Shown: in pieces, positions 1 to 64,000 of the stretch | Numbering within the stretch: position 1 is the first letter of the stretch | How the letters are laid out: each line of letters begins with the position of its first letter | Source: Gloeobacter morelensis MG652769 | GTDB taxonomy: Bacteria; Cyanobacteriota; Cyanobacteriia; Gloeobacterales; Gloeobacteraceae | Assembly: GCF_021018745.1 (NCBI RefSeq) | Contig: NZ_CP063845.1 | Span: 620,001 to 684,000 of the forward strand | DNA: 64,000 bases | Direction: 5' to 3' | Made by a program: the position numbers and the translations under genes | Notes under the pieces: model-generated | Told to the model about the DNA's origin: nothing | The model's database searches: none | What the model saw: the letters and a program-made list of their open reading frames with translations, nothing else

Positions 1-383
1 TAGGGCAGCAGGTTAAAGATCAAGGCGCGCAGCAGCCGCTCGGGGACGGAGCGATCGACGTTGCGTTCCACCTGGGGGCGGGTAGCGGCGATGAGCTGGT
101 CGTACTGCACGCCGGAAGGGCAGGTGCTCACACAGGCGAGGCAACCCAGACAGCTGTCGAAGTGGCCGGCGGTCGTCTGCGAGAGGGGAATCTGTCCCTC
201 GTTGAGCGCGTCCATCAAATAGATGCGGCCCCGGGGCGAATCCATCTCCGTGCCGAGTACCCGGTAGCTGGGACAGGTGGCGAGGCAAAAGCCGCAGTGC
301 ACGCAGGTGTCGATGATCTGCGGAGCGGGGGGGTGGTCCGCATCGAAGGCTCTGGGGCCGGTGGGCCGGGGCTGGTTCTCCAT
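1..383 (-). CDS. glcF: Glycolate dehydrogenase iron-sulfur subunit GlcF (N-terminal part, cut by window edge)
   Basis: The first 127 codons are inside the window; the rest lies beyond position 1. GlcF carries electrons from the FAD subunits of glycolate dehydrogenase to the membrane quinone pool in photorespiration. Two ferredoxin-type cysteine clusters are visible: CVHCGFCLATCP near residue 27 and CLGCLACVSTCP near residue 78, as expected for a two-[4Fe-4S] GlcF. The ATG at 383 is the only plausible start before the first cluster. It follows glcE on the same strand with a gap of 63 bases, so the two are probably co-transcribed. The family is clear; only the C-terminal cysteine-rich domains are unseen. 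Confidence 0.93.
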   Translation of the reverse strand, partial: MENQPRPTGPRAFDADHPPAPQIIDTCVHCGFCLATCPSYRVLGTEMDSPRGRIYLMDALNEGQIPLSQTTAGHFDSCLGCLACVSTCPSGVQYDQLIAATRPQVERNVDRSVPERLLRALIFNLLP

Positions 384-446
384 GGGTCAACTCGCTGGGA
401 TCGCGCCTGCTTGCAAGGTACACCCGCACGGACACATCGTCGGGAA

Positions 447-1754
447 TTAGCCTGGCCCGAAAGGGCGGCAGGCAAAAATCTGTTCAGGGTCGAACTGGCG
501 GCGGAGGCGGCCCATCAAGGCGGCGGTGCCGGGGGCGATATCCCAGACATCGAGGGTGTCTTTGAGGGCGGCGGGGGCTTCCAGAATGGTCAAATAGCCG
601 CCCTCGGCGCGGCAAAAATCGCGCACCGCGACCACCGCAGCGGCATTCGGGGCTTCCCAACGCACGATCCCGACGCCGTTGCCGCCGCGTACACACACCT
701 GCGCGCCTCGCTCGCGGGCACACCCCAGGACTGCCACCGCCCGCGCGGGCGGCATCCCCAGCTTGCAGACCACCGCCTCGGGAGTCGCTGTCCGCCAGAA
801 ATAAGAGCGTAACTGCTCCCAGAGTTTCCCTTCCTCCTGCCCTTCGAGGACTTGCGGCGAGAGACCGGGAGCAAGAGCCAACAGCCGCGTACTTTGCTCA
901 CGCACACTCGCCTCGATCCCGCCAAAGCGCACCAATAGTCCCGACTTGTCGCCCAATCCCAATCCCGCAAGGGTGCTTTCGTCGACGATTTCTACTGCCA
1001 GTGGCGCGAGGGCTGAAGCGAGCAGCGAGGCAGCCGCACGGGATAGATCCTCCGCTGTCGGTGCGCCCAGCACCACCGTGCGCCAGGCTTCAGGCAGCGG
1101 ATGGAGCCTGAAGGTCAGCTCTGAAACGATCCCGAGGGTGCCGAAGGCGCCGGTGAATAGCTTCATCAGGTCGTAGCCCGCCACGTTTTTGACCACGCGC
1201 CCGCCGGCTTTGACCATTTTGCCGTCGGCGCGCACTACGGATATCCCCAGGCACATGTCGCGCACCCCGCCGTAGCGGTGGCGCAAAGGGCCGCTATCGG
1301 CGGTGGAGAGTATCCCGCCCAGGGAAGCTCCTTCGGAATAGGCAGGGTCAAGGGCGAGAAACTGGTTGGCTTGGGCCAGCTTTTCCTGCAGCACAGCAAA
1401 GCCGATACCTGCCTCGGCGGTGACGGTCAGATCCCCGGCGGCGTGCTCGACGAGCCGGTCGAGTCTGGCGGTGCCCACCAGCAGATCGGCTCCCCGGGGC
1501 AGTGTTCCCCAACCGAGCTTGGAGCTGTGGCCCACGGGCAGAACCCGCCAGCGCTCGCGATGGGCACAGATCATCACCTCGGCAAGCAACGTGGGGCTGT
1601 CCGGCAGCACCACAGGTGTTTCGGGATCGAGGCCTATTTGTTTGAAGATCCACGGCTTGGCAGGAGAACATCGATCGAGTGCGTACCAGCCGGTATTGCC
1701 CACGATCGCTTCGAGGGTCTGAAAGATCGGTCTGGAAGTCGTGCTCACAGCCAC
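447..1754 (-). CDS. glcE: Glycolate dehydrogenase FAD-binding subunit GlcE
   Basis: A 435-residue FAD-linked oxidoreductase of the PCMH type, shorter than GlcD, as is normal for GlcE. The FAD-binding half contains LPVGHSSKLGWG (about residue 75) and a glycine-rich GGILSTADSG segment (about residue 145), followed by GGRVVKNVAGYDLMKLFTGA, a sequence typical of GlcE. With GlcD and GlcF it forms the complex that oxidises glycolate to glyoxylate. It is directly upstream of glcF. It is separated from glcD by about 540 bases that hold two small genes on the other strand, so glcEF and glcD probably have separate promoters. Confidence 0.93.
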   Translation of the reverse strand: MAVSTTSRPIFQTLEAIVGNTGWYALDRCSPAKPWIFKQIGLDPETPVVLPDSPTLLAEVMICAHRERWRVLPVGHSSKLGWGTLPRGADLLVGTARLDRLVEHAAGDLTVTAEAGIGFAVLQEKLAQANQFLALDPAYSEGASLGGILSTADSGPLRHRYGGVRDMCLGISVVRADGKMVKAGGRVVKNVAGYDLMKLFTGAFGTLGIVSELTFRLHPLPEAWRTVVLGAPTAEDLSRAAASLLASALAPLAVEIVDESTLAGLGLGDKSGLLVRFGGIEASVREQSTRLLALAPGLSPQVLEGQEEGKLWEQLRSYFWRTATPEAVVCKLGMPPARAVAVLGCARERGAQVCVRGGNGVGIVRWEAPNAAAVVAVRDFCRAEGGYLTILEAPAALKDTLDVWDIAPGTAALMGRLRRQFDPEQIFACRPFGPG

Positions 1755-1880
1755 CCGGACGTGTTCAGTGCTTTTCTACTATACGGGGCTCGACAACCTT
1801 CCACCCAGGGGGACGAATCCTGGCAATGATGTATATATCACACTGATTACTTTGGCGAAACTACCCGCACCGAAGGTGAC

Positions 1881-2087
1881 TTGAATGCTTTGGTAAGCAT
1901 CCGCGAAGAAGCACAAGATTCCTACCGGCGGATGTCGAGCCTGATGAGCAATATCGCCAGTTCGCCTGCACAAACCGCAGTTGATAGTATGAGACTGTTG
2001 AGGCAGGCGTACTTACGGACCAGAGAGCGTATCGCACCGGCCATCCGCAGTATTCAGGAAGTAAAAATTGCATGGCAACTACCATGA
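1881..2087 (+). CDS. Small hypothetical protein, overlaps next gene
   Basis: A possible 68-residue protein from a TTG start at 1881, in the gap between glcD and glcE and on the opposite strand. It looks alpha-helical and basic (many Arg, Glu, Ser and Leu), with no recognisable domain. Its end overlaps the start of the next small gene by 16 bases, which suggests translational coupling. No ATG start and no clear Shine-Dalgarno sequence are visible, so this may be a leader or a chance reading frame. Confidence 0.35.
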   Translation: MNALVSIREEAQDSYRRMSSLMSNIASSPAQTAVDSMRLLRQAYLRTRERIAPAIRSIQEVKIAWQLP

Positions 2088-2257
2088 ACGACGAATCGGG
2101 GCCTCGTCTTCCGGATCCCAAAACTCGTGAACGGCTGCGCCGCTCTTTGCTAGCAGCCGCTTCCAGCCTGCGCGAAATCAATCTGGAGTTGCAGGCTATC
2201 GAAGACGAGCTCGTGCGCCGTAATGCCGAACTTTCGGCGAGCCGCCCAGAGGGCTAG
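2072..2257 (+). CDS. Small helical hypothetical protein
   Basis: A 61-residue, strongly charged protein starting at ATG 2072, with AGGAAG about ten bases upstream as ribosome binding site. After a short proline-containing N-terminus, residues 18-55 form a heptad-like Leu/Ile/Glu/Arg pattern (REINLELQAIEDEL) that predicts a single long amphipathic helix or coiled coil. Function unknown. It lies on the strand opposite the glycolate dehydrogenase genes and interrupts the run glcD - glcE - glcF. Confidence 0.55.
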   Translation: MATTMNDESGPRLPDPKTRERLRRSLLAAASSLREINLELQAIEDELVRRNAELSASRPEG

Positions 2258-2296
2258 TCCGTGCAGTGCAGAAGTTGGAGCGGTTTGGAGGTGCAC

Positions 2297-3763
2297 TCAA
2301 AATCGCTCCACCGTAGGGAAGCGGGCGGTGGATTCGGCGCGGGCGGCTTCGCCGCAGGTGCGCGGAGTCGGAAAGAGCTTGGTGGGGTTGGCCAGGCCCT
2401 TCGGATCGAAAACGGCGCGCACCCACTGCATGGTCTCCAGATCCGCAGGCGTGAACATGTCGCTCATGTAGCAGCGCTTCTCAGCACCGATGCCGTGCTC
2501 CCCTGAGATGCTGCCGCCCACCGCGACGCAGAGCTTGAGGATCTCGCCTCCGAGGATCTCGACTTTTTCGAGTTCCCCGGCGATCCGCCCGTCGTAGAGA
2601 ATCAGCGGGTGCAGGTTGCCGTCGCCCGCGTGAAAGACGTTCGCCACCGGGTAGCCGTGCTTTGCGCTCAGCAATTCAATCTGCTGAAGAACAAACTGCA
2701 GTTTCGTGCGCGGGATCACCCCGTCCTGGACGTAATAGTTGGGGGCACGCTGGCCCATGGCGGCAAAGGCGGCCTTGCGGCCCTTCCAGAGCTTGAGCCG
2801 CTCGGCGGGGTCGGTGGCGGTGCGCACCGCGCGTGCCCCGGCCTCTAGGCAGAGGGCTTCCACCCGGGCGCTCGCCGCCTCGACTTCGACAGCAAGCCCG
2901 TCCACTTCGACCAGCAAAATCGCCCCGGCGTCGCGCGGGTAGCAGTCGGTAGCCACCACGTCTTCGACGGCGTTGATGCTCAGGTTGTCCATGATCTCCA
3001 TGCCCCCCGGCACGATCCCGGCCCCGATGATCGCCGTGACCGCCGCACCCGCCTCCTCGATCGTGGCAAAATCGGCGAGCAACACCCGGATCGATTCAGC
3101 GCTCTTCAGCAGGCGCAGGGTGATCTCCGTTGCGATCCCCAGGGTGCCTTCGGAGCCCACGAACACCCCCGCCAGGTCGTACCCGGGCATCTCGGGCACC
3201 CGGCCGCCCACATCGACTACGGCCCCGTCCGGCAGGACCAGTTTGAGGCTGAGCACGTGGTTGGTGGTGACGCCGTACTTGAGGCAATGCACTCCGCCGG
3301 AATTTTCAGCGACGTTGCCGCCGATCGAGCAGATGCTCTGGCTGGAGGGATCCGGGGCGTAATAAAAGCCGGCGCCGCTCACCGCCTGGGTGACCCAGTT
3401 GTTGATCACCCCCGGCTGCACGACCACCTGGCGGTTATCCAGGTCGACGGCCAAAATCCGGTTCATGCGCGCGGTGACCACCAGCACGCACCCTTCGACC
3501 GGCAGCGCTCCCCCCGAGAGGCCCGTACCGGAGCCCCTCGCCACGAAGGGCAATCCTTCCCGGTAGCACAGAGCGAGCACCCGGGAGACTTCTTCGGTGG
3601 TGCGCGGCAGGACGGCGAGGGCGGGGCGCTGTTTGTAGCTGGTCAGCCCGTCGCACTCGAAGACCAGCAATTCCTCCGGCGTCCAGACGACGCCGGTTTT
3701 GCCGACAATCCGTTCCATTTGCTGGGCTATCGCCCGCCAGTTGGGCTTGCTGAGGGTGAGCAT
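2297..3763 (-). CDS. glcD: Glycolate dehydrogenase catalytic subunit GlcD
   Basis: A 488-residue FAD-dependent 2-hydroxyacid oxidoreductase that oxidises glycolate to glyoxylate. The N-terminal PCMH FAD domain has PFVARGSGTGLSGGAL (about residue 73) for the FAD pyrophosphate. The C-terminal FAD-oxidase domain has HAGDGNLHPLILYD (about 375) and SGEHGIGAEKR (about 413), the two active-site signatures of the GlcD/D-lactate dehydrogenase family. Length is normal. glcE and glcF follow on the same strand further left, which favours glycolate over D-lactate as substrate. Confidence 0.94.
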   Translation of the reverse strand: MLTLSKPNWRAIAQQMERIVGKTGVVWTPEELLVFECDGLTSYKQRPALAVLPRTTEEVSRVLALCYREGLPFVARGSGTGLSGGALPVEGCVLVVTARMNRILAVDLDNRQVVVQPGVINNWVTQAVSGAGFYYAPDPSSQSICSIGGNVAENSGGVHCLKYGVTTNHVLSLKLVLPDGAVVDVGGRVPEMPGYDLAGVFVGSEGTLGIATEITLRLLKSAESIRVLLADFATIEEAGAAVTAIIGAGIVPGGMEIMDNLSINAVEDVVATDCYPRDAGAILLVEVDGLAVEVEAASARVEALCLEAGARAVRTATDPAERLKLWKGRKAAFAAMGQRAPNYYVQDGVIPRTKLQFVLQQIELLSAKHGYPVANVFHAGDGNLHPLILYDGRIAGELEKVEILGGEILKLCVAVGGSISGEHGIGAEKRCYMSDMFTPADLETMQWVRAVFDPKGLANPTKLFPTPRTCGEAARAESTARFPTVERF

Positions 3764-3808
3764 TTTGGCCTGGATTGCGAGGCTTCCGGCTTCAGTGTAG
3801 ACCCGGCT

Positions 3809-4489
3809 TCAGGGGATGAAGCGGTCGACGCGTGCGGCACCGAAGGCCCGGCCCGCCGTCCAGGAGACCAGATAGCCGATGACCATCAAGATTCCAACTC
3901 CCAGAGGCCAGCCGAGAAACTCCACACCCCAGCTACGGGCAAAGGCGACCGCGTGGCGAAACCCTTCGCCGGTGGGTTCGGCAAAATCGCGGGCGATGCA
4001 ACTGCACCACACGTAGGCAACCGCCAGATTGAGGTAGACGGCCCGGCGTCCGAGCACGACGTTGGCCGTCAGCCAACCCGAAAGCAAGCCCGCAGCGTGC
4101 CAGAACGCCGCTCCGCGCTCGCCGCTCCCGATGAGCAGCACCGCACAAAACAGCGCCAGGGCGGCGGCGGCGAGGCGCTGGCGATCGGTGTAGCGCGCAG
4201 CGGCCGCAAGCCAGGCCGCCACCGCCGCCACCGCCACCGAGGCCGCCAGTTGCACTAGATGGGCACCCCCGGCGCCCGGCGTGCCGCTCAGGGCCACCAG
4301 CAGGTAATAGAAAAAGCCCTCCAGCCGGTCGACCATCTGGCGTACCAGGCGCAAAACAGGACTGTCCCAGTAGAAAAATGTCCCCAGAGCGGCAGCAAAA
4401 ATGATCAGCGTCCCCACCTGGGGCGAAGGGCCAGGACGGGCGAGCGGCACATTCACCTTCCACCGGGGCCAAACCAATCCGGGCGGCAT
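3809..4489 (-). CDS. Multi-pass membrane protein of unknown function
   Basis: About 226 residues starting at the ATG at 4489. This start is preferred over 4513 because AGGAG lies at a good distance upstream. Hydrophobic stretches suggest about five or six transmembrane segments. The N-terminal 30 residues are basic and proline-rich, and the protein ends with a basic tail. I recognise no family. It follows glcD upstream on the same strand with a gap of 45 bases, so it could be the promoter-proximal gene of a transcript running into glcD. Confidence 0.75.
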   Translation of the reverse strand: MPPGLVWPRWKVNVPLARPGPSPQVGTLIIFAAALGTFFYWDSPVLRLVRQMVDRLEGFFYYLLVALSGTPGAGGAHLVQLAASVAVAAVAAWLAAAARYTDRQRLAAAALALFCAVLLIGSGERGAAFWHAAGLLSGWLTANVVLGRRAVYLNLAVAYVWCSCIARDFAEPTGEGFRHAVAFARSWGVEFLGWPLGVGILMVIGYLVSWTAGRAFGAARVDRFIP

Positions 4490-4675
4490 GGACAACTCCT
4501 GCGACAGAATCATCTTACCGCCCCCCTGCCCGCAGGCACGGGTGGGAACTGGCCGTGTTTTTTGTGAAGTTCCTCTCTATAATGCCAGTGGAACTTCGTT
4601 GAAGTTCTTGATGGATTGTTACACTTACCCCGGCTTCATTTCGGGACGACGCAGTAAACAAAGAGGGACATTTGT

Positions 4676-5518
4676 ATGAGCGACAGTCTGGTGGAAGCAC
4701 CGAGCAGCGAGAATCTCCCGAACGGGAAGGCCGAGAGCGGTGGCCACCCGACGGGAGGCGAGCTCGTCCACGGCAGCGGTGAGCCGCACCTGGAGCCGGT
4801 CCAGTACCATACAGCCCCGGCGCTGCGCGTCGAATCGTCCAAGGCGACCCAGCCGTCGGGCGAATTGACGGTCTACCGCACCACCAGCGAGCTTGGCCTG
4901 CGGCCGATCTTTCCTTCGGAAATCGAGATTTTGCCGGAGACCCCACTTCCCGAAGGGCGTCCCATCGAAAGAAGCAAGCTCAACATTGTGCATGTGCTGG
5001 GCGAGAACCGCCCGGTCACCAAAGACGATGTCGAGATGATGGCCGAGAGCAACCTGCCCGGCGGCCGTCCGATCGCCAAGAGCAAACTGAAAGTGTTGCC
5101 CCAGACCTTTTTGCCCAACGGCCGTCCCATCGAGGTGAGCAAGTTCAAAGCCCCCGAGAAGCTGCGCGACTCTTTCCCGCGGCCGGTGTTTGCGGATCCG
5201 GCCCAGGTGGCCACCAACTTGCCGCCGGTCTTCAGCCGCCCGGTATTTAAAAGCGGTCTAAAGATCCTCGATACGACGCCGCTGCCCGGCGGGCGCCCCG
5301 TCGAAGCGACCGGCCGCTTCCACCCCGAAGGCGATCTGCCCTACGGCTACCGCCCGGTCTTCCCGAGTACTGTCGAGGTAGCCGAGAACCTGCCCACGAT
5401 CAACAATCGCCCGGTTTTCAAAGGCGGCCTGGCTATACCCGAGCACAGCCCGCTGCCCAACAACCGGCCCATCGCTTCGAACGCGATCGAAGGCGACGAA
5501 CTCATCTCGTTCGATTAG
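4676..5518 (+). CDS. Proline-rich LPxGRP(I/V) repeat protein
   Basis: A 280-residue protein built almost wholly from a degenerate repeat of about 20-24 residues, centred on LPxGRPI or a variant such as FxRPVF. Clear copies are LPEGRPI, LPGGRPI, LPNGRPI, LPGGRPV, LPYGYRPVF and LPNNRPI, usually followed by a short basic-hydrophobic stretch like SKLKVL. There is no signal peptide, transmembrane segment or cysteine. The N-terminal 60 residues are acidic, polar and probably disordered. The ATG at 4676 has AGAGGGA as ribosome binding site. I know no function; a scaffold or multivalent binding role is only a guess. Confidence 0.85.
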   Translation: MSDSLVEAPSSENLPNGKAESGGHPTGGELVHGSGEPHLEPVQYHTAPALRVESSKATQPSGELTVYRTTSELGLRPIFPSEIEILPETPLPEGRPIERSKLNIVHVLGENRPVTKDDVEMMAESNLPGGRPIAKSKLKVLPQTFLPNGRPIEVSKFKAPEKLRDSFPRPVFADPAQVATNLPPVFSRPVFKSGLKILDTTPLPGGRPVEATGRFHPEGDLPYGYRPVFPSTVEVAENLPTINNRPVFKGGLAIPEHSPLPNNRPIASNAIEGDELISFD

Positions 5519-5933
5519 AGGGACTTTCCGGCGTCAACTGCCGAGCGGAGCCTGACACAGCCGCCGGAATTTCTCGGGGATGTCCGCCTCGGATGTGGGT
5601 ATGATGCCTACAAAATCTGATACAAATCTGTACCACTACTGCCATCCTCTTCGGCGCAGTGACTCACCCAAAACTTTGCCGCAGTCGACACGCGTCGTGC
5701 ACGCACTGAAAGAGTGAACCGAGCCCATCCACCGACTCTCCCGCCCACCATGCCAATAAGTCCGGGGGGTCGGGGCTGGCAGCCCCTCGACGCGGGGAGG
5801 GGGAGAGCGCGAGAGGGGAACCCGAAGGGGGTTCCGCCTCTCGCCCCACAGACTCGCGTGCAAAACCAACCGCCAGATGCCAAGTGCCAGGGTGAAAACA
5901 GGCTTCCAGGAGGAGCAGCTGGACCCTCCAGAA
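5519..5933. other. Intergenic region with GC-rich hairpins
   Basis: 415 bases between two convergent genes, with no credible gene. It holds a hairpin at about 5771-5788 (GGGGCT / AGCCCC arms) and a longer one at 5809-5844, whose arms (GCGAGAGG...GAACCC and its complement) enclose GAAG. Between them runs a purine-rich track. The structures could terminate both neighbours or be a REP-like repeat. Confidence 0.5.
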
Positions 5934-7478
5934 TTAATCGAGCCGGCCGCAGGCCGCTTCGACCGCTTCAAGCAAGTGACCGCTGGCCATCAGTTCAACC
6001 ATCTTTTCGATATCGCGGCTGACGATGCGGTCGGACTCCAGATGGGGAATCGCCGAACGAATCATCGCGAGGGCGGCGCGGCTGCCGCGGCCGGGGGTGA
6101 GCTTGCCGCGCAAATCGAGCGCCTGGGCGGCGCACAACAGTTCGATAGCGATTACCCGTTCGCAGTTGTCGCAGACGGTGACCGCTTTGCGGGCGGCGGT
6201 GAGGCCCATGCTGACGTGATCTTCCTGTCCGGCGGAAGTCGGGATCGAATCGACGCAGGCTGGGTGGGCAAGCACTTTATTTTCGGAGACCAGCGAGGCC
6301 GCAGTGTACTGGGCGACCATATAGCCCGAGTGCAAACCGCCCGCCTCGGTGAGAAACATCGGCAGACCGTTGGAGTAATCGGCGTTGACCAGCCGCTCGG
6401 TGCGCCGCTCAGAGATATCGGCCAGTTCCGCGAGGGCAATGGCGAGCACATCGGAGGCCATGGCGACGGGCTGGCCGTGGAAGTGGCCGCCGGTCACCAC
6501 CTCGCCGGTGTCCGCAAAGATAAGCGGATTGTCGGTGACCGAGTTGATTTCGATCGCGATCACCCCGCCGGCGTAGGCGATGGCGTCCTGGCTCGCCCCG
6601 TGCACCTGGGGTGCGCAGCGCAGCGAATAGGCGTCCTGCACCCGGTCGCAGCCCGCGTGCGAAGCGATCAGAGCACTATCTTCTGTAAGCGCGAGCAAAT
6701 TGCGCGCACTCGACTGCTGGCCCGGGTGGGGCCTCAGGCGGTGGAAATGGGGCAAAAAGGCCGAGCGCGAACCGAGGGTTGCCTCCAGGGTCATCGCACA
6801 GGCCAGATCCGCGAGTTTGGCGAGCCGCTTGGCGCGGTGGACGGTAAGCGCTCCCAAGGCACTCATCGCCTGGGTGCCGTTGATGAGGGCCAGTCCTTCT
6901 TTGGCCCCCAACCGAATCGGTTCGAGACCGACGCGGGCCAGGGCCGCCGCACCGGGGAGCACCCCACCCCCCACCTCTGCCTCCCCTTCGCCGGTGAGCA
7001 CCAACGCCAGGTGGGCCAAAGGAGCCAGATCGCCGCTCGCCCCCACCGATCCCCGGCAGGGCACCACCGGGTGTACCCCCCGGTTGAGCATCGCGATGAG
7101 CAGCTGTAAAGTCTCGGGGCGCACCCCCGAGTACCCCAGTGCCAGGGTGTTGGCCCTCAGCAGCAGCATGGCCCGCACCACTTCGCGGCCGAAGGGTTCC
7201 CCCACCCCGGCGGCACTGCTCACCAGCAGATTTTGCTGCAACTGCTCGACCGCCGAGCGGGGGATGCGCCGGTTCTTAAAGTAGCCGAAGCCGGTGGTGA
7301 TCCCGTAGACAATCTCATCGCCTTCGAGCAGCGCTTCGACAAAGGCGCGCGAGCGGCGGACCGCCTCCAGGCTGGCAGGCGCGAGCCTCACCGGTACACC
7401 GCCACGGGCAACGGCGACGACATCATCGACAGCAAGAGAACAACCGTCGAGCACCAACCAATTGGTCAATAGTTTCAT
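5934..7478 (-). CDS. hutH: Histidine ammonia-lyase family protein (HutH-like)
   Basis: A 514-residue member of the MIO-dependent aromatic amino acid ammonia-lyases. The Ala-Ser-Gly triad that forms the MIO electrophile is at 147-149 ([12 protein letters not shown]). Other histidase residues are present: the Tyr in YGITTGFG (58), [12 protein letters not shown] and GQEDHVSM with the histidase-type Glu. However, the selectivity position normally Ser-His in histidases is Ser-Ser here (87-88, [10 protein letters not shown]). It is not the Phe-Leu of PAL or the His-Leu of TAL. No other hut gene is nearby. Deamination of histidine to urocanate is the default call, but the substrate is less certain than usual. 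Confidence 0.85.
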
Positions 7479-7643
7479 CGTCCGCCTTTGTGGCTCTAAC
7501 CGTTCGCCATGCTAATCAACTGCCCCCCGCCGCTGACGGTCGGCGCAACGATCGTTCGCAAACCCGCCGATACTGTGCGCTTTACCGGTTCGCGCAAGGC
7601 TGGAGCACCGCTGGGTACAATGGGGCACACCGCCGCCGCAGGA

Positions 7644-9134
7644 ATGCCCATGGTTTTAGCCGCCCCGCTCACCCGCAAAGAACTTGCAGCCCTTGCGATT
7701 GACTGTCTGCGCCGCTCGGGTTGCGAGTACGGCGAGGTGCGCTTTGCCAGTTATCAGACCCAGCGCCTCACCGCCCGGGATCGATCGCTGGACGAATTGA
7801 GCGAGCGGCGCAGCAGCGGGTTTGGGGTGCGGGTGCTCCTGGAGGGTGCCTGGGGCTTTGCCGCAAGCCACCGGCTCGGTGCCGGGCAGGTGCAGCGCAT
7901 CGTGGCGCTCGCGGTGGAGACGGCGAAGGCAAGTCGGCTGGCCCAAAATGCGCGCGTCTGCTTGGTTCCGGTTGCCCCCGAGCGGGGCAGTTACGTCACT
8001 CCTATCCAGATCGATCCCTTTGCGGTTCCGGTCGAGGATAAGGCGCAATTGCTGCTGGAGATCAACGAGCGGCTGTTGCACTTTGGCGATCAGGGCGTCC
8101 GCAAGGTGCGCTCGTTCTTGCGCTTCGGGCGCGAAGAGAAACTTTTTGCCTCCACCGAAGGGGCGCTCATCGAGCAGACCATTTACCGGAGCTATCCGGG
8201 CTTCAGCTGCACAGCGGTGGCCGACGGCGACGCCCAGGAGCGCTCCTACGAGCGACCACCCCTCAACATCGGCTACGAGCACATCGACGCAGCGGACCTG
8301 CTAGCACAGGTCGAGCGGGTGGCCACCGAAGCGATCCAAAAAGTGCGCGCTCCTAAAGGGCCGCAGGGTGTGCGCTCCACCCTCGTCCTCAAGCCCAGCC
8401 ATTTATTTTTGACGATCCACGAATCGGTCGGCCATCCTACCGAACTGGATCGGGTCTACGGCTACGAGGCCAACTTTGCGGGCACCAGCTTTGCCACCAC
8501 CGACAAATTGGGTACCCTGCGCTACGCCGCCCCCGGGCTCAACTTCCGCGCCGATCGCACCCAAGCGGGGGGACGGGCCACCTGCGGCTGGGACGATGAA
8601 GGGGTGCCTGCCCAGAGCTGGCGCGTGGTTGAAGACGGAATCTTAGTCGATTACCTCACCGACCGCGAGACGGCCCACCGCCTGGGACGCGCAGGAAGCA
8701 ACGGCTGCGCCTTCGCTGACAGCTGGGCGAGTGTGCCGATGGTGCGCATTCCGAATCTGGGTTTGGAGGCCGGCCCGGCCGGGGGAGCACGCACCGCGGC
8801 ACTCGCAGAAATGATCGCCGATACCGAAGAGGGCATTCTCATCGACGGCATCGGCAGCTACTCAATTGACCAGCAGCGGCGCAATTTCCAGTTCGGCGGC
8901 GATGCGTTCTGGAAAATTGAGAAGGGCAAAATCGTCCACATGCTCAAAGATGTCACCTACTGTGCGATGACCACCGAATTTTGGAACCGCGTCGACGCGC
9001 TGGGGCCAGCAAGTGAGCTTGAGCAGTGGGGCACCGACATCTGCGGCAAGGGCGAGCCGATGCAAATCGCCCAGATGAGCCACGCCTGCGTGCCGGTGCG
9101 CGTGCGCGACATCGCCTTGGGCAGCCCCGGTTAA
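7644..9134 (+). CDS. tldD: TldD/PmbA-family metalloprotease, TldD type
   Basis: About 496 residues. The frame is open from 7509, but the ATG at 7644 or 7650 is favoured because AGGA at 7640-7643 fits a start there. The zinc protease motif of TldD is intact: HESVGH, followed by the acidic residue in PTELD and the family sequence YEANFAGTSFAT. TldD pairs with TldE to form a cavity protease that degrades unfolded peptides and processes some ribosomally made peptides. A cytochrome P450 and a TldE-like gene follow on the same strand. Confidence 0.9.
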   Translation: MPMVLAAPLTRKELAALAIDCLRRSGCEYGEVRFASYQTQRLTARDRSLDELSERRSSGFGVRVLLEGAWGFAASHRLGAGQVQRIVALAVETAKASRLAQNARVCLVPVAPERGSYVTPIQIDPFAVPVEDKAQLLLEINERLLHFGDQGVRKVRSFLRFGREEKLFASTEGALIEQTIYRSYPGFSCTAVADGDAQERSYERPPLNIGYEHIDAADLLAQVERVATEAIQKVRAPKGPQGVRSTLVLKPSHLFLTIHESVGHPTELDRVYGYEANFAGTSFATTDKLGTLRYAAPGLNFRADRTQAGGRATCGWDDEGVPAQSWRVVEDGILVDYLTDRETAHRLGRAGSNGCAFADSWASVPMVRIPNLGLEAGPAGGARTAALAEMIADTEEGILIDGIGSYSIDQQRRNFQFGGDAFWKIEKGKIVHMLKDVTYCAMTTEFWNRVDALGPASELEQWGTDICGKGEPMQIAQMSHACVPVRVRDIALGSPG

Positions 9135-9200
9135 GGACAGGATCGAAATCGCAGCCCTGAACTAGCCTGGAGGGACCAACTGTTGTCCTGGAGCGCCCCT

Positions 9201-10589
9201 ATGTCTCTACCTGCCGGTCCCGCTTCGCCGCCGCCGCTTCAATTGCTGCAGTGGATCGGCCGCCCGACCGATTATCTGGAGCGAACGGCTCAGCGCTACG
9301 GCGATCCGTTCACGATGCGGCTGGGGCTCCACTCGCCGGTGACGGGCGTTTTTTTCAGCAGCCCGGAGGCTTTTCAGCAGTTGTTCAATACTGAGCCGGG
9401 GTTGTTCGACTCCGGCGGGGCCAACGCTTCGTCCACCTTCAACTTGCTGTTCGGGACCAACTCACTGATCTTGCTCGACGGCGAGCGTCATCAACAGCAG
9501 CGCCGCCTGCTCACTCCGCCTTTTCATGGTGAGCGGATGCGCTCCTACGGCGAACTGATTCGCACCCTTACCGAACAGGTTATAGCCCGCTGGCAATCGG
9601 GCACGCCCTTTCAAGCCCGCCGCTCGATGCAGCGCATCTCGCTCGGGGTGATTCTCAAGGCGGTCTTTGGTCTACACGACGGCACGCGCTATCTGCGGGT
9701 GTGCCGGTTGCTGGGCAACCTGATCGATGCGTCCGCCTCGCCATTGCTGTTCGGCTTGCGGCTAATCTTCCCGCAGGATGCGGGTCCGATGAGCCCGATG
9801 GGTCAACTCAAAGCCCAGATTGATGCGATCGATGAACTGCTTTACGCCGAGATTCGTGAGCGCCGGGAGCGCCCCAATCCTCGGGCCGACGACATTCTGA
9901 GCCTGCTGATGGCCGCCCGCGACGAAGCAGGCCAGGGCATGGGTGAGGTCGAACTGCGCGACGAGTTGATGACGCTGCTCGTGGCCGGCCACGAGACGAC
10001 GGCCACAGCGATGGCCTGGGCGCTCTACTGGATCCATCGTCTGCCGGAAGTGCGCGAGCGACTGCTGGCGGAACTCGACAGTCTAGGCAGTGAGCTCGAC
10101 CCGGAGGCGATTGCCCGGCTGCCGTATCTGGGGGCGGTCTGCTCAGAAACCCTGCGCATCTATCCCGTGGCCATGGTTGCCTTTGCCCGCGTGCCCAGAC
10201 GGCCTGTTCGGATCCTCGATCGGGAGTACCCGGCTGGAACCTTTCTCATCCCCAATATTTACCTGGCCCACCGCCGCCCCGAATCCTACCCCGATCCCGA
10301 GCGCTTCCGGCCGGAACGATTTTTGGAGCGGACCTTTTCGCCCTACGAATTCGTCCCGTTCGGCGGCGGCAGCAGGCGCTGCATCGGTATGGCCTTCGCC
10401 CTCTACGAGATGAAGCTGGTCCTCGCCACGGTGCTCGCGCGCGTGGAACTGCGCCTGGCGGATTCTAGACCCCTGCAGCCAGTCCGCCGTGGACTCACCC
10501 TTGCCCCTCCGGAAGGGCTTTACCTGGTTCCGGTCGGCGAGCGCTCGGCAAGCCGTCTTCTCTCACACGCTCGGACAGGCGGGCAATGA
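9201..10589 (+). CDS. Cytochrome P450 (resembles the cyanobacterial CYP110 group)
   Basis: About 462 residues from ATG 9201, which has GGAG seven bases upstream; the frame also opens at TTG 9183. The P450 signatures are complete: the I-helix oxygen-activation motif AGHETT (about 270), the K-helix ETLR (about 325), and the heme loop FGGGSRRCIG with the cysteine thiolate ligand (about 395). There is no N-terminal membrane anchor, so it is probably soluble. It hydroxylates an unknown substrate. It lies 66 bases after tldD and its stop overlaps the start of the TldE-like gene by four bases, so the three genes form one operon. Confidence 0.93.
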   Translation: MSLPAGPASPPPLQLLQWIGRPTDYLERTAQRYGDPFTMRLGLHSPVTGVFFSSPEAFQQLFNTEPGLFDSGGANASSTFNLLFGTNSLILLDGERHQQQRRLLTPPFHGERMRSYGELIRTLTEQVIARWQSGTPFQARRSMQRISLGVILKAVFGLHDGTRYLRVCRLLGNLIDASASPLLFGLRLIFPQDAGPMSPMGQLKAQIDAIDELLYAEIRERRERPNPRADDILSLLMAARDEAGQGMGEVELRDELMTLLVAGHETTATAMAWALYWIHRLPEVRERLLAELDSLGSELDPEAIARLPYLGAVCSETLRIYPVAMVAFARVPRRPVRILDREYPAGTFLIPNIYLAHRRPESYPDPERFRPERFLERTFSPYEFVPFGGGSRRCIGMAFALYEMKLVLATVLARVELRLADSRPLQPVRRGLTLAPPEGLYLVPVGERSASRLLSHARTGGQ

Positions 10590-11920
10590 CTCTGTACGCT
10601 TTTCCCACCGAGATGGCTTCCGAGGAGCAAGCTTTAGAACTCATCGAGCAGGTCATTGCCAGATCCGAGGCTGAAGGAGTGTTCGTTGCCCTCGCAAGCG
10701 GCGAGGAAGCCCTAAGCCGCTTTTGCGGCAATCAAATGAGCCAGAACGTCAACCAGGAGCGCTGTTCGATCAGCATCACCAGTTCTTTCGGCTCCCGCAG
10801 CGCCACGGCTACTGTCACTTCAGACGATCCCAGCGCGATCGAGGCGGCTTTGCGCAGTTGCGAGACCCTGGCGCGCATCGCCCCGGAAGATCCCGAATGG
10901 ATGCCGCTGTTGGAGCCGCAAACTTACGACGATCGCCAGGCGGCCTTTGACGAGGAGACAGCCGCCTGCTCGCCACTGCAGCGCGGCCGACTCGTCCAGC
11001 GGGTGTGCCGGGCAGCGGCGGCGGCAGGCGTAGATGGGGCGGGCACACTCGCCACCGAAAGCCGCCTGCGGGCCGTGGGCAATTCCCGGGGATTGCGGAC
11101 CGTCGGCCGCTCGACCACCGCCAGTTTCGGCTTCACCGCCCGCACCTGTGGCGCTTCGAGCTGGGGAGAGCGCACCGCCTGGAACATCGGCGCTCTCAAT
11201 TGTGACGAAGTGGCAGAAGAACTGATCGAGCGTGCCCGCCGCGCCCACACGCCACGGACAGTCGAACCCGGCCTCTACCCGGTCATCTTGCACCCCGCTG
11301 CTTTGGCCGAATTGCTCGCCTGGGTGGGTTGGAATCTAGATGCGCGCGCAGCGGACGAGGGCCGCTCGTTTATGTCTCGCCCCGACGGCGGTACCCGCCT
11401 GGGCGAAGCGATGTTCAGCCCCCTGGTGCACCTGGAGCGCAATGCGGCCCACCCGCTGTTGCAAAGTGCCCCTTTTTTGCCCGACGGCCAGCCCAATCGG
11501 CCCCTCACCCTCATTCGAGAAGGCGTGCCCGAGCGGTTGCACCATAGCCGCTACTGGGCCGCCCGCAAAGGCTGTACCCCCACGGGCGCTTTCTTGCCCC
11601 TGGTGATGGCCGGTTCTGAGGCGAGTGTCGCGGATCTGGTCTCCCGCACCGAGCGGGGTGTACTGGTGCACCGCGCCTGGTACGTGCGGGCCATCAGCCC
11701 CCGCGAGCTGACCGTCACCGGTATGACCCGCGACGGCACCTTCTGGATCGAAGACGGCCAGATCGCCTACCCGATCCACAACCTGCGCTTCAACCAGAGC
11801 CTGCCCCGCCTACTGCGCGACATCGACGCGCTGGGTGCCGCCGAACGCTACGGCCCGCGGGTGGTGCCCGCGGTGCGCTGCAGTGCCTTCCGCTTTACCA
11901 GCGTTACCGACAGCGTTTGA
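10586..11920 (+). CDS. tldE: TldD/PmbA-family protein, TldE (PmbA) type
   Basis: A 444-residue partner-type subunit of the TldD/TldE protease. It has the family fold and C-terminal sequence (for example GCTPTGAFLPLVMAG and DGTFWIEDGQIAYPI) but no HExxxH zinc motif, as expected for TldE/PmbA, which is non-catalytic. It starts inside the stop codon of the P450 gene (ATGA overlap), which means translational coupling. It presumably assembles with the TldD encoded at the head of the operon. Confidence 0.9.
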   Translation: MTLYAFPTEMASEEQALELIEQVIARSEAEGVFVALASGEEALSRFCGNQMSQNVNQERCSISITSSFGSRSATATVTSDDPSAIEAALRSCETLARIAPEDPEWMPLLEPQTYDDRQAAFDEETAACSPLQRGRLVQRVCRAAAAAGVDGAGTLATESRLRAVGNSRGLRTVGRSTTASFGFTARTCGASSWGERTAWNIGALNCDEVAEELIERARRAHTPRTVEPGLYPVILHPAALAELLAWVGWNLDARAADEGRSFMSRPDGGTRLGEAMFSPLVHLERNAAHPLLQSAPFLPDGQPNRPLTLIREGVPERLHHSRYWAARKGCTPTGAFLPLVMAGSEASVADLVSRTERGVLVHRAWYVRAISPRELTVTGMTRDGTFWIEDGQIAYPIHNLRFNQSLPRLLRDIDALGAAERYGPRVVPAVRCSAFRFTSVTDSV

Positions 11921-11923
11921 ACC

Positions 11924-11950
11924 AAAAAAATGCCCCCTTGCTAAGGGGGC
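11924..11950 (-). terminator. Rho-independent terminator of amt
   Basis: GCCCCCTT / AAGGGGGC arms (11932-11939 and 11943-11950) with a three-base loop, next to a run of seven A on the + strand. That run is the U-tract when read from amt on the - strand. It sits between the convergent stops of the TldE-like gene and amt. Confidence 0.85.
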
Positions 11951-11973
11951 GGGCAAGTCAGTTGCCAGAAAAA

Positions 11974-13404
11974 CTATTCTTGCTGCTGGGTCGCCGGTCG
12001 GGTAAAACCCTGGCCCTGGGTGGAAGAAGACATCGCTTCCTCCATCGCCCCGAGACCACCGATCGAACCGGTGTAGGCTTCCTCGCCGTGCTCGGCGGTG
12101 TCGAGGCCCTCCTGCTCGGCTTCCTCGCTCGGGCGCAAGCCCAGGGTGAACTTGAGCACCAGCAAAATGACCGTCGTGCAGACCGCCGCATAAACAGCGG
12201 TGGCACCGACACCAATCAACTGCTCGACAAGCTGCGCACCATTGCCCAGGAGCAAACCGTTATCACCCAGGGAATTGAGCGATTTGTCAGCAAACACCCC
12301 AGTGAGAATGGCGCCGGTCAGACCGCCCATGCCGTGGCAGGCAAACACATCCAGCGAATCGTCGTAGTTGAGCTTTTTCTTCAGTTGAATGGCGCCGAAG
12401 GAGATAATCGCAGCGGTGCCGCCGATCGCAATCGACGAAAGCGGGCTGACAAAACCCGCCGCCGGGGTGATTGCCACCAGACCGACGACCGCGCCGGTGG
12501 CCGCACCCACCGCCGTCGGTTTGCCGCCGATAAACGTGTCAAGCAAAAGCCAGGTAGACAGAGCCGCCGCCGTGGCGACATTCGTCGTCACAAAAGCCAG
12601 CGAAGCGAGGCCATTGGCGGCGAGCGCCGAACCGGCGTTGAAGCCGAACCAGCCGAACCACAACAGCCCCGCTCCCAACAGCACAAAAGGCACGTTGTGG
12701 GGAGTCATCGGCTGGTTGGGAAAGCCTTTGCGCGGACCAAGAATGATCGCCGCCACCAAGGCCGAGATACCGGCCGTCAGGTGCACCACCGTGCCGCCGG
12801 CAAAGTCGAGCGCCCCGATGGCTCCAAGCCAGCCAGGCAGCATCTTGGCCGCATCGGTCGGATCGGGGTTACCCAGCGACCAGACCCAGTGGGCCACCGG
12901 CGAGTAGACCACGACCGACCAGAGCATGATGAACACGACGTAGGTCTTGAACTTCATGCGATCGACGATGGCACCGGAAATCAGCGCCGGAGTGATCACT
13001 GCAAACATCATCTGAAAAATCATGAACGCCAGGTGCGGAACCGTTGCAGCCTGGGCGGCATTGGGTTCCTGGCCGACTCCGTTGAGACCGAGCCAGGCGA
13101 AGCTGCCAAAGTAACCGTTGCCGGGTCCAAAAGCGATCGAATAGCCCACCAGCGTCCAGACAAGCGCGATCACCCCAAGGGCGACAAAACTCATCATCAA
13201 AGTGTTCAGTGCGTTCTTGCCTCGCACCAACCCGCCGTAGAAAAAGGCCAGGCCGGGAGTCATCAGCAGCACCAGCGCGGCCGAAACCAACACCCAGGCA
13301 GTATCGCCGGTGTCAATTTTTGGCGCGTCCTGGGCAAACGCCGGGGCGGCAGTGGCGAGAGCCGCTGCCAGCGTGCCCAATCCCCATTTCCATTTACATT
13401 TCAT
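11974..13404 (-). CDS. amt: Ammonium transporter Amt
   Basis: About 476 residues: an N-terminal signal peptide ending in APAFAQ, then the eleven-helix Amt core. Family sequences include [17 protein letters not shown] (helix 1-2), [12 protein letters not shown] and [19 protein letters not shown]. The two pore histidines fall in the VVHLTAG and ACHGMGG segments. The acidic C-terminal tail is cytoplasmic and is where PII proteins usually act. ATG 13404 is preferred over 13410 because GGGGAG is then seven bases upstream. No glnK is adjacent. The NtcA-type promoter upstream predicts induction under nitrogen limitation. Confidence 0.95.
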
Positions 13405-13467
13405 TAACATTCTCCCCAGATCGAGATCACGCCCACTGAAAAGCTCAGCCGGTTGGCGAATAAGGAG

Positions 13468-13509
13468 AGTTAAGCGAATCTGTCGCGACTCATTTGTATC
13501 AATGACTAC
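13468..13509 (-). promoter_or_regulatory. NtcA-activated promoter of amt
   Basis: A perfect NtcA box GTA-N8-TAC lies at 13496-13509. On the - strand it is followed after exactly 22 bases by TTAACT (13473-13468), a usable -10. Box, spacing and position (about 90 bases upstream of amt) match class II NtcA-activated promoters of cyanobacteria. Confidence 0.85.
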
Positions 13510-13660
13510 ATGGATAAATTTCTATGAAATAGCGTACAAGAAGCGGCAACACAACTGGATAAAGGCCGACTGCTCGAACGAAGCGCGGCCATGGGCTTTT
13601 CGATCGGGTGAACTTTGTGGAATAATTAGAGATCGCGCAAAGAAAAAGAGGACTGTTTCG

Positions 13661-13852
13661 ATGGCGAAGCCTGGTGCCCGCATCATTATTACCCTGGAAT
13701 GTACCGAGTGCCGGACGAACACGGCCAAGCGCCGGCCCGGCGTCTCGCGCTACACCACCACCAAAAACAAGCGCAACACGACCGGGCGCATGGAGCTGAA
13801 GAAGTTCTGCCCCAATTGCAACAAGCACACCGTACATAAAGAGACCAAATAA
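13661..13852 (+). CDS. rpmG: 50S ribosomal protein L33
   Basis: 63 residues, basic, with two Cys pairs (CTEC near residue 14 and CPNC near 52), the zinc-ribbon form of bL33. The start at ATG 13661 has GAGGA upstream; a longer frame exists but has no such site. rpsR begins two bases after its stop, the usual cyanobacterial rpmG-rpsR pair. Confidence 0.96.
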
Positions 13853-13854
13853 CC

Positions 13855-14079
13855 ATGACCTCGTTCGGATATCGCGGCAAGCGGGTTTCACCGGTCCCGC
13901 CCAAGGACAAGATTGACTACAAGGAAGTGGATTTGCTGCGCAAGTTCATCACCGAGCGCGGCAAGATTCTGCCCCGGCGAATTACTGGATTGACGGCCAA
14001 GCAGCAGCGCGATCTAACCGTGGCCATCAAGCGCGCCCGATTGCTGGCCTTGTTGCCCTTTGTCAATCAGGAGGGCTAG
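13855..14079 (+). CDS. rpsR: 30S ribosomal protein S18
   Basis: 74 residues with the S18 core ([20 protein letters not shown] and [11 protein letters not shown]), which binds with S6 in the platform of the small subunit. It is encoded directly after rpmG and is almost certainly co-transcribed with it. Confidence 0.97.
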
Positions 14080-14269
14080 TCGCCTTCAGCCAATTGTTCG
14101 CTCGCCCCGGCGGTCACCTGCGGCTTTTCTAGATGCGGCATGTTTCTTGCCCACCAGTGCGTAGCCGCCGCTTCTGGTAAAGGCGATAATCGCCCGCGCA
14201 ATCTCCAGCGAACCGGGTTCACCCAGGGTACGGGCACCCGGGGGCAAAAACGCAGCGATCATCGGCAGG

Positions 14270-14677
14270 TCAGGGAAGCACCAGCCGCCGCAACAGTCCC
14301 ACCAGCGCGCCGCCCAGCAAAATGAGCGTGGCGACGGCGGAGACGGCAAAGCCGGGGCTGCGCCGCTCAGGAGCTTCGTAGTAGCCGAGCGCGTACAGCA
14401 CCCGCCCGACAATCCAGACACTACCCAGGACGGCTGCCCACAGCGGATTGACAAACAGCGCGTACAGCCACAACGACGGCAAGAACAGCACCATTTGCTC
14501 GGTGGTGTTCTCCTGGACGCGCAACACCCGCTCGAAGTCGGGACTGCCGTGGGTCTTGGGTGGTGCGACGCCGTAGCGGACACGGGCGCGGCCGACATTC
14601 AATGAAAGGCCATAGTAGACCACCAGCGCGGCAACGGTGACCAGACCCGGCCAGACCAGCGTATCTAGAGCGCTCAA
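14270..14677 (-). CDS. MAPEG-family membrane protein
   Basis: 135 residues with four hydrophobic segments and the MAPEG signature around FERVLRVQENTTEQMVLFLP (about 49-68), where Arg, Glu and Asn line the active-site region. Members act as membrane glutathione transferases or eicosanoid/glutathione enzymes; in bacteria the substrate is usually unknown. The stretch 14080-14269 downstream holds no convincing gene. Confidence 0.88.
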   Translation of the reverse strand: MSALDTLVWPGLVTVAALVVYYGLSLNVGRARVRYGVAPPKTHGSPDFERVLRVQENTTEQMVLFLPSLWLYALFVNPLWAAVLGSVWIVGRVLYALGYYEAPERRSPGFAVSAVATLILLGGALVGLLRRLVLP

Positions 14678-14779
14678 ACCTACCTCGCCAACGGTTCAGC
14701 TTTCCCAGTCTCGCACAAGCCCCTGTCGTAGGATGGACAGACCCGTCGCCCACCGTAGGCGCTGTCGCCAGCGATTGCC

Positions 14780-14986
14780 ATGCCCCACGATCAAGACACC
14801 GCCAATTTGATCCTGTTTATTCAGAGTGAGATCTATCTGTACCGCAGCACCGGCGAAGCGCAGCACCTGGATAATTGCCTTCAGGAGCTGCGCGACGCGG
14901 TTGACTATCTGGAAGTGCGTCCCTGGTACGAAGAGCTGCTCTACAGCCTGCGCGATCAAATCGGCCGTTTGGAGGAATGGAATTGA
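14780..14986 (+). CDS. Small acidic hypothetical protein
   Basis: 68 residues, ATG 14780, acidic and helical, rich in Glu, Leu and Tyr (EIYLYRSTGEAQHLDNCLQE). No domain is recognised. Codon use fits the genome and the frame is free of competing genes, so it is likely real. It is divergent from the MAPEG gene. Confidence 0.7.
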   Translation: MPHDQDTANLILFIQSEIYLYRSTGEAQHLDNCLQELRDAVDYLEVRPWYEELLYSLRDQIGRLEEWN

Positions 14987-15085
14987 TCCCCAAGGGGGAC
15001 ATCTGCTTATTTTCCATCGCGAGATAGAGGCTGATGGAGCAGTCTATGCAGGAGAAGAGGAAAAGAATCCCAGCCGCTGGTGCCT

Positions 15086-15751
15086 ATGTTTGTCAAGCCC
15101 CACGTCCTCTGGCACGACTGGATGCGCTTTTCGATCGTCTGTGAGCGCTGCCACCGTCGTTTGCTCTTCAGCCAGTGGTCCGGCGGCGGCGGCGAGGAGT
15201 GGCCCCAGATTAAAAAGGCAGAGTGCAGGCTTGAGGCGCGCCATGGGGTGCAACGCGCCGAGCGGTGCGAATCGTGTGGGCGGCCCTTCGCCACAGCCCG
15301 CCGTCCGGTGCGTTCTATGGGTGTGGATGAGTTGCTCGCGCGCTACCGACGGGGCCAGCGCCGTTTCTCAAAACTGGTGCTGGTGGGCGACGATTTGAGC
15401 ACGGTGGCACTGGACGGCGCCCGGATGTTCGAAGCCAACTTGAGCGGCTCGCGTCTTGTGGGAACGGGTTTGCGCTCGGCGGTGCTCACGGGTGCGTCAC
15501 TCGTCGGCGCCGATTTTGCCGCCGCCCGCCTGCAACGCGCGGATCTCAGCGGCGCGGAACTGGTGGGGGCGAATTTGAGCGGCACCGACTTGCAGGGCGC
15601 CAAACTCATCGGCGGCGACCTGCGCGGTGCGAGCCTCTATTGGGCCAACCTCGAAGGGGCGCAGTTGCGCGGAGCCTTGCTCGACGACGCCAGTTTGCGC
15701 GGAGCGCGTCTGCGGGGTGCCATCCTGCCGGACGGCCGGTTGCTCGATTAA
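15086..15751 (+). CDS. Pentapeptide-repeat protein with N-terminal CxxC motifs
   Basis: About 221 residues. The N-terminal 75 residues contain CERC and CESC, a probable zinc-binding unit. Residues 110-215 consist of about twenty A(D/N)LxG pentapeptides (for example ADLSGAELVGANLSGTDLQG), which fold as a right-handed square beta-helix. Such proteins are abundant in cyanobacteria and mostly of unknown function. The stop overlaps that of the permease gene on the other strand by four bases. Confidence 0.88.
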   Translation: MFVKPHVLWHDWMRFSIVCERCHRRLLFSQWSGGGGEEWPQIKKAECRLEARHGVQRAERCESCGRPFATARRPVRSMGVDELLARYRRGQRRFSKLVLVGDDLSTVALDGARMFEANLSGSRLVGTGLRSAVLTGASLVGADFAAARLQRADLSGAELVGANLSGTDLQGAKLIGGDLRGASLYWANLEGAQLRGALLDDASLRGARLRGAILPDGRLLD

Positions 15752-17352
15752 GACTTGTCGGTCCGGCTGCGCCCTTCGGCCCACTGGGCATAGAGCAGCG
15801 CCAGGGCTACCAGGACGTAGCCTATCGCCCAACTGGCCCCTGCGCCGGGGCGCAGGTCGATAATCGTGTCGGTCGCCGTCCAGCGAAAGCTGTGCATCAA
15901 TCCGAACCAGCAGAGGACGGCCCCCGCCAGCGCCCAGAGCGCCCCTTTCCAAAATCGACGCTCGACGATGAAGACGGTGACGGCGGCGAGGATCATCGCC
16001 GAGAAGATAAATCCCTGCTCCAGCGCAAAGGCGCCTTCGATGTACGTGTCGCTCAGGCGAAATTGGGCCGCCAACTCCGGTGTGAGTGGGTTGTCGGGGG
16101 TGGCGAGGCCCGCCGCCCTCAGGGCATTTTTGGCCATCAAGGCGCCCCAGCCTGCGATCCCCGGCAGCAGGCCGATCACCACCGCCGGGGCGTGGGCGGC
16201 GGGGGTGGCGGTAAAAGCCTGGGCGGCGATCACCACCGCGATCCAGAGCACAATCGCCATACCTGCCTCGATGGGCACAAAGTAGGCCACCAGTGCCACC
16301 GTACCGCTTAGGCACAACAGGCTCATCGCCACGCCGTTGAGCACCGAGTAGCCGATGCGCGCCCCGAGCGCCTTCCAGCCGGGATGGCCGATATAAATCG
16401 TCGTCGGAAAGCACGAGCCCGCCACGGCCGCCGCGATCGAACCGAGGCCGTTGACGGCGAGTGAGGGGGCGGTCTCGAAGCGATCCCCCGCCGCCTCGGC
16501 GCTTTCGAGATTTTGCAGACTGCCCACCAGGTTGAACAATCCCATGGGCAGAATAACGCTCAAGTAAGCGCCCAGGGCGGCGCGCCCTTCCCAGAGATCT
16601 CCAAGCCACAACCGCGGCAGATAGAATCCTGCCGGCGCCAGGGCCTCCGCAAAGCGGCTATCGCTCCAACCGACCAGTCCCGTTCCCCAGGCAAGGGCGA
16701 TCCCCAGCAGCACCGAGACCAGTCCCCCCGGCAGCGGCCCGAAGCGCACGCCGCCAAAGTAGGTGAGCAAGATGATCCCCAACGGCAACATCGCGACGAT
16801 TGGGGCGGCGAAGGTGCGAAATAGAAAGCCGAGGGCGATAAACGTCAGGGCGATCCCGGCCAAAGTTGAGAGCAAGGCGGCCCGGGGGGCAAGTTTTCTG
16901 AGGGGGTCAGCAACCCACGCCCCTGCCAGTTCAATCAGCCCCGAACCGAGACAAGCCACCAGTCCTGCCTGCCAGGCCAACTCCGCCGCCTGCTCAGGCG
17001 ACTGGCCCACCCCCATCGCCGCCAGCTTCACCGGCAACATCACCAGAAAGACGTGGGCGAATAAACTCACCGTGTTGATGCCATAGGGCAGTGCCGTCAC
17101 GTCGTCGCGTCCTTCGCGGCGGGCGAGGCGGTCCGCTGTCCAGGCGTAGTACAGGTTGCCCACCAGCAGCGAGAGGGCCACCCCAGGAAGCACCCGCCCG
17201 TAGAGCAACTCGGAGCCGAAGCCGAGCACCCCCCCGCACAGCCCGACGATCAGCAAAACCTGAATGAGATTGTCGAGGGCCAGGCCGAAAAAACCGTCGA
17301 TGTCGCCTCGGACCAGCCAGCGCGGCGCGGATTTGACACGTTTCATACGCAT
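15748..17352 (-). CDS. NCS2-like permease (xanthine/uracil permease superfamily)
   Basis: 534 residues with about twelve to fourteen transmembrane segments. The N-terminal region DGFFGLALDNLIQVLLIVGL and the DVTALPYGINTVSLFAHVF segment resemble putative permeases of the NCS2 superfamily rather than the classic UraA type. Basic residues precede the first helix. The substrate cannot be told from sequence. No purine-catabolic gene is adjacent. Confidence 0.75.
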   Translation of the reverse strand: MRMKRVKSAPRWLVRGDIDGFFGLALDNLIQVLLIVGLCGGVLGFGSELLYGRVLPGVALSLLVGNLYYAWTADRLARREGRDDVTALPYGINTVSLFAHVFLVMLPVKLAAMGVGQSPEQAAELAWQAGLVACLGSGLIELAGAWVADPLRKLAPRAALLSTLAGIALTFIALGFLFRTFAAPIVAMLPLGIILLTYFGGVRFGPLPGGLVSVLLGIALAWGTGLVGWSDSRFAEALAPAGFYLPRLWLGDLWEGRAALGAYLSVILPMGLFNLVGSLQNLESAEAAGDRFETAPSLAVNGLGSIAAAVAGSCFPTTIYIGHPGWKALGARIGYSVLNGVAMSLLCLSGTVALVAYFVPIEAGMAIVLWIAVVIAAQAFTATPAAHAPAVVIGLLPGIAGWGALMAKNALRAAGLATPDNPLTPELAAQFRLSDTYIEGAFALEQGFIFSAMILAAVTVFIVERRFWKGALWALAGAVLCWFGLMHSFRWTATDTIIDLRPGAGASWAIGYVLVALALLYAQWAEGRSRTDKS

Positions 17353-17447
17353 ACTTCAGCCCAATTGCACCCGAAAAGTAGTGGGCTGGGCTACTGTTTT
17401 CGGCTTCCGTCCCCGCACAGTTGCACAATTGTCCATCTGGTGTTTTG

Positions 17448-18530
17448 ATGGAATCATGGACAAGCGTTCATGTTTGGTCGGATGGGGGTGGGTCCGTGGC
17501 CGGTGAATTGACCTTCGACGGTTACGAGGAGTACCTGGGCGGCCTCAAAGCGCGCATCCGCGCCGCCCAGATCCGGTCGGCCCTGGCGGTCAACCGCGAA
17601 CTGGTGGCGCTCTACTGGCAGATTGGCCGCGACGTGCTGCGGCAGCAGCGCCGTCAGGGCTGGGGCAGCAAGGTGATCGATCGCCTCTCGGGCGATCTGC
17701 GCCGTGAATTCCCTGAGATCAAAGGGTTCTCCGTGCGCAATCTCAAATACATGCGCGCCTTCGCCGAGGCTTATCCCGACAAAGGGTTTGTGCAGCAGCT
17801 TGCTGCCCAAATTCCCTGGTTTCACAACTGTGCCATCCTCGATGCCGTCAAAGAGCCTGCCGCCCGCGCCTGGTACGTCCGCCAGACGATTGCCCAGGGC
17901 TGGAGCCGCAGCGTGCTGACCCACCAGATAGACGCTGGACTTTTCGAGCGCCAGGGCGGTGCCGCCACCAACTTTGCGGCCACGCTGCCGTCGGTGCAGT
18001 CGGACCTGGCGCAGCAGGCGCTCAAAGATTCTTATTTGTTCGATTTTTTATCGCTGGGGCCGGCGGCGCGCGAGCGGGATCTAGAGCGGGGGCTGCTCGA
18101 ACACATCCGCAAGTTTTTGCTGGAGCTGGGCCGGGGCTTTGCCTTCGTGGGCAGCCAGTACCACCTGGAGGTGGGCGATCAAGATTTTTATATCGACCTG
18201 CTTTTTTATCACTTCAAGCTGCGCTGCTTCGTGGTCATCGATCTCAAGACCGGCAGCTTCCAGCCCGAATTCGCGGGCAAGCTGGGCTTTTACCTGTCGG
18301 CGGTGGACGACCTGTTGCGCCACCCCGACGATCGGCCGACCCTCGGGCTGATTTTGTGCAAATCGAGCAACCGGGTGATCGCCGAATATACCCTGCGCGA
18401 CGCGCGCCGCCCGATGGGTGTCTCCACCTACGAACTGCTCCCCGAAGAGATCAAGCGCAGTCTGCCCAGCATCGAAGAGATCGAGGCACTTTTGTACCTG
18501 GACTTTGCGGATGGGCAGCACTCGGGCTAA
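17448..18530 (+). CDS. YhcG-type PDDEXK nuclease (DUF1016)
   Basis: About 360 residues. The N-terminal DUF1016 region has the typical LYWQIGRDVLRQQ and GFSVRNLKYMRAF sequences, a helical DNA-binding module. The C-terminal nuclease domain has FYIDLLFYHFKLRCFVVIDL followed by KTG, giving the D...(D)xK core of the PD-(D/E)xK fold. Homologues are often near restriction-modification or other defence genes. Here it stands alone, with nothing defence-like beside it. The ATG at 17448 is chosen; the frame opens further upstream at TTG 17421. Confidence 0.88.
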   Translation: MESWTSVHVWSDGGGSVAGELTFDGYEEYLGGLKARIRAAQIRSALAVNRELVALYWQIGRDVLRQQRRQGWGSKVIDRLSGDLRREFPEIKGFSVRNLKYMRAFAEAYPDKGFVQQLAAQIPWFHNCAILDAVKEPAARAWYVRQTIAQGWSRSVLTHQIDAGLFERQGGAATNFAATLPSVQSDLAQQALKDSYLFDFLSLGPAARERDLERGLLEHIRKFLLELGRGFAFVGSQYHLEVGDQDFYIDLLFYHFKLRCFVVIDLKTGSFQPEFAGKLGFYLSAVDDLLRHPDDRPTLGLILCKSSNRVIAEYTLRDARRPMGVSTYELLPEEIKRSLPSIEEIEALLYLDFADGQHSG

Positions 18531-18731
18531 TCAAGCCTCCTGGCGAGATCTGTCCCGGGACAGTACCTTCGGTGCTCGCAACTGGGCTTACTTGCTATTG
18601 AGGCGCAGTCAGCTTCCGGTACAAACGCCTGTTTCCAGGCGGCCAGACGGGGTTTTCTGTCAAGCCACTCGATGTCGGTGTAAGCCGCGCTTCCGTGCGT
18701 CGCGGCAGTCTTCCTCTGCACGAGGCCAACT

Positions 18732-19985
18732 ATGCTACACATTTGCCGCCCGCTGCGGCCGCTTGGATCCGCAAGCCCCTTCCTCGCCCGCCTGTCCTAC
18801 CCCCCCCTGGTCGATGCGCCGTTGCTGCCGGAGTGCCGCAGTTGTGTGATTGTGCCGGTGCGCGACGAGGCGGAACGGATCGAGAGCACCCTCGCCGCTC
18901 TCGCCTGCCAGATCGAACGGCCCGGCTTACCCCTCGATCCGCGCAGCTACGAAGTGATCGTGCTCGCCAACAACTGCCGTGACCAGACGGCACCCATAGC
19001 CCGGCGCTTTGCCGGCGAGCGGCCGCAGTTGCGTCTGCACATCGTCGAGAGGACCCTGTCCCCCGGTGAAGCCCACGTCGGCCGCGCCCGGCAACTGTTG
19101 ATGGACGAAGCCTACCGGCGCTTCGCCGGGGCCGGTAAGGCCAGGGGGATCATCGCCTCCACCGACGGCGACACCCGGGTGGCCCCCGACTGGCTTGCGG
19201 CCACCGCCTTCGAGATCGACCGCGGTGCCGACGCCGTGGGAGGCCGCATCCTCACCGACGACAAAGAGCGGCAGACCCTGGCGGCCCAGGCGCGCCGTTG
19301 CTTTTTGTTCGACGTGGGCTACCAGTATCTGACGGTCCAACTGGAAGCCTGCATCGACCCGGATCCACTCGACGCCTGGCCCCGCCATTATCAGCACTTC
19401 GGCGCCAGCCTGGCGCTGAGCGCCGAGGCTTATGCCCGGGCGGGGGGCTTGCCCGCTGTGCGCTCCCCCGAAGATGTCGCCCTCTACTGCGCCCTGCGGC
19501 GCATCGACGCCGGGATCCGCCACAGCCCGCTGGTGAAAGTGATCACCAGCGCCCGCCGCTATGGACGTGCCGAGAGGGGTCTGGCCGCCCAACTGGCCGA
19601 TTGGAGCACCGTGGGCGCCGGGTACAAGCCGTACCTGGTCGAAGCGGTCGGCAGGACCGAGGAGCGCCTGATCAATCGCTTTCGGTTGCGCCAACTCTGG
19701 CGTCAGCCCCGCAGCCTGGAATCGACCGACGCAGAGGTTGCGGCCCTGGCGACCCGATTGCGGGTGCCGTCCGAACGCCTTGCGGAGGAGTTGTCCGCTT
19801 GCCAAGCTTTTGGCTTGCTCTGGGAGCGGTTGAACCCCGAAGAGCCCGCGAACGCCCCCAAAAGCGAGGTCGAAGAAGCGATCCGGCAGTTGCGCAGGCG
19901 CATTGTCCTCTGGAAGCAGGCACTCAAATCCGCTCGTACAGGTCCAGTCGGTATTGCTGCTCGCGTCGCCCGAGGCGGTGGCTGA
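18732..19985 (+). CDS. Family 2 glycosyltransferase
   Basis: 417 residues, GT-A fold. The UDP-sugar site is visible as CVIVPVRDEAERIESTL (about 38), then VIVLANNC and ASTDGDTRVAPDWLA with the DxD motif (about 140). No C-terminal transmembrane segments are seen, so it is probably cytoplasmic. It converges with the methyltransferase gene and overlaps it by 62 bases. With the next three genes it forms an island whose enzyme set recalls lipo-oligosaccharide synthesis (glycosyltransferase, deacetylase, N-methyltransferase). Confidence 0.85.
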   Translation: MLHICRPLRPLGSASPFLARLSYPPLVDAPLLPECRSCVIVPVRDEAERIESTLAALACQIERPGLPLDPRSYEVIVLANNCRDQTAPIARRFAGERPQLRLHIVERTLSPGEAHVGRARQLLMDEAYRRFAGAGKARGIIASTDGDTRVAPDWLAATAFEIDRGADAVGGRILTDDKERQTLAAQARRCFLFDVGYQYLTVQLEACIDPDPLDAWPRHYQHFGASLALSAEAYARAGGLPAVRSPEDVALYCALRRIDAGIRHSPLVKVITSARRYGRAERGLAAQLADWSTVGAGYKPYLVEAVGRTEERLINRFRLRQLWRQPRSLESTDAEVAALATRLRVPSERLAEELSACQAFGLLWERLNPEEPANAPKSEVEEAIRQLRRRIVLWKQALKSARTGPVGIAARVARGGG

Positions 19986-20481
19986 GCCCCGCGAGCGCGC
20001 CGAAGGCATCGTGCACTTCGTCGCCCCTGAGCGGGTAGTCCCTGGCAAAGGGCGTCCAGTGCACCAAAAGCAGGTGACCTCCAGGTTCCAGGTGCTCCAG
20101 AAGCAACCGCTGGGCCTGGCGCAGTTCACTCCAGGACCAGTAGTAGCCCACCTCCGAGACCAGGGTCAGATCGAACGGTCCGCGCGGGTAGCCCTCGGGC
20201 ACCCGCAACCGCTCGAAGCTTACCTGGGCAAGGGCCCGGCAACGTTCGCGCGCCCGGGTGAGCGCCTTGTCGCACACATCTACCGCCAGAAGCGCCTCGC
20301 AACGTTCGGCGAGGCGGGCGGTGAGCACACCGATCGAGCAACCGATTTCAAACGCCGAGCGGTAGCGGGGCTTGGAGAGGGCGTCGAGGGTCGCCGTGTA
20401 TTTGGCATCCTCGTAGGGGCTGGTCTCGAAGTTCCAGGGATCGGCGTTTTCGCGGTAGAGCGCCTCGAAGTACTCGGGCAT
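19924..20481 (-). CDS. NodS-like SAM-dependent methyltransferase
   Basis: 185 residues. The N-terminal NADPWNFETSPYEDAKY is characteristic of the NodS-like group. Motif I is FEIGCSIGVLTARLA (about 48) and the acidic end of strand 2 is LLAVDVCDKAL. NodS itself N-methylates deacetylated glucosamine. The start at ATG 20481 overlaps the PIG-L stop by one base (TGATG), so it is translated by coupling. Length fits the family. Confidence 0.85.
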   Translation of the reverse strand: MPEYFEALYRENADPWNFETSPYEDAKYTATLDALSKPRYRSAFEIGCSIGVLTARLAERCEALLAVDVCDKALTRARERCRALAQVSFERLRVPEGYPRGPFDLTLVSEVGYYWSWSELRQAQRLLLEHLEPGGHLLLVHWTPFARDYPLRGDEVHDAFGALAGLSHRLGRREQQYRLDLYERI

Positions 20482-21245
20482 CAGCGAGGGGCGTTCGGGT
20501 TGCACGGTGCCTCCAAGTAACATTCCCAGGGGCGCTCGAAGTGGGCGAGCGTCTCGGGGGTGAGCCGAAAACCTTCCGGGTCGTCGTCGATCAGATCGCT
20601 GGTCTGGGAACGGTGGGCAGCCATGGCGGCGCGTTTGAGCGCCAACACCGGGCCGATGGCAAGCCGCCAGATACGGACCTCGCCTTCCATCGGCCGGTGG
20701 AAACGTTCTCCTTGCTCCCACAGCCAGATGGGGTATTCGAGGCTGCGAGCAAAGGCTGCGAAGCCGTCGCTCGCGCGGTGCATCAGGTTCCAGACGGCCC
20801 GGTGATCCGGATGCGGGTCGCGCCGCCAGGGCAGCGCGACGGTGCGCACGGACTCCAGCTGGGCCAGATAGCGGCGGCAACGGCCGAGCGCATCGGCAAA
20901 ATCGGCGTCCCCCTCAAAAGGCACTGCGCCGTCCTTGAGGCCCAAGAACGTGACGGCGGCCGGGGCGACCCCCAGCACCGCGAGGGCGGCGCGCGCCTCC
21001 GCCTCGCGCAGGGCGCGCAGGGCCGCGGGTGGGTAGCACCGGGAGTTGGGGTGGGAGCGGGTGCCGTCGCTCACCACCAGCACCCGCACAGGTAGGCCCA
21101 GCCGGCGCAATAGGGCGATGGTTCCGCCGCAGCCAAGCGACTCGTCGTCCGGGTGCGGGGCGACCACCAGCGTCGAACCGAGGGCGGCTGCCGCCTCGGG
21201 CGGGTGCAGAGGAGTCTCGCCCAGGGCGGCGCTAGTGCCACCCAT
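20481..21245 (-). CDS. PIG-L family deacetylase
   Basis: About 254 residues from ATG 21245 (the frame is open to 21314). The zinc motif PHPDDE is followed by LGCGG, and the second histidine motif is DPHPDHRAVWN, both diagnostic of LmbE/PIG-L N-acetylglucosaminyl deacetylases. The start overlaps the end of the upstream acyl-CoA dehydrogenase-like gene by 14 bases, and its stop is coupled to the methyltransferase start. A sugar N-deacetylation followed by N-methylation is a reasonable inference. Confidence 0.9.
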   Translation of the reverse strand: MGGTSAALGETPLHPPEAAAALGSTLVVAPHPDDESLGCGGTIALLRRLGLPVRVLVVSDGTRSHPNSRCYPPAALRALREAEARAALAVLGVAPAAVTFLGLKDGAVPFEGDADFADALGRCRRYLAQLESVRTVALPWRRDPHPDHRAVWNLMHRASDGFAAFARSLEYPIWLWEQGERFHRPMEGEVRIWRLAIGPVLALKRAAMAAHRSQTSDLIDDDPEGFRLTPETLAHFERPWECYLEAPCNPNAPR

Positions 21246-22473
21246 CGTGCCACAGCGCCTGAATGGGGGCGTTTTGTGCGATGACGTAGGCGCCCAGCTG
21301 GGCAAGGGCCGCATCCGGGGCGGGCTGGCGCAAATAGAGCGTCAGATCCCGCACGATGCGCTCGACCGGGTGCGGGCGCGACAGACAGCGCGCCCCCACG
21401 GACTTGGCGGCCAGTTGCACGACCTGCTGACAGGCGGCTTCGACGGCGGTGCGCACCATGTTGGCGTAGGCCACCAACCCCTCGCCGCCGGCCGGCTCGG
21501 CCGGATTGTCCAACCACCGGTCGATGCGCCCGGCCGCCCCCTGCAACCACAGGCGTCCCCCTTCGACGGCGATGGCAGCGCGGGCCATACGCTCGCGCTG
21601 GTAGGGGTGTTCTTGCCAGCCGCGGTCTCTCAGGTGTCCGCGGGTGCAGTCGAGCAGGGCCGCCGCTCCGCCCAACTGTACCGCCGCGAAGCGCACCACC
21701 CCGGCGGTCAGCCAGGGCTGGCGCCAATAATCGCCGGAAGCGCCCAGCAGGGCGTCTTCTCCCAGCTCGATGCCCGAAAAATCGACTTTGAAGCTGGCCG
21801 AGGCGCGCATCCCGAGGGGTTGCCACCAGTCAGGATCGACGCGATCCGTGTACAGTTCCATCGGAACGATCACCATCTGCCAGCCGCCGTCGGGTCGGGC
21901 CGCGCCGATGATCGGCCGCTCCACCAACCCGGCGCCCGAGGCGAAGGTCTTGGCCCCCTCTAGGCGGTAGCGGTCCCCCGGCAGCGGGACAATCTTCGTG
22001 CCGTCCTCGTCCTCGGTGTTCCAGACGTTGTAAATTTTGCCGCCGTGCACGGCTGCGGCACAGGCCGACTGTTGCTCGCGCGAGCCGAAAATCTGAATCA
22101 GCTGCAGGGCGTTGACGTGCCCCTCGTAGATGCGGCCCACCGCCAGGTTGCCCCATCCTACCTGCTCCAGCACGCTCAGCAGCGCCAGCGTGCGGCCAGG
22201 GCTCACTCCGAGTCCGGCCCCGCCTAAAGATGCGTCAAGAGGAACGGCCAACAGTCCCGCCGCTGCCAGCCGCCGAAATTCTTCGATCGGCACGGCGCCG
22301 TCCTTGTCGATGCGCGCAGCATTGACGGCGCAAAAATCGGCGACTTGCCCGGCTTGGGTGAGCGCTTCGCCCACCGACAGCGGCGCGCAGCCTAAAGCGG
22401 CGGTGTCAAACAACAGCGGAGGGGTAATGTCTTTGCTCCTCTTGCACGGACGATAAGCTCCATGGCAGATCAT
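21232..22473 (-). CDS. Acyl-CoA dehydrogenase-like flavoprotein
   Basis: 413 residues of the acyl-CoA dehydrogenase fold: helical N-terminal domain, middle beta domain with YNVWNTEDEDGTKI and RYRLEGAKTFASGAG (flavin and substrate contacts), and a helical C-terminal domain. It is divergent from true fatty-acid dehydrogenases, and no clear catalytic Glu can be assigned by eye. It is the first gene of the three-gene - strand operon, so a hydroxylase or oxidase role on a sugar- or amine-linked substrate is also possible. Confidence 0.8.
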   Translation of the reverse strand: MICHGAYRPCKRSKDITPPLLFDTAALGCAPLSVGEALTQAGQVADFCAVNAARIDKDGAVPIEEFRRLAAAGLLAVPLDASLGGAGLGVSPGRTLALLSVLEQVGWGNLAVGRIYEGHVNALQLIQIFGSREQQSACAAAVHGGKIYNVWNTEDEDGTKIVPLPGDRYRLEGAKTFASGAGLVERPIIGAARPDGGWQMVIVPMELYTDRVDPDWWQPLGMRASASFKVDFSGIELGEDALLGASGDYWRQPWLTAGVVRFAAVQLGGAAALLDCTRGHLRDRGWQEHPYQRERMARAAIAVEGGRLWLQGAAGRIDRWLDNPAEPAGGEGLVAYANMVRTAVEAACQQVVQLAAKSVGARCLSRPHPVERIVRDLTLYLRQPAPDAALAQLGAYVIAQNAPIQALWHDGWH

Positions 22474-22534
22474 CGGGGAGAGCGCTCCGCCTGTCCTCCG
22501 CCCCTAGAGAGAAAACTACCCGTCTTGCCTGCGC

Positions 22535-22580
22535 CAAAAAAGCCGTCTGCCGGTCCTGCAGCGCAGGACCGGCAGACGGC
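22535..22580 (-). terminator. Strong hairpin terminator
   Basis: Perfect 18-base arms at 22542-22559 and 22563-22580 with a three-base loop, next to a run of six A on the + strand (U-tract on the - strand). It lies 3' of the exported-protein gene at 22597, which it should terminate. Confidence 0.9.
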
Positions 22581-22596
22581 CACACCGAGCTGACGT

Positions 22597-23379
22597 TTAC
22601 CTCAGGATCTGGGGCTCGCCGTAGATGAAGTCGTCCATGGTGACGACATCGTAGCCACGTTTGCCATCGGTTGCCGTGGCACTCGGAGCAATGTTGCCGC
22701 TGGTGATCCGGACCCGATAGATGCGCTTATTGGCAAAACTGGCGCCGATGAAGGCGAGGCTTTGCTGGTTGTTGGCTCCCTGCTGGAAGGGGACCGGCAG
22801 GCTGAGCAGCAGATTGTCCTTGGCGTCGTAGTACTCGATTTTGCTGGTGTTGGTGTCCACGTCGGTGAAGACGGCGCCAAAGGCGCTGACGGTGGCCGGC
22901 GTCTCGGTACCGGGAAGGAAGAAAAAGACGTCCGTAAATTTGCTGTCGATGGCTGTGAACAGCTTCTGGGGGCTGAAGATGCGAAATTCGGCGGGATAGG
23001 TGGGGTTGAGGTTGCCGAACAAGATGGGCGTGCCGGTGCCGTCATTGGCGCTCACCTGGAAGCCCTCGCCGGGAGTAGAAAAGACGACGCCACGGGCGGA
23101 ATTGACGTTAAAAAAGTCGGGCGGGAAGGCATTCGGAGCCGAAGAATCGTCCGGTACACCATCCCAGTTCACCTCGCGCCGACCGTCAGCAAACGAACCG
23201 CCGGCACCATTGTTGGCGCCGCCGATATCGGCCCGAAACAAGTCGACTGCCGATTGAATTGCGCTGGCGTCGGGGCCGGTTGCCTGACGGACAAGCGGGG
23301 CAGCCGAAGCGATAACGGGTGCAGACATTAGGGCGGCCAAGGTGACCGTAGCCCATCCAAAAAATGGTAAGGATTTCAT
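22597..23379 (-). CDS. Exported hypothetical protein
   Basis: 260 residues with a classical signal peptide (hydrophobic 9-24, cleavage probably after ASA). The mature part looks beta-rich (TVSAFGAVFTDVDTN, KIEYYDAKDNLLLSLPVPFQ) and ends with TMDDFIYGEP. This resembles PEP-CTERM-like or lectin-like beta-sandwich proteins that lack the sorting tail. Function unknown. A strong terminator follows, so it is probably monocistronic. Confidence 0.85.
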   Translation of the reverse strand: MKSLPFFGWATVTLAALMSAPVIASAAPLVRQATGPDASAIQSAVDLFRADIGGANNGAGGSFADGRREVNWDGVPDDSSAPNAFPPDFFNVNSARGVVFSTPGEGFQVSANDGTGTPILFGNLNPTYPAEFRIFSPQKLFTAIDSKFTDVFFFLPGTETPATVSAFGAVFTDVDTNTSKIEYYDAKDNLLLSLPVPFQQGANNQQSLAFIGASFANKRIYRVRITSGNIAPSATATDGKRGYDVVTMDDFIYGEPQILR

Positions 23380-23702
23380 ACCTTTACTTGCCTTCTCTCA
23401 ATATCGAAAGTAGACAGACAATTGATCGCCTTCCGGTTAAAAGGCTAAGCCGATGCTTGGTTTAGATTATCCATAGCAAAATGCGGAACCTGGCTTGTAG
23501 CCTAGAAATTAGCCGCATTACCTTCACAGTCAACTTCTTTATGCTCAAGCGGATGCTCTGAAACATCCGGCTTCCTGGAAGAGCTCAAACCATCGGCCAT
23601 GTCGCCCGCCAGAAGCGCGGTCAAGCTTCTACCTTCGGGTACATAGGCAACTAGGGGCCAAAAAAGAAAAATGCAAGCACCGCGAGAAAATAGTTGAATT
23701 TT
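23380..23702. other. Intergenic region
   Basis: 323 AT-richer bases upstream of the exported-protein gene and downstream of the MOSC gene. No gene is seen. A small hairpin with GGATG / CATCC arms lies near 23550. The promoter of the exported protein must be here, but no clear -10/-35 pair stands out. Confidence 0.5.
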
Positions 23703-24266
23703 TCACGAATAAATCCCTTCGATCTTGTGTACTTTATCTCCGAGGTGGACCACGCCTGCCTGCACAACCCGCACATAAATTCCGCGCAGGTGCAATTCTT
23801 TGCGCTCAGGAGCGTTGATAAATTGCAGCGCCGCTTTTCCGTATCGGGCGTTGAATTTTGAGCAGCCGGTGTGGGGCTTATCGGTGACTTCCAGGATCGC
23901 TTCGCCAACCGCAAGGCGCTGGCCAATCGGGATATTCACTTCACTGAGGTCCAGATCCACAATCAGGTTGTCCCCAGCCAGAGGCATACGGCCCTCCTCC
24001 CCGGCGATCAGGCGCAGTACCCGCGCATTCATCAGCGACACCTGCGCCCGCGGGTCCGGCGCGCGGCCGTTTTTGCCGAGCAACCAGCGATCCCCCGCGA
24101 GCCCGCCGTCGGGAGACAGATACACCTCAGAGCAGGTGCGCCGCTTTTCTTTGGGAAGGCGCGCGACGATCATCTCCAGAAGACCCGCGTCGCGGGGAGA
24201 GTCTAGAAGCTCCGCCAAAGCTGCCGCGAACGCTTCGGTGGTGATGTGTGTGCTCTGCATTTCCAT
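23703..24266 (-). CDS. MOSC-domain protein
   Basis: 187 residues from ATG 24266 (GGAG upstream). The MOSC core includes LAGDNLIVDLDLSEVNIP, GEAILEVTDKPHTGCSKFNA with the conserved cysteine of the family, and RGIYVRVVQAG. MOSC domains bind molybdenum cofactor or transfer sulfur, as in YiiM-type proteins. No molybdoenzyme gene is beside it. Length fits stand-alone bacterial MOSC proteins. Confidence 0.88.
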   Translation of the reverse strand: MEMQSTHITTEAFAAALAELLDSPRDAGLLEMIVARLPKEKRRTCSEVYLSPDGGLAGDRWLLGKNGRAPDPRAQVSLMNARVLRLIAGEEGRMPLAGDNLIVDLDLSEVNIPIGQRLAVGEAILEVTDKPHTGCSKFNARYGKAALQFINAPERKELHLRGIYVRVVQAGVVHLGDKVHKIEGIYS

Positions 24267-24408
24267 CGGTCGGTTTCTCCTTGCGCGGTGCCGGCCGCCA
24301 ACCAAAATAGCCCCGGGCACCTGTGCCTGTCACCTATACGTCCCTGAACGAGCGATCGTGCCATGAAGTGCCAACTCGTTCTAAGCATGGCTGCCCTAAG
24401 CGGATCAC

Positions 24409-24582
24409 ATCCTGAGGCCATCCATTTTCGGGGCGCACCTGCGGTAGTTGGGTTCCCAGGTGCTTCCAAGGCGATGTCGTGTAGGTAACTTTCTTTGTAC
24501 CGTCCGGAGCGTTTCTCAAGGGGAACATGAGCCTTCCAAACAGAAATCGCCCTACCCCCCGAAAATGGATGGCCTCCAGGAA
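24409..24582. mobile_element. Candidate MITE with 24-25-bp terminal inverted repeats
   Basis: Outer arms TCCTGAGGCCATCCATTTTC (24410 on) and its inverted match ending at 24581 pair over about 24 bases with one indel. Both extend with CGGGG into the element. The sequence ATCAC flanks both sides (24404-24408 and 24583-24587), a possible 5-bp target duplication. The 174-base interior has no gene. The parent transposon is not in the window. Confidence 0.6.
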
Positions 24583-24603
24583 ATCACCAGCTTCTCAATT
24601 GAG

Positions 24604-24632
24604 ATAACTCTTATAATGTTTATAAGAGTTAT
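24604..24632. promoter_or_regulatory. Palindromic operator/promoter of the toxin-antitoxin pair
   Basis: A perfect inverted repeat of 13-base arms, ATAACTCTTATAA and its complement, separated by TGT. It contains TATAAT, a consensus -10, and lies 15 bases before the antitoxin start. This is the expected position for binding by the antitoxin (autoregulation). Confidence 0.8.
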
Positions 24633-24646
24633 ATAAAGCATCAACG

Positions 24647-25000
24647 ATGGTTGGCAAGGAAGTGGTCACGGCATACTCTGATGCCGAGTCAGCCCAGGCG
24701 ATCCGCGAGATTGCCCGTGCGGAGTCGCGTTCGGTGGCGCAGGTGGCGGGGGCGGCACTCAAGCTGTACGCACTGCTGAGCAGGGATGTGCGAAGCGCCC
24801 TGCGCGAACTGGAGGGCGATGAGGAGGCGTTCAGGCATCTGGTGAATCGGATAGCAGGGGTGGTGCGGGCTGATCGTTTCGATGCCGCGGCCCACAGAGT
24901 GGCGCAGTCTTTGCCTACAAATGCATCGGTTCCCGAGGATGAGGACGCCATCCTTGCGATGGCGGTGGATGCCGTGGACGGGCAGGAGATTCGTCCTTGA
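24647..25000 (+). CDS. Putative antitoxin (first gene of a PIN-type toxin-antitoxin pair)
   Basis: 117 residues. The N-terminal part (TAYSDAESAQAIREIARAES) resembles a short strand followed by helices, as in ribbon-helix-helix regulators. The rest is helical and acidic, fitting a toxin-binding region. No exact family is recognised; the assignment rests on the PIN-domain gene coupled behind it and the palindromic operator in front. Confidence 0.7.
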   Translation: MVGKEVVTAYSDAESAQAIREIARAESRSVAQVAGAALKLYALLSRDVRSALRELEGDEEAFRHLVNRIAGVVRADRFDAAAHRVAQSLPTNASVPEDEDAILAMAVDAVDGQEIRP

Positions 25001-25539
25001 GCCAGAGGGTTCCCCCGTCTGTGTGGCGGGTGCTGCTCGACCTCAATGTCTTTGTGGCCTACGTCCTCGGGTTGAGTAAGGGTCGGACGGATACGGCGGC
25101 GCAGTTTCTGGTGCAGTGCGTGCGGGACGGTTCTTGCGCTCTGGGTCCGCTGCAACTGGTCGTTTCCTGGGGGATGCTCAATCGCCTTGAAGTGGTTCTG
25201 ATGCGCCTGGGCTACGACCCGGTCGCCGCCAAGGGGTTCGCCGAGGCGGTGGCGGAACTGGCCCGGTTGGGTCCATTCCAGGAATTCCCCAGTGTGACTC
25301 TTGGAGGGATGGGGGTTGTCGCCCTCAAAGACGAAGAAGACGCCCATGTGCTCGGTACTGCCGTTGCCGGACAAGCAAGAATACTCGTCACAGCAAATTT
25401 CAAAGACTTCGACGCCGCATTGCTTCAGCTTGTGCCGGGCCTAGTCGGCGAAATCAAGCGCCCTGACCATAATTTACTGGTGGCACACCCGAAGATCGCA
25501 GCTCGTTGGTTTCGAGAGGGGAACATTGATTTTCGGTGA
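24997..25539 (+). CDS. PIN-domain toxin (VapC-like ribonuclease)
   Basis: 180 residues from a TTG that overlaps the antitoxin stop. PIN features: LLDLNVFVAYV with the first acidic residue (about 15), DEEDAHVLGTAVAGQA (about 111) and ILVTANFKDFD (about 130), giving the cluster of Asp residues that binds the metal. Larger than the usual 130-residue VapC, closer to the PIN_3 type. It probably cleaves RNA unless held by the antitoxin. Confidence 0.82.
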   Translation: MSQRVPPSVWRVLLDLNVFVAYVLGLSKGRTDTAAQFLVQCVRDGSCALGPLQLVVSWGMLNRLEVVLMRLGYDPVAAKGFAEAVAELARLGPFQEFPSVTLGGMGVVALKDEEDAHVLGTAVAGQARILVTANFKDFDAALLQLVPGLVGEIKRPDHNLLVAHPKIAARWFREGNIDFR

Positions 25540-25569
25540 GGTGGTTGGCTTGGCTCTCACCTGAAAATC
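25528..25569. repeat. Inverted repeat at the end of the toxin gene
   Basis: Arms GATTTTC-GGTGAG and CTCACCTGAAAATC pair over 13 of 14 bases around a 15-base loop. It covers the stop codon of the PIN gene and precedes the insA remnant. It could be a terminator or the left end of the lost IS. Confidence 0.55.
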
Positions 25570-25590
25570 GGGAGTTGCATAATTTGGATA

Positions 25591-25749
25591 ATGCGATGCC
25601 CGCATTGCAACTCCGAGCAGCCCCGCAAAAACGGCCATGTCCATGGAAAACAGTGCCATTTCTGTAAATTCTGGATTCGAGTAGTCCTGATAAAGCGCGA
25701 AGCACATGCAAATTGCTGCAAACCGGCATATGCTCACTTCACGCTCTGA
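25591..25749 (+). pseudogene. IS1-type InsA zinc-finger remnant
   Basis: A 52-residue frame from ATG 25591. It begins MRCPHCNSEQPRKNGHVHGK and continues with a second CxxC-like pair (CHFC), which matches the N-terminal zinc finger of IS1-family InsA. The frame then loses similarity and stops; no insB or DDE domain follows. It is a truncated transposase relic between the toxin-antitoxin pair and the protease gene. Confidence 0.75.
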
Positions 25750-25811
25750 AGTTCATAGCCAGCGGGTAGTATTTGTTTAGCCTTCCTCAGGTACATCGAC
25801 GGCCGCTGCCT

Positions 25812-28487
25812 ATGAGGTCGAAGCCCCAGTTCTGGTTGATCTACCTGCTGATTTTTGGTCTGTGCCTTCCCACCGCGCCGCCGGCCGCTGTGGCGCAAAC
25901 GGCTGCCGATAATCAAGCCGCCCGGTTGCTCGCTCAGGGAGACGCCAAACTGCAGCGTCAGGACTTTGCCGGGGCGCTCGAGGAGTATACTCGCGCCATC
26001 CGCCTCGATCCCAATAGCGCCCTGGCCTATAGCAATCGGGCGCGTGCCCGCTCCAGGCTCGGGGATCTGCAGGGGGTGATCGCCGATTGCACTGAGGCTA
26101 TCCGCCTCGACCCGGACCTGGCGGCGGCCTACGGCAACCGGGGCAATGCCCGCGCCGCTTTGGGCGATCGCACGGGGGCAGCGGCGGACTACTCAGAAGT
26201 GATCCGCCGCGATCCGAACAATGCCCTGGCGCTGCACAACCGCGCCCTGGCCCGCGCCGCTTTGGGAGATACCGCCGGGGCGGTGGGCGACCTCAAAAAG
26301 GCGGCCCAACTGGCGAAGGCCCAGAGAGACAGCGCTTTGTACCAGTCGGCGACCAGCCGCATCCGCCAGTACGGCACCCCGACCGCCGCCTCTGTCCGTA
26401 CTCCCAAAGCAACCGCCGTCCCCCGCAGCAGATCGGCCGCCAAATCCGCACCGACCGCCGAACCCGAATGGCAGCTGCGGGTGCCGATGGAGCCCAGATC
26501 CGTGCCTTTGATGCTGGGTCTGGGCATTGGTGAAGGGGGCGGGCCGGGACTCGCCATCGTCAACTGGGTGGCAAGCCAGACGCGCCATAGCGGTCTGCGC
26601 ACCGGGGATCGTTTGGTGGCCCTCGATGGACGGGCCGTGGACAGCACCGCGGATCTCTCGGCGATGCTCAGGCGCCGTCGGCCGGGCGAGCAGGTCGCCC
26701 TTACCTACCGGCGCGGCGGCAGCGAACGGACGATCAACCTGGCGCTGCTCAATTCGGTAGTGCCGCTGGAGCCCGAGGAGCCACCCCGGCCGCTCGGTGC
26801 GCTGCTGGTCCTCCCGCCTTCTCCCCGACTGGAGGCTGAGCAGATCTTCGGCTGGGGAAACGTGCGGGCTGTCGAAGGCCTAGAAAGTGAGCTGCTCATC
26901 GTGGTTGGGTCGGCAGCGAGCGAAGCCGTGCTGCAGGAGCGGACAGGAGCACTCTTTCGACAGTTGCAGCCTTTCGGGATCCGGGCGCTTGCAGTCGAGG
27001 TGGAGGCGCCGGCGCAGCCCTGGCGGGCCGTGATAAGCGAGACCGGGGTGCAGGTGCAGGCGGCTCAACTGCCCTGGCGCAGCGCGCCCGTGACGATCGA
27101 GGCCGGTACTTACCTGCCGGTGCAACTGGACTGGCCGACCGACGGATCGCCACCCAACGCAGGACAGGACGTCACAGGCAGGGTACTCTACGACGCGCGC
27201 GACCGGCGGGGCATACCGCTTGTTCGGGCGGGCACTGCGGTACAGGGGCAACTCGTTCCGACAGCCCCGCTGGGAGTGCGGCTGGTACTCACAAGTCTTG
27301 GCGCGAATCCCGTGGCGGCTGCATCGGAGGTGCTCCCGCTCAAAGAAGAGTTCGAGTTGCGTAGCGGCCTCTACGGTGGGGGCGACCTGTTCAACCGCTA
27401 TTTCGCCACGGTCTACGACGGTCAGGTGGTGGGGGCGCGTCTGCGGGAGCCGGTGGTGCTGGAGGGAGACGCTCCGGGTGAACCGTCCGAGGCAACTCCT
27501 GCCCGCACAGCGGTAGTCGGAGAGTTGCTGAGCGGCAACCTGCCGGGGCGCCGCGATCCACAACAAGCTCTCGCTTTTTATAACCAGGGTGTGCGGGCTG
27601 CTGCCGCCTCGCAATGGCAATCGGCGGCGGCGCTATGGCAGGCTTCGCTGATATTGTTGCCGTCGCAACCGGCGCGTTCCGCCCTGGGATGGGTCTACGA
27701 GCGGATGGGCCAGGAGCTGTTGGTACGGGGCGATGCGGCCACGGCGGCAGCCTGGCTGGAACTGGCTGTGCACCTGCGCCCCAGGAGCGTCAACGCTTCG
27801 CGGTTGCTGAGCGCCGCCTACGGCCGTCTGCTCGCACCCAAAATATCGGCCAACCGCTCGCCGGTTCAGCTGGCCTACTACCGCCATCTGGCCGCGCGCT
27901 TCGATCTTTCCATGGGCGAAGAACTCGGCGGCTCCGGGCGGCTGTTTGCCCGCGAGCCCGTTCGTCCGACTACAGCGGATTACATCGATTCGAGCCTGGT
28001 GCGCGGTCAGGTGGTCCGCTTTACGCGCCTGCCGATTCGGCTCTATACCGGCGGCGCCCCCGAACCGGAGATGGCCGCCGCCGTCTGGCGGGCCGCCCTC
28101 AAATGGCAGACCGGCAGCGGCGGCGCAGTGCGATTCGTGCGGGTGGAAGATCCCCTGCAGGCGGATATCGCCGTGGTTTTCGTCGCGGCGGACCGCGAAG
28201 GACGGGCGGGCCACGCCAGTTTCACCGGTCTGGGCAACCGCATGCCGATGCTCAAGGTCACCCTCGGCCTCGGGCACCTGCTGGGTGAGCGACCGGGCGA
28301 TTGGCCCGAGTACATCCAGATGCTCGCGGTGCATGAACTCGGCCACGCCATTGGACTTTGGGGCCACAGCGACGACCCCGAAGACATCATGTACCCCGAG
28401 ATGCGCGGTGTGCACGAGCCGTCGGGCCGGGATCTGCAGACGCTCCGGCGTCTGTACGCCATGCCAGCTGGGATCACTCGACCTTAA
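25812..28487 (+). CDS. Secreted TPR-PDZ-matrixin metalloprotease
   Basis: About 891 residues from ATG 25812. A signal peptide (hydrophobic 8-27) is followed by about four tetratricopeptide repeats (30-165), a proline/alanine linker, a PDZ domain (about 225-315, GLRTGDRLVALDGRAVDS), a long middle region, and a C-terminal metzincin domain. The zinc site HELGHAIGLWGH is at 841-852 and is followed by the Met-turn DIMYP, as in matrixins. It probably acts in the periplasm or outside the cell. The domain order is unusual. The start lies about 60 bases after the IS1 remnant. Confidence 0.88.
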   Translation: MRSKPQFWLIYLLIFGLCLPTAPPAAVAQTAADNQAARLLAQGDAKLQRQDFAGALEEYTRAIRLDPNSALAYSNRARARSRLGDLQGVIADCTEAIRLDPDLAAAYGNRGNARAALGDRTGAAADYSEVIRRDPNNALALHNRALARAALGDTAGAVGDLKKAAQLAKAQRDSALYQSATSRIRQYGTPTAASVRTPKATAVPRSRSAAKSAPTAEPEWQLRVPMEPRSVPLMLGLGIGEGGGPGLAIVNWVASQTRHSGLRTGDRLVALDGRAVDSTADLSAMLRRRRPGEQVALTYRRGGSERTINLALLNSVVPLEPEEPPRPLGALLVLPPSPRLEAEQIFGWGNVRAVEGLESELLIVVGSAASEAVLQERTGALFRQLQPFGIRALAVEVEAPAQPWRAVISETGVQVQAAQLPWRSAPVTIEAGTYLPVQLDWPTDGSPPNAGQDVTGRVLYDARDRRGIPLVRAGTAVQGQLVPTAPLGVRLVLTSLGANPVAAASEVLPLKEEFELRSGLYGGGDLFNRYFATVYDGQVVGARLREPVVLEGDAPGEPSEATPARTAVVGELLSGNLPGRRDPQQALAFYNQGVRAAAASQWQSAAALWQASLILLPSQPARSALGWVYERMGQELLVRGDAATAAAWLELAVHLRPRSVNASRLLSAAYGRLLAPKISANRSPVQLAYYRHLAARFDLSMGEELGGSGRLFAREPVRPTTADYIDSSLVRGQVVRFTRLPIRLYTGGAPEPEMAAAVWRAALKWQTGSGGAVRFVRVEDPLQADIAVVFVAADREGRAGHASFTGLGNRMPMLKVTLGLGHLLGERPGDWPEYIQMLAVHELGHAIGLWGHSDDPEDIMYPEMRGVHEPSGRDLQTLRRLYAMPAGITRP

Positions 28488-28553
28488 ACTGTGCTGCCGG
28501 TATCGTCTTGACAGTGCCTCTGCAAGACCTGATGCCTTCGTGCGCGAATGCCG

Positions 28554-29507
28554 TTAGTATTCGACCACCCTGTCGACTTTGAGAATCCAGCTTGCCTCGC
28601 CGGGAACGAGCTTGTACTGAAGCTGCCGAGTACTGCCGGTGGGTTTGGCGTTGGTGTCGGTATCGCGGTAAACAGGAAAGCGCTGGACGAGAGCACTCTC
28701 AACCACAGCGAACTCGTCCTGCCCCATGTAGCCTTTTGAAGCCACTTTGTCCTGTGTTAAGGGAGGCAGGTAGACTTCGCTGAGCGATTTGCGCCGATTT
28801 ACCGAGTACGCCACCAACGAACCGTACGACCCGCTACCTGCGGAAGTAATATAGATATAAATCTCTGGTGAGCCATCCACATTCAGGTCTGCCACCTCAG
28901 CACCCGTGACCGTTCCATTGATCGTCCGCTCGATCGGCGAATTATCGATTTCGAGATTGGCCGGAACGATGCGAAGCGTGTTGGCCGAGCCTTCATTTGC
29001 ACTTGTAACGTGAAATCGGATGCCCTGCAGTTCAAGCGTCCTGTCGAAAGGCAGGCCGGTTACGGGCGATGCTTTCGATGCTGCAGCGGCTGTCTTGCCC
29101 CTGCCTGCAATGCCCACCTCGAGCGTGTAATTTGCAGTTTCGTTGCGCCGGGCTGCACTGCGCATCAGGTAGACGCGGATCGTGTACACCCCGTCGGTGG
29201 GCAGCTCGGCCTTGAAACGATTGCCGGAGACGGAGCCTACGAATATCGCCACGTCTGATGAACCAGGAGGCAGCACGTTGAAATACGCCGACAGGTTACT
29301 CGGCTTGAAGGTGGTGGCCATCGATTGTCCCGCGCTGGCGCGTAACTGATAGTCGACGATCTGATCGCCCTTGAGCTTGCCTGTGATGATGGTACTGGTT
29401 TTACCCTTCTCAAACTGGATTTGTTCCTGTCGAATGGCCGCCCCGGCTGCAGCGAGTGTGGTTCCGAGAAGCAAACCGGCCAGCACACAAGCAAGCAATG
29501 CCTTCAT
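28554..29507 (-). CDS. Exported hypothetical protein, beta-rich
   Basis: 317 residues from ATG 29507, which has GGAGG in front. A signal peptide (LLACVLAGLLLGTTLAAAG) is followed by a domain with FEKGKTSTIITGKLKGDQI, LRASAGQSMATTF and DGVYTIRVYLMR. This is typical of cyanobacterial exported proteins with a pre-peptidase C-terminal-like beta domain. The second half (VADLNVDGSPEIYIYITSAG) resembles a VCBS/FG-GAP-like repeat. It converges with the protease gene. Function unknown. Confidence 0.82.
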   Translation of the reverse strand: MKALLACVLAGLLLGTTLAAAGAAIRQEQIQFEKGKTSTIITGKLKGDQIVDYQLRASAGQSMATTFKPSNLSAYFNVLPPGSSDVAIFVGSVSGNRFKAELPTDGVYTIRVYLMRSAARRNETANYTLEVGIAGRGKTAAAASKASPVTGLPFDRTLELQGIRFHVTSANEGSANTLRIVPANLEIDNSPIERTINGTVTGAEVADLNVDGSPEIYIYITSAGSGSYGSLVAYSVNRRKSLSEVYLPPLTQDKVASKGYMGQDEFAVVESALVQRFPVYRDTDTNAKPTGSTRQLQYKLVPGEASWILKVDRVVEY

Positions 29508-29813
29508 GAACAATCCTCCCTGAATGACAGACAGACCACCAAATAGTAGAGTAGGCTGACTTGCGAGCGCTACCTGGGGTGCCCTGCGGGCGTTTCTAAT
29601 TGCGAGACGTTTTCCAATGCTTGGCACCGCTGGCTTCCAGCGTCGTCTGCTTGCATGGCTGCGGCAAGGCCGCTCTTCTTAAGACGACGCCACCTGCAGA
29701 CTCTTGCCTGGATGATTCTTGCTCTGATGCTCTGCGAGGCGATCGGTCTCACCCCTTGGAGCCCGTTTGTCAGCAAAGTTGGTCGGTGTGATTTGCAGCC
29801 GCTCAACTGATGG
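29508..29813. other. Intergenic region
   Basis: 306 bases with short reading frames on both strands but none with a convincing start and composition. It carries the promoter of the exported protein on the - strand and the 3' end of the PP2C gene. No strong hairpin is seen. Confidence 0.5.
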
Positions 29814-30656
29814 TTAGGCAGATGTACGGTAAAGAACACCCACGGTAATGTCGTCGCCGCTGCCGCGGCGGGTGATGTCCTCCAGCACCGCCGGCAATTC
29901 GGCGCGCAATTGGTCGATCCCCTGAGCGCGCAGAAATTGCAGATACTCAGAACCAATCGATTCGAAAGCCGCTTCGGTGCGGTAAGAGTTGGCGTAACCG
30001 TCGGTGGCAATCAGAATCAAGGCGGGGGATGGCGTCGGCCAGATGCACACGCGCGTCTCCTCGGCCGCCTCCTCCAGACACAGCGAAGTGGTCTGGTTGA
30101 GAGCAAAACGGCGGTCGCGCTCAAAAGGACGGCTTGTGACACCCTGTTCATCGACGCAGAGAATGTCGCCGTCCCCCAGCTGCACAAATAGCAGATACGC
30201 CTCGGTGACGAGCACCCCCAGCGCGGTCGAACCGTAGGCGGTTTCAGGACTGTGCTGCTGAAAGAAACGGGCGGCGGGACCGGCGGCGGCCTCCAGTTGC
30301 TGCCACTCGGCCTCGGTGACCGGCTTTTTGGCCAGATGCTCCGCTACCATTTGCCGCCAGGTTTCCACCAGATGCACCCTGAAGTGGGTGTGGGCCACAT
30401 GTTCGACTGCGGCCGGATCCGCCGGCTCGGTGAGGGTGGCTGGGAAACTTTCGAGCGTGCTCGCCATCGCCTCGACCGCCAGGCGCGATCCTTTCTGGCT
30501 TCTGAAGTGGCGAATGCTGCCGTGGCCGTCGGCGACTGCCAAAATGGGCCGCTCGCCGGTGCGCCAGGTAATGGCGTCCTGGTTGGGCAGGCCGCTGGTG
30601 TAGTGGGATGCGCCGCGCACGGAGCAACCGGTGATTTGCCAGATTTCGCTCATCAT
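29814..30656 (-). CDS. PP2C-family serine/threonine phosphatase
   Basis: 280 residues from ATG 30656. Metal-binding acidic motifs of the PPM fold are present: AVADGHGS (about 41), QLGDGDILC (about 168), ATDGYAN (about 220) and RGSGDDITVGVLY (about 265). The N-terminal GASHYTSGLPNQDA motif is also typical. It should remove phosphate from Ser/Thr of partner proteins using Mn or Mg. No kinase gene lies beside it. It is divergent from hemJ. Confidence 0.9.
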   Translation of the reverse strand: MMSEIWQITGCSVRGASHYTSGLPNQDAITWRTGERPILAVADGHGSIRHFRSQKGSRLAVEAMASTLESFPATLTEPADPAAVEHVAHTHFRVHLVETWRQMVAEHLAKKPVTEAEWQQLEAAAGPAARFFQQHSPETAYGSTALGVLVTEAYLLFVQLGDGDILCVDEQGVTSRPFERDRRFALNQTTSLCLEEAAEETRVCIWPTPSPALILIATDGYANSYRTEAAFESIGSEYLQFLRAQGIDQLRAELPAVLEDITRRGSGDDITVGVLYRTSA

Positions 30657-30835
30657 CGCCCTTGGGCGGAGACCGCCCCAGCCGGCTCGACGCTCCCCCA
30701 CGAACGCGCCAAACACAATCGGCAACGCGTCGATCGTACCAGTATCGGACAGAGCCGCACCCCCTGCTTGAGCGGTGTTGCGGTGCGCGGTGGGGAGTGC
30801 CACCATTGATGGCGTTGCCGCGTTGAAGCGAAAAG

Positions 30836-31408
30836 ATGGCCTATCTCTGGTTCAAAGCGTTTCACATCGTCGGGTTTGTCACCTGGTTTGCGGGGCTTTT
30901 TTACCTGGTGCGCCTGTTTATCTACCACGTCGAGGCGAACGAGCAGCCGGAAGCGGCCCGGGCCATTCTCAAAAAGCAGTACGAAATTATGGAAAAGCGG
31001 CTGCTCAACATCATCACGACTCCCGGCATGGTGCTGACGGTGGCGATGGCCGTGGGCATGCTCGTCGTACAGCCCGACTGGCTCAAGGCGGGCTGGTTGC
31101 ACATCAAGCTCACCCTGGTGGTGGTGCTCATGGGCTATCACTTCTACTGCATGCGACTGCGCACGCAACTGGCGGCGGGCACCTGCCGCTGGGGTCCGAA
31201 GCAGCTGCGCGCCCTCAACGAAGCGCCGACCATCTTGCTGGTGACCATCGTGCTGCTGGCGGTCTTCAAGAACGACCTGCCCACCGACGCCACCGCCTGG
31301 ATTGTCTTTGGACTGGTGGCCAGCTTCGCTATCACCATCCAGCTCTACGCCCGCAAGCGTCGGCTGGACAAAGAAAAACAACTTGCTTCCCAGGGGGGCC
31401 AGCCCTAA
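30836..31408 (+). CDS. hemJ: Protoporphyrinogen IX oxidase HemJ
   Basis: 190 residues with four predicted transmembrane segments. HemJ features: FKAFHIVGFVTWFAGLFYLV with the conserved His near the N-terminus, and WLHIKLTLVVVLMGYH in the third segment. It oxidises protoporphyrinogen IX to protoporphyrin IX, the shared step of heme and chlorophyll synthesis; most cyanobacteria use this enzyme. It converges with petA. Confidence 0.92.
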   Translation: MAYLWFKAFHIVGFVTWFAGLFYLVRLFIYHVEANEQPEAARAILKKQYEIMEKRLLNIITTPGMVLTVAMAVGMLVVQPDWLKAGWLHIKLTLVVVLMGYHFYCMRLRTQLAAGTCRWGPKQLRALNEAPTILLVTIVLLAVFKNDLPTDATAWIVFGLVASFAITIQLYARKRRLDKEKQLASQGGQP

Positions 31409-31439
31409 AAAAGGTGCCGGGGAATGCTCCCCGGCACCT
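31406..31439 (-). terminator. Bidirectional terminator between hemJ and petA
   Basis: Twelve-base arms AGGTGCCGGGGA and its complement (31412-31423, 31428-31439) with loop ATGC, preceded by six A (31406-31411), which give a U-tract for petA on the - strand. Confidence 0.88.
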
Positions 31440-31459
31440 GAAGTCGAAGTTTGTTGCGC

Positions 31460-32488
31460 TTAGAGACCCTGCTTCTGCGCTTCGAACTCCTGCACTTTTT
31501 CGACCTGTTTTTTCTTGAGCACCAGCAGCAACTGGCAGACAAAAGCTGCCGCCAGAAAGGCCACCAGCCAGGTCACCCGCTGCGGATCTTGCAGGACGAC
31601 GTCGCGCTCCTCCTGGCCGTAACCGCCGACGTTCGGGTCGTTGGTCAGCGGAGCGCCCGCCTTGATCTGGGCGCCCTGCTTGACGGTATCGAGCAGTTTG
31701 GGTCCGGGCGGGATATTGACCACGCTCGCCTTGCCCTTCTCGTCGGTGATCGTCACCCGGGTGCCGCCCGTGTACTCGAAGTCGGTAGCCTCGGTCCCCA
31801 GACCGTACTGCAGCTTGTCGGTAAAGGTGACCCCCGTCTGGACGGCGCTGATCGTGCCTGCTACCGGGGCGTTGTACTGGGCGTTGTTGCTCGCCACACC
31901 GTTGGAGTAGACCTGGCCGCGGCCACGGTTGGCGCCCACGTAGACGCCGTATTTGCCGAAGTTCACCTTGGCGTCTTTGGCGTTCGGGTCGGGGGCTTTG
32001 ACCGGCACGATAAATTCCTGCCCCGGCACCGTCGAGCCGTCGATCTGGTTGATGATCAAAATATTCGAGCGCTCGGGCTTGTCGGCATAGAGAGGAGTCA
32101 CCCCGCCGTACTTCTCAATCGATTCTTTGGCCTCGGCGCTCCATTCTTTCTCGTCGGCGACGGTGAAACCTTCCGGTAACTGAATGTAGGCACCGATCTG
32201 CATCGGCGCCGGGCTGCCGTCCGCACCCACCTGTTGGATTTTGGTGTCGTAGGGGACGTGGATTTTCAAGTCGAAGACCTTACCCGGCAGCACCGACTGC
32301 GGCACTTCGATTTCGGTCGGCTTGGCTGCCAGGTGGCAGTTGGCGCAGACAATCTTGCCCGAGGACTCGCGCGCTTCCTCGTAGCCCGCAGCGAAACTCG
32401 GCCAGGCCAAGGCCCTGTGCGGCACGCTCACCAGTCCTACCAGCGCCGCCGTCAGGCCGAAGGCACCGGCTATCCATTGCTTTTTCAT
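31460..32488 (-). CDS. petA: Cytochrome f
   Basis: 342 residues from ATG 32488. The signal peptide ends at ALA, so the mature protein begins WPSFA, whose N-terminal aromatic residue takes the place of the heme-ligand Tyr of other cytochromes f. The heme site CANCH is at about residues 48-52. The large and small lumenal domains follow, and a C-terminal membrane anchor (WLVAFLAAAFVCQLLLVL) precedes a basic tail. It carries electrons from the Rieske protein to plastocyanin or cytochrome c6. It lies 22 bases after petC in the standard operon. Confidence 0.96.
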   Translation of the reverse strand: MKKQWIAGAFGLTAALVGLVSVPHRALAWPSFAAGYEEARESSGKIVCANCHLAAKPTEIEVPQSVLPGKVFDLKIHVPYDTKIQQVGADGSPAPMQIGAYIQLPEGFTVADEKEWSAEAKESIEKYGGVTPLYADKPERSNILIINQIDGSTVPGQEFIVPVKAPDPNAKDAKVNFGKYGVYVGANRGRGQVYSNGVASNNAQYNAPVAGTISAVQTGVTFTDKLQYGLGTEATDFEYTGGTRVTITDEKGKASVVNIPPGPKLLDTVKQGAQIKAGAPLTNDPNVGGYGQEERDVVLQDPQRVTWLVAFLAAAFVCQLLLVLKKKQVEKVQEFEAQKQGL

Positions 32489-32510
32489 GCTTCGATACCC
32501 TCTGCGTCGC

Positions 32511-33071
32511 TTACTTCGCCCAGTACGGATCTTTGTTGCACCACAAGTCGGTGCAGCGGAAGTCCTGCTCGGTCCAGGGTGCAATCAGCACCTTGTCCTC
32601 GGAGACGGTGGTTTTGACCAGCGCCAGCGGTTGAGGCGCCGGACCGCGCTCCAGACCACCGTCGGCATTGTAGACCGATCCGTGGCAGGGGCACTTGAAT
32701 TGTTTGGCACCGTTGTCCCAGGGCACCACGCAGCCCAGGTGGGTGCACACGGCATTGATGCCGAAGTTGGCGACTTCTTTTTGATCGTTGATGACGATGT
32801 AGGTGGCGTCACCGCCGTTGACGTCGAGGCCCAGGGTGAGCACCCGCTCGCCCGGCGTTACTGCGGCCAACAACTTGGAGACAGAAATGTCCTTGCCTTC
32901 TTTGTCTTTGGCGGCGACCCCCTCGCCGCCGCCGGCCGTGGAAGGCGGCAGGAAGTACAGGACCACAGGGTAAAGAGTGGCTGCCGTCGTCGCTGCAATC
33001 GCTCCGCCGGTAACGAAGGAGAGCAACTGGCGCCGACTCATCGGAATTTCTTGGGCTGCGGATTCACTCAT
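32511..33071 (-). CDS. petC: Cytochrome b6f Rieske iron-sulfur protein
   Basis: 186 residues. An N-terminal membrane anchor (about 19-40) is followed by the Rieske domain with CTHLGC (about 117) and CPCHGS (about 135), which ligate the [2Fe-2S] cluster. It passes electrons from plastoquinol to cytochrome f. It is the first gene of petC-petA. Confidence 0.96.
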
Positions 33072-33273
33072 GGTTCTCCCTTATCGGGCTAAGCGGCAAC
33101 AATAGGTCTTGAAAAGATATTAACGACCGATCGCCCTCGATGCGTACGATTGCTTAACAGAGATTAACACTTCTTTGCATGGGCGCTCAGCGGTGGGCGG
33201 CGCGGCCGATCCCCGGGTAGGGACAATCCCGCCCAAAGCTACAATCGCAGGATAAAATTCGCCGATAGACGGG

Positions 33274-33987
33274 ATGACGGCCATGAAAAAAGTGCTGGTG
33301 GTCTTCTCGGGCGGCCAGGATTCGACCACCTGTGCCGCCCTCGCTTGCCGCGAATACGACGAGGTGCACGCGGTCACCTTCGAGTACAACCAGCGCCATG
33401 CGATCGAACTGGAGAGCGCGCGGGCAGTGGGGGAGGCTCTGGGCCTGGCAAGCCACGAATTTATCCGCCTCGGCCCGGTACTCAAGGGCACCAGTCCTCT
33501 GGTCAGCGACGCACCCCTCGGGCAGTACGCCTCGGCGGCGCAACTGCCTGCGGGTGTGGAGCCCACTTTCGTGCCGGGGCGCAATATTTTATTTCTCACC
33601 CTGGCGGCCAACCGCGCCTTTTGCCTGGGGACGGGCGACATCGTCATCGGGGTGTGCGAGGCCGATTTTGCCGGTTACTGGGACTGCCGACAGGTGTTCG
33701 TCGACGCAATAGCCGGAGCCCTGGGCGAGGGCATTTACGGCGATGCGAATGCTATACGCATCCACACGCCGCTGATGCGTCTCACCAAGGCCGAGACTGT
33801 AAAGTTGAGTGTCGAAGTGTTGGGGGAGCGCTTTGAAGAAGTGCTGGCGCTGAGCCACACTTGTTATGCGGGGGTGCGGGGTGGCTGCGGCCGATGCCAC
33901 GCCTGCATCCTGCGCGACCGGGGCTTCCGCGAGGCGGGAGTACCCGATCCGATCTGGAAATTTCGCCAAGAGCCCGTCTCGCTGTGA
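33274..33987 (+). CDS. queC: 7-cyano-7-deazaguanine synthase QueC
   Basis: 237 residues. The PP-loop [11 protein letters not shown] binds ATP, and the four zinc cysteines lie in [20 protein letters not shown]. It converts 7-carboxy-7-deazaguanine to preQ0 in queuosine synthesis. The ATG at 33274 is used; ATG 33283 (MKKVLVV) is equally possible. queE follows with a four-base overlap. Confidence 0.95.
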
Positions 33988-34628
33988 ACGCTGCTTCGAC
34001 TATTGTGAAACCCGTGTCCGCCCAGAGCATCCCGGTGCAGGAAACCTTTGGCCCTACTATTCAGGGCGAAGGGTACTGGGCGGGTGCTGTGGTCGATTTC
34101 ATCCGCCTTTACGGCTGCCCGGTCGGGTGTCCCTGGTGCGACACGGGTTACGCCGAGGGCGGCGCCCAACTGCCGCGCGAGGTGCGGACGTTTGCGGACT
34201 TGATCTTGAAGCTGCAGTCGCCGCGGGTGGTCATCTCCGGGGGGGAACCGTTCATCCATGCCGCCCTACCGGCTCTGGTCGAGGCGATCGGCAGGACCGG
34301 CCGGGCCGTGTCAATCGAGACATCGGGGGCCTTCTGGCAGCCGGTGCCCGATTGGGCCTGGGTGACCCTCAGCCCCAAAGAACACGTCTCCCCCCGCCAT
34401 CCGGTGAACCCGCAGATGTGGCGGCGGGCCAACGAGGTCAAAATCGTGATTGCCAGCGGCGAGGAACTCGATTTTTACCGGCGCTTTTTGCCGCCGGGGG
34501 TGCCCGTCTCGCTGCAGCCGGAGTGGGAGGAGCGCGAGCGCACGCTGCCTCTGACCCTTGAATTGCTCAAAGCCCATCCCCGCTACCGGCTCTCGGTGCA
34601 GTTGCACAAATACCTCCAGGTGCCGTGA
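33984..34628 (+). CDS. queE: 7-carboxy-7-deazaguanine synthase QueE
   Basis: 214 residues from a GTG overlapping the queC stop. The radical-SAM cluster CPVGCPWC fits the CX3CX2C spacing used by many QueE proteins. [11 protein letters not shown] and [11 protein letters not shown] are further family sequences. It makes 7-carboxy-7-deazaguanine from carboxytetrahydropterin. It is coupled to the next gene. Confidence 0.93.
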
Positions 34629-35035
34629 TGCAGAGCGCTTACCTACAGGCGGTGCCGCCCGAAGAGCAGGTGCACCAGGGGGCCATCCGCTACGCCTACC
34701 GCATCGGGGCGCGCTTTCGCCGCCGCCACGCCAATCCGCCTTTGTGGCACGACCGGCACGAGCACGATTTTGCGGTGACGCTCGATCTCGCCGCCGTGCG
34801 CCCGAGTACGGGTCTGTACGGCCTCGACATGGTGGCTTTGGAGCAGCAGTTGCAGCAGTGGGTCGCAGCACTGCCGGAGGTGCTCAACGACTGCCCGCTC
34901 TGCCCCCACGGCACCACCGAGGAGTTGTGCCACTACTTCGCCACGCTTGCGCTGGAGCCGCACGTGAGTCTGCTTGCGGTGAGCGTTGCCGAATCGCCGG
35001 AGCGGGTAACAATTTTGCGCTTAGAGGAGCCCTAG
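34628..35035 (+). CDS. QueD-like 6-pyruvoyl-tetrahydropterin synthase-family protein, catalytic residues not conserved
   Basis: 135 residues, start ATG overlapping the queE stop. The T-fold is suggested by a His followed by HEH (zinc ligands; RRRH...HDRHEHDF), GTTEEL and VAESPE (the Glu that holds the pterin). However, the catalytic Cys of QueD, normally four residues before the HxH, aligns with Trp, and the Asp-His pair before LND aligns with Leu-Pro. It sits where queD is expected, so it may be an altered QueD or a non-catalytic homologue. Confidence 0.75.
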   Translation: MQSAYLQAVPPEEQVHQGAIRYAYRIGARFRRRHANPPLWHDRHEHDFAVTLDLAAVRPSTGLYGLDMVALEQQLQQWVAALPEVLNDCPLCPHGTTEELCHYFATLALEPHVSLLAVSVAESPERVTILRLEEP

Positions 35036-35038
35036 CGG

Positions 35039-35581
35039 ATGTTGCCAGTGATCGAGACGGCCAGACTGCAGCTTCGGCCCCTGATGCTCGCGGATGAAGA
35101 CGAAATGTACGCGCTCTGGAGTGATTCGGAGGTGGTTCGTTACACTTCCGAGACACCCCTCGCGCGCGAAGTCGTCCAGGAGATGACCCGACGCTGGATA
35201 CAGTACAACCAGCATTCCGGCCACGGTGCCTGGGCGATTGTCGTCCGGGAGTCCGGGGCGTTCGCGGGTTATTGCTTTTTGAGGTTTTTGCAGGAGACCC
35301 CCGACACCGAACTGGGCTACGGTCTGGGTCAACCCTTCTGGGGCAAGGGCTACATGAGCGAGACGGTGCGCGCCGTGCTCGACTACGGTTTAGGGATGGG
35401 CTTGACGCGCATCGTCGCTGTCGCCATGCCCGAAAACATTGCCTCCTGGCGGGTGATGGAAAAATGCGGCATGCGCTACGAGGGCCTCAAAGAGTACAAG
35501 AGCGCCATGGGCAAGTGCTACATGGATAAGTATTACGCCCTCGAAAGCAGCTTCGCTACGATCAGCCAAACTCCGCCATAA
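35039..35581 (+). CDS. GNAT acetyltransferase, RimJ/RimL type
   Basis: 180 residues. ETARLQLRPLMLADED at the N-terminus, LGYGLGQPFWGKGYMSE (acetyl-CoA loop, about 98) and ENIASWRVMEKCGMRYEG (about 137) are typical of GNAT N-acetyltransferases that act on protein N-termini or small amines. It starts three bases after the QueD-like gene, the fourth gene of the queuosine operon. It overlaps the convergent Uma2 gene by 20 bases. Confidence 0.9.
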   Translation: MLPVIETARLQLRPLMLADEDEMYALWSDSEVVRYTSETPLAREVVQEMTRRWIQYNQHSGHGAWAIVVRESGAFAGYCFLRFLQETPDTELGYGLGQPFWGKGYMSETVRAVLDYGLGMGLTRIVAVAMPENIASWRVMEKCGMRYEGLKEYKSAMGKCYMDKYYALESSFATISQTPP

Positions 35582-36188
35582 ATTGTCGGACAACGGCGCT
35601 CTCGCCAACAATCTTCGCCTGCTCAAGCCACTGCGCCACCCGTTCGACGGGAAATCCAGCCAGCACCCGACTGGCAGATGGCATCAGGTAGCCACCCTGC
35701 GGTTCCAGGCAGAAGACCTGCAGCGTCTCGCCGTTGTAGCGCCAGACTTCGGGCACCCCCAGGGCCGCATAGATGGCTATGCGCAGCGAGGAGGGGCTGG
35801 TGATGTCGATTTCCACCCCCAGATCCGGGGGCGGATCGCGGCGAAGGTCGGTGTGCGCAACACCCCGGATGGAACTTTCGTTTTGAATGTAGTAACACTC
35901 GTCCGGCTCGACCCCACGGGCCAGGTCTTCGCGCCGCAGGGTGAGGGAACCCCGGCTGGCAATATCTATGTCCTGAAAGAAACTCCAAGTTTCGATCAAT
36001 CTGCCGATCAACGATTTTGCCGATTCGTGCCGATCGATTGGACTCATGATCTCCAGGGTTCCCTGATCGTAGGCAAGCCTGGCCGCCCTTGTGTCCCCCA
36101 ACACTTCCAGCAGATGCTCGAAGGTCTGCCAGGGCACATTGTGCAATAGGACTCTTTGCTCGGCCGCCGGCCATGTTTCCAACACCAT
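35562..36188 (-). CDS. Uma2-family (DUF820) putative endonuclease
   Basis: About 208 residues from ATG 36188 (36212 is possible). Family sequences: LAYDQGTLEIMSP, PDECYYIQNE, PPDLGVEIDITSPSS with the Asp and Glu of the PD-(D/E)xK core, and YAALGVPEVWRY. The expansion of this family in cyanobacteria is well known; function is not established. A second member lies at the right edge of the window. Confidence 0.88.
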   Translation of the reverse strand: MVLETWPAAEQRVLLHNVPWQTFEHLLEVLGDTRAARLAYDQGTLEIMSPIDRHESAKSLIGRLIETWSFFQDIDIASRGSLTLRREDLARGVEPDECYYIQNESSIRGVAHTDLRRDPPPDLGVEIDITSPSSLRIAIYAALGVPEVWRYNGETLQVFCLEPQGGYLMPSASRVLAGFPVERVAQWLEQAKIVGESAVVRQFMAEFG

Positions 36189-36235
36189 TGCCTGCTTGCT
36201 CCGCAAGTACATCACTGCCACCGTAGCAGTGAACT

Positions 36236-37171
36236 CTATGTCCAGCTGCGATAGAAACTGGCCCGCTGCCAGGAGTTTGCCGTGCGGGCAGTAATCTGTG
36301 CCTGCTGCTCGGCGGTAAGCGGCGCAAAATCGCGGGCGGCGGCGACGTTGGCTTCGAGCATGGCGACGCTGTCGCAGGCGATGATGCAGCAGGCTACCCC
36401 CGGCTGCGACAGTGCGTAGTGCATGGCTGATTTGATGTCTAGATCCGAGAGGATCTGGCCGTAGGCGGGCACCTTCATGGCGATCACCCCGACGTTCTTC
36501 GCCCGCGCCACCGGCAGCAGTTTGCGAATAAACGAGTCGGCGTGGTGGGTATCGACGGCGTTGACCACGGTGAGCAACGTATCGAAGGGGTAGCGCTCCA
36601 GCCAGTCGGCGAGCACATCGGTGCGGTGGTGGCCGGTGACCCCGGCAAAGCGAATCAGTTTCTGGGCTTTGGCTTCTTCGACAGCACGGATGGCGCCGTC
36701 TTTGGCGAAGGCCGGGGCGGTGTCGCGCTCTGGCAGTGAGGCGCGGTGCATCTGCCACAGATCGATGTAGTCGGTGCGCAGGCGCCTGAGCGAACGCTCC
36801 AGTTCGCGCCAGGCTCCGTCGCGGGTGCGCTCGTCGCTTTTGGTGGCCAGAAACATGTCTTTGCGGCGGCGCGAGGCCACCTCGCCCAGGTAATCCTCGC
36901 TGGTGCCGTAGGTGGCGGCGGTGTCGAAGTAGTTGATCCCCAGAGCAAGGGCGCGCTCAACAATTGCGATCGCCTCCTCCCGCCGACCGTTGGAGAGGGG
37001 CGTGCGCGTCGAAGCGCCCCCAAGACCCAAGAGCGTCACCTGCTCCCCCGTACGCCCCAAAATCCGCGCAGGAAGCGTACCCACGGCGGCGGCGGGCGCA
37101 CTGGCCCCGGCCGCGGCCGCCGCCGCAAACCCTGCGACGAGAAATTCGCGACGGTTCAGTTCTTCGGCCAT
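36236..37171 (-). CDS. Tat-exported aldo/keto reductase
   Basis: 311 residues from ATG 37171. The N-terminus has a twin-arginine signal (NRREFLVAG followed by an Ala-rich hydrophobic stretch). The AKR barrel shows INYFDTAATYG (catalytic Asp and Tyr, about 95), DYIDLWQMHR with the His position, and a C-terminal NADPH region. The last 30 residues are shorter than in many AKRs. Export by Tat fits folding with cofactor before transport. Substrate unknown. Confidence 0.87.
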   Translation of the reverse strand: MAEELNRREFLVAGFAAAAAAGASAPAAAVGTLPARILGRTGEQVTLLGLGGASTRTPLSNGRREEAIAIVERALALGINYFDTAATYGTSEDYLGEVASRRRKDMFLATKSDERTRDGAWRELERSLRRLRTDYIDLWQMHRASLPERDTAPAFAKDGAIRAVEEAKAQKLIRFAGVTGHHRTDVLADWLERYPFDTLLTVVNAVDTHHADSFIRKLLPVARAKNVGVIAMKVPAYGQILSDLDIKSAMHYALSQPGVACCIIACDSVAMLEANVAAARDFAPLTAEQQAQITARTANSWQRASFYRSWT

Positions 37172-37233
37172 GGCAGCCTCCGTGCTCTCGCTCGATCCGA
37201 CCACACAATGGAGAGGGTTTCCTCCATCCGCCG

Positions 37234-37995
37234 ATGCGTGTTCACCTCGTCGACGCCGAAAAGTTTGTCTATGTGCCCCCGGCTGCCGCCCATGACGCCC
37301 GGCAAATCCTGATCAAACCCAACCTGGGCTACCCGGCAGGGCCGCCGGTGACGGTGGGTCTGTCTGTACTGGGCGAGGTGATTGCCGGTATTCGCCGGGT
37401 CAACGGCTCTGCGGAGATCTTGATTGTCGAAGGCGTTTGCCACCGGTTGGAGGCTGAGGTGATCGCCCGTAAATTGGGTCTGGGAGCCCTGCTCAGCGAG
37501 GGTGTACGTTTTCTGGATGCCGACAGCCTGCCCTGCAAACCCTATCCCAACCGGGCAACGGTTCCCCAGCGCTTCGCCGAGTTGTGGGCGCCACAGCTGT
37601 TGGAAGAGGTCGACTGCCGCATCAGCGTCGGCGCCTTGAAGCGCACCATCCTCAAAGAGGCTGTGCTGATGAGTTGTGCGCTCAAAAATCTCTATGGCCT
37701 GTTTCCGCGCGAGCGCTATCGGGCGCGCAGTCCCTATGCGCGCGGCCAACTGCACCGCCCCGATGTGCACCGGGTCATTTGCGATGTATACACGACCATC
37801 GGCATCCTCTTCGACGGTGCGGTCGTGGACGGGAGCCAAAAATTTATCAGCAAAGACTGGCAGCCCGACGTCGGTACCCCCGCTCCCTGCGGCAAGGTGA
37901 TCTGGGGAGACGACCTGCTCGCTGTAGATCGCGAAGCCTGCCGGGTGGCAGGCGAAGGGATGCCTGCTTATCTGGAGCTTATCGATCGAACCTAG
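37234..37995 (+). CDS. DUF362-domain protein
   Basis: 253 residues from ATG 37234 with GGAGAGG upstream. DUF362 features: ILIKPNLGYPAGPPVTV, EILIVEGVCHRLEAE and SCALKNLYGLFPRERYR. The family is often fused to ferredoxin domains, but no 4Fe-4S cysteine motif is present here. Function unknown. It is divergent from the aldo/keto reductase. Confidence 0.85.
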   Translation: MRVHLVDAEKFVYVPPAAAHDARQILIKPNLGYPAGPPVTVGLSVLGEVIAGIRRVNGSAEILIVEGVCHRLEAEVIARKLGLGALLSEGVRFLDADSLPCKPYPNRATVPQRFAELWAPQLLEEVDCRISVGALKRTILKEAVLMSCALKNLYGLFPRERYRARSPYARGQLHRPDVHRVICDVYTTIGILFDGAVVDGSQKFISKDWQPDVGTPAPCGKVIWGDDLLAVDREACRVAGEGMPAYLELIDRT

Positions 37996-38118
37996 AGAGC
38001 CGGTCAAGTCGTGTTCAGCCTTGAGAGTCCGGCTCAACTCGAGCACAGCAGCGCGCTAAAGCTGACACAGGAAGCAGTCTCCAGGCTCGTCCAGGGCTAC
38101 GAGCGTATTACAGGAAAG

Positions 38119-38191
38119 TGGAGAGTAGGGGATTCGAACCCCTGGCCTCAGCAGTGCGATTGCTGCGCTCTACCAACTGAGCTAACTCCCC
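38119..38191 (-). tRNA. tRNA-Ala (CGC)
   Basis: 73 bases with a full cloverleaf. The seven-base acceptor stem contains the G3:U70 pair that identifies alanine. The anticodon stem CAGCA/TGCTG encloses the loop ATCGCAC, with T33 and anticodon CGC, which reads GCG. The T loop is GGTTCGAAT. No CCA is encoded. Confidence 0.95.
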
Positions 38192-38232
38192 GTGGGAAAC
38201 CAGCCTAACATTGCCGGCTTACTCGCTGCAAT

Positions 38233-39207
38233 TTAGCTGCCGAAGCGTTTCTGGTGCCAGGTCCAGGCGGTGCGGACGATGGTCTGCAAATCCGCAAAGC
38301 GCGGTTGCCAGCCGAGAATCTCGCGGGCGCGCTCGGCGGAACCCACCAGCGTCGCCGGGTCGCCGGGACGGCGCGCACCCATCTGCACGCCTATTTTGCG
38401 TCCGGCGACTTGTCCGGCCGTGTCGATCACTTGTTGCACCGAAAAGCCGCTGCCGTTGCCCAGGTTGAACACCTCGGTCGGGCCGCCGGATTTGAGGTAT
38501 TTCAATCCCAGCACATGGGCGTCGGCCAGGTCGCTGACATGGATGTAGTCGCGCACGCAGGTGCCGTCGGGGGTGTCGTAGTCGCAGCCGAAGACGGTGA
38601 TGTGGGGCCGACGACCGAGGGCGACATCGAGCACCAGCGGAATGATATGGGTCTCAGGATCGTGGTCTTCGCCGACCCGGGCGTCGGGATCAGCGCCCGC
38701 GGCGTTGAAGTAGCGAAAGACCACCGATCTCAGGCCATAGGCGCGGTCGAAGTCGCGCAGCATCCGCTCGACCACCAGCTTGGTGAATCCGTAGGGGTTG
38801 ATGGGTCGCTGGGGATGGGTTTCGGTGATCGGGATCTGTTCGGGTTCGCCGTAGGTGGCGCAGGTAGAGGAGAAGACGATTTGCTGGACGCCGGCTTCGA
38901 CCATCGCCTCTAGCAGACAGAGCGTGCCGTAGACGTTGTTGCGGTAGTAGACGGCGGGTTTGGTGACCGATTCGCCCACGTAGGCGTAGGCCGCCATGTG
39001 GATGACCGCCTCGATCGGATGCGCGGCAAACAGGCGCGCGAGCCCCACGCGATCTTCAAGGTCGCCGCGGATCAGCATCGGGGCCGGGACAAACTCGGCA
39101 TGGCCATAAACCAGGTTGTCGTACACCAGCACCTCGAAGCCCGCGGCCTGTAGAGCAAGAACCACATGGGAGCCGATGTAGCCGGCGCCGCCTGTCACCA
39201 AAATCAT
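38233..39207 (-). CDS. galE: UDP-glucose 4-epimerase
   Basis: 324 residues from ATG 39207 (the frame opens at 39222). The NAD-binding motif is GGAGYIGS at residues 6-13, the catalytic pair is SSTCATYG and YGFTKLVVE (YxxxK), and YFNAAGADP and LGNGSGFSV are typical of GalE. It interconverts UDP-glucose and UDP-galactose for cell-surface polysaccharides. Confidence 0.94.
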   Translation of the reverse strand: MILVTGGAGYIGSHVVLALQAAGFEVLVYDNLVYGHAEFVPAPMLIRGDLEDRVGLARLFAAHPIEAVIHMAAYAYVGESVTKPAVYYRNNVYGTLCLLEAMVEAGVQQIVFSSTCATYGEPEQIPITETHPQRPINPYGFTKLVVERMLRDFDRAYGLRSVVFRYFNAAGADPDARVGEDHDPETHIIPLVLDVALGRRPHITVFGCDYDTPDGTCVRDYIHVSDLADAHVLGLKYLKSGGPTEVFNLGNGSGFSVQQVIDTAGQVAGRKIGVQMGARRPGDPATLVGSAERAREILGWQPRFADLQTIVRTAWTWHQKRFGS

Positions 39208-39325
39208 CGCGCTTTGCCTCATCGTGCAGCTTCACACCAGTATCGGTCCCGGGGGAGATGTCTGCATAGAGGCCAAATTGGTTGACTGGATTGGGTAAAA
39301 ATAAAAAATCGGAGAGCGCAGAGCT

Positions 39326-39871
39326 ATGCCTAAGTTGAACATTGGCCTGAGCACTGAACAGCGGGAGGGTGTCATCGACCTGCTCAATCGGGATTTGTCC
39401 GATGCCTACCTGGTGCTCATCAAGACCAAGAAGTACCACTGGGACGTGGTGGGGCCCCAGTTTCGTTCGCTCCATACGCTCTGGGAAGAGCAGTACGAAG
39501 CGTTGACCACCAACATCGATGCGCTTGCAGAGCGTGCACGGGCTCTAGGCGGCTACCCGGTCGGTACCGCCAAGGGCTTTCTTGAGTATGCCTCGGTCAA
39601 AGAGCACGCCGGCGATATCCCGAACGCCCAGGGGATGGTAGCCAATTTGCTTGCCGACCACGAGCTCATCATCCGCAACCTGCGCGAGCACGTCGATGCC
39701 TGTTCTGAGAAGTTCGGCGATGAAGGCACGGCGGACTTTTTGACCGGCCTGATGGAGCAGCACGAGGAGATGGCCTGGATGTTGCGCTCGTTTATCGAGG
39801 GTGAAGCGATCGAGCCTACTCCCAGCCGTACCCCTGGGTCGGATGTGCGCGCCCACGCTGAGCTGAAGTAG
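39326..39871 (+). CDS. dps: Dps-family ferritin-like protein
   Basis: 181 residues. The ferroxidase ligands are visible in KKYHWDVVGPQF (His) and in LWEEQYEALTTNIDALAERA (the Asp and Glu of the next helix). Helical throughout, with a short proline-rich C-terminal tail. It stores iron and protects DNA from peroxide. A hairpin terminator follows. Confidence 0.93.
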   Translation: MPKLNIGLSTEQREGVIDLLNRDLSDAYLVLIKTKKYHWDVVGPQFRSLHTLWEEQYEALTTNIDALAERARALGGYPVGTAKGFLEYASVKEHAGDIPNAQGMVANLLADHELIIRNLREHVDACSEKFGDEGTADFLTGLMEQHEEMAWMLRSFIEGEAIEPTPSRTPGSDVRAHAELK

Positions 39872-39877
39872 GATCGC

Positions 39878-39910
39878 GGGCGCCTGGTGCCGATGGGCCA
39901 CCGGGCGCCC
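39878..39910 (+). terminator. Hairpin after dps
   Basis: GGGCGCCTGGTG and CCACCGGGCGCCC pair with one G-T mismatch. No long T-run follows, so it is a probable but weak terminator. Confidence 0.6.
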
Positions 39911-39926
39911 CTGGTTCGATCTATTT

Positions 39927-40427
39927 ATGGTCATCATCGTGCTAGGTGTCTCCGGTGCCGGCAAGAGCCGGTTTGGCTGCGCTCTTGCAGCCGACTTGGG
40001 CTGGCGCTTTGCCGATGGAGATGACTTTCACGCCCCCGAAGCCGTCGCCAAGATGCGCAACGCTCAGCCCCTCGACGACGCAGACCGTGCTCCCTGGCTG
40101 GTGCGGATGCGGCTGGGGATCGAGGGCTGGTTGGCGCGGGGCGAAAGTGTCGTATTGGCTTGCTCGGCTCTCAAAGAAAATTACCGTCGCCTGCTGCGGG
40201 GCAGCGATGAGCCGGTTGAGTTCGTTTATCTCAAGATCAGCCCGGAGCTTGCCACTGAACGGGTGCGCGGGCGAGCGGTAAGCGACGGGCACTTTATGCC
40301 GCCAGAACTGCTCAAAAGCCAGTTCGAGACGCTTGAGGAACCCGAGCAGGCCGTGGTCATCGACATGGACAGGTTGGAGACGATATCGCGCCAGATAGCT
40401 CAGGTGCGATACGCGCTCGCTCTTTGA
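39927..40427 (+). CDS. gntK: Gluconokinase
   Basis: 166 residues. P-loop GVSGAGKS at residues 7-14, then FADGDDFHAP (about 28), DDADRAPWL and VVLACSALKENYRRLL, all typical of the GntK family. It phosphorylates gluconate to 6-phosphogluconate. No gluconate transporter is adjacent. Confidence 0.92.
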   Translation: MVIIVLGVSGAGKSRFGCALAADLGWRFADGDDFHAPEAVAKMRNAQPLDDADRAPWLVRMRLGIEGWLARGESVVLACSALKENYRRLLRGSDEPVEFVYLKISPELATERVRGRAVSDGHFMPPELLKSQFETLEEPEQAVVIDMDRLETISRQIAQVRYALAL

Positions 40428-40460
40428 CATTGGTTTTGCCGGAGGTGCGCCTGCCGGCAC

Positions 40461-41036
40461 CTACTTCTTTTTCAATAACCCGAACAACGCAGCCAGACCC
40501 TTGCTTTCGGGTTTTACCGGCACAGATAGCAAACCCGCCGGCGCCTTGAAGTCAAGCAGCAATACGATACGGGTAAAGCTGCCCTGATTCCAGGCTTCGT
40601 GCTCGGTGGTGTCGTCAAAAACCAGACAACACCCTTCTCGCCAGCTTCGCACCGCTTCTCCCACCCGCAGCGCGCTGCCGTCCGGGACGATTAGTCCCAG
40701 GTGACACCGCAACAGACCGTCCGGATAACCGGTGTGCGGGGCGATATGGGTGCCCGGCTTGAGCGAAGAAAAACCGGCGCTCACCAGACCGGGGATCTGC
40801 TCGATCAGCCGGGTCGTCTCGGGGCAAAGTTTGCAGTTGGCGCCGACTTTGATCCCAAAGGCATAGAGGCCAAAAATGTCCCAGCCCTGACCATACAAAT
40901 ATTTTTCGGGCCAGGCGATAAAATCGCCGTCACCTAGATGTTCAAGTTCCTGGCGGATTGTCTGCCAGTGGGTCTCCAGTTGCGCGACGAATTCGAATTG
41001 TCCTGCGTCGTAGTACAACTTAGTGCTGCCAGCCAA
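40461..41036 (-). CDS. Aspartyl/asparaginyl beta-hydroxylase-family dioxygenase (LpxO-like)
   Basis: 191 residues. The iron and 2-oxoglutarate site is visible as KPGTHIAPHTGYPDGLLRCH and DDTTEHEAWN, followed by an Arg. LpxO-type members hydroxylate lipid A acyl chains; others act on proteins. The start is unsure: TTG 41036, or TTG 41018 if the upstream shared motif is a promoter. A sequence nearly identical to 41038-41060 also precedes the O-methyltransferase. Confidence 0.82.
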   Translation of the reverse strand: MAGSTKLYYDAGQFEFVAQLETHWQTIRQELEHLGDGDFIAWPEKYLYGQGWDIFGLYAFGIKVGANCKLCPETTRLIEQIPGLVSAGFSSLKPGTHIAPHTGYPDGLLRCHLGLIVPDGSALRVGEAVRSWREGCCLVFDDTTEHEAWNQGSFTRIVLLLDFKAPAGLLSVPVKPESKGLAALFGLLKKK

Positions 41037-41037
41037 A

Positions 41038-41060
41038 CTATGCCAGGCAGGCTAACTCAG
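41038..41060 (-). repeat. Shared upstream motif, copy 1
   Basis: A 23-base motif, 20/23 identical to 42077-42099. Read on the - strand it is GTTAGCCTGCCTGGCATAG with a CATAGT -10-like end and a TGCC-N-GGCA dyad. It lies just before the dioxygenase gene, so a common promoter or operator is possible. Confidence 0.6.
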
Positions 41061-41093
41061 ACCACACAGCCTGGCAAGTGCTTCAGATCCAAG

Positions 41094-41324
41094 CTACCGG
41101 TTGGCGATCCATCCCCAGGTGACCAGGGTGCGCTTGATCAGCAAGGTCACCAAAAACACCAGGCTGCGGATCGTCGCGCGCAGCCCACCCAGACGGGTCA
41201 ACATGTGCCAGACAAAGGTCACCCAGGCCCAGCCCCGGCCGATCTCGCGCCGGAGGCTGTAGGGCTCGTCGTTCACCTGGCCGGAAGTCCGCTCGGGGAC
41301 TGTCTGGTTATTCACAGGCTTCAT
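41094..41324 (-). CDS. Small membrane protein, unknown
   Basis: 76 residues from ATG 41324. A polar N-terminus is followed by WAWVTFVWHMLTRLGG and SLVFLVTLLIKRTLVTWGWI, one likely transmembrane helix plus an amphipathic segment. No family recognised. It lies between the dioxygenase and the O-methyltransferase on the same strand. Confidence 0.65.
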   Translation of the reverse strand: MKPVNNQTVPERTSGQVNDEPYSLRREIGRGWAWVTFVWHMLTRLGGLRATIRSLVFLVTLLIKRTLVTWGWIANR

Positions 41325-41377
41325 CGCAGCCACCGTTGAAGGCAGATCGACAGGGCCAATTGTACCATCGGCTCAGC

Positions 41378-42058
41378 TCAGTAGGGTTTCATGCCGACGG
41401 TGAGGCCGTCGGGGGTAGGTAAACAGACAGCGGTGCAGTGGGCAGCGACAAAGGCATGAAAGTCGCGCATCGCCTCGATAGCTTGCGCATTCCACTGATG
41501 GTCCGGTGCGCGCCCGGCCAGGTAGCCAAACAGATAGGTGTTGTCGCCGATAATCAGGCCCCCCGGCCTGAGGTGCTCAAAGGCCCAGCGGGCGTAGCGG
41601 GCATAGCCGGATTTGTCGGCATCCAGGAAGACGGCGTCAAAGGGAGCGAAGTGGGCCAGCTTGTCGAGGCTTTGCAGGCCCGGTCCTTCAAAAACGCTCA
41701 CCTGCGGGCCGTAGCCCGCTCGCTCGAAGACTCCCCGCGCCACCCGGGCGTGCTCGGGGTTGTACTCGCAGGTCCACAGATGGCCGTCCTGGCCCATCGC
41801 CTTGAGTATCCACAGACCCGAGTAGCCGGAGAGGGTCCCGAATTCAACCACCCTGCGCGCCCGGATCATCTGCACAAGCAGGTAGAGAATCTTGCCCTCG
41901 GTGGCGGAGACCTGGATGCGCGGCATCCCCGCGCGGTCGAGTTCAGCCACGGCATAGGCTAGGTCCGGATCTGGGGGAAGGTAAAGATCGTCGAGGTAAG
42001 CCCGTATGGCTGGGCTGGTGTAGTGGGTTCTACCGGTGCGCGAGTCGTCGTCCGCCAT
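41378..42058 (-). CDS. O-methyltransferase (caffeoyl-CoA OMT-like)
   Basis: 226 residues. The SAM site is VVEFGTLSGYSGLWILKAMG (about 68), and the metal-binding acidic motif is FDAVFLDADKSGYARY (about 137) with GGLIIGDNTYL. This is the catechol/caffeoyl-CoA O-methyltransferase fold. Substrate unknown. The shared 23-base motif lies upstream. Confidence 0.9.
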   Translation of the reverse strand: MADDDSRTGRTHYTSPAIRAYLDDLYLPPDPDLAYAVAELDRAGMPRIQVSATEGKILYLLVQMIRARRVVEFGTLSGYSGLWILKAMGQDGHLWTCEYNPEHARVARGVFERAGYGPQVSVFEGPGLQSLDKLAHFAPFDAVFLDADKSGYARYARWAFEHLRPGGLIIGDNTYLFGYLAGRAPDHQWNAQAIEAMRDFHAFVAAHCTAVCLPTPDGLTVGMKPY

Positions 42059-42076
42059 GGTGTACTTACAGCTAGA

Positions 42077-42099
42077 TTATGCCGGGCAGGCTAACCCAG
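42077..42099 (-). repeat. Shared upstream motif, copy 2
   Basis: Second copy of the motif at 41038-41060. On the - strand it ends in CATAAT, a near-consensus -10, about 20 bases before the O-methyltransferase start. Confidence 0.6.
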
Positions 42100-42159
42100 A
42101 GGTGCAAAGCTGCGCAAGTAATCGAATTGCCTGGTCGGCGAAGAGCGCCGGCGGCCAGA

Positions 42160-42402
42160 TCACCAGGTCGCCAGGCTTGCGATCAGTTGAGTGCGAACAC
42201 GCTCAATGCGCTGGCGCTCCCGGTGCGCCAGCCACTGCCGGACGCCCTTGGAGGCCATAAATAGACCAAACAGCGCCATCAAAAATGGCATCAGCAACAG
42301 CACCGGCAGTACAGTCAGCACCAGAAACAGCACCAGCGGCAGAGCCATCAACAAAACGCTCAGACGCCCACTGTGGAAAATCGCTTGCCCAGATGCCCGC
42401 AT
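42160..42402 (-). CDS. Small membrane protein, unknown
   Basis: About 80 residues with a basic N-terminus, a long hydrophobic stretch (VLLMALPLVLFLVLTVLPVL, then LLMPFLMALFGLFMA), probably two helices, and a basic helical tail. Function unknown. Confidence 0.6.
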   Translation of the reverse strand: MRASGQAIFHSGRLSVLLMALPLVLFLVLTVLPVLLLMPFLMALFGLFMASKGVRQWLAHRERQRIERVRTQLIASLATW

Positions 42403-42606
42403 CACATTCGCCAGAACCCTGAGCCTATTTTGAGCATCGACTCGGAACAGGGCTGGATATCGTAATTAAAATTCAACGGACGGCAGCAAGAATTTCTGAT
42501 CTCAAAACAGGGAAATCCTCTTGGGGCAAAGGCTTTGCTCCGCCGAGAGAGTTAAGAACTGTAGCACGGAAGGGGATCATTTTGTTACAAGTTGCAAGCT
42601 TAAAGG

Positions 42607-42640
42607 GTAGGGTGCTGCGGTTACAACCGCAGCACCCTAC
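42607..42640 (-). terminator. Hairpin after the cyAbrB gene
   Basis: Perfect 16-base arms GTAGGGTGCTGCGGTT and complement (42607-42622 and 42625-42640). It lies 3' of the regulator on the - strand. The U-tract is weak (CCCTTTAAG). Confidence 0.75.
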
Positions 42641-42694
42641 CTGCAAATCCGTTCCGAACGGTGTGCCGCGCAGGACACTCCGACGAACGGTTAC

Positions 42695-43114
42695 TCAAAC
42701 TGCCATGAGTTCCTTCGATTCGGCGGCTTCGCCATAATCTTCGCCGCTTCCGGGCATGCCTACCTGGACGAGCTTGATGTGCTTGCGGCCGATCTGAATC
42801 TCAAATTCAGTGCCGGGAATCAAGCCCATCTGGCGGGTATAGGCCGAGCCAATGAGCAGATTGCCGTTTTGCTGAACCTGGATGCGGTAGCTTGCCTTGC
42901 GACCACCGCGAACGGTTTCTACTTCTTCTTGTTCGGGCTTGATGGCAATGTTGTTGGCCTCGAGCACCGCACTTTGAAAGGCGAGCATCTTGACGCGTTT
43001 TTGACCGGTCTTAGTCACGGTCGTGTAGCCTGCCATCTCAGCAAGCTGTTTGGCGGATTTGCCGGGGTTCTGTTTGATAAGCTTCAGTAACTCTTTGCCG
43101 CTGACAGGCGTCAT
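42695..43114 (-). CDS. AbrB-family cyanobacterial regulator (cyAbrB)
   Basis: 139 residues of the cyanobacterial AbrB type. The N-terminus is ELLKLIKQNPGKSAKQLAEM, and the AbrB DNA-binding region is GGRKASYRIQVQQNGNLLIG and MGLIPGTEFEIQIGRKHIKL. Cyanobacteria have two such regulators that adjust carbon and nitrogen metabolism and heterocyst or hydrogenase genes. The two paralogues cannot be told apart here. Confidence 0.92.
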   Translation of the reverse strand: MTPVSGKELLKLIKQNPGKSAKQLAEMAGYTTVTKTGQKRVKMLAFQSAVLEANNIAIKPEQEEVETVRGGRKASYRIQVQQNGNLLIGSAYTRQMGLIPGTEFEIQIGRKHIKLVQVGMPGSGEDYGEAAESKELMAV

Positions 43115-43590
43115 CGATTCGCTCCATGGAGTTCACTTCACCAATTTAAGGATACCTTAATTCGCAATCGCAATACACAAGCCCCCCCTATCCGGTAAGC
43201 TGGAGCGATCGAAATGGAGCTGATCCCCTTGTTCTATGGTCCTGCTTGCACTACAACCGACCCAGAGGGCTGCGAATACTATCGGCCTGCCAACATTCAA
43301 AGCCAGCCCGATTCACAACGCCCGGCGATTCGATCCTCCACCGTGGCCGGTGCGATCCTTCGATGGGGGCAGCAAATATGCCTGCAGCCCAATATAGATC
43401 TATGCCGGAGTGCAGCGCAGTGCGCTCGAGCGATGAGGACGCCGACGCCAGGCCTGGGGGAGTCTGTCCGCCACAAACGGGAGGGCCACCACTCGATAGT
43501 AACCTTCCCGCAGGGTGGACACTCAACAATCCGACGATACCGGCTCGTCCCCGGTCATTCGATTGTGGTTGCCCGGAGGCGCACTTTCTG
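43115..43590. other. Intergenic region without a supported gene
   Basis: 476 bases between the cyAbrB gene and the PfpI gene. Several frames are open on the + strand (one from 43214), but none shows a family match. No repeat or strong hairpin is seen. It may hold a degraded gene or an RNA. Confidence 0.5.
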
Positions 43591-44142
43591 TCAGACCCGA
43601 CCGGGCAGCGCACTCAGTTGGTTGAGTAGTTCCCGGTTGAATGCCGGTAGATCGTCCGGTTTGCGGCTGGTTACCCAGTTGCCCTCGACGATCACCTCGC
43701 GATCTTGCCATCGCCCCCCAGCATTGCGGACATCATCTTGGAGTGTGTGATAGCTGGTGAGCGTCCGCCCTTGCACCAGCCCCGTCGAGATCAAGATCCA
43801 CGGGGCATGGCAAATGGCGGCGATGGGTTTGCCGGACTGGTGCATATTGCGCACAAAAGCCTGCACCTTGGGATCGACACGCAGTGCATCGGCGTTGAAT
43901 GTTCCTCCAGGCAGCACCAGAGCGTCGTATTGGGTCGGTTGTGCTTCGTTGAGCGTTCGGTCGACAGCAACACGCACGCTCTTGTCGTGGTGGCGAAACG
44001 CCTGGATCTCTCCCGCTTCGGGCGCAATAATCTCGACATGGGCACCCGCTCGTTGGAGGGCACGCATCGGCTCGGTCAGTTCCGTTTCTTCAAAGCCATC
44101 GGTAGCGAGCACCGCCACCCGCAGGCGCGACAGATCGGCCAT
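43591..44142 (-). CDS. DJ-1/PfpI-family protein
   Basis: 183 residues. The nucleophile elbow is AICHAPW (Cys about 115), and YDALVLPGGT and GRTLTSYHTLQDD are typical of PfpI-type intracellular peptidase or glyoxalase proteins. It may protect against reactive carbonyls. Confidence 0.92.
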   Translation of the reverse strand: MADLSRLRVAVLATDGFEETELTEPMRALQRAGAHVEIIAPEAGEIQAFRHHDKSVRVAVDRTLNEAQPTQYDALVLPGGTFNADALRVDPKVQAFVRNMHQSGKPIAAICHAPWILISTGLVQGRTLTSYHTLQDDVRNAGGRWQDREVIVEGNWVTSRKPDDLPAFNRELLNQLSALPGRV

Positions 44143-44307
44143 GATCTCTCTCCTTGTCGGGGTTTTAGTAGCAATGCAGCGCTGGTGCTATGCTCTCGCA
44201 GCGACTGTAAACTTGCTCTTGAACTGCCCAATTGTCATCGCCGAGGGTAGGAGCCACCCTCTGCCTGCAGTAAGAAGTGCCCGGCCTCCCCGTTCCCCCG
44301 GCGCCGA

Positions 44308-46344
44308 TCAAGTGCGCGCCAGAAGACGCTCGGCGAGTTTTTCCGGCACCTGCTGCAGGTGGGCGGGCCGCCAGGCAAAACAGCCGACACCAAGACTCAG
44401 CGAGCGCAGCTCGACGGCAAATTCGTTCATCTGAGCCAGGGGCAAAAAGGCGTTGATGCAGTCCCAGTCGCGGCGCTCTCCATCGCCCTGGTAGTGGAGG
44501 ATCTGGCCGCGTTTGCCGCTGAGCAGGCGCAGGGCGCGGGCGGTAAATTCTACCGGCACCGAGACATCAAGCTCGACAATCGGTTCGAGCAGCACCGGCT
44601 CGCAGCGGGCGAGGCCCTCGTGCATCGCGATGCGGGCCGCCTGCTTGAACGCCTGCTCGGAACTATCGACGGTGTGGTAGGAGCCATTGGTGAGGGTGAC
44701 CGCCACGTCCACCACCGGGTAGCCCAGAGGCCCGCGCTCCAGCGCTTCGCGCACGCCCGCCTCCACGCCGGGGATGTACTGCCGGGGCACCGCGCCGCCC
44801 ACAATCGTCTCGGCAAATTGAAACCCTTCGCCGCGCCCCAGAGGCCGGATATCGAGATAGACATCGCCAAACTGGCCGTGGCCGCCGGTCTGGTGCTTGT
44901 AGCGCCCGTGACTTGACCAGGCGCGGCGGATGGTCTCGCGGTAGGGCACCTGCGGCGGGTGGGACTGCATCGGCAGGTTGTACTTGCGCCGCAACCGGTC
45001 GAGGGCCACCTGCAGGTGAATTTCGCCCTGGCCCCAGAGCACCACCTCGCGCGTGCTGCTGTTCTGCTCCCAACGGAGCGATGGGTCTTCTTCGAGCAAT
45101 TTGGCGACGGCGGCGCTGAATTTGACCTCATCGGCGCGCTTTTCGGGGGCGATGGCGAGGGCAAAAACCGGGGTGAGCGGCGTGGGGGTTGCCAGGGGAG
45201 CTTCCTGGGACCCAAGCGCCAGGGTATCACCGGTTTTGATCCCTTCAAGGCGGCCTAAGGCGACAATCTCACCGGGCCCGGCCGCCGCGAGGACCGTCTG
45301 CTGCTGGCCGCACAGCCGGTACAACCCGGCGAGGCGCGCGCCGCCCAGCTGGGCGCCGTCGGTAAACACTCCGCGCCAGACGCGCACCAGCGAAAGTTTG
45401 CCGCTCTGGGCCGAATAAAACGTCTTGAGCACCTGGGCCACAGGCGGGCCTATGGCGGCGATACCCCGGTGGCGGGCAGAACAGGCCGCCTCCGGCACCT
45501 CCGAGAGCAGCGCGGCCAGCAGCGGCCTGACCCCAAAATCGCGCAGCGCCACCCCGCAGAACACCGGCACGATCAGATCGTCTTCGAGGTCGCGCTTGAG
45601 GTCGGTGCGAATTTCCGCCTCGGGCGGCTCGATTTCTTCGACCAGTTCTTCGAGCAGGTGATCGTCGAACTCGGCGAGCACTTCGAGCAGTTCGGCCCGG
45701 GCCGCCTGCTCGTCGCTGCGATAAATCTCCGGTAGTGCAATCGGGTCGGGAGGGCCGCCGGGGTGGTATTGCCAGGCCTGCTCGCTCACCAAATCGATAA
45801 ACCCGCTTAAACGATCGCCCTGGCCAATCGGGAACTGGCGCAGGGCGAGGGGACGGCTTGAGATCGACTGCAGTGCAGCTAGAACCTCTTTTAGGGGGGT
45901 ACTGGCCCGGTCCATCTTGTTGATAAAAAGCCCGTGGGGAATTTGCCAGTCATCGAGAAACTTGAGCAGCGGCGCCACAGTCAAGGCCCGGGCCGCCTCC
46001 GGTTCGCAGACGACGATCGCCGCGTCCACACCGATCAGCGCATTCCAGGTTTCCTGGGCAAACTCGATCGACCCCGGGCAATCCAAAAAGCTCAACTGCA
46101 CCCCCTGGTATTCGGCAAAGGCAGCGTTGACCTCGACGCCCATCTGGCGGGCGCGCGCCTCGGCGGTACCGTCGGCGACGCTGTTGCCGTCCTCGACGGC
46201 ACCCTTGCGGGAGATGGCTCCCGTCACGAACAGCAGGCTTTCTAACAGCGTCGATTTGCCGCTCTGGTAGGGGCCTACAATCGCAATACTGCGCCAATGC
46301 GCGCTCGTGCTGGTGTTCATGGGGTCACGCAAATTTACAGGCAT
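44308..46344 (-). CDS. Elongation factor G-like GTPase (EF-G paralogue)
   Basis: About 678 residues from ATG 46344 (46320 also possible). G1 is GPYQSGKS, G3 DCPG and G4 NKMD, followed by EF-G domains II to V (for example GQGEIHLQVALDRLRRKYN). The switch I Gly-Ile-Thr-Ile of true EF-G is replaced by MGVEV. It belongs to the EF-G-like group, whose role is unclear, and is probably not the main translocase. Confidence 0.88.
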   Translation of the reverse strand: MPVNLRDPMNTSTSAHWRSIAIVGPYQSGKSTLLESLLFVTGAISRKGAVEDGNSVADGTAEARARQMGVEVNAAFAEYQGVQLSFLDCPGSIEFAQETWNALIGVDAAIVVCEPEAARALTVAPLLKFLDDWQIPHGLFINKMDRASTPLKEVLAALQSISSRPLALRQFPIGQGDRLSGFIDLVSEQAWQYHPGGPPDPIALPEIYRSDEQAARAELLEVLAEFDDHLLEELVEEIEPPEAEIRTDLKRDLEDDLIVPVFCGVALRDFGVRPLLAALLSEVPEAACSARHRGIAAIGPPVAQVLKTFYSAQSGKLSLVRVWRGVFTDGAQLGGARLAGLYRLCGQQQTVLAAAGPGEIVALGRLEGIKTGDTLALGSQEAPLATPTPLTPVFALAIAPEKRADEVKFSAAVAKLLEEDPSLRWEQNSSTREVVLWGQGEIHLQVALDRLRRKYNLPMQSHPPQVPYRETIRRAWSSHGRYKHQTGGHGQFGDVYLDIRPLGRGEGFQFAETIVGGAVPRQYIPGVEAGVREALERGPLGYPVVDVAVTLTNGSYHTVDSSEQAFKQAARIAMHEGLARCEPVLLEPIVELDVSVPVEFTARALRLLSGKRGQILHYQGDGERRDWDCINAFLPLAQMNEFAVELRSLSLGVGCFAWRPAHLQQVPEKLAERLLART

Positions 46345-46488
46345 AATCAAACGGAATCCGGCTCAGCAATGCGGATTTGGCGTCTGAAAACTATTCTCGA
46401 CATCGTATACGGAGTTCGCAGCGCTATTGCCGAAATGGATCAAAAACGTTACGAAGGACACACCCAATTACCCTGGGCGGGGATCATC

Positions 46489-47664
46489 TCAGCGAGAGCG
46501 ATCGAGGCCGTTGCCGCTCTGGGCGCGCTCGGCAGCGAGGCGCACCCGGGCAATACCGTTTTCGATACTCGTTGCCAGATAAAGATCCGCACCGAAGCGT
46601 TCGACGTTGCTGAGGCGATTGACCCGTCCAGTCGGATCTTGCAAGCTTTCCAGGATGCGGCCATTTTTATCGAGCAACAGGACCAATCCATAGCCTTTTT
46701 CGTTGCCGCGCACCCAACTGGCGGGCAGTTTGGCAAGCCAATTTTTTAGTTCGGCATTGGGATGAACGCGATCGATGTTGTCGATGCGCGGTTCGCCGAT
46801 GGTCAGCCAGAAGCGCTCGCCGTCGCGGGCCATTCCCCCTGGGTACCCTGGCAAATTCTCAATCCAGGGCTCGCCGGTCCTGGTCCCGAGGCCATCCAAC
46901 CGGTAGCGCATCACCCGATAACGCGCCGCCTCGCTCACCAGTACAGCGGTATCCTCGCTTGCCAGGGCGAGGCCGCCGGGTAGGGCCAACCGGGTGGCCA
47001 GCACCTGCACCCGGTTAGTGGCCGGCTCGTAGACCAGCAGGCGCCCGGTGGGTCTTGCCTCCAGTACCTCCAGGTAGAGGTCGCGGCCGTAAGGTTGCTC
47101 GCTCGCTTCGCTAAAGTAGACGCGGCCGTCGGCGGCTACGGCCACGGCCGTGAGCCACCCCAAAGCCCGCTTTCCATCCTGTTTGGCAAGGACTCGCACC
47201 GTCCCGTCCGCATCGATGGCCAGCAGCCCCTGGCGGGCATCCGCCACCACCAGATTGCCCGCTCCATCAAAAGCGAGTCCCCAGGGCCGCCCGCCGGTAT
47301 CGGAGAACACTTCGACCGTTCTGCCGCCCGCCGCCGCGCGGGCAATCCGGTAGATTTTGCCGTCTTCGGTGCCGGTGTAGAGCCGCCCTGCGCGGTCGAA
47401 AGCGACCGCCGCCGGGCCATCGAAGCGACCAATCAAATCCGCTCCCATCAGGCGGCCGTTCTGGGCGAGGGGACCGGCCACCGGCGGACGCGACGGCGGA
47501 TTCCAGGCCACCGCCCGAATCGGCGAAGGCACAAACCACAGGTACACCCCACCCCCGATGAGTGCTACAACCAGCATTGCCAGGATCCACAGGGCGTTTC
47601 CCCGCCGCCGCCTGGGCTTTTTTGGTGGCTCCAATCGCACTTTTCCAAGCGTTTCTAGTTGCAC
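46489..47664 (-). CDS. Membrane-anchored beta-propeller protein (strictosidine synthase/SMP-30-like)
   Basis: About 391 residues from GTG 47664; no good ATG is seen. One N-terminal transmembrane helix (ALWILAMLVVALIGGGVYLW) is followed by a six-bladed propeller: FDGPAAVAFDRAGRLYTGTE, GRPWGLAFDGAGNLVVADA, then LPGYPGGMARDGERFWLTI and a C-terminal GNEKGYGLVL. It resembles the strictosidine synthase-like/APMAP hydrolases. Confidence 0.82.
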   Translation of the reverse strand: MQLETLGKVRLEPPKKPRRRRGNALWILAMLVVALIGGGVYLWFVPSPIRAVAWNPPSRPPVAGPLAQNGRLMGADLIGRFDGPAAVAFDRAGRLYTGTEDGKIYRIARAAAGGRTVEVFSDTGGRPWGLAFDGAGNLVVADARQGLLAIDADGTVRVLAKQDGKRALGWLTAVAVAADGRVYFSEASEQPYGRDLYLEVLEARPTGRLLVYEPATNRVQVLATRLALPGGLALASEDTAVLVSEAARYRVMRYRLDGLGTRTGEPWIENLPGYPGGMARDGERFWLTIGEPRIDNIDRVHPNAELKNWLAKLPASWVRGNEKGYGLVLLLDKNGRILESLQDPTGRVNRLSNVERFGADLYLATSIENGIARVRLAAERAQSGNGLDRSR

Positions 47665-47753
47665 GGTACCGCACAATAGCTGGGTGCAGCGGCAACGGCC
47701 CACCGCTGGGCAATACTGGGAAGGTTCTTTCCTCGGCACACCCAACCCAAACC

Positions 47754-47996
47754 ATGCGCTTTGCAATCACGAGCAATGCCGGCCAGGTGCTGGCAACCGG
47801 CAGTTTGTTTATCGAGCCCGACCCTGGCGGCCAGTGGCGATTGTGTTTTCGCACCGACCTCGGCAACATCATCGCAGGGGGAACGGTGGGTGAGGACGGC
47901 GATCTGGCCGCCCCGGGCCGCATCCTGCTCGAAAAGCTGGTGTCCCGCTGGGGAGTGGGCAGCGTCACCCTCCACTCCGGCACCTACCGCGGCTGA
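47754..47996 (+). CDS. Small hypothetical protein, beta-rich
   Basis: 80 residues from ATG 47754. A beta pattern of short strands (MRFAITSNAGQVLATGSLFI, WRLCFRTDLGNIIAGGTV) is seen, with no known family. The frame is open further upstream. Its end overlaps the convergent hydrolase by 13 bases. Confidence 0.6.
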   Translation: MRFAITSNAGQVLATGSLFIEPDPGGQWRLCFRTDLGNIIAGGTVGEDGDLAAPGRILLEKLVSRWGVGSVTLHSGTYRG

Positions 47997-48844
47997 GCGA
48001 CAAAGCGTACCAGGGCCTGGTTGACCGCCTCGGGGTCCTGCTCCAGCGGGTAGTGACCGGCCTGGGCAACCGGAAAAAATTCGACCTGCGGGTGGGCCGC
48101 CACAAAGCTTTTGGCCATCGCCTCACCCAGGTAGCGGTCGCGCAGACCCCAGATGAGGGCGAGCGCAAAGGGGGTGCGCACCGGACCGTTCTGACGCCAG
48201 GGAGCCAGGCCCGCTTCGATCTCCGCCATCGCCCGGGCCAGCTCCAGATTGCGCACGGTGAGCATCAATGCCCGTCCGGCGTCGCCGCTCTCGCTGTAGG
48301 GGCGGCGAAAGGCACCCAGATCGCCGTTGGCAATGACCGTATAACCTCCCCCTTCGAGGGTCTGATCCACCGAGAGCGGATTTTGGGTGAGCATCTCGCC
48401 CACCAGGGGCAACCCCAATTGCCGGAGGTTCCAGGGCAATTTGGCACTCGTGGCGATTGGGGCGTTGATGACGGCCAGCCGGGCGATGCGCCGCGGCTCG
48501 CGCAGGGCGTACTGGATGCCTGCCGAGCCTAGAAATCCCTGCACCACCAGCGAGAATTGCTCCAGGGCGAGTGCTTCTATAAATGCTGCCAGCGCCGCGA
48601 TAAAAGCATCCGGTGTGTAGTTGAAGGCGGATTTGTCCGGTTTGTCGCTACTGCCAAAACCCACCCAGTCGGCGGCAATCACCCGCAGACCCCGCTCGGC
48701 CAGCACCGGGACCGCCTCCCGCCAACCGTGGCTGTGGGAAGGCAGACCGTGCAGGAGCAGCACGGGCGGCCCAGACTCGCTGCCCGCCGAGCGGTAAAAC
48801 CACCGCTGAGCCCCGGCGCGGACGGTACTTTCACGGATGAGCAC
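47984..48844 (-). CDS. Alpha/beta-hydrolase
   Basis: 286 residues. The oxyanion region is LLLHGLPSHSHGW (about 30), and the nucleophile elbow position reads VVQGFLGSAG instead of GxSxG, so the nucleophile is Gln-Gly-Phe or shifted. The late Asp (WGLRDRYLG) and His (AGHYPLEQDP) are present. Haloalkane dehalogenase-like members vary at the nucleophile. Substrate unknown. Confidence 0.85.
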   Translation of the reverse strand: MLIRESTVRAGAQRWFYRSAGSESGPPVLLLHGLPSHSHGWREAVPVLAERGLRVIAADWVGFGSSDKPDKSAFNYTPDAFIAALAAFIEALALEQFSLVVQGFLGSAGIQYALREPRRIARLAVINAPIATSAKLPWNLRQLGLPLVGEMLTQNPLSVDQTLEGGGYTVIANGDLGAFRRPYSESGDAGRALMLTVRNLELARAMAEIEAGLAPWRQNGPVRTPFALALIWGLRDRYLGEAMAKSFVAAHPQVEFFPVAQAGHYPLEQDPEAVNQALVRFVAQPR

Positions 48845-49085
48845 GGCTAGCTCTCGCTCCTGGGCGGCGCGGCGACCGTTGCTTCGAAAGGCTTCCCATG
48901 GCTTGTCACGGCGGTTGGTAGGTCAACTTTAGGGTGTTTGTGGACCGCTGCCAATCTACTGCCCGTCACACCAACCCACCGGAGCCCGGTTGCTCCTGTT
49001 TTGTCGATAATGAAACTATGGAGACCGTTCGGCCAGTACCCCGAAGGGGCTCCATCCGACCGATGTCGATGGGGAGCAAGTCAAA

Positions 49086-49754
49086 ATGGTAGGTGCAGTT
49101 TCTTCTATCCGCGGCGAAGAGCAGGTGATTGCCTGGCTGCGCGGCCTGCTGACGGTGGCCTGGGCGGACGGCGATTACGACGAAACCGAGCGCGCCTGTG
49201 TACAGGCCGTCATCGCCCAGGAAGGCCTCGACGGTCGATCGGCGCAAGTGCTCGTGCCGATCGAGCCTGAGGAGTTGTCGGCTACCCTGGCCGCCGACCC
49301 GGTGCTTTCTGAACATTTTTTGCGCACAGCATTAATGGTGGCTCTGGCCGACGGTGAGTACTCCCAGGCGGAGGAGCAACTGATTGGGCGCTTTTGCGAC
49401 GCTCTGGGCCATCGGTGCGAAGTGCTGAGCGGCCTGCGCACCAATCTCACCGGTACTGCCCAGGCACCGGTTGCCCCGGAGCACAGACCACCCCACCTCG
49501 ACTTGCTGCAGCCGGTCAAGCACTGGCTCGATGGCGTCGAAGTGCGCGACCCGGCCATTGCCCGCTTTCTGTGCCGGATGATTCCGTCCCAATGCCCCTT
49601 TGAGCGCGACGTGCTCCTGCCGGGCGGCAAAGTTGTGCACATCCCCCCCATGTGCAAGATCAATCCGCTGTACGAACAGCTGGTGGGGCTGCGCTTTCGG
49701 GCGCTTTCGTACCTGGCGGACGATTGCCAGGAAGACGTCTCGCCTTACGTTTAA
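49086..49754 (+). CDS. TerB-like protein with Mo-nitrogenase C-terminal domain
   Basis: 222 residues. The N-terminal half has two TerB-type helical units (TVAWADGDYDETERACV and VALADGEYSQAEEQLIG). The C-terminal half (RFLCRMIPSQCPFERDV, then IPPMCKINPLYEQLVGLRF and LADDCQED) is the domain named after Mo-dependent nitrogenase proteins and is widespread in cyanobacteria, including those that do not fix nitrogen. Conserved cysteines are visible. No nif gene is in the window. Confidence 0.88.
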   Translation: MVGAVSSIRGEEQVIAWLRGLLTVAWADGDYDETERACVQAVIAQEGLDGRSAQVLVPIEPEELSATLAADPVLSEHFLRTALMVALADGEYSQAEEQLIGRFCDALGHRCEVLSGLRTNLTGTAQAPVAPEHRPPHLDLLQPVKHWLDGVEVRDPAIARFLCRMIPSQCPFERDVLLPGGKVVHIPPMCKINPLYEQLVGLRFRALSYLADDCQEDVSPYV

Positions 49755-49758
49755 ATGC

Positions 49759-49792
49759 GCAGGAAGGCAGGCTCTGGGGCCTGCCTTCCTGC
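49759..49792. terminator. Hairpin between the TerB-like gene and psbK
   Basis: GCAGGAAGGCAGGC and its complement with loop TCTGGG, placed between two convergent genes and usable for both. No long T-run is seen on either side. Confidence 0.7.
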
Positions 49793-49816
49793 AGCGATTG
49801 TCGAGAAAATCGTCCG

Positions 49817-49960
49817 TTACTTGAAGCCGATCGCGGCCTGCCAGACGAAAGCCAGGGCGAAAAACAGAAGTGGGATGATAGGAAGCAAGTCGATCAACGG
49901 ATTTGCCCACTCCCAACCGGCGGGGATTCCCGGCGCCGCCAAAAGCGTCAATGCTGTCAT
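49817..49960 (-). CDS. psbK: Photosystem II protein PsbK
   Basis: 47 residues, too short to stand out in a length filter. After a short leader, the sequence PLIDLLPIIPLLFFALAFVW followed by QAAIGFK matches the conserved C-terminal transmembrane region of PsbK. The leader is normally removed. It is a low-mass subunit at the edge of photosystem II. It is convergent with the TerB-like gene. Confidence 0.93.
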   Translation of the reverse strand: MTALTLLAAPGIPAGWEWANPLIDLLPIIPLLFFALAFVWQAAIGFK

Positions 49961-50061
49961 CTATGAAGCCTCACTACAAAATGTGCGCTGCAGTTCAACA
50001 ATCGTAACATAGGTTGCACAAACGGGTCGGCAAAATCGCGACCCGTTTGTGCCGGCAGGAC

Positions 50062-52257
50062 TTAGACAGGCTTGCTGAACTGGCCCGAGACCACCAGATC
50101 TTTAGTAGTGACGAGGGTGCGCTGGCCACTCTTACCGCGGTCGGTATCGGAACCCGCGTCGCCACCGTAGAGTTTGGTGAGGCGTGGGAAGCCGCCTGCG
50201 GACTGGTTGGTCTGGTACTTGAAGCCCCGGAAGTAGGGCACCACGTCCTCGCCGAAGGTCAGCAAGTACTCATCAGAATCGATATAAGAATCGATTTCCG
50301 CGTCGTAGCCGGCCTTGTGGTAGAGCCCGAAGTGCTCCTGAATCTCGCCGTGGTTGTAGGGAGCGCGGCCCAGCAGATGCTTGAAATTCAGTTCGATGAA
50401 GCGGTTGTTGGAGGCTTTGTTGAAGAAGCGCTCTTTATAAAGGTCCGACTTGGCGATGCGGCGCACGAATTCGCGCACGCTGATCGAGCCGTTGCGCAAC
50501 AGCGACTCGGCCTGGGTGGGCCTTTCGCTTTCCATGACGTAGGTGTTGCCCAGCACCTGGCGGTAGACGGCCCGCAGCACGCCCTGCAAGTCTTCTTCAC
50601 TGGCGTTGGGGCGCAGCTGACAGATCGGCGCGGGGGCCACCGAGGCGATGCCCAGCTGCTTTTGTCCCTGCGCCTCACTGGTGCCACCGGGAGAGGGACG
50701 CTTCAGCTGGTTGAGCACTTGCTCAAACCCACGGGTAGCCGGTACAGCCGGGATCTCCGTCAATAGAGGAAGCGTTTTCACCAACTCGCGGGTAGTGACG
50801 AGGGTGCGTTGTCCACCCTTGGCGCGGTCGGTATCGGAACCCGCGTCGCCACCGTAGAGTTTGAGCATGCGCGGGAAGCCGCCTGCGGACTGGTTGGTCT
50901 GGTACTTGAAGCCCCGGAAATAAGGAACGATATTCTCGCCAAAAGTTTCGATGTACTCATCAGAATCGATATAAGAATCGATTTCCGCGTCGTAGCCGGC
51001 CTTGTGGTAGAGCCCGAAGTGCTCCTGAATCTCGCCGTGGTTGTAGGGAGCGCGGCCCAGCAGATGCTTGAAATTCAGTTCGATGAAGCGGTTGTTGGAG
51101 GCTTTGTTGAAGAAGCGCTCTTTATAAAGGTCCGACTTGGCGATGCGGCGCACGAATTCGCGCACGCTGATCGAGCCGTTGCGCAACAGCGACTCGGCCT
51201 GGGTGGGCCTTTCGCTTTCCATGACGTAGGTGTTGCCCAGCACCTGGCGGTAGACGGCCCGCAGCACGCCCTGCAAGTCTTCTTCACTGGCGTTGGGGCG
51301 CAGCTGACAGATCGGCGCGGGGGCCACCGAGGCGATGCCCAGCTGCTTTTGTCCCTGCGCCTCACTGGTGCCACCGGGAGAGGGACGCTTCAGCTGGTTG
51401 AGCACTTGCTCAAACCCACGGGTAGCCGGTACAGCCGGGATCTCCGTCAATAGAGGAAGCGTTTTCACCAACTCGCGGGTAGTGACGAGGGTGCGTTGTC
51501 CACCCTTGGCGCGGTCGGTATCGGAACCCGCGTCGCCACCGTAGAGTTTGAGCATGCGCGGGAAGCCGCCTGCGGACTGGTTGGTCTGGTACTTGAAGCC
51601 CCGGAAATAAGGAACGATATTCTCGCCAAAAGTTTCGATGTACTCATCAGAATCGATATAAGAATCGATTTCCGCGTCGTAGCCGGCCTTGTGGTAGAGC
51701 CCGAAGTGCTCCTGAATCTCGCCGTGGTTGTAGGGAGCGCGGCCCAGCAGATGCTTGAAATTCAGTTCGATGAAGCGGTTGTTGGAGGCTTTGTTGAAGA
51801 AGCGCTCTTTATAAAGGTCCGACTTGGCGATGCGGCGCACGAATTCGCGCACGCTGATCGAGCCGTTGCGCAACAGCGACTCGGCCTGGGTGGGCCTTTC
51901 GCTTTCCATGACGTAGGTGTTGCCCAGCACCTGGCGGTAGACGGCCCGCAGCACGCCCTGCAAGTCTTCTTCACTGGCGTTGGGGCGCAATTCGACCACG
52001 GAGGCGGGGGCGACGGCGGTGATACCCAGTTGCTTTTGAGCCGCCGCCTCGGCGGTGCCGCCCACGGCAGGCCGCAGCATACCGCCGTCGGGTGGACCCA
52101 GGGTGCGCAGGCTCTCATAAGAAATGCTCCAGACGCCGGTGCGCGACTCGATACCCCGGGCCATGTCGAGAAAATTCGCAAAATCGCCCGGCTTGACCGG
52201 GTCTTCAATCTTGATAGAGTCGATCACCTTGCGCCAGTCGTACGTGGTCGCGCTCAT
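50062..52257 (-). CDS. Phycobilisome linker with three Pfam00427 domains
   Basis: 731 residues. An N-terminal unit (MSATTYDWRKVIDSIKIEDP...) is followed by three copies of the rod linker domain, each starting about LRPNASEEDLQGVLRAVYRQ and containing RSVREF-like SISVREFVRRIAKSDLYK and FIELNFKHLLGRAPYNHGEI. Domain positions are about 90-220, 319-449 and 548-678. It holds rods of phycobiliproteins together. Large linkers with three such domains are reported from Gloeobacter violaceus (Glr1262, Glr2806); I did not align to them. The promoter region is shared with the dehydrogenase at 52463. Confidence 0.94.
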   Translation of the reverse strand: MSATTYDWRKVIDSIKIEDPVKPGDFANFLDMARGIESRTGVWSISYESLRTLGPPDGGMLRPAVGGTAEAAAQKQLGITAVAPASVVELRPNASEEDLQGVLRAVYRQVLGNTYVMESERPTQAESLLRNGSISVREFVRRIAKSDLYKERFFNKASNNRFIELNFKHLLGRAPYNHGEIQEHFGLYHKAGYDAEIDSYIDSDEYIETFGENIVPYFRGFKYQTNQSAGGFPRMLKLYGGDAGSDTDRAKGGQRTLVTTRELVKTLPLLTEIPAVPATRGFEQVLNQLKRPSPGGTSEAQGQKQLGIASVAPAPICQLRPNASEEDLQGVLRAVYRQVLGNTYVMESERPTQAESLLRNGSISVREFVRRIAKSDLYKERFFNKASNNRFIELNFKHLLGRAPYNHGEIQEHFGLYHKAGYDAEIDSYIDSDEYIETFGENIVPYFRGFKYQTNQSAGGFPRMLKLYGGDAGSDTDRAKGGQRTLVTTRELVKTLPLLTEIPAVPATRGFEQVLNQLKRPSPGGTSEAQGQKQLGIASVAPAPICQLRPNASEEDLQGVLRAVYRQVLGNTYVMESERPTQAESLLRNGSISVREFVRRIAKSDLYKERFFNKASNNRFIELNFKHLLGRAPYNHGEIQEHFGLYHKAGYDAEIDSYIDSDEYLLTFGEDVVPYFRGFKYQTNQSAGGFPRLTKLYGGDAGSDTDRGKSGQRTLVTTKDLVVSGQFSKPV
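50105..51990. repeat. 687-base tandem repeat inside the linker gene
   Basis: Units begin at 50105, 50792 and 51479 (period 687 = 229 codons). From about 50265 to 51990 the copies look identical wherever compared, while the first 160 bases of unit one differ (C-terminal end of the protein), and the last unit diverges after about 51988. The identity at third codon positions points to recent duplication or gene conversion. Confidence 0.9.
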
Positions 52258-52462
52258 GCGGTTCTCCTGCTAGACACGCTGATCTGTTTGCATTATCGTC
52301 AATTCCCCGAACGGCGCAAGCGCACCACCGGCGCGGATCCCGCCGCCGGGGAGCCACAGGAAGCACAACTGGATGTTACAAAAGACTTACAAAGCGGGCG
52401 AGGGGCGATCCCCGCCGGATACAGTGATCGATTGGAGACCGCCGATACCGGAAGGGTAAGCG

Positions 52463-53851
52463 ATGGCACAGACGCAAAGCCCCTCGCGACCGATCGCGAG
52501 CGTCAACCCAGCGACCGGGCAGACACTCAAGACATTTGCATCCCTGGGCGACGCCGAAATCGAGCAGAAGCTTGCCCTGGCAATTCGTGCTTTTGCTTGC
52601 CACCGGCGCACGCCCCTTGCCGAGCGCGCCCGCCATCTGCAAGCCGCCGCCGATATGCTCACAGCCGGTCGCGAACGCTACGCCCGGCTGATGAGTGCCG
52701 AGATGGGCAAGACCCTCGCTTCTGCCCTGGGCGAAGTCGACAAGTGTGCCCTGGTCTGCCGGTTCTACGCCGAACACGGTGCGGGTTTTCTGGCCGACGT
52801 GCCGGTAGTCACCGACGCGACGCGTTCCTTCGTGCGCTACCAGCCGCTTGGTCCCGTCCTCGCGGTGATGCCCTGGAACTTTCCTTTCTGGCAGGTGTTC
52901 CGCTTCGCAGCCCCGGCTTTGATGGCGGGCAATGTCGGCCTGCTTAAGCACGCCTCCAACGTGCCCCAGTGCGCCCTCGCCATCGAAGCGATTTTTTTGG
53001 AGGCGGGCTTTGCACCCGGGTGTTTCCAGACGTTGCTTGTGGGAGCCGAGCGCACCGCAGATCTGATTGCCGATGGGCGGGTGGTGGCGGTCACCCTCAC
53101 CGGCAGTGAACCGGCGGGCCGCAGCGTCGCTTCTCAGGCTGGCAACCACCTCAAAAAGTGCGTCCTTGAACTGGGGGGCAGCGACCCGTTTATCGTACTG
53201 GAGTCCGCCGATATCTCAAAAGCGGCCCAGACAGCGGTGACGGCCCGACTCATCAACAACGGCCAGTCCTGCATCGCGGCCAAGCGGTTCATCGTCGCCG
53301 AGGCGGTGGCGGATACCTTTGAGCAGCTATTGGTCGAACGTTTTACTGCCCTCAAAGTCGGTGACCCGTCCGATCCGGCTACCGACGTCGGGCCGCTCGC
53401 CACCCCCGCCATCCTCAAAACTCTCGATGCCCAGGTACGCGACTCGGTGGCGCGCGGAGCGCGGGTGCTCATCGGCGGCAAAGCGCTCCCCGGCCCCGGC
53501 AACTTCTACACGCCGACCATCCTTGCAGATATCCCGCCGGACAGCCCCGCCTACGGCGAGGAGTTGTTCGGACCGGTGGCGGCGCTGTTTCGCGTCCCCG
53601 ACCTGGATGCGGCCATTCGCCTGGCCAACGACACCGCCTTCGGCCTTGGGGCAAGCGCCTGGAGTACCGATGCGGCCGAAATCGAACGGCTTGCAGAAGA
53701 GATTGAAGCCGGCTCGATCTTCATCAACGGCATGGTCAAATCCGACCCCCGTCTACCCTTTGGCGGTATCAAGCTCTCCGGCTACGGCCGCGAACTCAGC
53801 CGCGAGGGCATGCTCGAATTTGTCAACATCAAAACGGTGTGGGAGTTATGA
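52463..53851 (+). CDS. gabD: Succinate-semialdehyde dehydrogenase
   Basis: 462 residues of the aldehyde dehydrogenase family. The catalytic Glu is in CVLELGGSDPF (about 236) and the catalytic Cys in NNGQSCIAAKRF (about 270). The cofactor site reads MPWNFPFWQVFR. In cyanobacteria this enzyme, with the downstream decarboxylase, turns 2-oxoglutarate into succinate in place of 2-oxoglutarate dehydrogenase. The start has GGAAGGG upstream; the stop overlaps the next start. Confidence 0.93.
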   Translation: MAQTQSPSRPIASVNPATGQTLKTFASLGDAEIEQKLALAIRAFACHRRTPLAERARHLQAAADMLTAGRERYARLMSAEMGKTLASALGEVDKCALVCRFYAEHGAGFLADVPVVTDATRSFVRYQPLGPVLAVMPWNFPFWQVFRFAAPALMAGNVGLLKHASNVPQCALAIEAIFLEAGFAPGCFQTLLVGAERTADLIADGRVVAVTLTGSEPAGRSVASQAGNHLKKCVLELGGSDPFIVLESADISKAAQTAVTARLINNGQSCIAAKRFIVAEAVADTFEQLLVERFTALKVGDPSDPATDVGPLATPAILKTLDAQVRDSVARGARVLIGGKALPGPGNFYTPTILADIPPDSPAYGEELFGPVAALFRVPDLDAAIRLANDTAFGLGASAWSTDAAEIERLAEEIEAGSIFINGMVKSDPRLPFGGIKLSGYGRELSREGMLEFVNIKTVWEL

Positions 53852-55485
53852 ACACAGCCGAATTGTTGGTGCAGTGCCTGGAAAACGAAGGTGTCCGCTA
53901 CATCTTCGGCTTGCCCGGCGAAGAGAACATGCAGTTTCTGGAGGCGCTGCAAAGCTCGTCCATTCAGTTTGTCACCACCCGCCACGAACAGGGTGCCGCC
54001 TTCATGGCCGACGTCTACGGGCGGCTGACCGGCCAGGCGGGGGTGTGCCTTTCGACCCTGGGTCCCGGCGCGACCAATTTGATGACCGGCGTGGCCGACG
54101 CCAACCTCGATCGCGCCCCACTGGTGGCGATCACCGGCCAGGTGGGTACCGATCGCATGCACGTCGACGCCCACCAGTACCTCGACTTGGTGGCAATGTT
54201 CGCTCCGGTGACCAAGTGGAGTACCCACATCGTCCGCCCGAGCAACACCCCCGAAATCGTCCGCAAGGCGTTCAAGATCGCCCAGGCCGAAAAACCGGGG
54301 GCAGTGCACATCGAACTACCGGAAAACATCGCTTCGATGGCGGCGCTGGGCGAGCCGCTGCGCGTCACCGACAACCACGATGTATTCGCTTCGTTTAGTA
54401 GCATTACCCAGGCGGCCGAGCTGATTTCCCGGGCCGACAACCCGCTAATTCTGGTGGGCAACGGCGCCATCCGCTGCAGTGCGAGTGCCGCGCTCACCGA
54501 GTTCGCCACGCGCCTGAATATCCCGGTGGCCAATACCTTCATGGGCAAGGGGGTTATTCCTTATACCCATCCGCTGGCGCTGTGGGCGGTGGGCCTGCAG
54601 CAGCGCGACTACATCAGCTGCGGCTTCGACCGCGCCGATCTGGTGATCGCCATCGGCTACGACCACATCGAGTACTCGCCCAAAAAGTGGAACCCCATGG
54701 GCGACATTCCGATCGTCCATATCGGCCGCACCGCCGCAGAAGTCGACAGCAGCTATATCCCACAAGTCGAAGTAGTAGGCGACATCTCCGACAGCCTGCA
54801 GGAGATCCTGTCGCGCGCCGACCGCCAGGGCAAAGCCGACCCCTATGCCATCCAACTGCGCGACGACATCCGCGCCGAGTACACCGAGTACGCCCACGAC
54901 ACCGGCTATCCCGTCAAACCCCAAAAAATAATTTACGACCTGCGCCAGGTGCTGGGCTCGGAGGATATCTTGATCTCCGACGTCGGCGCCCACAAAATGT
55001 GGGTGGCCCGCCACTACCACTGCGACCGCCCCAACACCTGCATCATCTCCAATGGCTTTGCCGCCATGGGCATCGCCATCCCCGGCGCTGTCGCCGCCAA
55101 ACTCGTCCACCCCCACCGCAAAGTGGTGGCCGTCACCGGCGACGGCGGCTTCATGATGAACATGCAGGAACTGGAGACGGCCCTGCGCATCGGTACGCCC
55201 TTCGTGACGCTTATCTTCAACGACGGCGGCTACGGTCTCATCGAATGGAAGCAACAGACCCACTTCAACCGCTCCGCCTTCGTGCGCTTCGGCAATCCCG
55301 ACTTTGTGCGCCTTGCCGAGAGTATGGGTCTTAAGGGCTACCGCGTCGAGGCGGGCGACGAGCTGTTGCCCATCCTCAAAACTGCCCTCGAACAGGAGGT
55401 TCCGGCCATCATCGACTGCCCGGTGGACTACCGGGAGAACATGGAACTCTCGCAGCGGGTCATGCAACTCAGTTGCGCCGTTTAA
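53848..55485 (+). CDS. 2-oxoglutarate decarboxylase (ThDP enzyme)
   Basis: 545 residues of the acetolactate synthase-like ThDP family. The catalytic Glu is in RHEQGAAFMADVYGRLTGQ (about 50), and the ThDP-binding motif is VTGDGGFMMNMQELETALR (GDG...NN-like, about 430). Coupled by an ATGA overlap to the SSADH gene, the order seen for the cyanobacterial 2-oxoglutarate decarboxylase/SSADH pair first shown in Synechococcus sp. PCC 7002. Acetolactate synthase is less likely for this reason. Confidence 0.9.
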   Translation: MNTAELLVQCLENEGVRYIFGLPGEENMQFLEALQSSSIQFVTTRHEQGAAFMADVYGRLTGQAGVCLSTLGPGATNLMTGVADANLDRAPLVAITGQVGTDRMHVDAHQYLDLVAMFAPVTKWSTHIVRPSNTPEIVRKAFKIAQAEKPGAVHIELPENIASMAALGEPLRVTDNHDVFASFSSITQAAELISRADNPLILVGNGAIRCSASAALTEFATRLNIPVANTFMGKGVIPYTHPLALWAVGLQQRDYISCGFDRADLVIAIGYDHIEYSPKKWNPMGDIPIVHIGRTAAEVDSSYIPQVEVVGDISDSLQEILSRADRQGKADPYAIQLRDDIRAEYTEYAHDTGYPVKPQKIIYDLRQVLGSEDILISDVGAHKMWVARHYHCDRPNTCIISNGFAAMGIAIPGAVAAKLVHPHRKVVAVTGDGGFMMNMQELETALRIGTPFVTLIFNDGGYGLIEWKQQTHFNRSAFVRFGNPDFVRLAESMGLKGYRVEAGDELLPILKTALEQEVPAIIDCPVDYRENMELSQRVMQLSCAV

Positions 55486-55733
55486 TCAGCTGCTTCTCCC
55501 AAAGGCCGGGTCGACTTTAAGTCATTACGGTTTCATCCGTTCGGGGGGCATCGGGTCGTCCGAAAATCATCCGACCCCTTATCAAACAAGCGCGGCAAAT
55601 CGCACAACCTGGGATCGGCGAAAAAGGTGCCAGGGTTCTTGCATATCTCTATCCAGAGAGAGATAGCATACACCGCCTCAGACTTGTATACTATATTAAC
55701 CAAGTTGCTATTGGTCAAAGGTATGGCACAGGG

Positions 55734-56144
55734 ATGACAGAGAGTACCCAAGACCGGATCATGAGTGCCCTGCGCTCGATGGAAAAAGAGGGTCGCCTGC
55801 CAATGAACGCCGGCCTGCTGGTCGACGAATTGATGCAGGTGACCAACCTCGCCCGCAGCACCGTCTACCGTTACCAGCGTCAGTGGCGCAAATATGCCCG
55901 GGCGCCGCGTACGACCCTCGACGACGAACTGACGACAGCGAGTGCTCAGCAGCGCTTTTTGATCAGCATTCGCATGCCTGCGGATCTATTGCGCTGGCTC
56001 AAAGCGATGGGCGAAGCACAAAACATCGGCTATCAGTCGCTGATTGTCGCCTTGCTCTACTGGACCAAGGACAATCCGTTGCTCAGCCAATCGGGCATCG
56101 ATTTCGACAGCCAGGACGAAGACTTCGAAGAAGAAGTCCCCTAG
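55734..56144 (+). CDS. Probable DNA-binding protein (HTH N-terminus, RHH-like C-terminus)
   Basis: 136 residues. The N-terminal half (LLVDELMQVTNLARSTVYRY) reads as a helix-turn-helix. The C-terminal half (FLISIRMPADLLRWLKAMGE, then GYQSLIVALLY) resembles a ribbon-helix-helix region like those of BrnA-type antitoxins. The acidic tail ends EDEDFEEEV-like. No toxin gene is beside it. AT-rich sequence before the start (TATACTATATTAA) could be its promoter. Confidence 0.75.
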   Translation: MTESTQDRIMSALRSMEKEGRLPMNAGLLVDELMQVTNLARSTVYRYQRQWRKYARAPRTTLDDELTTASAQQRFLISIRMPADLLRWLKAMGEAQNIGYQSLIVALLYWTKDNPLLSQSGIDFDSQDEDFEEEVP

Positions 56145-56327
56145 CGCCTTCCGTCCGGCGCCGCGCAGTACGAGCGAATATCCGTTTGCTCTGCTCTGCG
56201 GCCTGAAGCGCCCTCTGTAGGAGCGCTTCGGTGTCGAGCGATCACGCTCGATCGTATGCAAGAGCCTCTACCGTTACCGGACGTGCAGGGGTTGCTCGAA
56301 CTTGGCTGCCACAATTGCAGCATACCG

Positions 56328-56774
56328 TCAATAAAACGGCACATTGTACTCGCAGGCGGCGGCCGGATCGCCATCGTACCGGTCGCAGTGTGAGCCGGTG
56401 ATGCGGATCTGGCCCACGAACGCTTCGGTGGTCACCCCGGAGGGCCGATAGGGCCGCACCACCGCATAGGCAAGGCCGTCGGGCAACAGTTGGTCCACTG
56501 AGCGCCTCAAATTGGCGGGTGGATGGTAGTACTGCCGCCACAACTCGGCATCGACGGTAGCCGAAGCCGTGACCAGATCCGGCAGGCGCAGATGATCCTT
56601 CAAAAAGGCGCGAGAAGCGGCCAGGATCCGGCCCATCTCCACCGGATATTGAGCCGCTATCTGGCTCTGCCGGTAGCTGGAGACAGCGATCAGAGTCGCC
56701 GGGGCGAGTACCGCTGCGATAGCCACCGCCGCCAACGCTTCGGTGAATGTCGATCCGTGGCAGTTGCGCCGCAT
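56328..56774 (-). CDS. Type IV pilin-like (prepilin) protein
   Basis: 148 residues. The N-terminus has a class III signal: Gly followed by STFTEALAAVAIAAVL, with the Glu at +5 and the hydrophobic helix, so a prepilin peptidase site is likely. The rest is a globular pilin head with Cys near the end (GSHCDRYDG...AACEYN), probably a disulphide. Minor pilin or pseudopilin. Confidence 0.8.
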   Translation of the reverse strand: MRRNCHGSTFTEALAAVAIAAVLAPATLIAVSSYRQSQIAAQYPVEMGRILAASRAFLKDHLRLPDLVTASATVDAELWRQYYHPPANLRRSVDQLLPDGLAYAVVRPYRPSGVTTEAFVGQIRITGSHCDRYDGDPAAACEYNVPFY

Positions 56775-56832
56775 CGGCCTACCGAACGTGCTGGCTCTAT
56801 TTTTTCATATCCATGGGAAATCGGCAAGCAAT

Positions 56833-58194
56833 TTACAGGGCTTGGGCGTGGACGGGTTGCACTTCATCGAGCCAGGCGATATCCCCGGCGGCCGGGCGAG
56901 CGCCATCCTCCGGCACGGACACCACCGAGGCACCATGGGGCGGCAGCACGAGCACCGCGTCCTGGGAACTCAAGTGGACGCCTTGATCGCCCAGATTTAA
57001 AAAGAAGTCGTACTGGCCGCGCCGGTAAGCCACCACTTGAGGATGGGGAACGTCGTAGACGACAAACCGCTCGCCCAGCGTCCGGCGAAAAGCTGCGAGG
57101 CGGTCGAGAAAACGCCGGGCCGGGGGATGACTGGCTATTTTTGCTTCACGCCCGAGTTGGACCGGCAGACGCACCGTGCGCTCGCCCTGACCCAGGTATT
57201 CAAGGAAGGCCCCCGGCACGGTTGCGCACAACAACGTGGCATTCCACCAGCTCTGGCCGAAGACCTGGCGGGCGGGCGGCTCGTCGTGGTTCTCAGCAAA
57301 GCGCACCACCCGTTCAGAAAAACGCGGCTCCGCGCGCAGGTGGGCGGCAATGCCGTGGGCATCGCGCCGGCAGAGGCGATCGTAGAGGGTCTTGTCGTAG
57401 CAATAGTCAAAACCCAATTGCATCAAATTCCATTCCAGTCCCCAGTACGCTTCGGCAATAAACAAAAAGCCCGGATGGCGCGCTTTGACGGTGGCGATCG
57501 CCTCGGCCCAAAATTCAACTCCCGGATCTTGGCACCAGGTGCGCGCAAACACCTCGCGCAGCATCAACATGGCCATATCGCAGCGCACGCCGTCGGCGCG
57601 CTCGGCGATCGAAAGCAACTGCTCAAGCAGCACCCGGCGCGCTTCCGGGTAGGCGTAGTTGAACTGGGCCGTGTCGGTCCAGGCTGGAAAGTAAGGGTCG
57701 CGGCCGTGGGAGAGGTGGGCGTCCCCGGTGCGAAAACAGCCGTTGCCCGACGCATCGAGGCAAGGCACGAACCACTCCGGATGTTCACTCGGCCAACGCG
57801 CATCGACGGCACAGTGGTTAGGAATAAAATCGACGATCACTCCGACGCCCAGCCGGTCGTTGAGCAGCCGCCGCAACCGTCTGAGCCCCGCCTCGCTTCC
57901 CAGGTGCTCATCGACCGTATAGCGGCGGATGGCATAGGCTGAACCGACCACATCTTCGAGGTGCAAATCGGGCAGAGCACGGCGAAATTCGTACTGTAGA
58001 CCCGGATGGTTCAGGGCGATGGTCCGGCCCGCCTCCGAGCGCTCCCACAGACCCATCAACCAGACATAGTCGCGGTGGCGCACGATAGGTTCGATATCGT
58101 CTGGACTCAGCGTATCGAGACGGTGCTGCTGCTCGCGCAGCCAGACCCAGCTGTTCAGTTCAAGAATCGACGGAGAGGTGGGTGGAAAGTTCAC
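56833..58194 (-). CDS. GH13-family glycosidase (alpha-amylase-like)
   Basis: 453 residues. The GH13 regions are visible: VGVIVDFIPNH (about 118), DGVRCDMAML with the nucleophile Asp (about 202), FLFIAEAYW with the acid Glu (about 241) and AENHDE with the final Asp (about 302). It lacks a secretion signal. The exact specificity (amylase, glucosidase or trehalose-related) is not evident. Confidence 0.88.
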   Translation of the reverse strand: MNFPPTSPSILELNSWVWLREQQHRLDTLSPDDIEPIVRHRDYVWLMGLWERSEAGRTIALNHPGLQYEFRRALPDLHLEDVVGSAYAIRRYTVDEHLGSEAGLRRLRRLLNDRLGVGVIVDFIPNHCAVDARWPSEHPEWFVPCLDASGNGCFRTGDAHLSHGRDPYFPAWTDTAQFNYAYPEARRVLLEQLLSIAERADGVRCDMAMLMLREVFARTWCQDPGVEFWAEAIATVKARHPGFLFIAEAYWGLEWNLMQLGFDYCYDKTLYDRLCRRDAHGIAAHLRAEPRFSERVVRFAENHDEPPARQVFGQSWWNATLLCATVPGAFLEYLGQGERTVRLPVQLGREAKIASHPPARRFLDRLAAFRRTLGERFVVYDVPHPQVVAYRRGQYDFFLNLGDQGVHLSSQDAVLVLPPHGASVVSVPEDGARPAAGDIAWLDEVQPVHAQAL

Positions 58195-58529
58195 AATCGG
58201 CCTAGCTTTCGGTTAACATATCTTACAATATCTGAGCAAAAATGTGTCGACCGTCCAAGTGCATCAAATTGCTAAATATCCTTTGAACAATTGCTTGCAA
58301 ACCCATGAATAAAATCTACAGAATTTGCTTGTATTTTGAGAGCCACCGCAGAGCACAACTGTGACCTTCGGGAACGGCGGCTCTACCGTTCCCGCAGAGT
58401 TGCGCAGGTAGTGCGCGCGGACTCTTCCGAGCGCTCCGCCTACCCACAGGGAAAAATTGCCGCAGACAAAAGAAACCGCCATCGCCCGACGGCATGAGTT
58501 CACCGCGCTGTTGCGAAGCGCATTCCGGA
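58195..58529. other. Intergenic region
   Basis: 335 bases between two - strand genes. A hairpin with GGGAACGG / CCGTTCCC arms at 58370-58393 is the only clear structure; it could be a terminator for the gene at 58530. The AT-rich part near 58210-58320 likely carries the GH13 promoter. No gene is seen. Confidence 0.5.
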
Positions 58530-58862
58530 TTACAAAGAGGCGATCGAAGCTTCTTGACCTTCAGCAGTCAGCCATAGCGCAAATTCGTCGCGCCGATAGA
58601 CACTCGGACGGTCGCGGCGACCGAAGCGCACCAAACTCGGCAGACCATGTTCAGAAATTTGAGCCTGGATCCAGGTGCGCACGCCTTGGCGGGAATTGGG
58701 CGGCATCTCGCACTGGTGGGGTCCGAACATCATCACCAGGGTATTGCTCGACTGCAAAGGCGCGTCCTCGCGCATCAGCCGCGGCAGCAAACTCTTGGGG
58801 TTGAGGGTGGGCTCAAGACGGATACTTCTTCTGTGCTCCATAAGACCTTCCATGAAGTCCAT
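58530..58862 (-). CDS. Hypothetical protein
   Basis: 110 residues (or about 103 from the internal MEHRRS start). No domain is recognised. The C-terminal half (GVRTWIQAQISEHGLPSLVR...) is basic and may be DNA-binding. Weak case: composition fits but family is unknown. Confidence 0.5.
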   Translation of the reverse strand: MDFMEGLMEHRRSIRLEPTLNPKSLLPRLMREDAPLQSSNTLVMMFGPHQCEMPPNSRQGVRTWIQAQISEHGLPSLVRFGRRDRPSVYRRDEFALWLTAEGQEASIASL

Positions 58863-59010
58863 TCCTGCAAGGAGCAGAGCGCGCCATCCCAGTTCGAGCC
58901 GATCTTGCTTGCAAATCCCGGCGAGGCCGATCTCGCAACCCCGAACCTTACAGAAAGTTACTGTTCTGCCGCTAGTCTACCAGTTCGATCGGATTGTGGC
59001 CACGCAAAAG

Positions 59011-59646
59011 TTAGAAACAACTGGCCGCCGCCAGCCGCTGGGGTTCTTTGAGGTAGATGCGGCGGTCGGAGCCTATCTCAATAAGACCGCGGTATTTGAG
59101 TTCGCCCAAAAAGCGCGTCACCGTCACCCGTGTAGTTCCCAGGGCGTTGGCAAATTGCTGGTGAGTGAGGCGCACATCGATGCGGATACCCTCGCCGGTG
59201 GGATGGCCGAATTCGTGGGCGAGCAGGTACAAAAAGCCCTGCAGCCGGTCGATCACCAGGCGCTTGCCCGCCAGCGCCAGCAGAGCTTCCGCCTGGCGCA
59301 GGCGGCGGGCCATCTGTTCGGTCAATTCGCGTGCCAGCCGTGGGCTGGAGTGGATCTCCTCGGTGGTCAACCGGAGCAAATCGACGTTGGTGAGCGCCAC
59401 GGCATGGTAAGGCTCCAGCAGCGTCAGCGAACGGCCCAACGGCATCAGCGGGCCTGCCAGCCCCAACAGCGCCTCGTCGCCGCTCGGTTGCAGCGTTGCT
59501 AGTTGCACCAACCCCCGGTAGACAATCCAGATTTCCTGGTTGCGCAAGGGGATACTCTGTCCGGCCTTAAAAAAGCGCAGGGTTCTCTCCCGGTACAGTT
59601 CCTCGAGCAGCAGGCGGAAATCCTGTTGTGCGTCCCGGTTCGACAT
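59011..59646 (-). CDS. Crp/Fnr-family transcriptional regulator
   Basis: 211 residues. An N-terminal cyclic-nucleotide-like beta-roll (to about 110), a long dimer helix, and a C-terminal winged helix with LTHQQFANALGTTRVTVTRF, the recognition helix. No Cys cluster as in Fnr. The effector and targets are unknown. It is not close enough to NtcA to be called so. Confidence 0.88.
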   Translation of the reverse strand: MSNRDAQQDFRLLLEELYRERTLRFFKAGQSIPLRNQEIWIVYRGLVQLATLQPSGDEALLGLAGPLMPLGRSLTLLEPYHAVALTNVDLLRLTTEEIHSSPRLARELTEQMARRLRQAEALLALAGKRLVIDRLQGFLYLLAHEFGHPTGEGIRIDVRLTHQQFANALGTTRVTVTRFLGELKYRGLIEIGSDRRIYLKEPQRLAAASCF

Positions 59647-59731
59647 AAAAAAGTAGTCCAGATAACGAGTGACCTTACCCTAAACCGCCCAGGTAAAGGT
59701 CAGGTAATGAAGAACACCGAAATTAGGTGTC

Positions 59732-59772
59732 AGGTGCCAGGTTGCAGGCGGCGCGCCCTGAAGCTGGCACCT
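59732..59772 (-). terminator. Hairpin after the response-regulator gene
   Basis: AGGTGCCAG and CTGGCACCT arms (59732-59740, 59764-59772) with an inner GC stem. It lies directly 3' of the - strand response regulator. No strong U-tract on that strand. Confidence 0.6.
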
Positions 59773-59773
59773 T

Positions 59774-60478
59774 TTAATCGCGCAGGCTGTAACCGACGCT
59801 GCGCACAGTGTGGATAAGCTTTTTCTCGCCTTCGCGCTCGATTTTGAGGCGCAAGTAGCGAATGTAGACTTCGACGATATTCGATTCACCGTCAAAATTT
59901 TCGCCCCAGACGTTCAGGAGGATCCGCTCGCGCGACAGTACCTCGCGGGCGTGTTCCATCAGGTAGTGGAGCAAATCGTACTCGCGGGCGGTCAGTTCGA
60001 TAAGCTGCCCGCCGCGGCGCACCTCCCGGGTGCGGGTGTTGACGATGAGATCGGCCAGGCGCAGCACCCCGCTCTCGCGGCCCTGCACGCGCTTGAGCTG
60101 GCATTGGATGCGGTCGACTAGGGCAGCGATATCGAAAGGAGAAACGATGTAGTCGTCGGCACCCACATCAAGACCCGCCACCCGTTCGGAGATCGTCTCG
60201 CCGTCGCTGAGGAGCAAGACCGGCAGGCTGTAGGTGGCCTGGCGCAGAGCGCGGCACAGGCGCAAGCCGCCGGGACCGGCCGCCAGAATGATCAAGTCGG
60301 GATTCTCGAGCTGCACCAGGGCCAGAGCGCTTTCGCTCTTTTGCGTCTCGGGGCTGAGGCTCACCCGAAAGCCGGCCTGGCGCAGCCGTTCGCCGAGTTG
60401 CTCGGCGAGAGCCTGGTCCATTTCAAGCAGCAGCAGCGAAGCGCGGCGAGTCGAGCGGACGACGGGCGGAGCGAGCAT
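59774..60478 (-). CDS. OmpR-type response regulator with a degenerate receiver
   Basis: 234 residues. The receiver domain keeps part of the acidic pair (LLLLEMDQ, residues 19-21) and a Ser in the switch position. The phosphoacceptor Asp, however, aligns with Ala66 (PDLIILAAGPG) and the conserved Lys reads Ser (YIVSPFD). The C-terminal OmpR winged helix is intact (LTAREYDLLHYLMEHAREVL, SNIVEVYIRYLRLKI). A phosphorylation-independent regulator, like NblR, is the best idea. Confidence 0.9.
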   Translation of the reverse strand: MLAPPVVRSTRRASLLLLEMDQALAEQLGERLRQAGFRVSLSPETQKSESALALVQLENPDLIILAAGPGGLRLCRALRQATYSLPVLLLSDGETISERVAGLDVGADDYIVSPFDIAALVDRIQCQLKRVQGRESGVLRLADLIVNTRTREVRRGGQLIELTAREYDLLHYLMEHAREVLSRERILLNVWGENFDGESNIVEVYIRYLRLKIEREGEKKLIHTVRSVGYSLRD

Positions 60479-60595
60479 AGGAGCAGGCGGACGACGGATG
60501 ACACTGTCTCACATTAGCTCACCCGGGGGCCGGGCGGCGGGCTTTGGCATCGCCGGAGGTTGATGTCAGAATAAGCACAGTGCCCGGGCTCCCTC

Positions 60596-61504
60596 GTGTT
60601 TTTTAGCGTCGTTATTCCCACTTACAATCGGCTTGCCATCCTCACCAAGTGCCTCGAGGCGATGGAGGCGCAGCGCTGGGAGGGCCGCTACGAGATAGTC
60701 GTCGTCGACGACGGTTCGACCGACGGCACGGTGGCATTTTTGCAGGACCACCCCGAGCGCTTCAGCCATGTGCGCCTGCTGGTGCAAGATCACCGCGGCC
60801 CGGCGGCGGCGCGCAATCTGGGAGTTGCTGACGCCCGGGGCGACACGGTGATCTTTATCGACTCGGATCTGGTGGTTACACCCGTATTTCTCGAATGCCA
60901 CGCCCGCGCCCTCGAGGAGCACGCGGGCGACGCAGTCTTCACCTACGGCCGAGTGGTCAACACGTGCAACTTCGAGCACCCCGAGTTGGAGCCCTACAAA
61001 ATCACCGATTTTTCAGCCGCGTATTTTGCCACCGGCAACGTCGCCATTGCCCGCCACTGGCTCGAAAAAGCCGGCCCCTTCGACGAAGCCTTCAGCCTCT
61101 ACGGGTGGGAGGACCTCGAACTGGGGGTGCGGCTCAAAAAACTCGGACTCAAGCTCGTCAAATGCCCGGAGGCCGTGGGCTATCACTGGCATCCACCTTT
61201 CACCCTCAAGCAATTGCCTTCCCTCATTCAAAAAGAGTACGAGCGCGGCCGGATGGGGGTGGTCTTTTATCGCAAGCACCCGAATTGGGATGTGCGCATG
61301 ATGATCCAGATGACGCCGCTGCACCAAGCGCTGTGGGGGCTGCTTTCGTTGGGCGGCCGGCTCAACGAAAAAACGATGGCGCCGCTGTTGCAGTATCTCA
61401 TCGACCGCGGCAAACCGCAGCTGGCGCTGGAATTGGCGCGGGTGTTTCTCAACTGGTACAACGTGCGGGGGGTCTACGCCGCCTACCGCGAAGCGGGTTC
61501 ATGA
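60596..61504 (+). CDS. Family 2 glycosyltransferase
   Basis: 302 residues from GTG 60596. GT-A motifs: SVVIPTYNRLAIL, EIVVVDDGSTDGTVAFL, then VIFIDSDLVV (DxD, about 92) and GWEDLELGVRLKKLGLKLV. It ends four bases into lptC (ATGA overlap). The context with LptC suggests a role in cell-surface or lipopolysaccharide sugars. Confidence 0.9.
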   Translation: MFFSVVIPTYNRLAILTKCLEAMEAQRWEGRYEIVVVDDGSTDGTVAFLQDHPERFSHVRLLVQDHRGPAAARNLGVADARGDTVIFIDSDLVVTPVFLECHARALEEHAGDAVFTYGRVVNTCNFEHPELEPYKITDFSAAYFATGNVAIARHWLEKAGPFDEAFSLYGWEDLELGVRLKKLGLKLVKCPEAVGYHWHPPFTLKQLPSLIQKEYERGRMGVVFYRKHPNWDVRMMIQMTPLHQALWGLLSLGGRLNEKTMAPLLQYLIDRGKPQLALELARVFLNWYNVRGVYAAYREAGS

Positions 61505-62526
61505 GCCGACGCCATCGGGCGCCGGCCGCTTTTGCCTGCCTGCTGCTTGCTGCCTGCTCAGGTCCGCCTGAACCGGCTCCTTCCCAGGCCAACGAAAGCC
61601 CCCTGGTGCTGCAAAACATCGTCCTCAGTGAAACCACCAGCCGGGGCGGCGCCCTGGTGTGGGAACTCAAAGCCCAGCGCGCCGAATACAGCCGCGACCG
61701 CAGCAGCGCTTCCATTCAGCAGATTCGCGGAGTGTTCTACGAGCAGGGGCGCAAAGTGCTCACCGTCGAAGCGCCCAGAGGCGAGGTGCGCGTCGCGGCG
61801 CGCGAAATCTTGCTCACCGGTGGTGTCAAGGCCCTCGCGCCCGTGCGCGAGACCGCCTTCGACGCCGAGCGGGTGCAGTGGTTGCCGGATCGCAACCGGC
61901 TGGAGGCCACCGGCCCGGTCGAACTGCGCCAGCCCAAAGACCGGGTGCGCGTGCGCGGCAAACGGCTCGTGGGCGACCTTGCCGCCCAAATTTATACCCT
62001 CGACGGCGGGGTCGAGGGCGATTCGGCCGTCCAAAAGATCGCCCTGAGCGCTCCGAGTCTCACCTGGAGCCTGGTACCCAACCGCGTCACGGCGGCAGGC
62101 GGCGTCACCGTCCGCGATCTGGCCCGGCAAATCCGGCTGGTGGCACCGCGGGCGGTCTGGCAGGTCGATCAAAACCGCGTCGTCGCCACGGCTGAGGGCA
62201 ACCGGCCGGTCACCGCCGAGCAACCGGCCAACGCCGCCCGCCTCCAGGCGCGTCAGATGATCTGGGATGTGCCCGGGCGAACCCTCACCGGCAATGGCCA
62301 GGTGCAGGCTGAAATGGGCAGGCCCGTCCAGCTGTTCGACGCCGCCCGGGCCACCTACCGCATTGCCGACAACGTGCTGGTGGCCAGCGACGGGCGCTAC
62401 CGCAAGCCGGGCGAGAATACCAGTGTCGAAGGCCCCGTGCTCGAGGCCGACTTCGGACGCAACACCGTGCGCGCCAGCGGCGGCCGGGTGGTGACACGCA
62501 TCCTGCCCGCAGTGATTCAAAAGTGA
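61501..62526 (+). CDS. lptC: LptC-family LPS export protein (lipoprotein)
   Basis: 341 residues. A signal peptide with lipobox LLLAAC ends at Cys19, followed by the LptC beta-jellyroll region ([40 protein letters not shown]) and further repeats of the fold. Cyanobacterial LptC proteins are longer than the E. coli protein, and this one fits. It should bridge the periplasm. Start in the stop of the glycosyltransferase gene; the stop overlaps trpD. Confidence 0.85.
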
Positions 62527-63551
62527 TGAACGAAAAACATTTGCAGTCGTTGCTAATTTCTCGCCTGGGCGGCGCGGCGCTCTCGGAGGAAGCGGCCCGG
62601 GAACTGATGGAAGCGTGGCTGGCAGGGGAGGTGCCTGCCGCTCTCTCCGGTGCTCTGCTGGTGGCGATTGCGCCTTTGGCGATCACTGCAGGCGAACTGG
62701 CGGCGATGGCCAAGACGCTGCAAGAAGCTGCGGGCGCTGCCCCCACCGGGCTGCCGGTGCTGCTCGACACCTGCGGTACCGGCGGGGATGGGCTGGGAAC
62801 ATTTAATATCTCGACGGCGGTCGCCTTTGTAGCGGCGGCCTGTGGGGTACCGGTGGCCAAGCACGGTGCTCGCTCCGCCTCTAGCCGGGTCGGCTCCGCC
62901 GATGTGCTGGAGCGCCTGGGAGTGCGCCTCAGCCAGGAGCGCGCGCGCGTGCGCGCCGCCCTCGACGCGGTGGGGATCACCTTTTTGTTCGCCCCGGGCT
63001 GGCACCCGGCCTTAAAAGCCGTGGCACCCGTGCGCCGCGAACTGGGCATCCGCACCGTGTTTAATTTGCTCGGTCCGCTGGTCAACCCGCTGGTGCCCAC
63101 CGCCCAGGTGCTCGGGGTCTACCATCCGCATCTGGTTGTACCGATGGCCGAAGCCCTGGAACAGTTGGGCCGCGAGCGTTTTCTAGTCGTCCACGGCAGC
63201 GGGGGGCTTGACGAGTGCTCGCTTGCGGGACCAACCACGGCAGCGGGAAATCTGAGTGGTCCCCTCTGCGAATCGCACCTGCACCCCGAAGAATTTGGCC
63301 TCGCCGCCGCCCCCCTAGAAGCGCTCGTCGGTGGGGACGTAGCGCAGAACGCCGACATCCTGCGCCGGGTGCTCCAGGGCAAAGGCAGCCGCGCCCAGCG
63401 CGACGTAGTCATCCTCAACACCGCCGCTGCCCTGGTGGCCGCCGGTGCAGTAGCAGGCTGGATGGCCGGGGTCACCCTGGCGCGCGACTGCCTGGCGGAC
63501 GGGGTTCCCTGGACCAAGTGCGAGGCGCTCATCCGCTTCGGCAATGCCTGA
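62526..63551 (+). CDS. trpD: Anthranilate phosphoribosyltransferase
   Basis: 341 residues from ATG 62526, which overlaps the lptC stop by one base. PRPP-binding motif DTCGTGGDG (about 79), [18 protein letters not shown] (usual KHGNRS, here Ala for Asn), and [10 protein letters not shown]. It converts anthranilate and PRPP to phosphoribosyl-anthranilate in tryptophan synthesis. It is encoded apart from other trp genes. Confidence 0.93.
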
Positions 63552-63604
63552 AGGCTCAGCCGGTGCGCCGCAAAATGACTCGCCCCTTGGTCAGCGCCAG
63601 CCCG

Positions 63605-64000
63605 TCAGGGTTGGTCCGGATCGACGCCGAGGGCGCGCAGGCGCTCCGTCAGGGCTGCTGCCCGCCGCTCCGCCAGCTCTGCCCGCCGTTCGGCTTGCTC
63701 GGCACGTAGTTGTTCTTGCTTCAGCCTGGCTGCGAGTTCTGCGGGGATAAGCAGTTTGTCTCCTGTGTCGAGGCGATAGAAGCCGATCAGGGCACCTTCG
63801 ACGACCAGCTGCAGGCCGAGCGGCTCGCTGGTGCCGTCAGCAATGGGTACGTAGCGACTGATTGTTTCACTCTCCTCTTCGAAGCTCCGCAGTCTGTAAC
63901 CCTGCAACTGCTCGGCTATCCACTCGCCCTTCGGGTCGAACAGCCAGTATTCTTGAACCCCCAGTCCGGCGTAGAGCGTTTTTTTCTCCCCCTGGTCTTT
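63605..64000 (-). CDS. Uma2-family protein (C-terminal part, cut by window edge)
   Basis: The last 131 codons of a second Uma2 (DUF820) gene, entering from the right edge. LYAGLGVQEYWLFDPKGEWI is the typical C-terminal part of the family. It is followed by a coiled-coil tail rich in RAEQAERRAELAERRAA, an extension seen in many cyanobacterial members. The catalytic part lies outside the window. Confidence 0.85.
   Translation of the reverse strand, partial: KDQGEKKTLYAGLGVQEYWLFDPKGEWIAEQLQGYRLRSFEEESETISRYVPIADGTSEPLGLQLVVEGALIGFYRLDTGDKLLIPAELAARLKQEQLRAEQAERRAELAERRAAALTERLRALGVDPDQP

What the first reader, a model, noticed from the sequence alone, without database searches (positions are those of the whole stretch)
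18732..22473. Glycosyltransferase / NodS-like methyltransferase / PIG-L deacetylase / ACAD island
Four genes in tight array: GT2 on the + strand, and a - strand operon of acyl-CoA dehydrogenase-like, PIG-L deacetylase and NodS-like methyltransferase with overlaps of 14 and 1 bases. The GT2 and methyltransferase stops overlap by 62 bases. The enzyme logic (sugar transfer, N-deacetylation, N-methylation) is analogous to Nod-factor decoration, though the deacetylase is from a different family and no acyltransferase is seen. The product is unknown to me; a modified glycolipid or amino-sugar is an inference.
Basis: partly seen in the sequence, partly recalled or inferred. Interest (0 to 1): 0.7.

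Follow-up and report, generated by a model that had tools for sequence, protein, structure and literature searches.

The report
Widespread amino-sugar tailoring stress cassette
Four adjacent enzyme genes in a Gloeobacter-like cyanobacterium form a gene set that is kept together in at least six bacterial phyla and often sits among stress-survival genes, so it probably makes an unknown modified amino-sugar compound that helps cells survive drying or oxidative stress.

Summary
The four genes exist as described, and the stated overlaps (14, 1 and 62 bases) are exact. The array is not chance. In 59 related genomes the same 11 carry all four genes side by side and 48 carry none of them. A scan of 84,980 species returned 80 loci (capped), and all carry the cassette, nearly always as ACAD>PIG-L>MT> <GT. 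Further copies occur on plasmids of Pseudomonadota, Deinococcota and Actinomycetota. Functional coupling is supported by a PIG-L–MT fusion in one relative and by a NodB-type (CE4) deacetylase in place of PIG-L in Rubrobacter. The "acyl-CoA dehydrogenase" lacks both classical catalytic-glutamate positions; by profile and fold it is nearest to DszC/MsuC/nitrososynthase-type flavin monooxygenases. On plasmids the cassette often sits beside katE, otsAB, Ku/LigD and similar genes, and alphaproteobacterial copies lie among sigma-EcfG-type general-stress promoters. Best reading: a horizontally spread cassette that attaches, N-deacetylates, N-methylates and probably oxidises an amino sugar, used in stress survival. 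It is not a Nod-factor system; the Nod analogy holds for chemical logic, not membership. The product is unknown, and I found no open-access paper describing the cassette.

The parts
18732..19985 (+). Family-2 glycosyltransferase, soluble GT-A fold, DxD (D145/D147) and ED (E247/D248) invariant; first start codon uncertain
   Evidence: Pfam PF00535; model pLDDT 91.6; best structural matches WrtF Z 22.0 (rmsd 2.1, 180 residues), TarS, TarP; no transmembrane helix evident in the model
19924..20481 (-). NodS-like class I SAM-dependent methyltransferase (185 aa), probable amino-sugar N-methyltransferase
   Evidence: PF05401 63 bits; NodS equivalog 77.7 bits versus cut-off 300; PDB 4isc 1e-27, NodS 3ofj 7e-18; SAM motif E45/G47/G51 invariant
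20481..21245 (-). PIG-L/LmbE-family zinc de-N-acetylase (254 aa), active site H31, D33, D34, H148 invariant
   Evidence: PF02585 85 bits; PDB relatives TT1542 and diacetylchitobiose deacetylases
21232..22473 (-). Acyl-CoA-dehydrogenase-fold flavoprotein, probably a group D flavin monooxygenase rather than a dehydrogenase; first codons uncertain
   Evidence: profile best hit DszC 8.9e-33, MsuC 1.6e-28, KijD3 1.2e-20; TdsC Z 40.9; invariant YLRQPxxD motif in place of the catalytic YEGT
22541..22581 (-). 19-bp hairpin with T-tract, terminator-like, ending the unrelated upstream gene 22597-23379 and so separating it from the cassette
   Evidence: number of terminator-like sites in the region not above shuffles, but this stem has 19 pairs, 14 of them GC

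Best explanation
A dedicated, mobile four-enzyme biosynthetic cassette. The GT2 transfers an N-acetyl-amino sugar (probably GlcNAc-like) to an unknown acceptor. The PIG-L enzyme removes the N-acetyl group and the NodS-like enzyme methylates the freed amine. The ACAD-fold flavoprotein then oxidises the product, most plausibly at or next to the nitrogen. The product is an N-modified amino-sugar glycoside or glycoconjugate that many bacteria make as part of general stress (oxidative/desiccation) survival. Shown: the four genes as one conserved, co-occurring unit, intact catalytic motifs in three enzymes, loss of the dehydrogenase glutamates in the fourth, a PIG-L-MT fusion, a NodB-type replacement, and stress islands with sigma-EcfG-type promoters around alphaproteobacterial copies. 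Inferred: substrate, order of steps, the oxidation, and the physiological role in Gloeobacter itself.
For: Co-occurrence: MT, ACAD, GT and PIG-L relatives sit adjacent in the same 11 of 59 cyanobacterial genomes and in none of the other 48. Synteny: 80 of 80 loci from genome contigs, 64 with the identical order and orientation. Pairwise distances of the four families correlate 0.87-0.94. PIG-L-MT fusion in one 453-aa frame in Gloeobacterales ES-bin-141. In Rubrobacter a Polysacc_deac_1 (NodB/CE4) gene takes the PIG-L place and a Pyr_redox_2 flavoprotein is added. Flavoprotein nearest to FMN monooxygenases. Stress context: catalase within 10 kb in 9 of 25 plasmid loci; others have otsAB, GlgE, Ku/LigD, Dps, CsbD. 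In 10 alphaproteobacterial loci, 21 GGAAC-N16/17-NGTT sites versus 5.7 expected; 16 lie 25-180 bp upstream of a gene versus 8% of positions (P 4e-14), including the Paracoccus GT, Sulfitobacter ACAD and Sulfitobacter catalase starts. Multi-GT operons and glf nearby point to a larger glycan in some hosts.
Against: In cyanobacteria and most Bacteroidota no stress gene recurs beside the cassette, so the stress role rests mainly on Pseudomonadota plasmids, a sample biased towards plasmid cargo. No radiation/desiccation motif was found near the cassette in four Deinococcus loci. The NodB replacement and the fusion are one case each. No substrate is known. N- versus O-methylation and the oxidation are inferred from homology only. 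The correlation of distances may partly reflect shared organism phylogeny. The control region on the Bradyrhizobium plasmid (L118) also had a high density of EcfG-type sites, though it too carries CsbD and PRC-barrel genes.
Confidence: 0.55

Rival explanations
1. The cassette decorates a surface polysaccharide or glycolipid (EPS, LPS, capsule or membrane glycolipid) and has no particular stress role. Its neighbours on plasmids are coincidental cargo.
For: Extra glycosyltransferases, GT4 and UDP-galactopyranose mutase (glf) are co-operonic or adjacent in sphingomonads and Deinococcus; GT1/GT4 genes are the commonest recurrent family next to cyanobacterial copies (4 of 91); the GT resembles cell-surface GTs such as WrtF, TarS and TarP by fold.
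Against: No flippase, polymerase or export gene recurs at the cassette; catalase, otsAB and EcfG-type promoters recur; the core four genes are kept without any other glycan genes in most genomes.
Confidence: 0.22
2. The flavoprotein is an amino-sugar N-oxygenase like KijD3/DnmZ/ORF36, so the product carries a hydroxylamine, nitroso or nitro sugar, i.e. a small specialised metabolite rather than a structural glycan.
For: Profile of 54 homologues matches KijD3 1.2e-20, DnmZ 4e-18, ORF36 nitrososynthase 6e-18, above most true dehydrogenases; PIG-L would supply the free amine; catalytic glutamates absent.
Against: DszC and MsuC, which oxidise sulfur, score higher and structural Z values are nearly tied with true ACADs (40.9 versus 38-39); the C-terminal histidine motif of FMN monooxygenases (LHNPP in 5gj7) is LRQPx here; no dedicated flavin reductase except in Rubrobacter.
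Confidence: 0.15
3. A Nod-factor-like lipochitooligosaccharide pathway.
For: GT2, de-N-acetylase and NodS-like N-methyltransferase in one cassette; NodB-type enzyme in Rubrobacter.
Against: Not NodS by the equivalog score (77.7 versus 300); GT is soluble and shows no NodC-level match; no acyltransferase at any locus read; taxonomic spread far beyond symbionts.
Confidence: 0.03
4. Low-molecular-weight thiol biosynthesis (bacillithiol- or mycothiol-like), with PIG-L as BshB/MshB.
For: PIG-L is nearest to BshB2 among NCBIfam equivalogs (54 bits).
Against: Far below the cut-off of 195; BshC absent from this genome while the positive controls rang; no cysteine ligase at the loci.
Confidence: 0.03

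Closest known systems
Rhizobial Nod-factor tailoring (NodC, NodB, NodS, NodA)
   Same: GT2, sugar de-N-acetylase and NodS-like methyltransferase encoded together; one Rubrobacter cassette even has a NodB-family deacetylase
   Different: Deacetylase is PIG-L not CE4 in nearly all copies; methyltransferase far below the NodS equivalog score; GT is soluble; no acyltransferase; an added flavoprotein; found in six phyla and often in stress islands
DszC/TdsC, MsuC and amino-sugar nitrososynthases (KijD3, DnmZ, ORF36), i.e. group D flavin monooxygenases
   Same: ACAD fold, best profile matches, no catalytic glutamate
   Different: Own invariant C-terminal motif YLRQPxxD and YEGHxNA motif; substrate unknown; usually no dedicated flavin reductase alongside
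PIG-L deacetylases of thiol and chitin-derived sugars (BshB, MshB, archaeal diacetylchitobiose deacetylase)
   Same: Fold family and zinc site
   Different: Below every equivalog cut-off; own invariant SHPxS, YxxW and QxxxxxxDD motifs
Structural-genomics methyltransferase 4isc (listed in the PDB sequence table only as 'Methyltransferase')
   Same: Closest solved relative of the MT (1e-27)
   Different: No function reported in the tool output

Membership tests
Nod-factor biosynthesis | NodS orthologue | tested here: not met
   NF041650 77.7 bits versus cut-off 300; family-level PF05401 is met
Nod-factor biosynthesis | NodB (CE4) deacetylase at the locus | tested here: not met
   PIG-L instead; CE4 only in the Rubrobacter copy
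Nod-factor biosynthesis | NodA acyltransferase in the genome | tested here: inconclusive
   PF02474 gave no match in the own genome, but no control genome rang either
Nod-factor biosynthesis | NodC-type membrane chitin synthase | tested here: inconclusive
   No NodC model among the NCBIfam hits; model is a soluble GT-A protein; the NodC model itself was not searched separately
Acyl-CoA dehydrogenase (enzymatic) | Catalytic glutamate in the C-terminal YEGT motif or on the preceding helix (ER) | tested here: not met
   Position before R261 is I/V/L/A/W/T in the counts listed, and YEGT is replaced by YLRQ in 87-88 of 88 rows
Acyl-CoA dehydrogenase fold | Overall fold | tested here: met
   Model pLDDT 89; Z about 38-41 to ACAD-fold proteins
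Group D flavin monooxygenase | Closer to DszC/MsuC/nitrososynthases than to dehydrogenases by profile | tested here: met
   8.9e-33 (DszC) and 1.6e-28 (MsuC), versus 1e-22 for the best chain named simply acyl-CoA dehydrogenase (4u83) and 6.5e-19 for SCAD; met for DszC/MsuC, only comparable for the nitrososynthases (about 1e-20 to 1e-18)
Group D flavin monooxygenase | O2-dependent oxygenation with reduced flavin | not testable with these tools
   -
PIG-L de-N-acetylase | Zinc site HxDD...HxDH | tested here: met
   H31, D33, D34, H145, D147, H148 invariant in 33 homologues
Bacillithiol/mycothiol biosynthesis | BshB/MshB equivalog score and BshC in the genome | tested here: not met
   54 versus 195 bits; BshC absent with positive controls ringing
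Alphaproteobacterial general stress regulon (EcfG) | GGAAC-N16/17-NGTT promoter upstream | tested here: met
   Directly upstream of cassette genes in Paracoccus (55 bp), Sulfitobacter (138 bp) and the Bradyrhizobium GT (28 bp); neighbourhood enrichment P 4e-14. Not found directly upstream in the sphingomonad copies and not applicable to the window's organism
Deinococcus radiation/desiccation regulon | RDRM palindrome near the cassette | tested here: not met
   No site with 5 or fewer mismatches in L020, L017 or L108; one at 5 mismatches far from the cassette in L115.

The most novel reading that the evidence does not exclude
An undescribed stress-protective metabolite class: an N-methylated, oxidised amino-sugar glycoside or glycolipid made by a mobile cassette shared by desiccation- and radiation-exposed bacteria of six phyla, acting beside trehalose, catalase and DNA end-joining in general stress islands.
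Probability: 0.3. Interest if true: 0.82.

Novelty: new variant of a known kind. Interest (0 to 1): 0.62.

Why it matters
A gene set this conserved and this patchily distributed, with four nameable enzyme activities and an unknown product, is a ready-made route to a new natural compound. Its repeated company with catalase, trehalose and DNA-repair genes and with general-stress promoters suggests a protectant shared by very different hardy bacteria, including clinical Acinetobacter plasmids. The membership of the set can be predicted from sequence, so deletion plus metabolomics in a tractable laboratory host would test it directly.

Tried and rejected
Paper searches (10 used) found no open-access paper holding PIG-L with NodS or LmbE with NodS, and none describing the cassette; subscription journals are not covered. 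I first thought the 780-aa Deinococcus ACAD was a GT fusion; its N-terminal half is not a GT (weak GH53 match 0.012; by eye a GH1-like barrel). RDRM motif in Deinococcus: not found near the cassette. Sigma-70 promoter scan at the window locus: nothing. Phage and defence libraries gave only weak generic methyltransferase and PIG-L matches for the cassette. Neighbour Pfam tallies in cyanobacteria and Bacteroidota showed no recurrent partner beyond the four genes, apart from a few SDR/GMC and GT1 genes. Thiol biosynthesis rejected.
Full report
WHAT IS THERE. The four ORFs are real and the stated overlaps are exact. On the plus strand lies a family-2 glycosyltransferase (18732-19985). On the minus strand lie, in order of transcription, an ACAD-fold flavoprotein (22473-21232), a PIG-L de-N-acetylase (21245-20481) and a NodS-like methyltransferase (20481-19924). 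Pfam assigns all four above the curated cut-offs. A strong hairpin at 22541-22581 ends the preceding minus-strand gene, so the three minus-strand genes look like their own unit. The window lies in a 5.1-Mb genome whose closest relatives are Gloeobacter-like (the genus name is my inference from the relatives).

IT IS A UNIT. I searched the same 59 genomes with each of the four proteins. The same 11 genomes hit at very low E-values, the four hits are adjacent in each, and the other 48 genomes have none at that level (MT and PIG-L have a few weaker unrelated paralogues). In a draw of 386 cyanobacterial genomes only 11 (3%) have the methyltransferase, so this is an accessory, patchy trait. A scan of one genome per species for 84,980 prokaryotes gave at least 591 relatives. 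The best 80 were kept and all 80 carry the cassette: 64 as ACAD>PIG-L>MT> <GT, and the rest lacking one recognisable member (several at a contig end) or with a changed GT position. The organisms include Nostoc, Brasilonema, Chroococcidiopsidaceae, Hymenobacter, Spirosoma, Mucilaginibacter and a Verrucomicrobia MAG. Plasmid records add Bradyrhizobium, Paracoccus, Sulfitobacter, Sphingomonas, Novosphingobium, Sphingobium, Roseomonas, Komagataeibacter, Cupriavidus, Pandoraea, Paraburkholderia, Acinetobacter, five Deinococcus, Rubrobacter and Kitasatospora; a few of these are incomplete or split. Pairwise distances of the four families correlate at 0.87-0.94. In a Gloeobacterales MAG the PIG-L and MT are one 453-aa frame.

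WHAT THE ENZYMES ARE. GT: soluble GT-A fold, pLDDT 91.6, nearest solved folds WrtF (Z 22.0, rmsd 2.1, 180 residues), TarS and TarP; DxD and ED motifs are invariant. MT: nearest solved chain 4isc (1e-27), then NodS (7e-18), with amine methyltransferases among the weak hits. PIG-L: zinc site invariant, relatives include diacetylchitobiose deacetylases. ACAD-like: a profile of 54 homologues hits DszC (8.9e-33) and MsuC (1.6e-28) first. The nitrososynthases KijD3, DnmZ and ORF36 follow at about 1e-20 to 1e-17, comparable with or above most true dehydrogenases. The model (pLDDT 89) is closest to TdsC/DszC (Z 40.9), though Z values of true dehydrogenases (38-39) are not far behind. Both places where acyl-CoA dehydrogenases carry their catalytic glutamate are changed. 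I therefore read it as a flavin-dependent oxygenase acting on the sugar product, not a fatty-acid enzyme; this is inference from homology.

A NATURAL SWAP. The Rubrobacter copy has no PIG-L at the locus. A Polysacc_deac_1 gene (the NodB family) stands upstream of its ACAD in the same direction, and a Pyr_redox_2 flavoprotein is inserted. A non-homologous deacetylase in the same place argues that the step is amino-sugar deacetylation. The added reductase-like gene fits an oxygenase needing reduced flavin. This is one case.

STRESS CONTEXT. On plasmids the cassette repeatedly lies beside catalase (9 of 25 loci read), otsA/otsB, GlgE, Ku/LigD, Dps, CsbD, PA2169-type proteins or spore photoproduct lyase. 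In four sphingomonad loci (L110, L113, L117, L129) a katE-type catalase gene stands directly beside an operon with three or four GTs. In ten alphaproteobacterial loci there are 21 exact GGAAC-N16/17-NGTT sites (sigma-EcfG type), against 5.7 expected. Sixteen of them lie 25-180 bp upstream of an annotated gene, against 8% of positions (binomial P 4e-14). They include sites upstream of the Paracoccus GT, Sulfitobacter ACAD, Sulfitobacter catalase, Bradyrhizobium GT and Bradyrhizobium Ku. Two 50-kb catabolic control regions of the same plasmids had 1 and 0 sites; a third control (Bradyrhizobium L118) had 7, but it too contains CsbD and PRC-barrel genes. The EcfG consensus is from established knowledge. 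In cyanobacteria and Bacteroidota the flanks share almost nothing besides the cassette, so the stress role there, including in the window, is extrapolated.

MECHANISM (committed reading). GT2 attaches an N-acetyl-amino sugar to an unknown acceptor; PIG-L deacetylates it; the NodS-like enzyme methylates the amine; the flavoprotein oxidises the product. Probability of this general scheme about 0.55; of a stress-protective product about 0.5; of N-oxidation in particular about 0.15-0.2. glf and extra GTs beside some copies suggest that in some hosts the cassette acts on a larger glycan or glycolipid.

MEMBERSHIP. It works partly like Nod-factor tailoring but is not a member: no NodS-level score, PIG-L instead of NodB, no acyltransferase seen at the locus, soluble GT. 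It is not thiol biosynthesis. It is a member of the broad families PF00535, PF05401, PF02585 and the ACAD fold.

VERDICT. The important addition is that this is a widespread, uncharacterised, horizontally moving cassette tied, in Pseudomonadota at least, to the general stress response.

Noticed in passing
L020 5657-7996, L128 2881-5229, L017 4227-6599: In D. radiodurans, D. gobiensis and D. wulumuqiensis the ACAD is about 780 aa: in D. radiodurans a glycoside-hydrolase-like N-terminal half (weak GH53 match, by eye GH1-like) is fused to the ACAD domain; the other two have a similar length.
   Followed up: partly
L128 7948-10183, L115 11878-14299: UDP-galactopyranose mutase (glf) and another GT follow the cassette GT in Deinococcus gobiensis and D. 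proteolyticus.
   Followed up: partly
L106 8567-9769: Rubrobacter cassette contains a Pyr_redox_2 FAD oxidoreductase between MT and GT, a possible electron donor for the flavoprotein.
   Followed up: partly
L110 and L129: Novosphingobium resinovorum pHR1a carries two diverged copies of the multi-GT cassette, both next to a catalase gene.
   Followed up: no
L103, L104, L111: Acinetobacter soli, ursingii and baumannii records from human sources carry the cassette; the A. soli and A. ursingii copies are beside trehalose genes (and a catalase in A. ursingii), and the A. baumannii record has integron-type resistance genes about 5-10 kb away.
   Followed up: partly
window 17421-18530: YhcG/DUF1016 PDDEXK nuclease beside the cassette, matching PADLOC candidate defence family PDC-S02 (1e-150).
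   Followed up: no
window 25773-28487: Large protein that by eye combines TPR repeats, a PDZ-like stretch and a HExxH metalloprotease-like end.
   Followed up: no
window 15080-15751: By eye a pentapeptide-repeat protein, next to a 534-aa permease-like gene (15748-17352) with no Pfam match.
   Followed up: no
G052:C5:194105-195244: One cyanobacterial ACAD copy carries an in-frame TAG inside the match, either decayed or an assembly error.
   Followed up: no
L118 (Bradyrhizobium pS11L-1 100000-149999): Intended control region has 7 EcfG-type promoter sites in 50 kb with CsbD and PRC-barrel genes: another stress island on the same conjugative plasmid.
   Followed up: no
L099 and L093: Cassettes with ACAD, MT and GT but no recognisable deacetylase between them (Verrucomicrobia MAG, Spirosoma validum).
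   Followed up: partly
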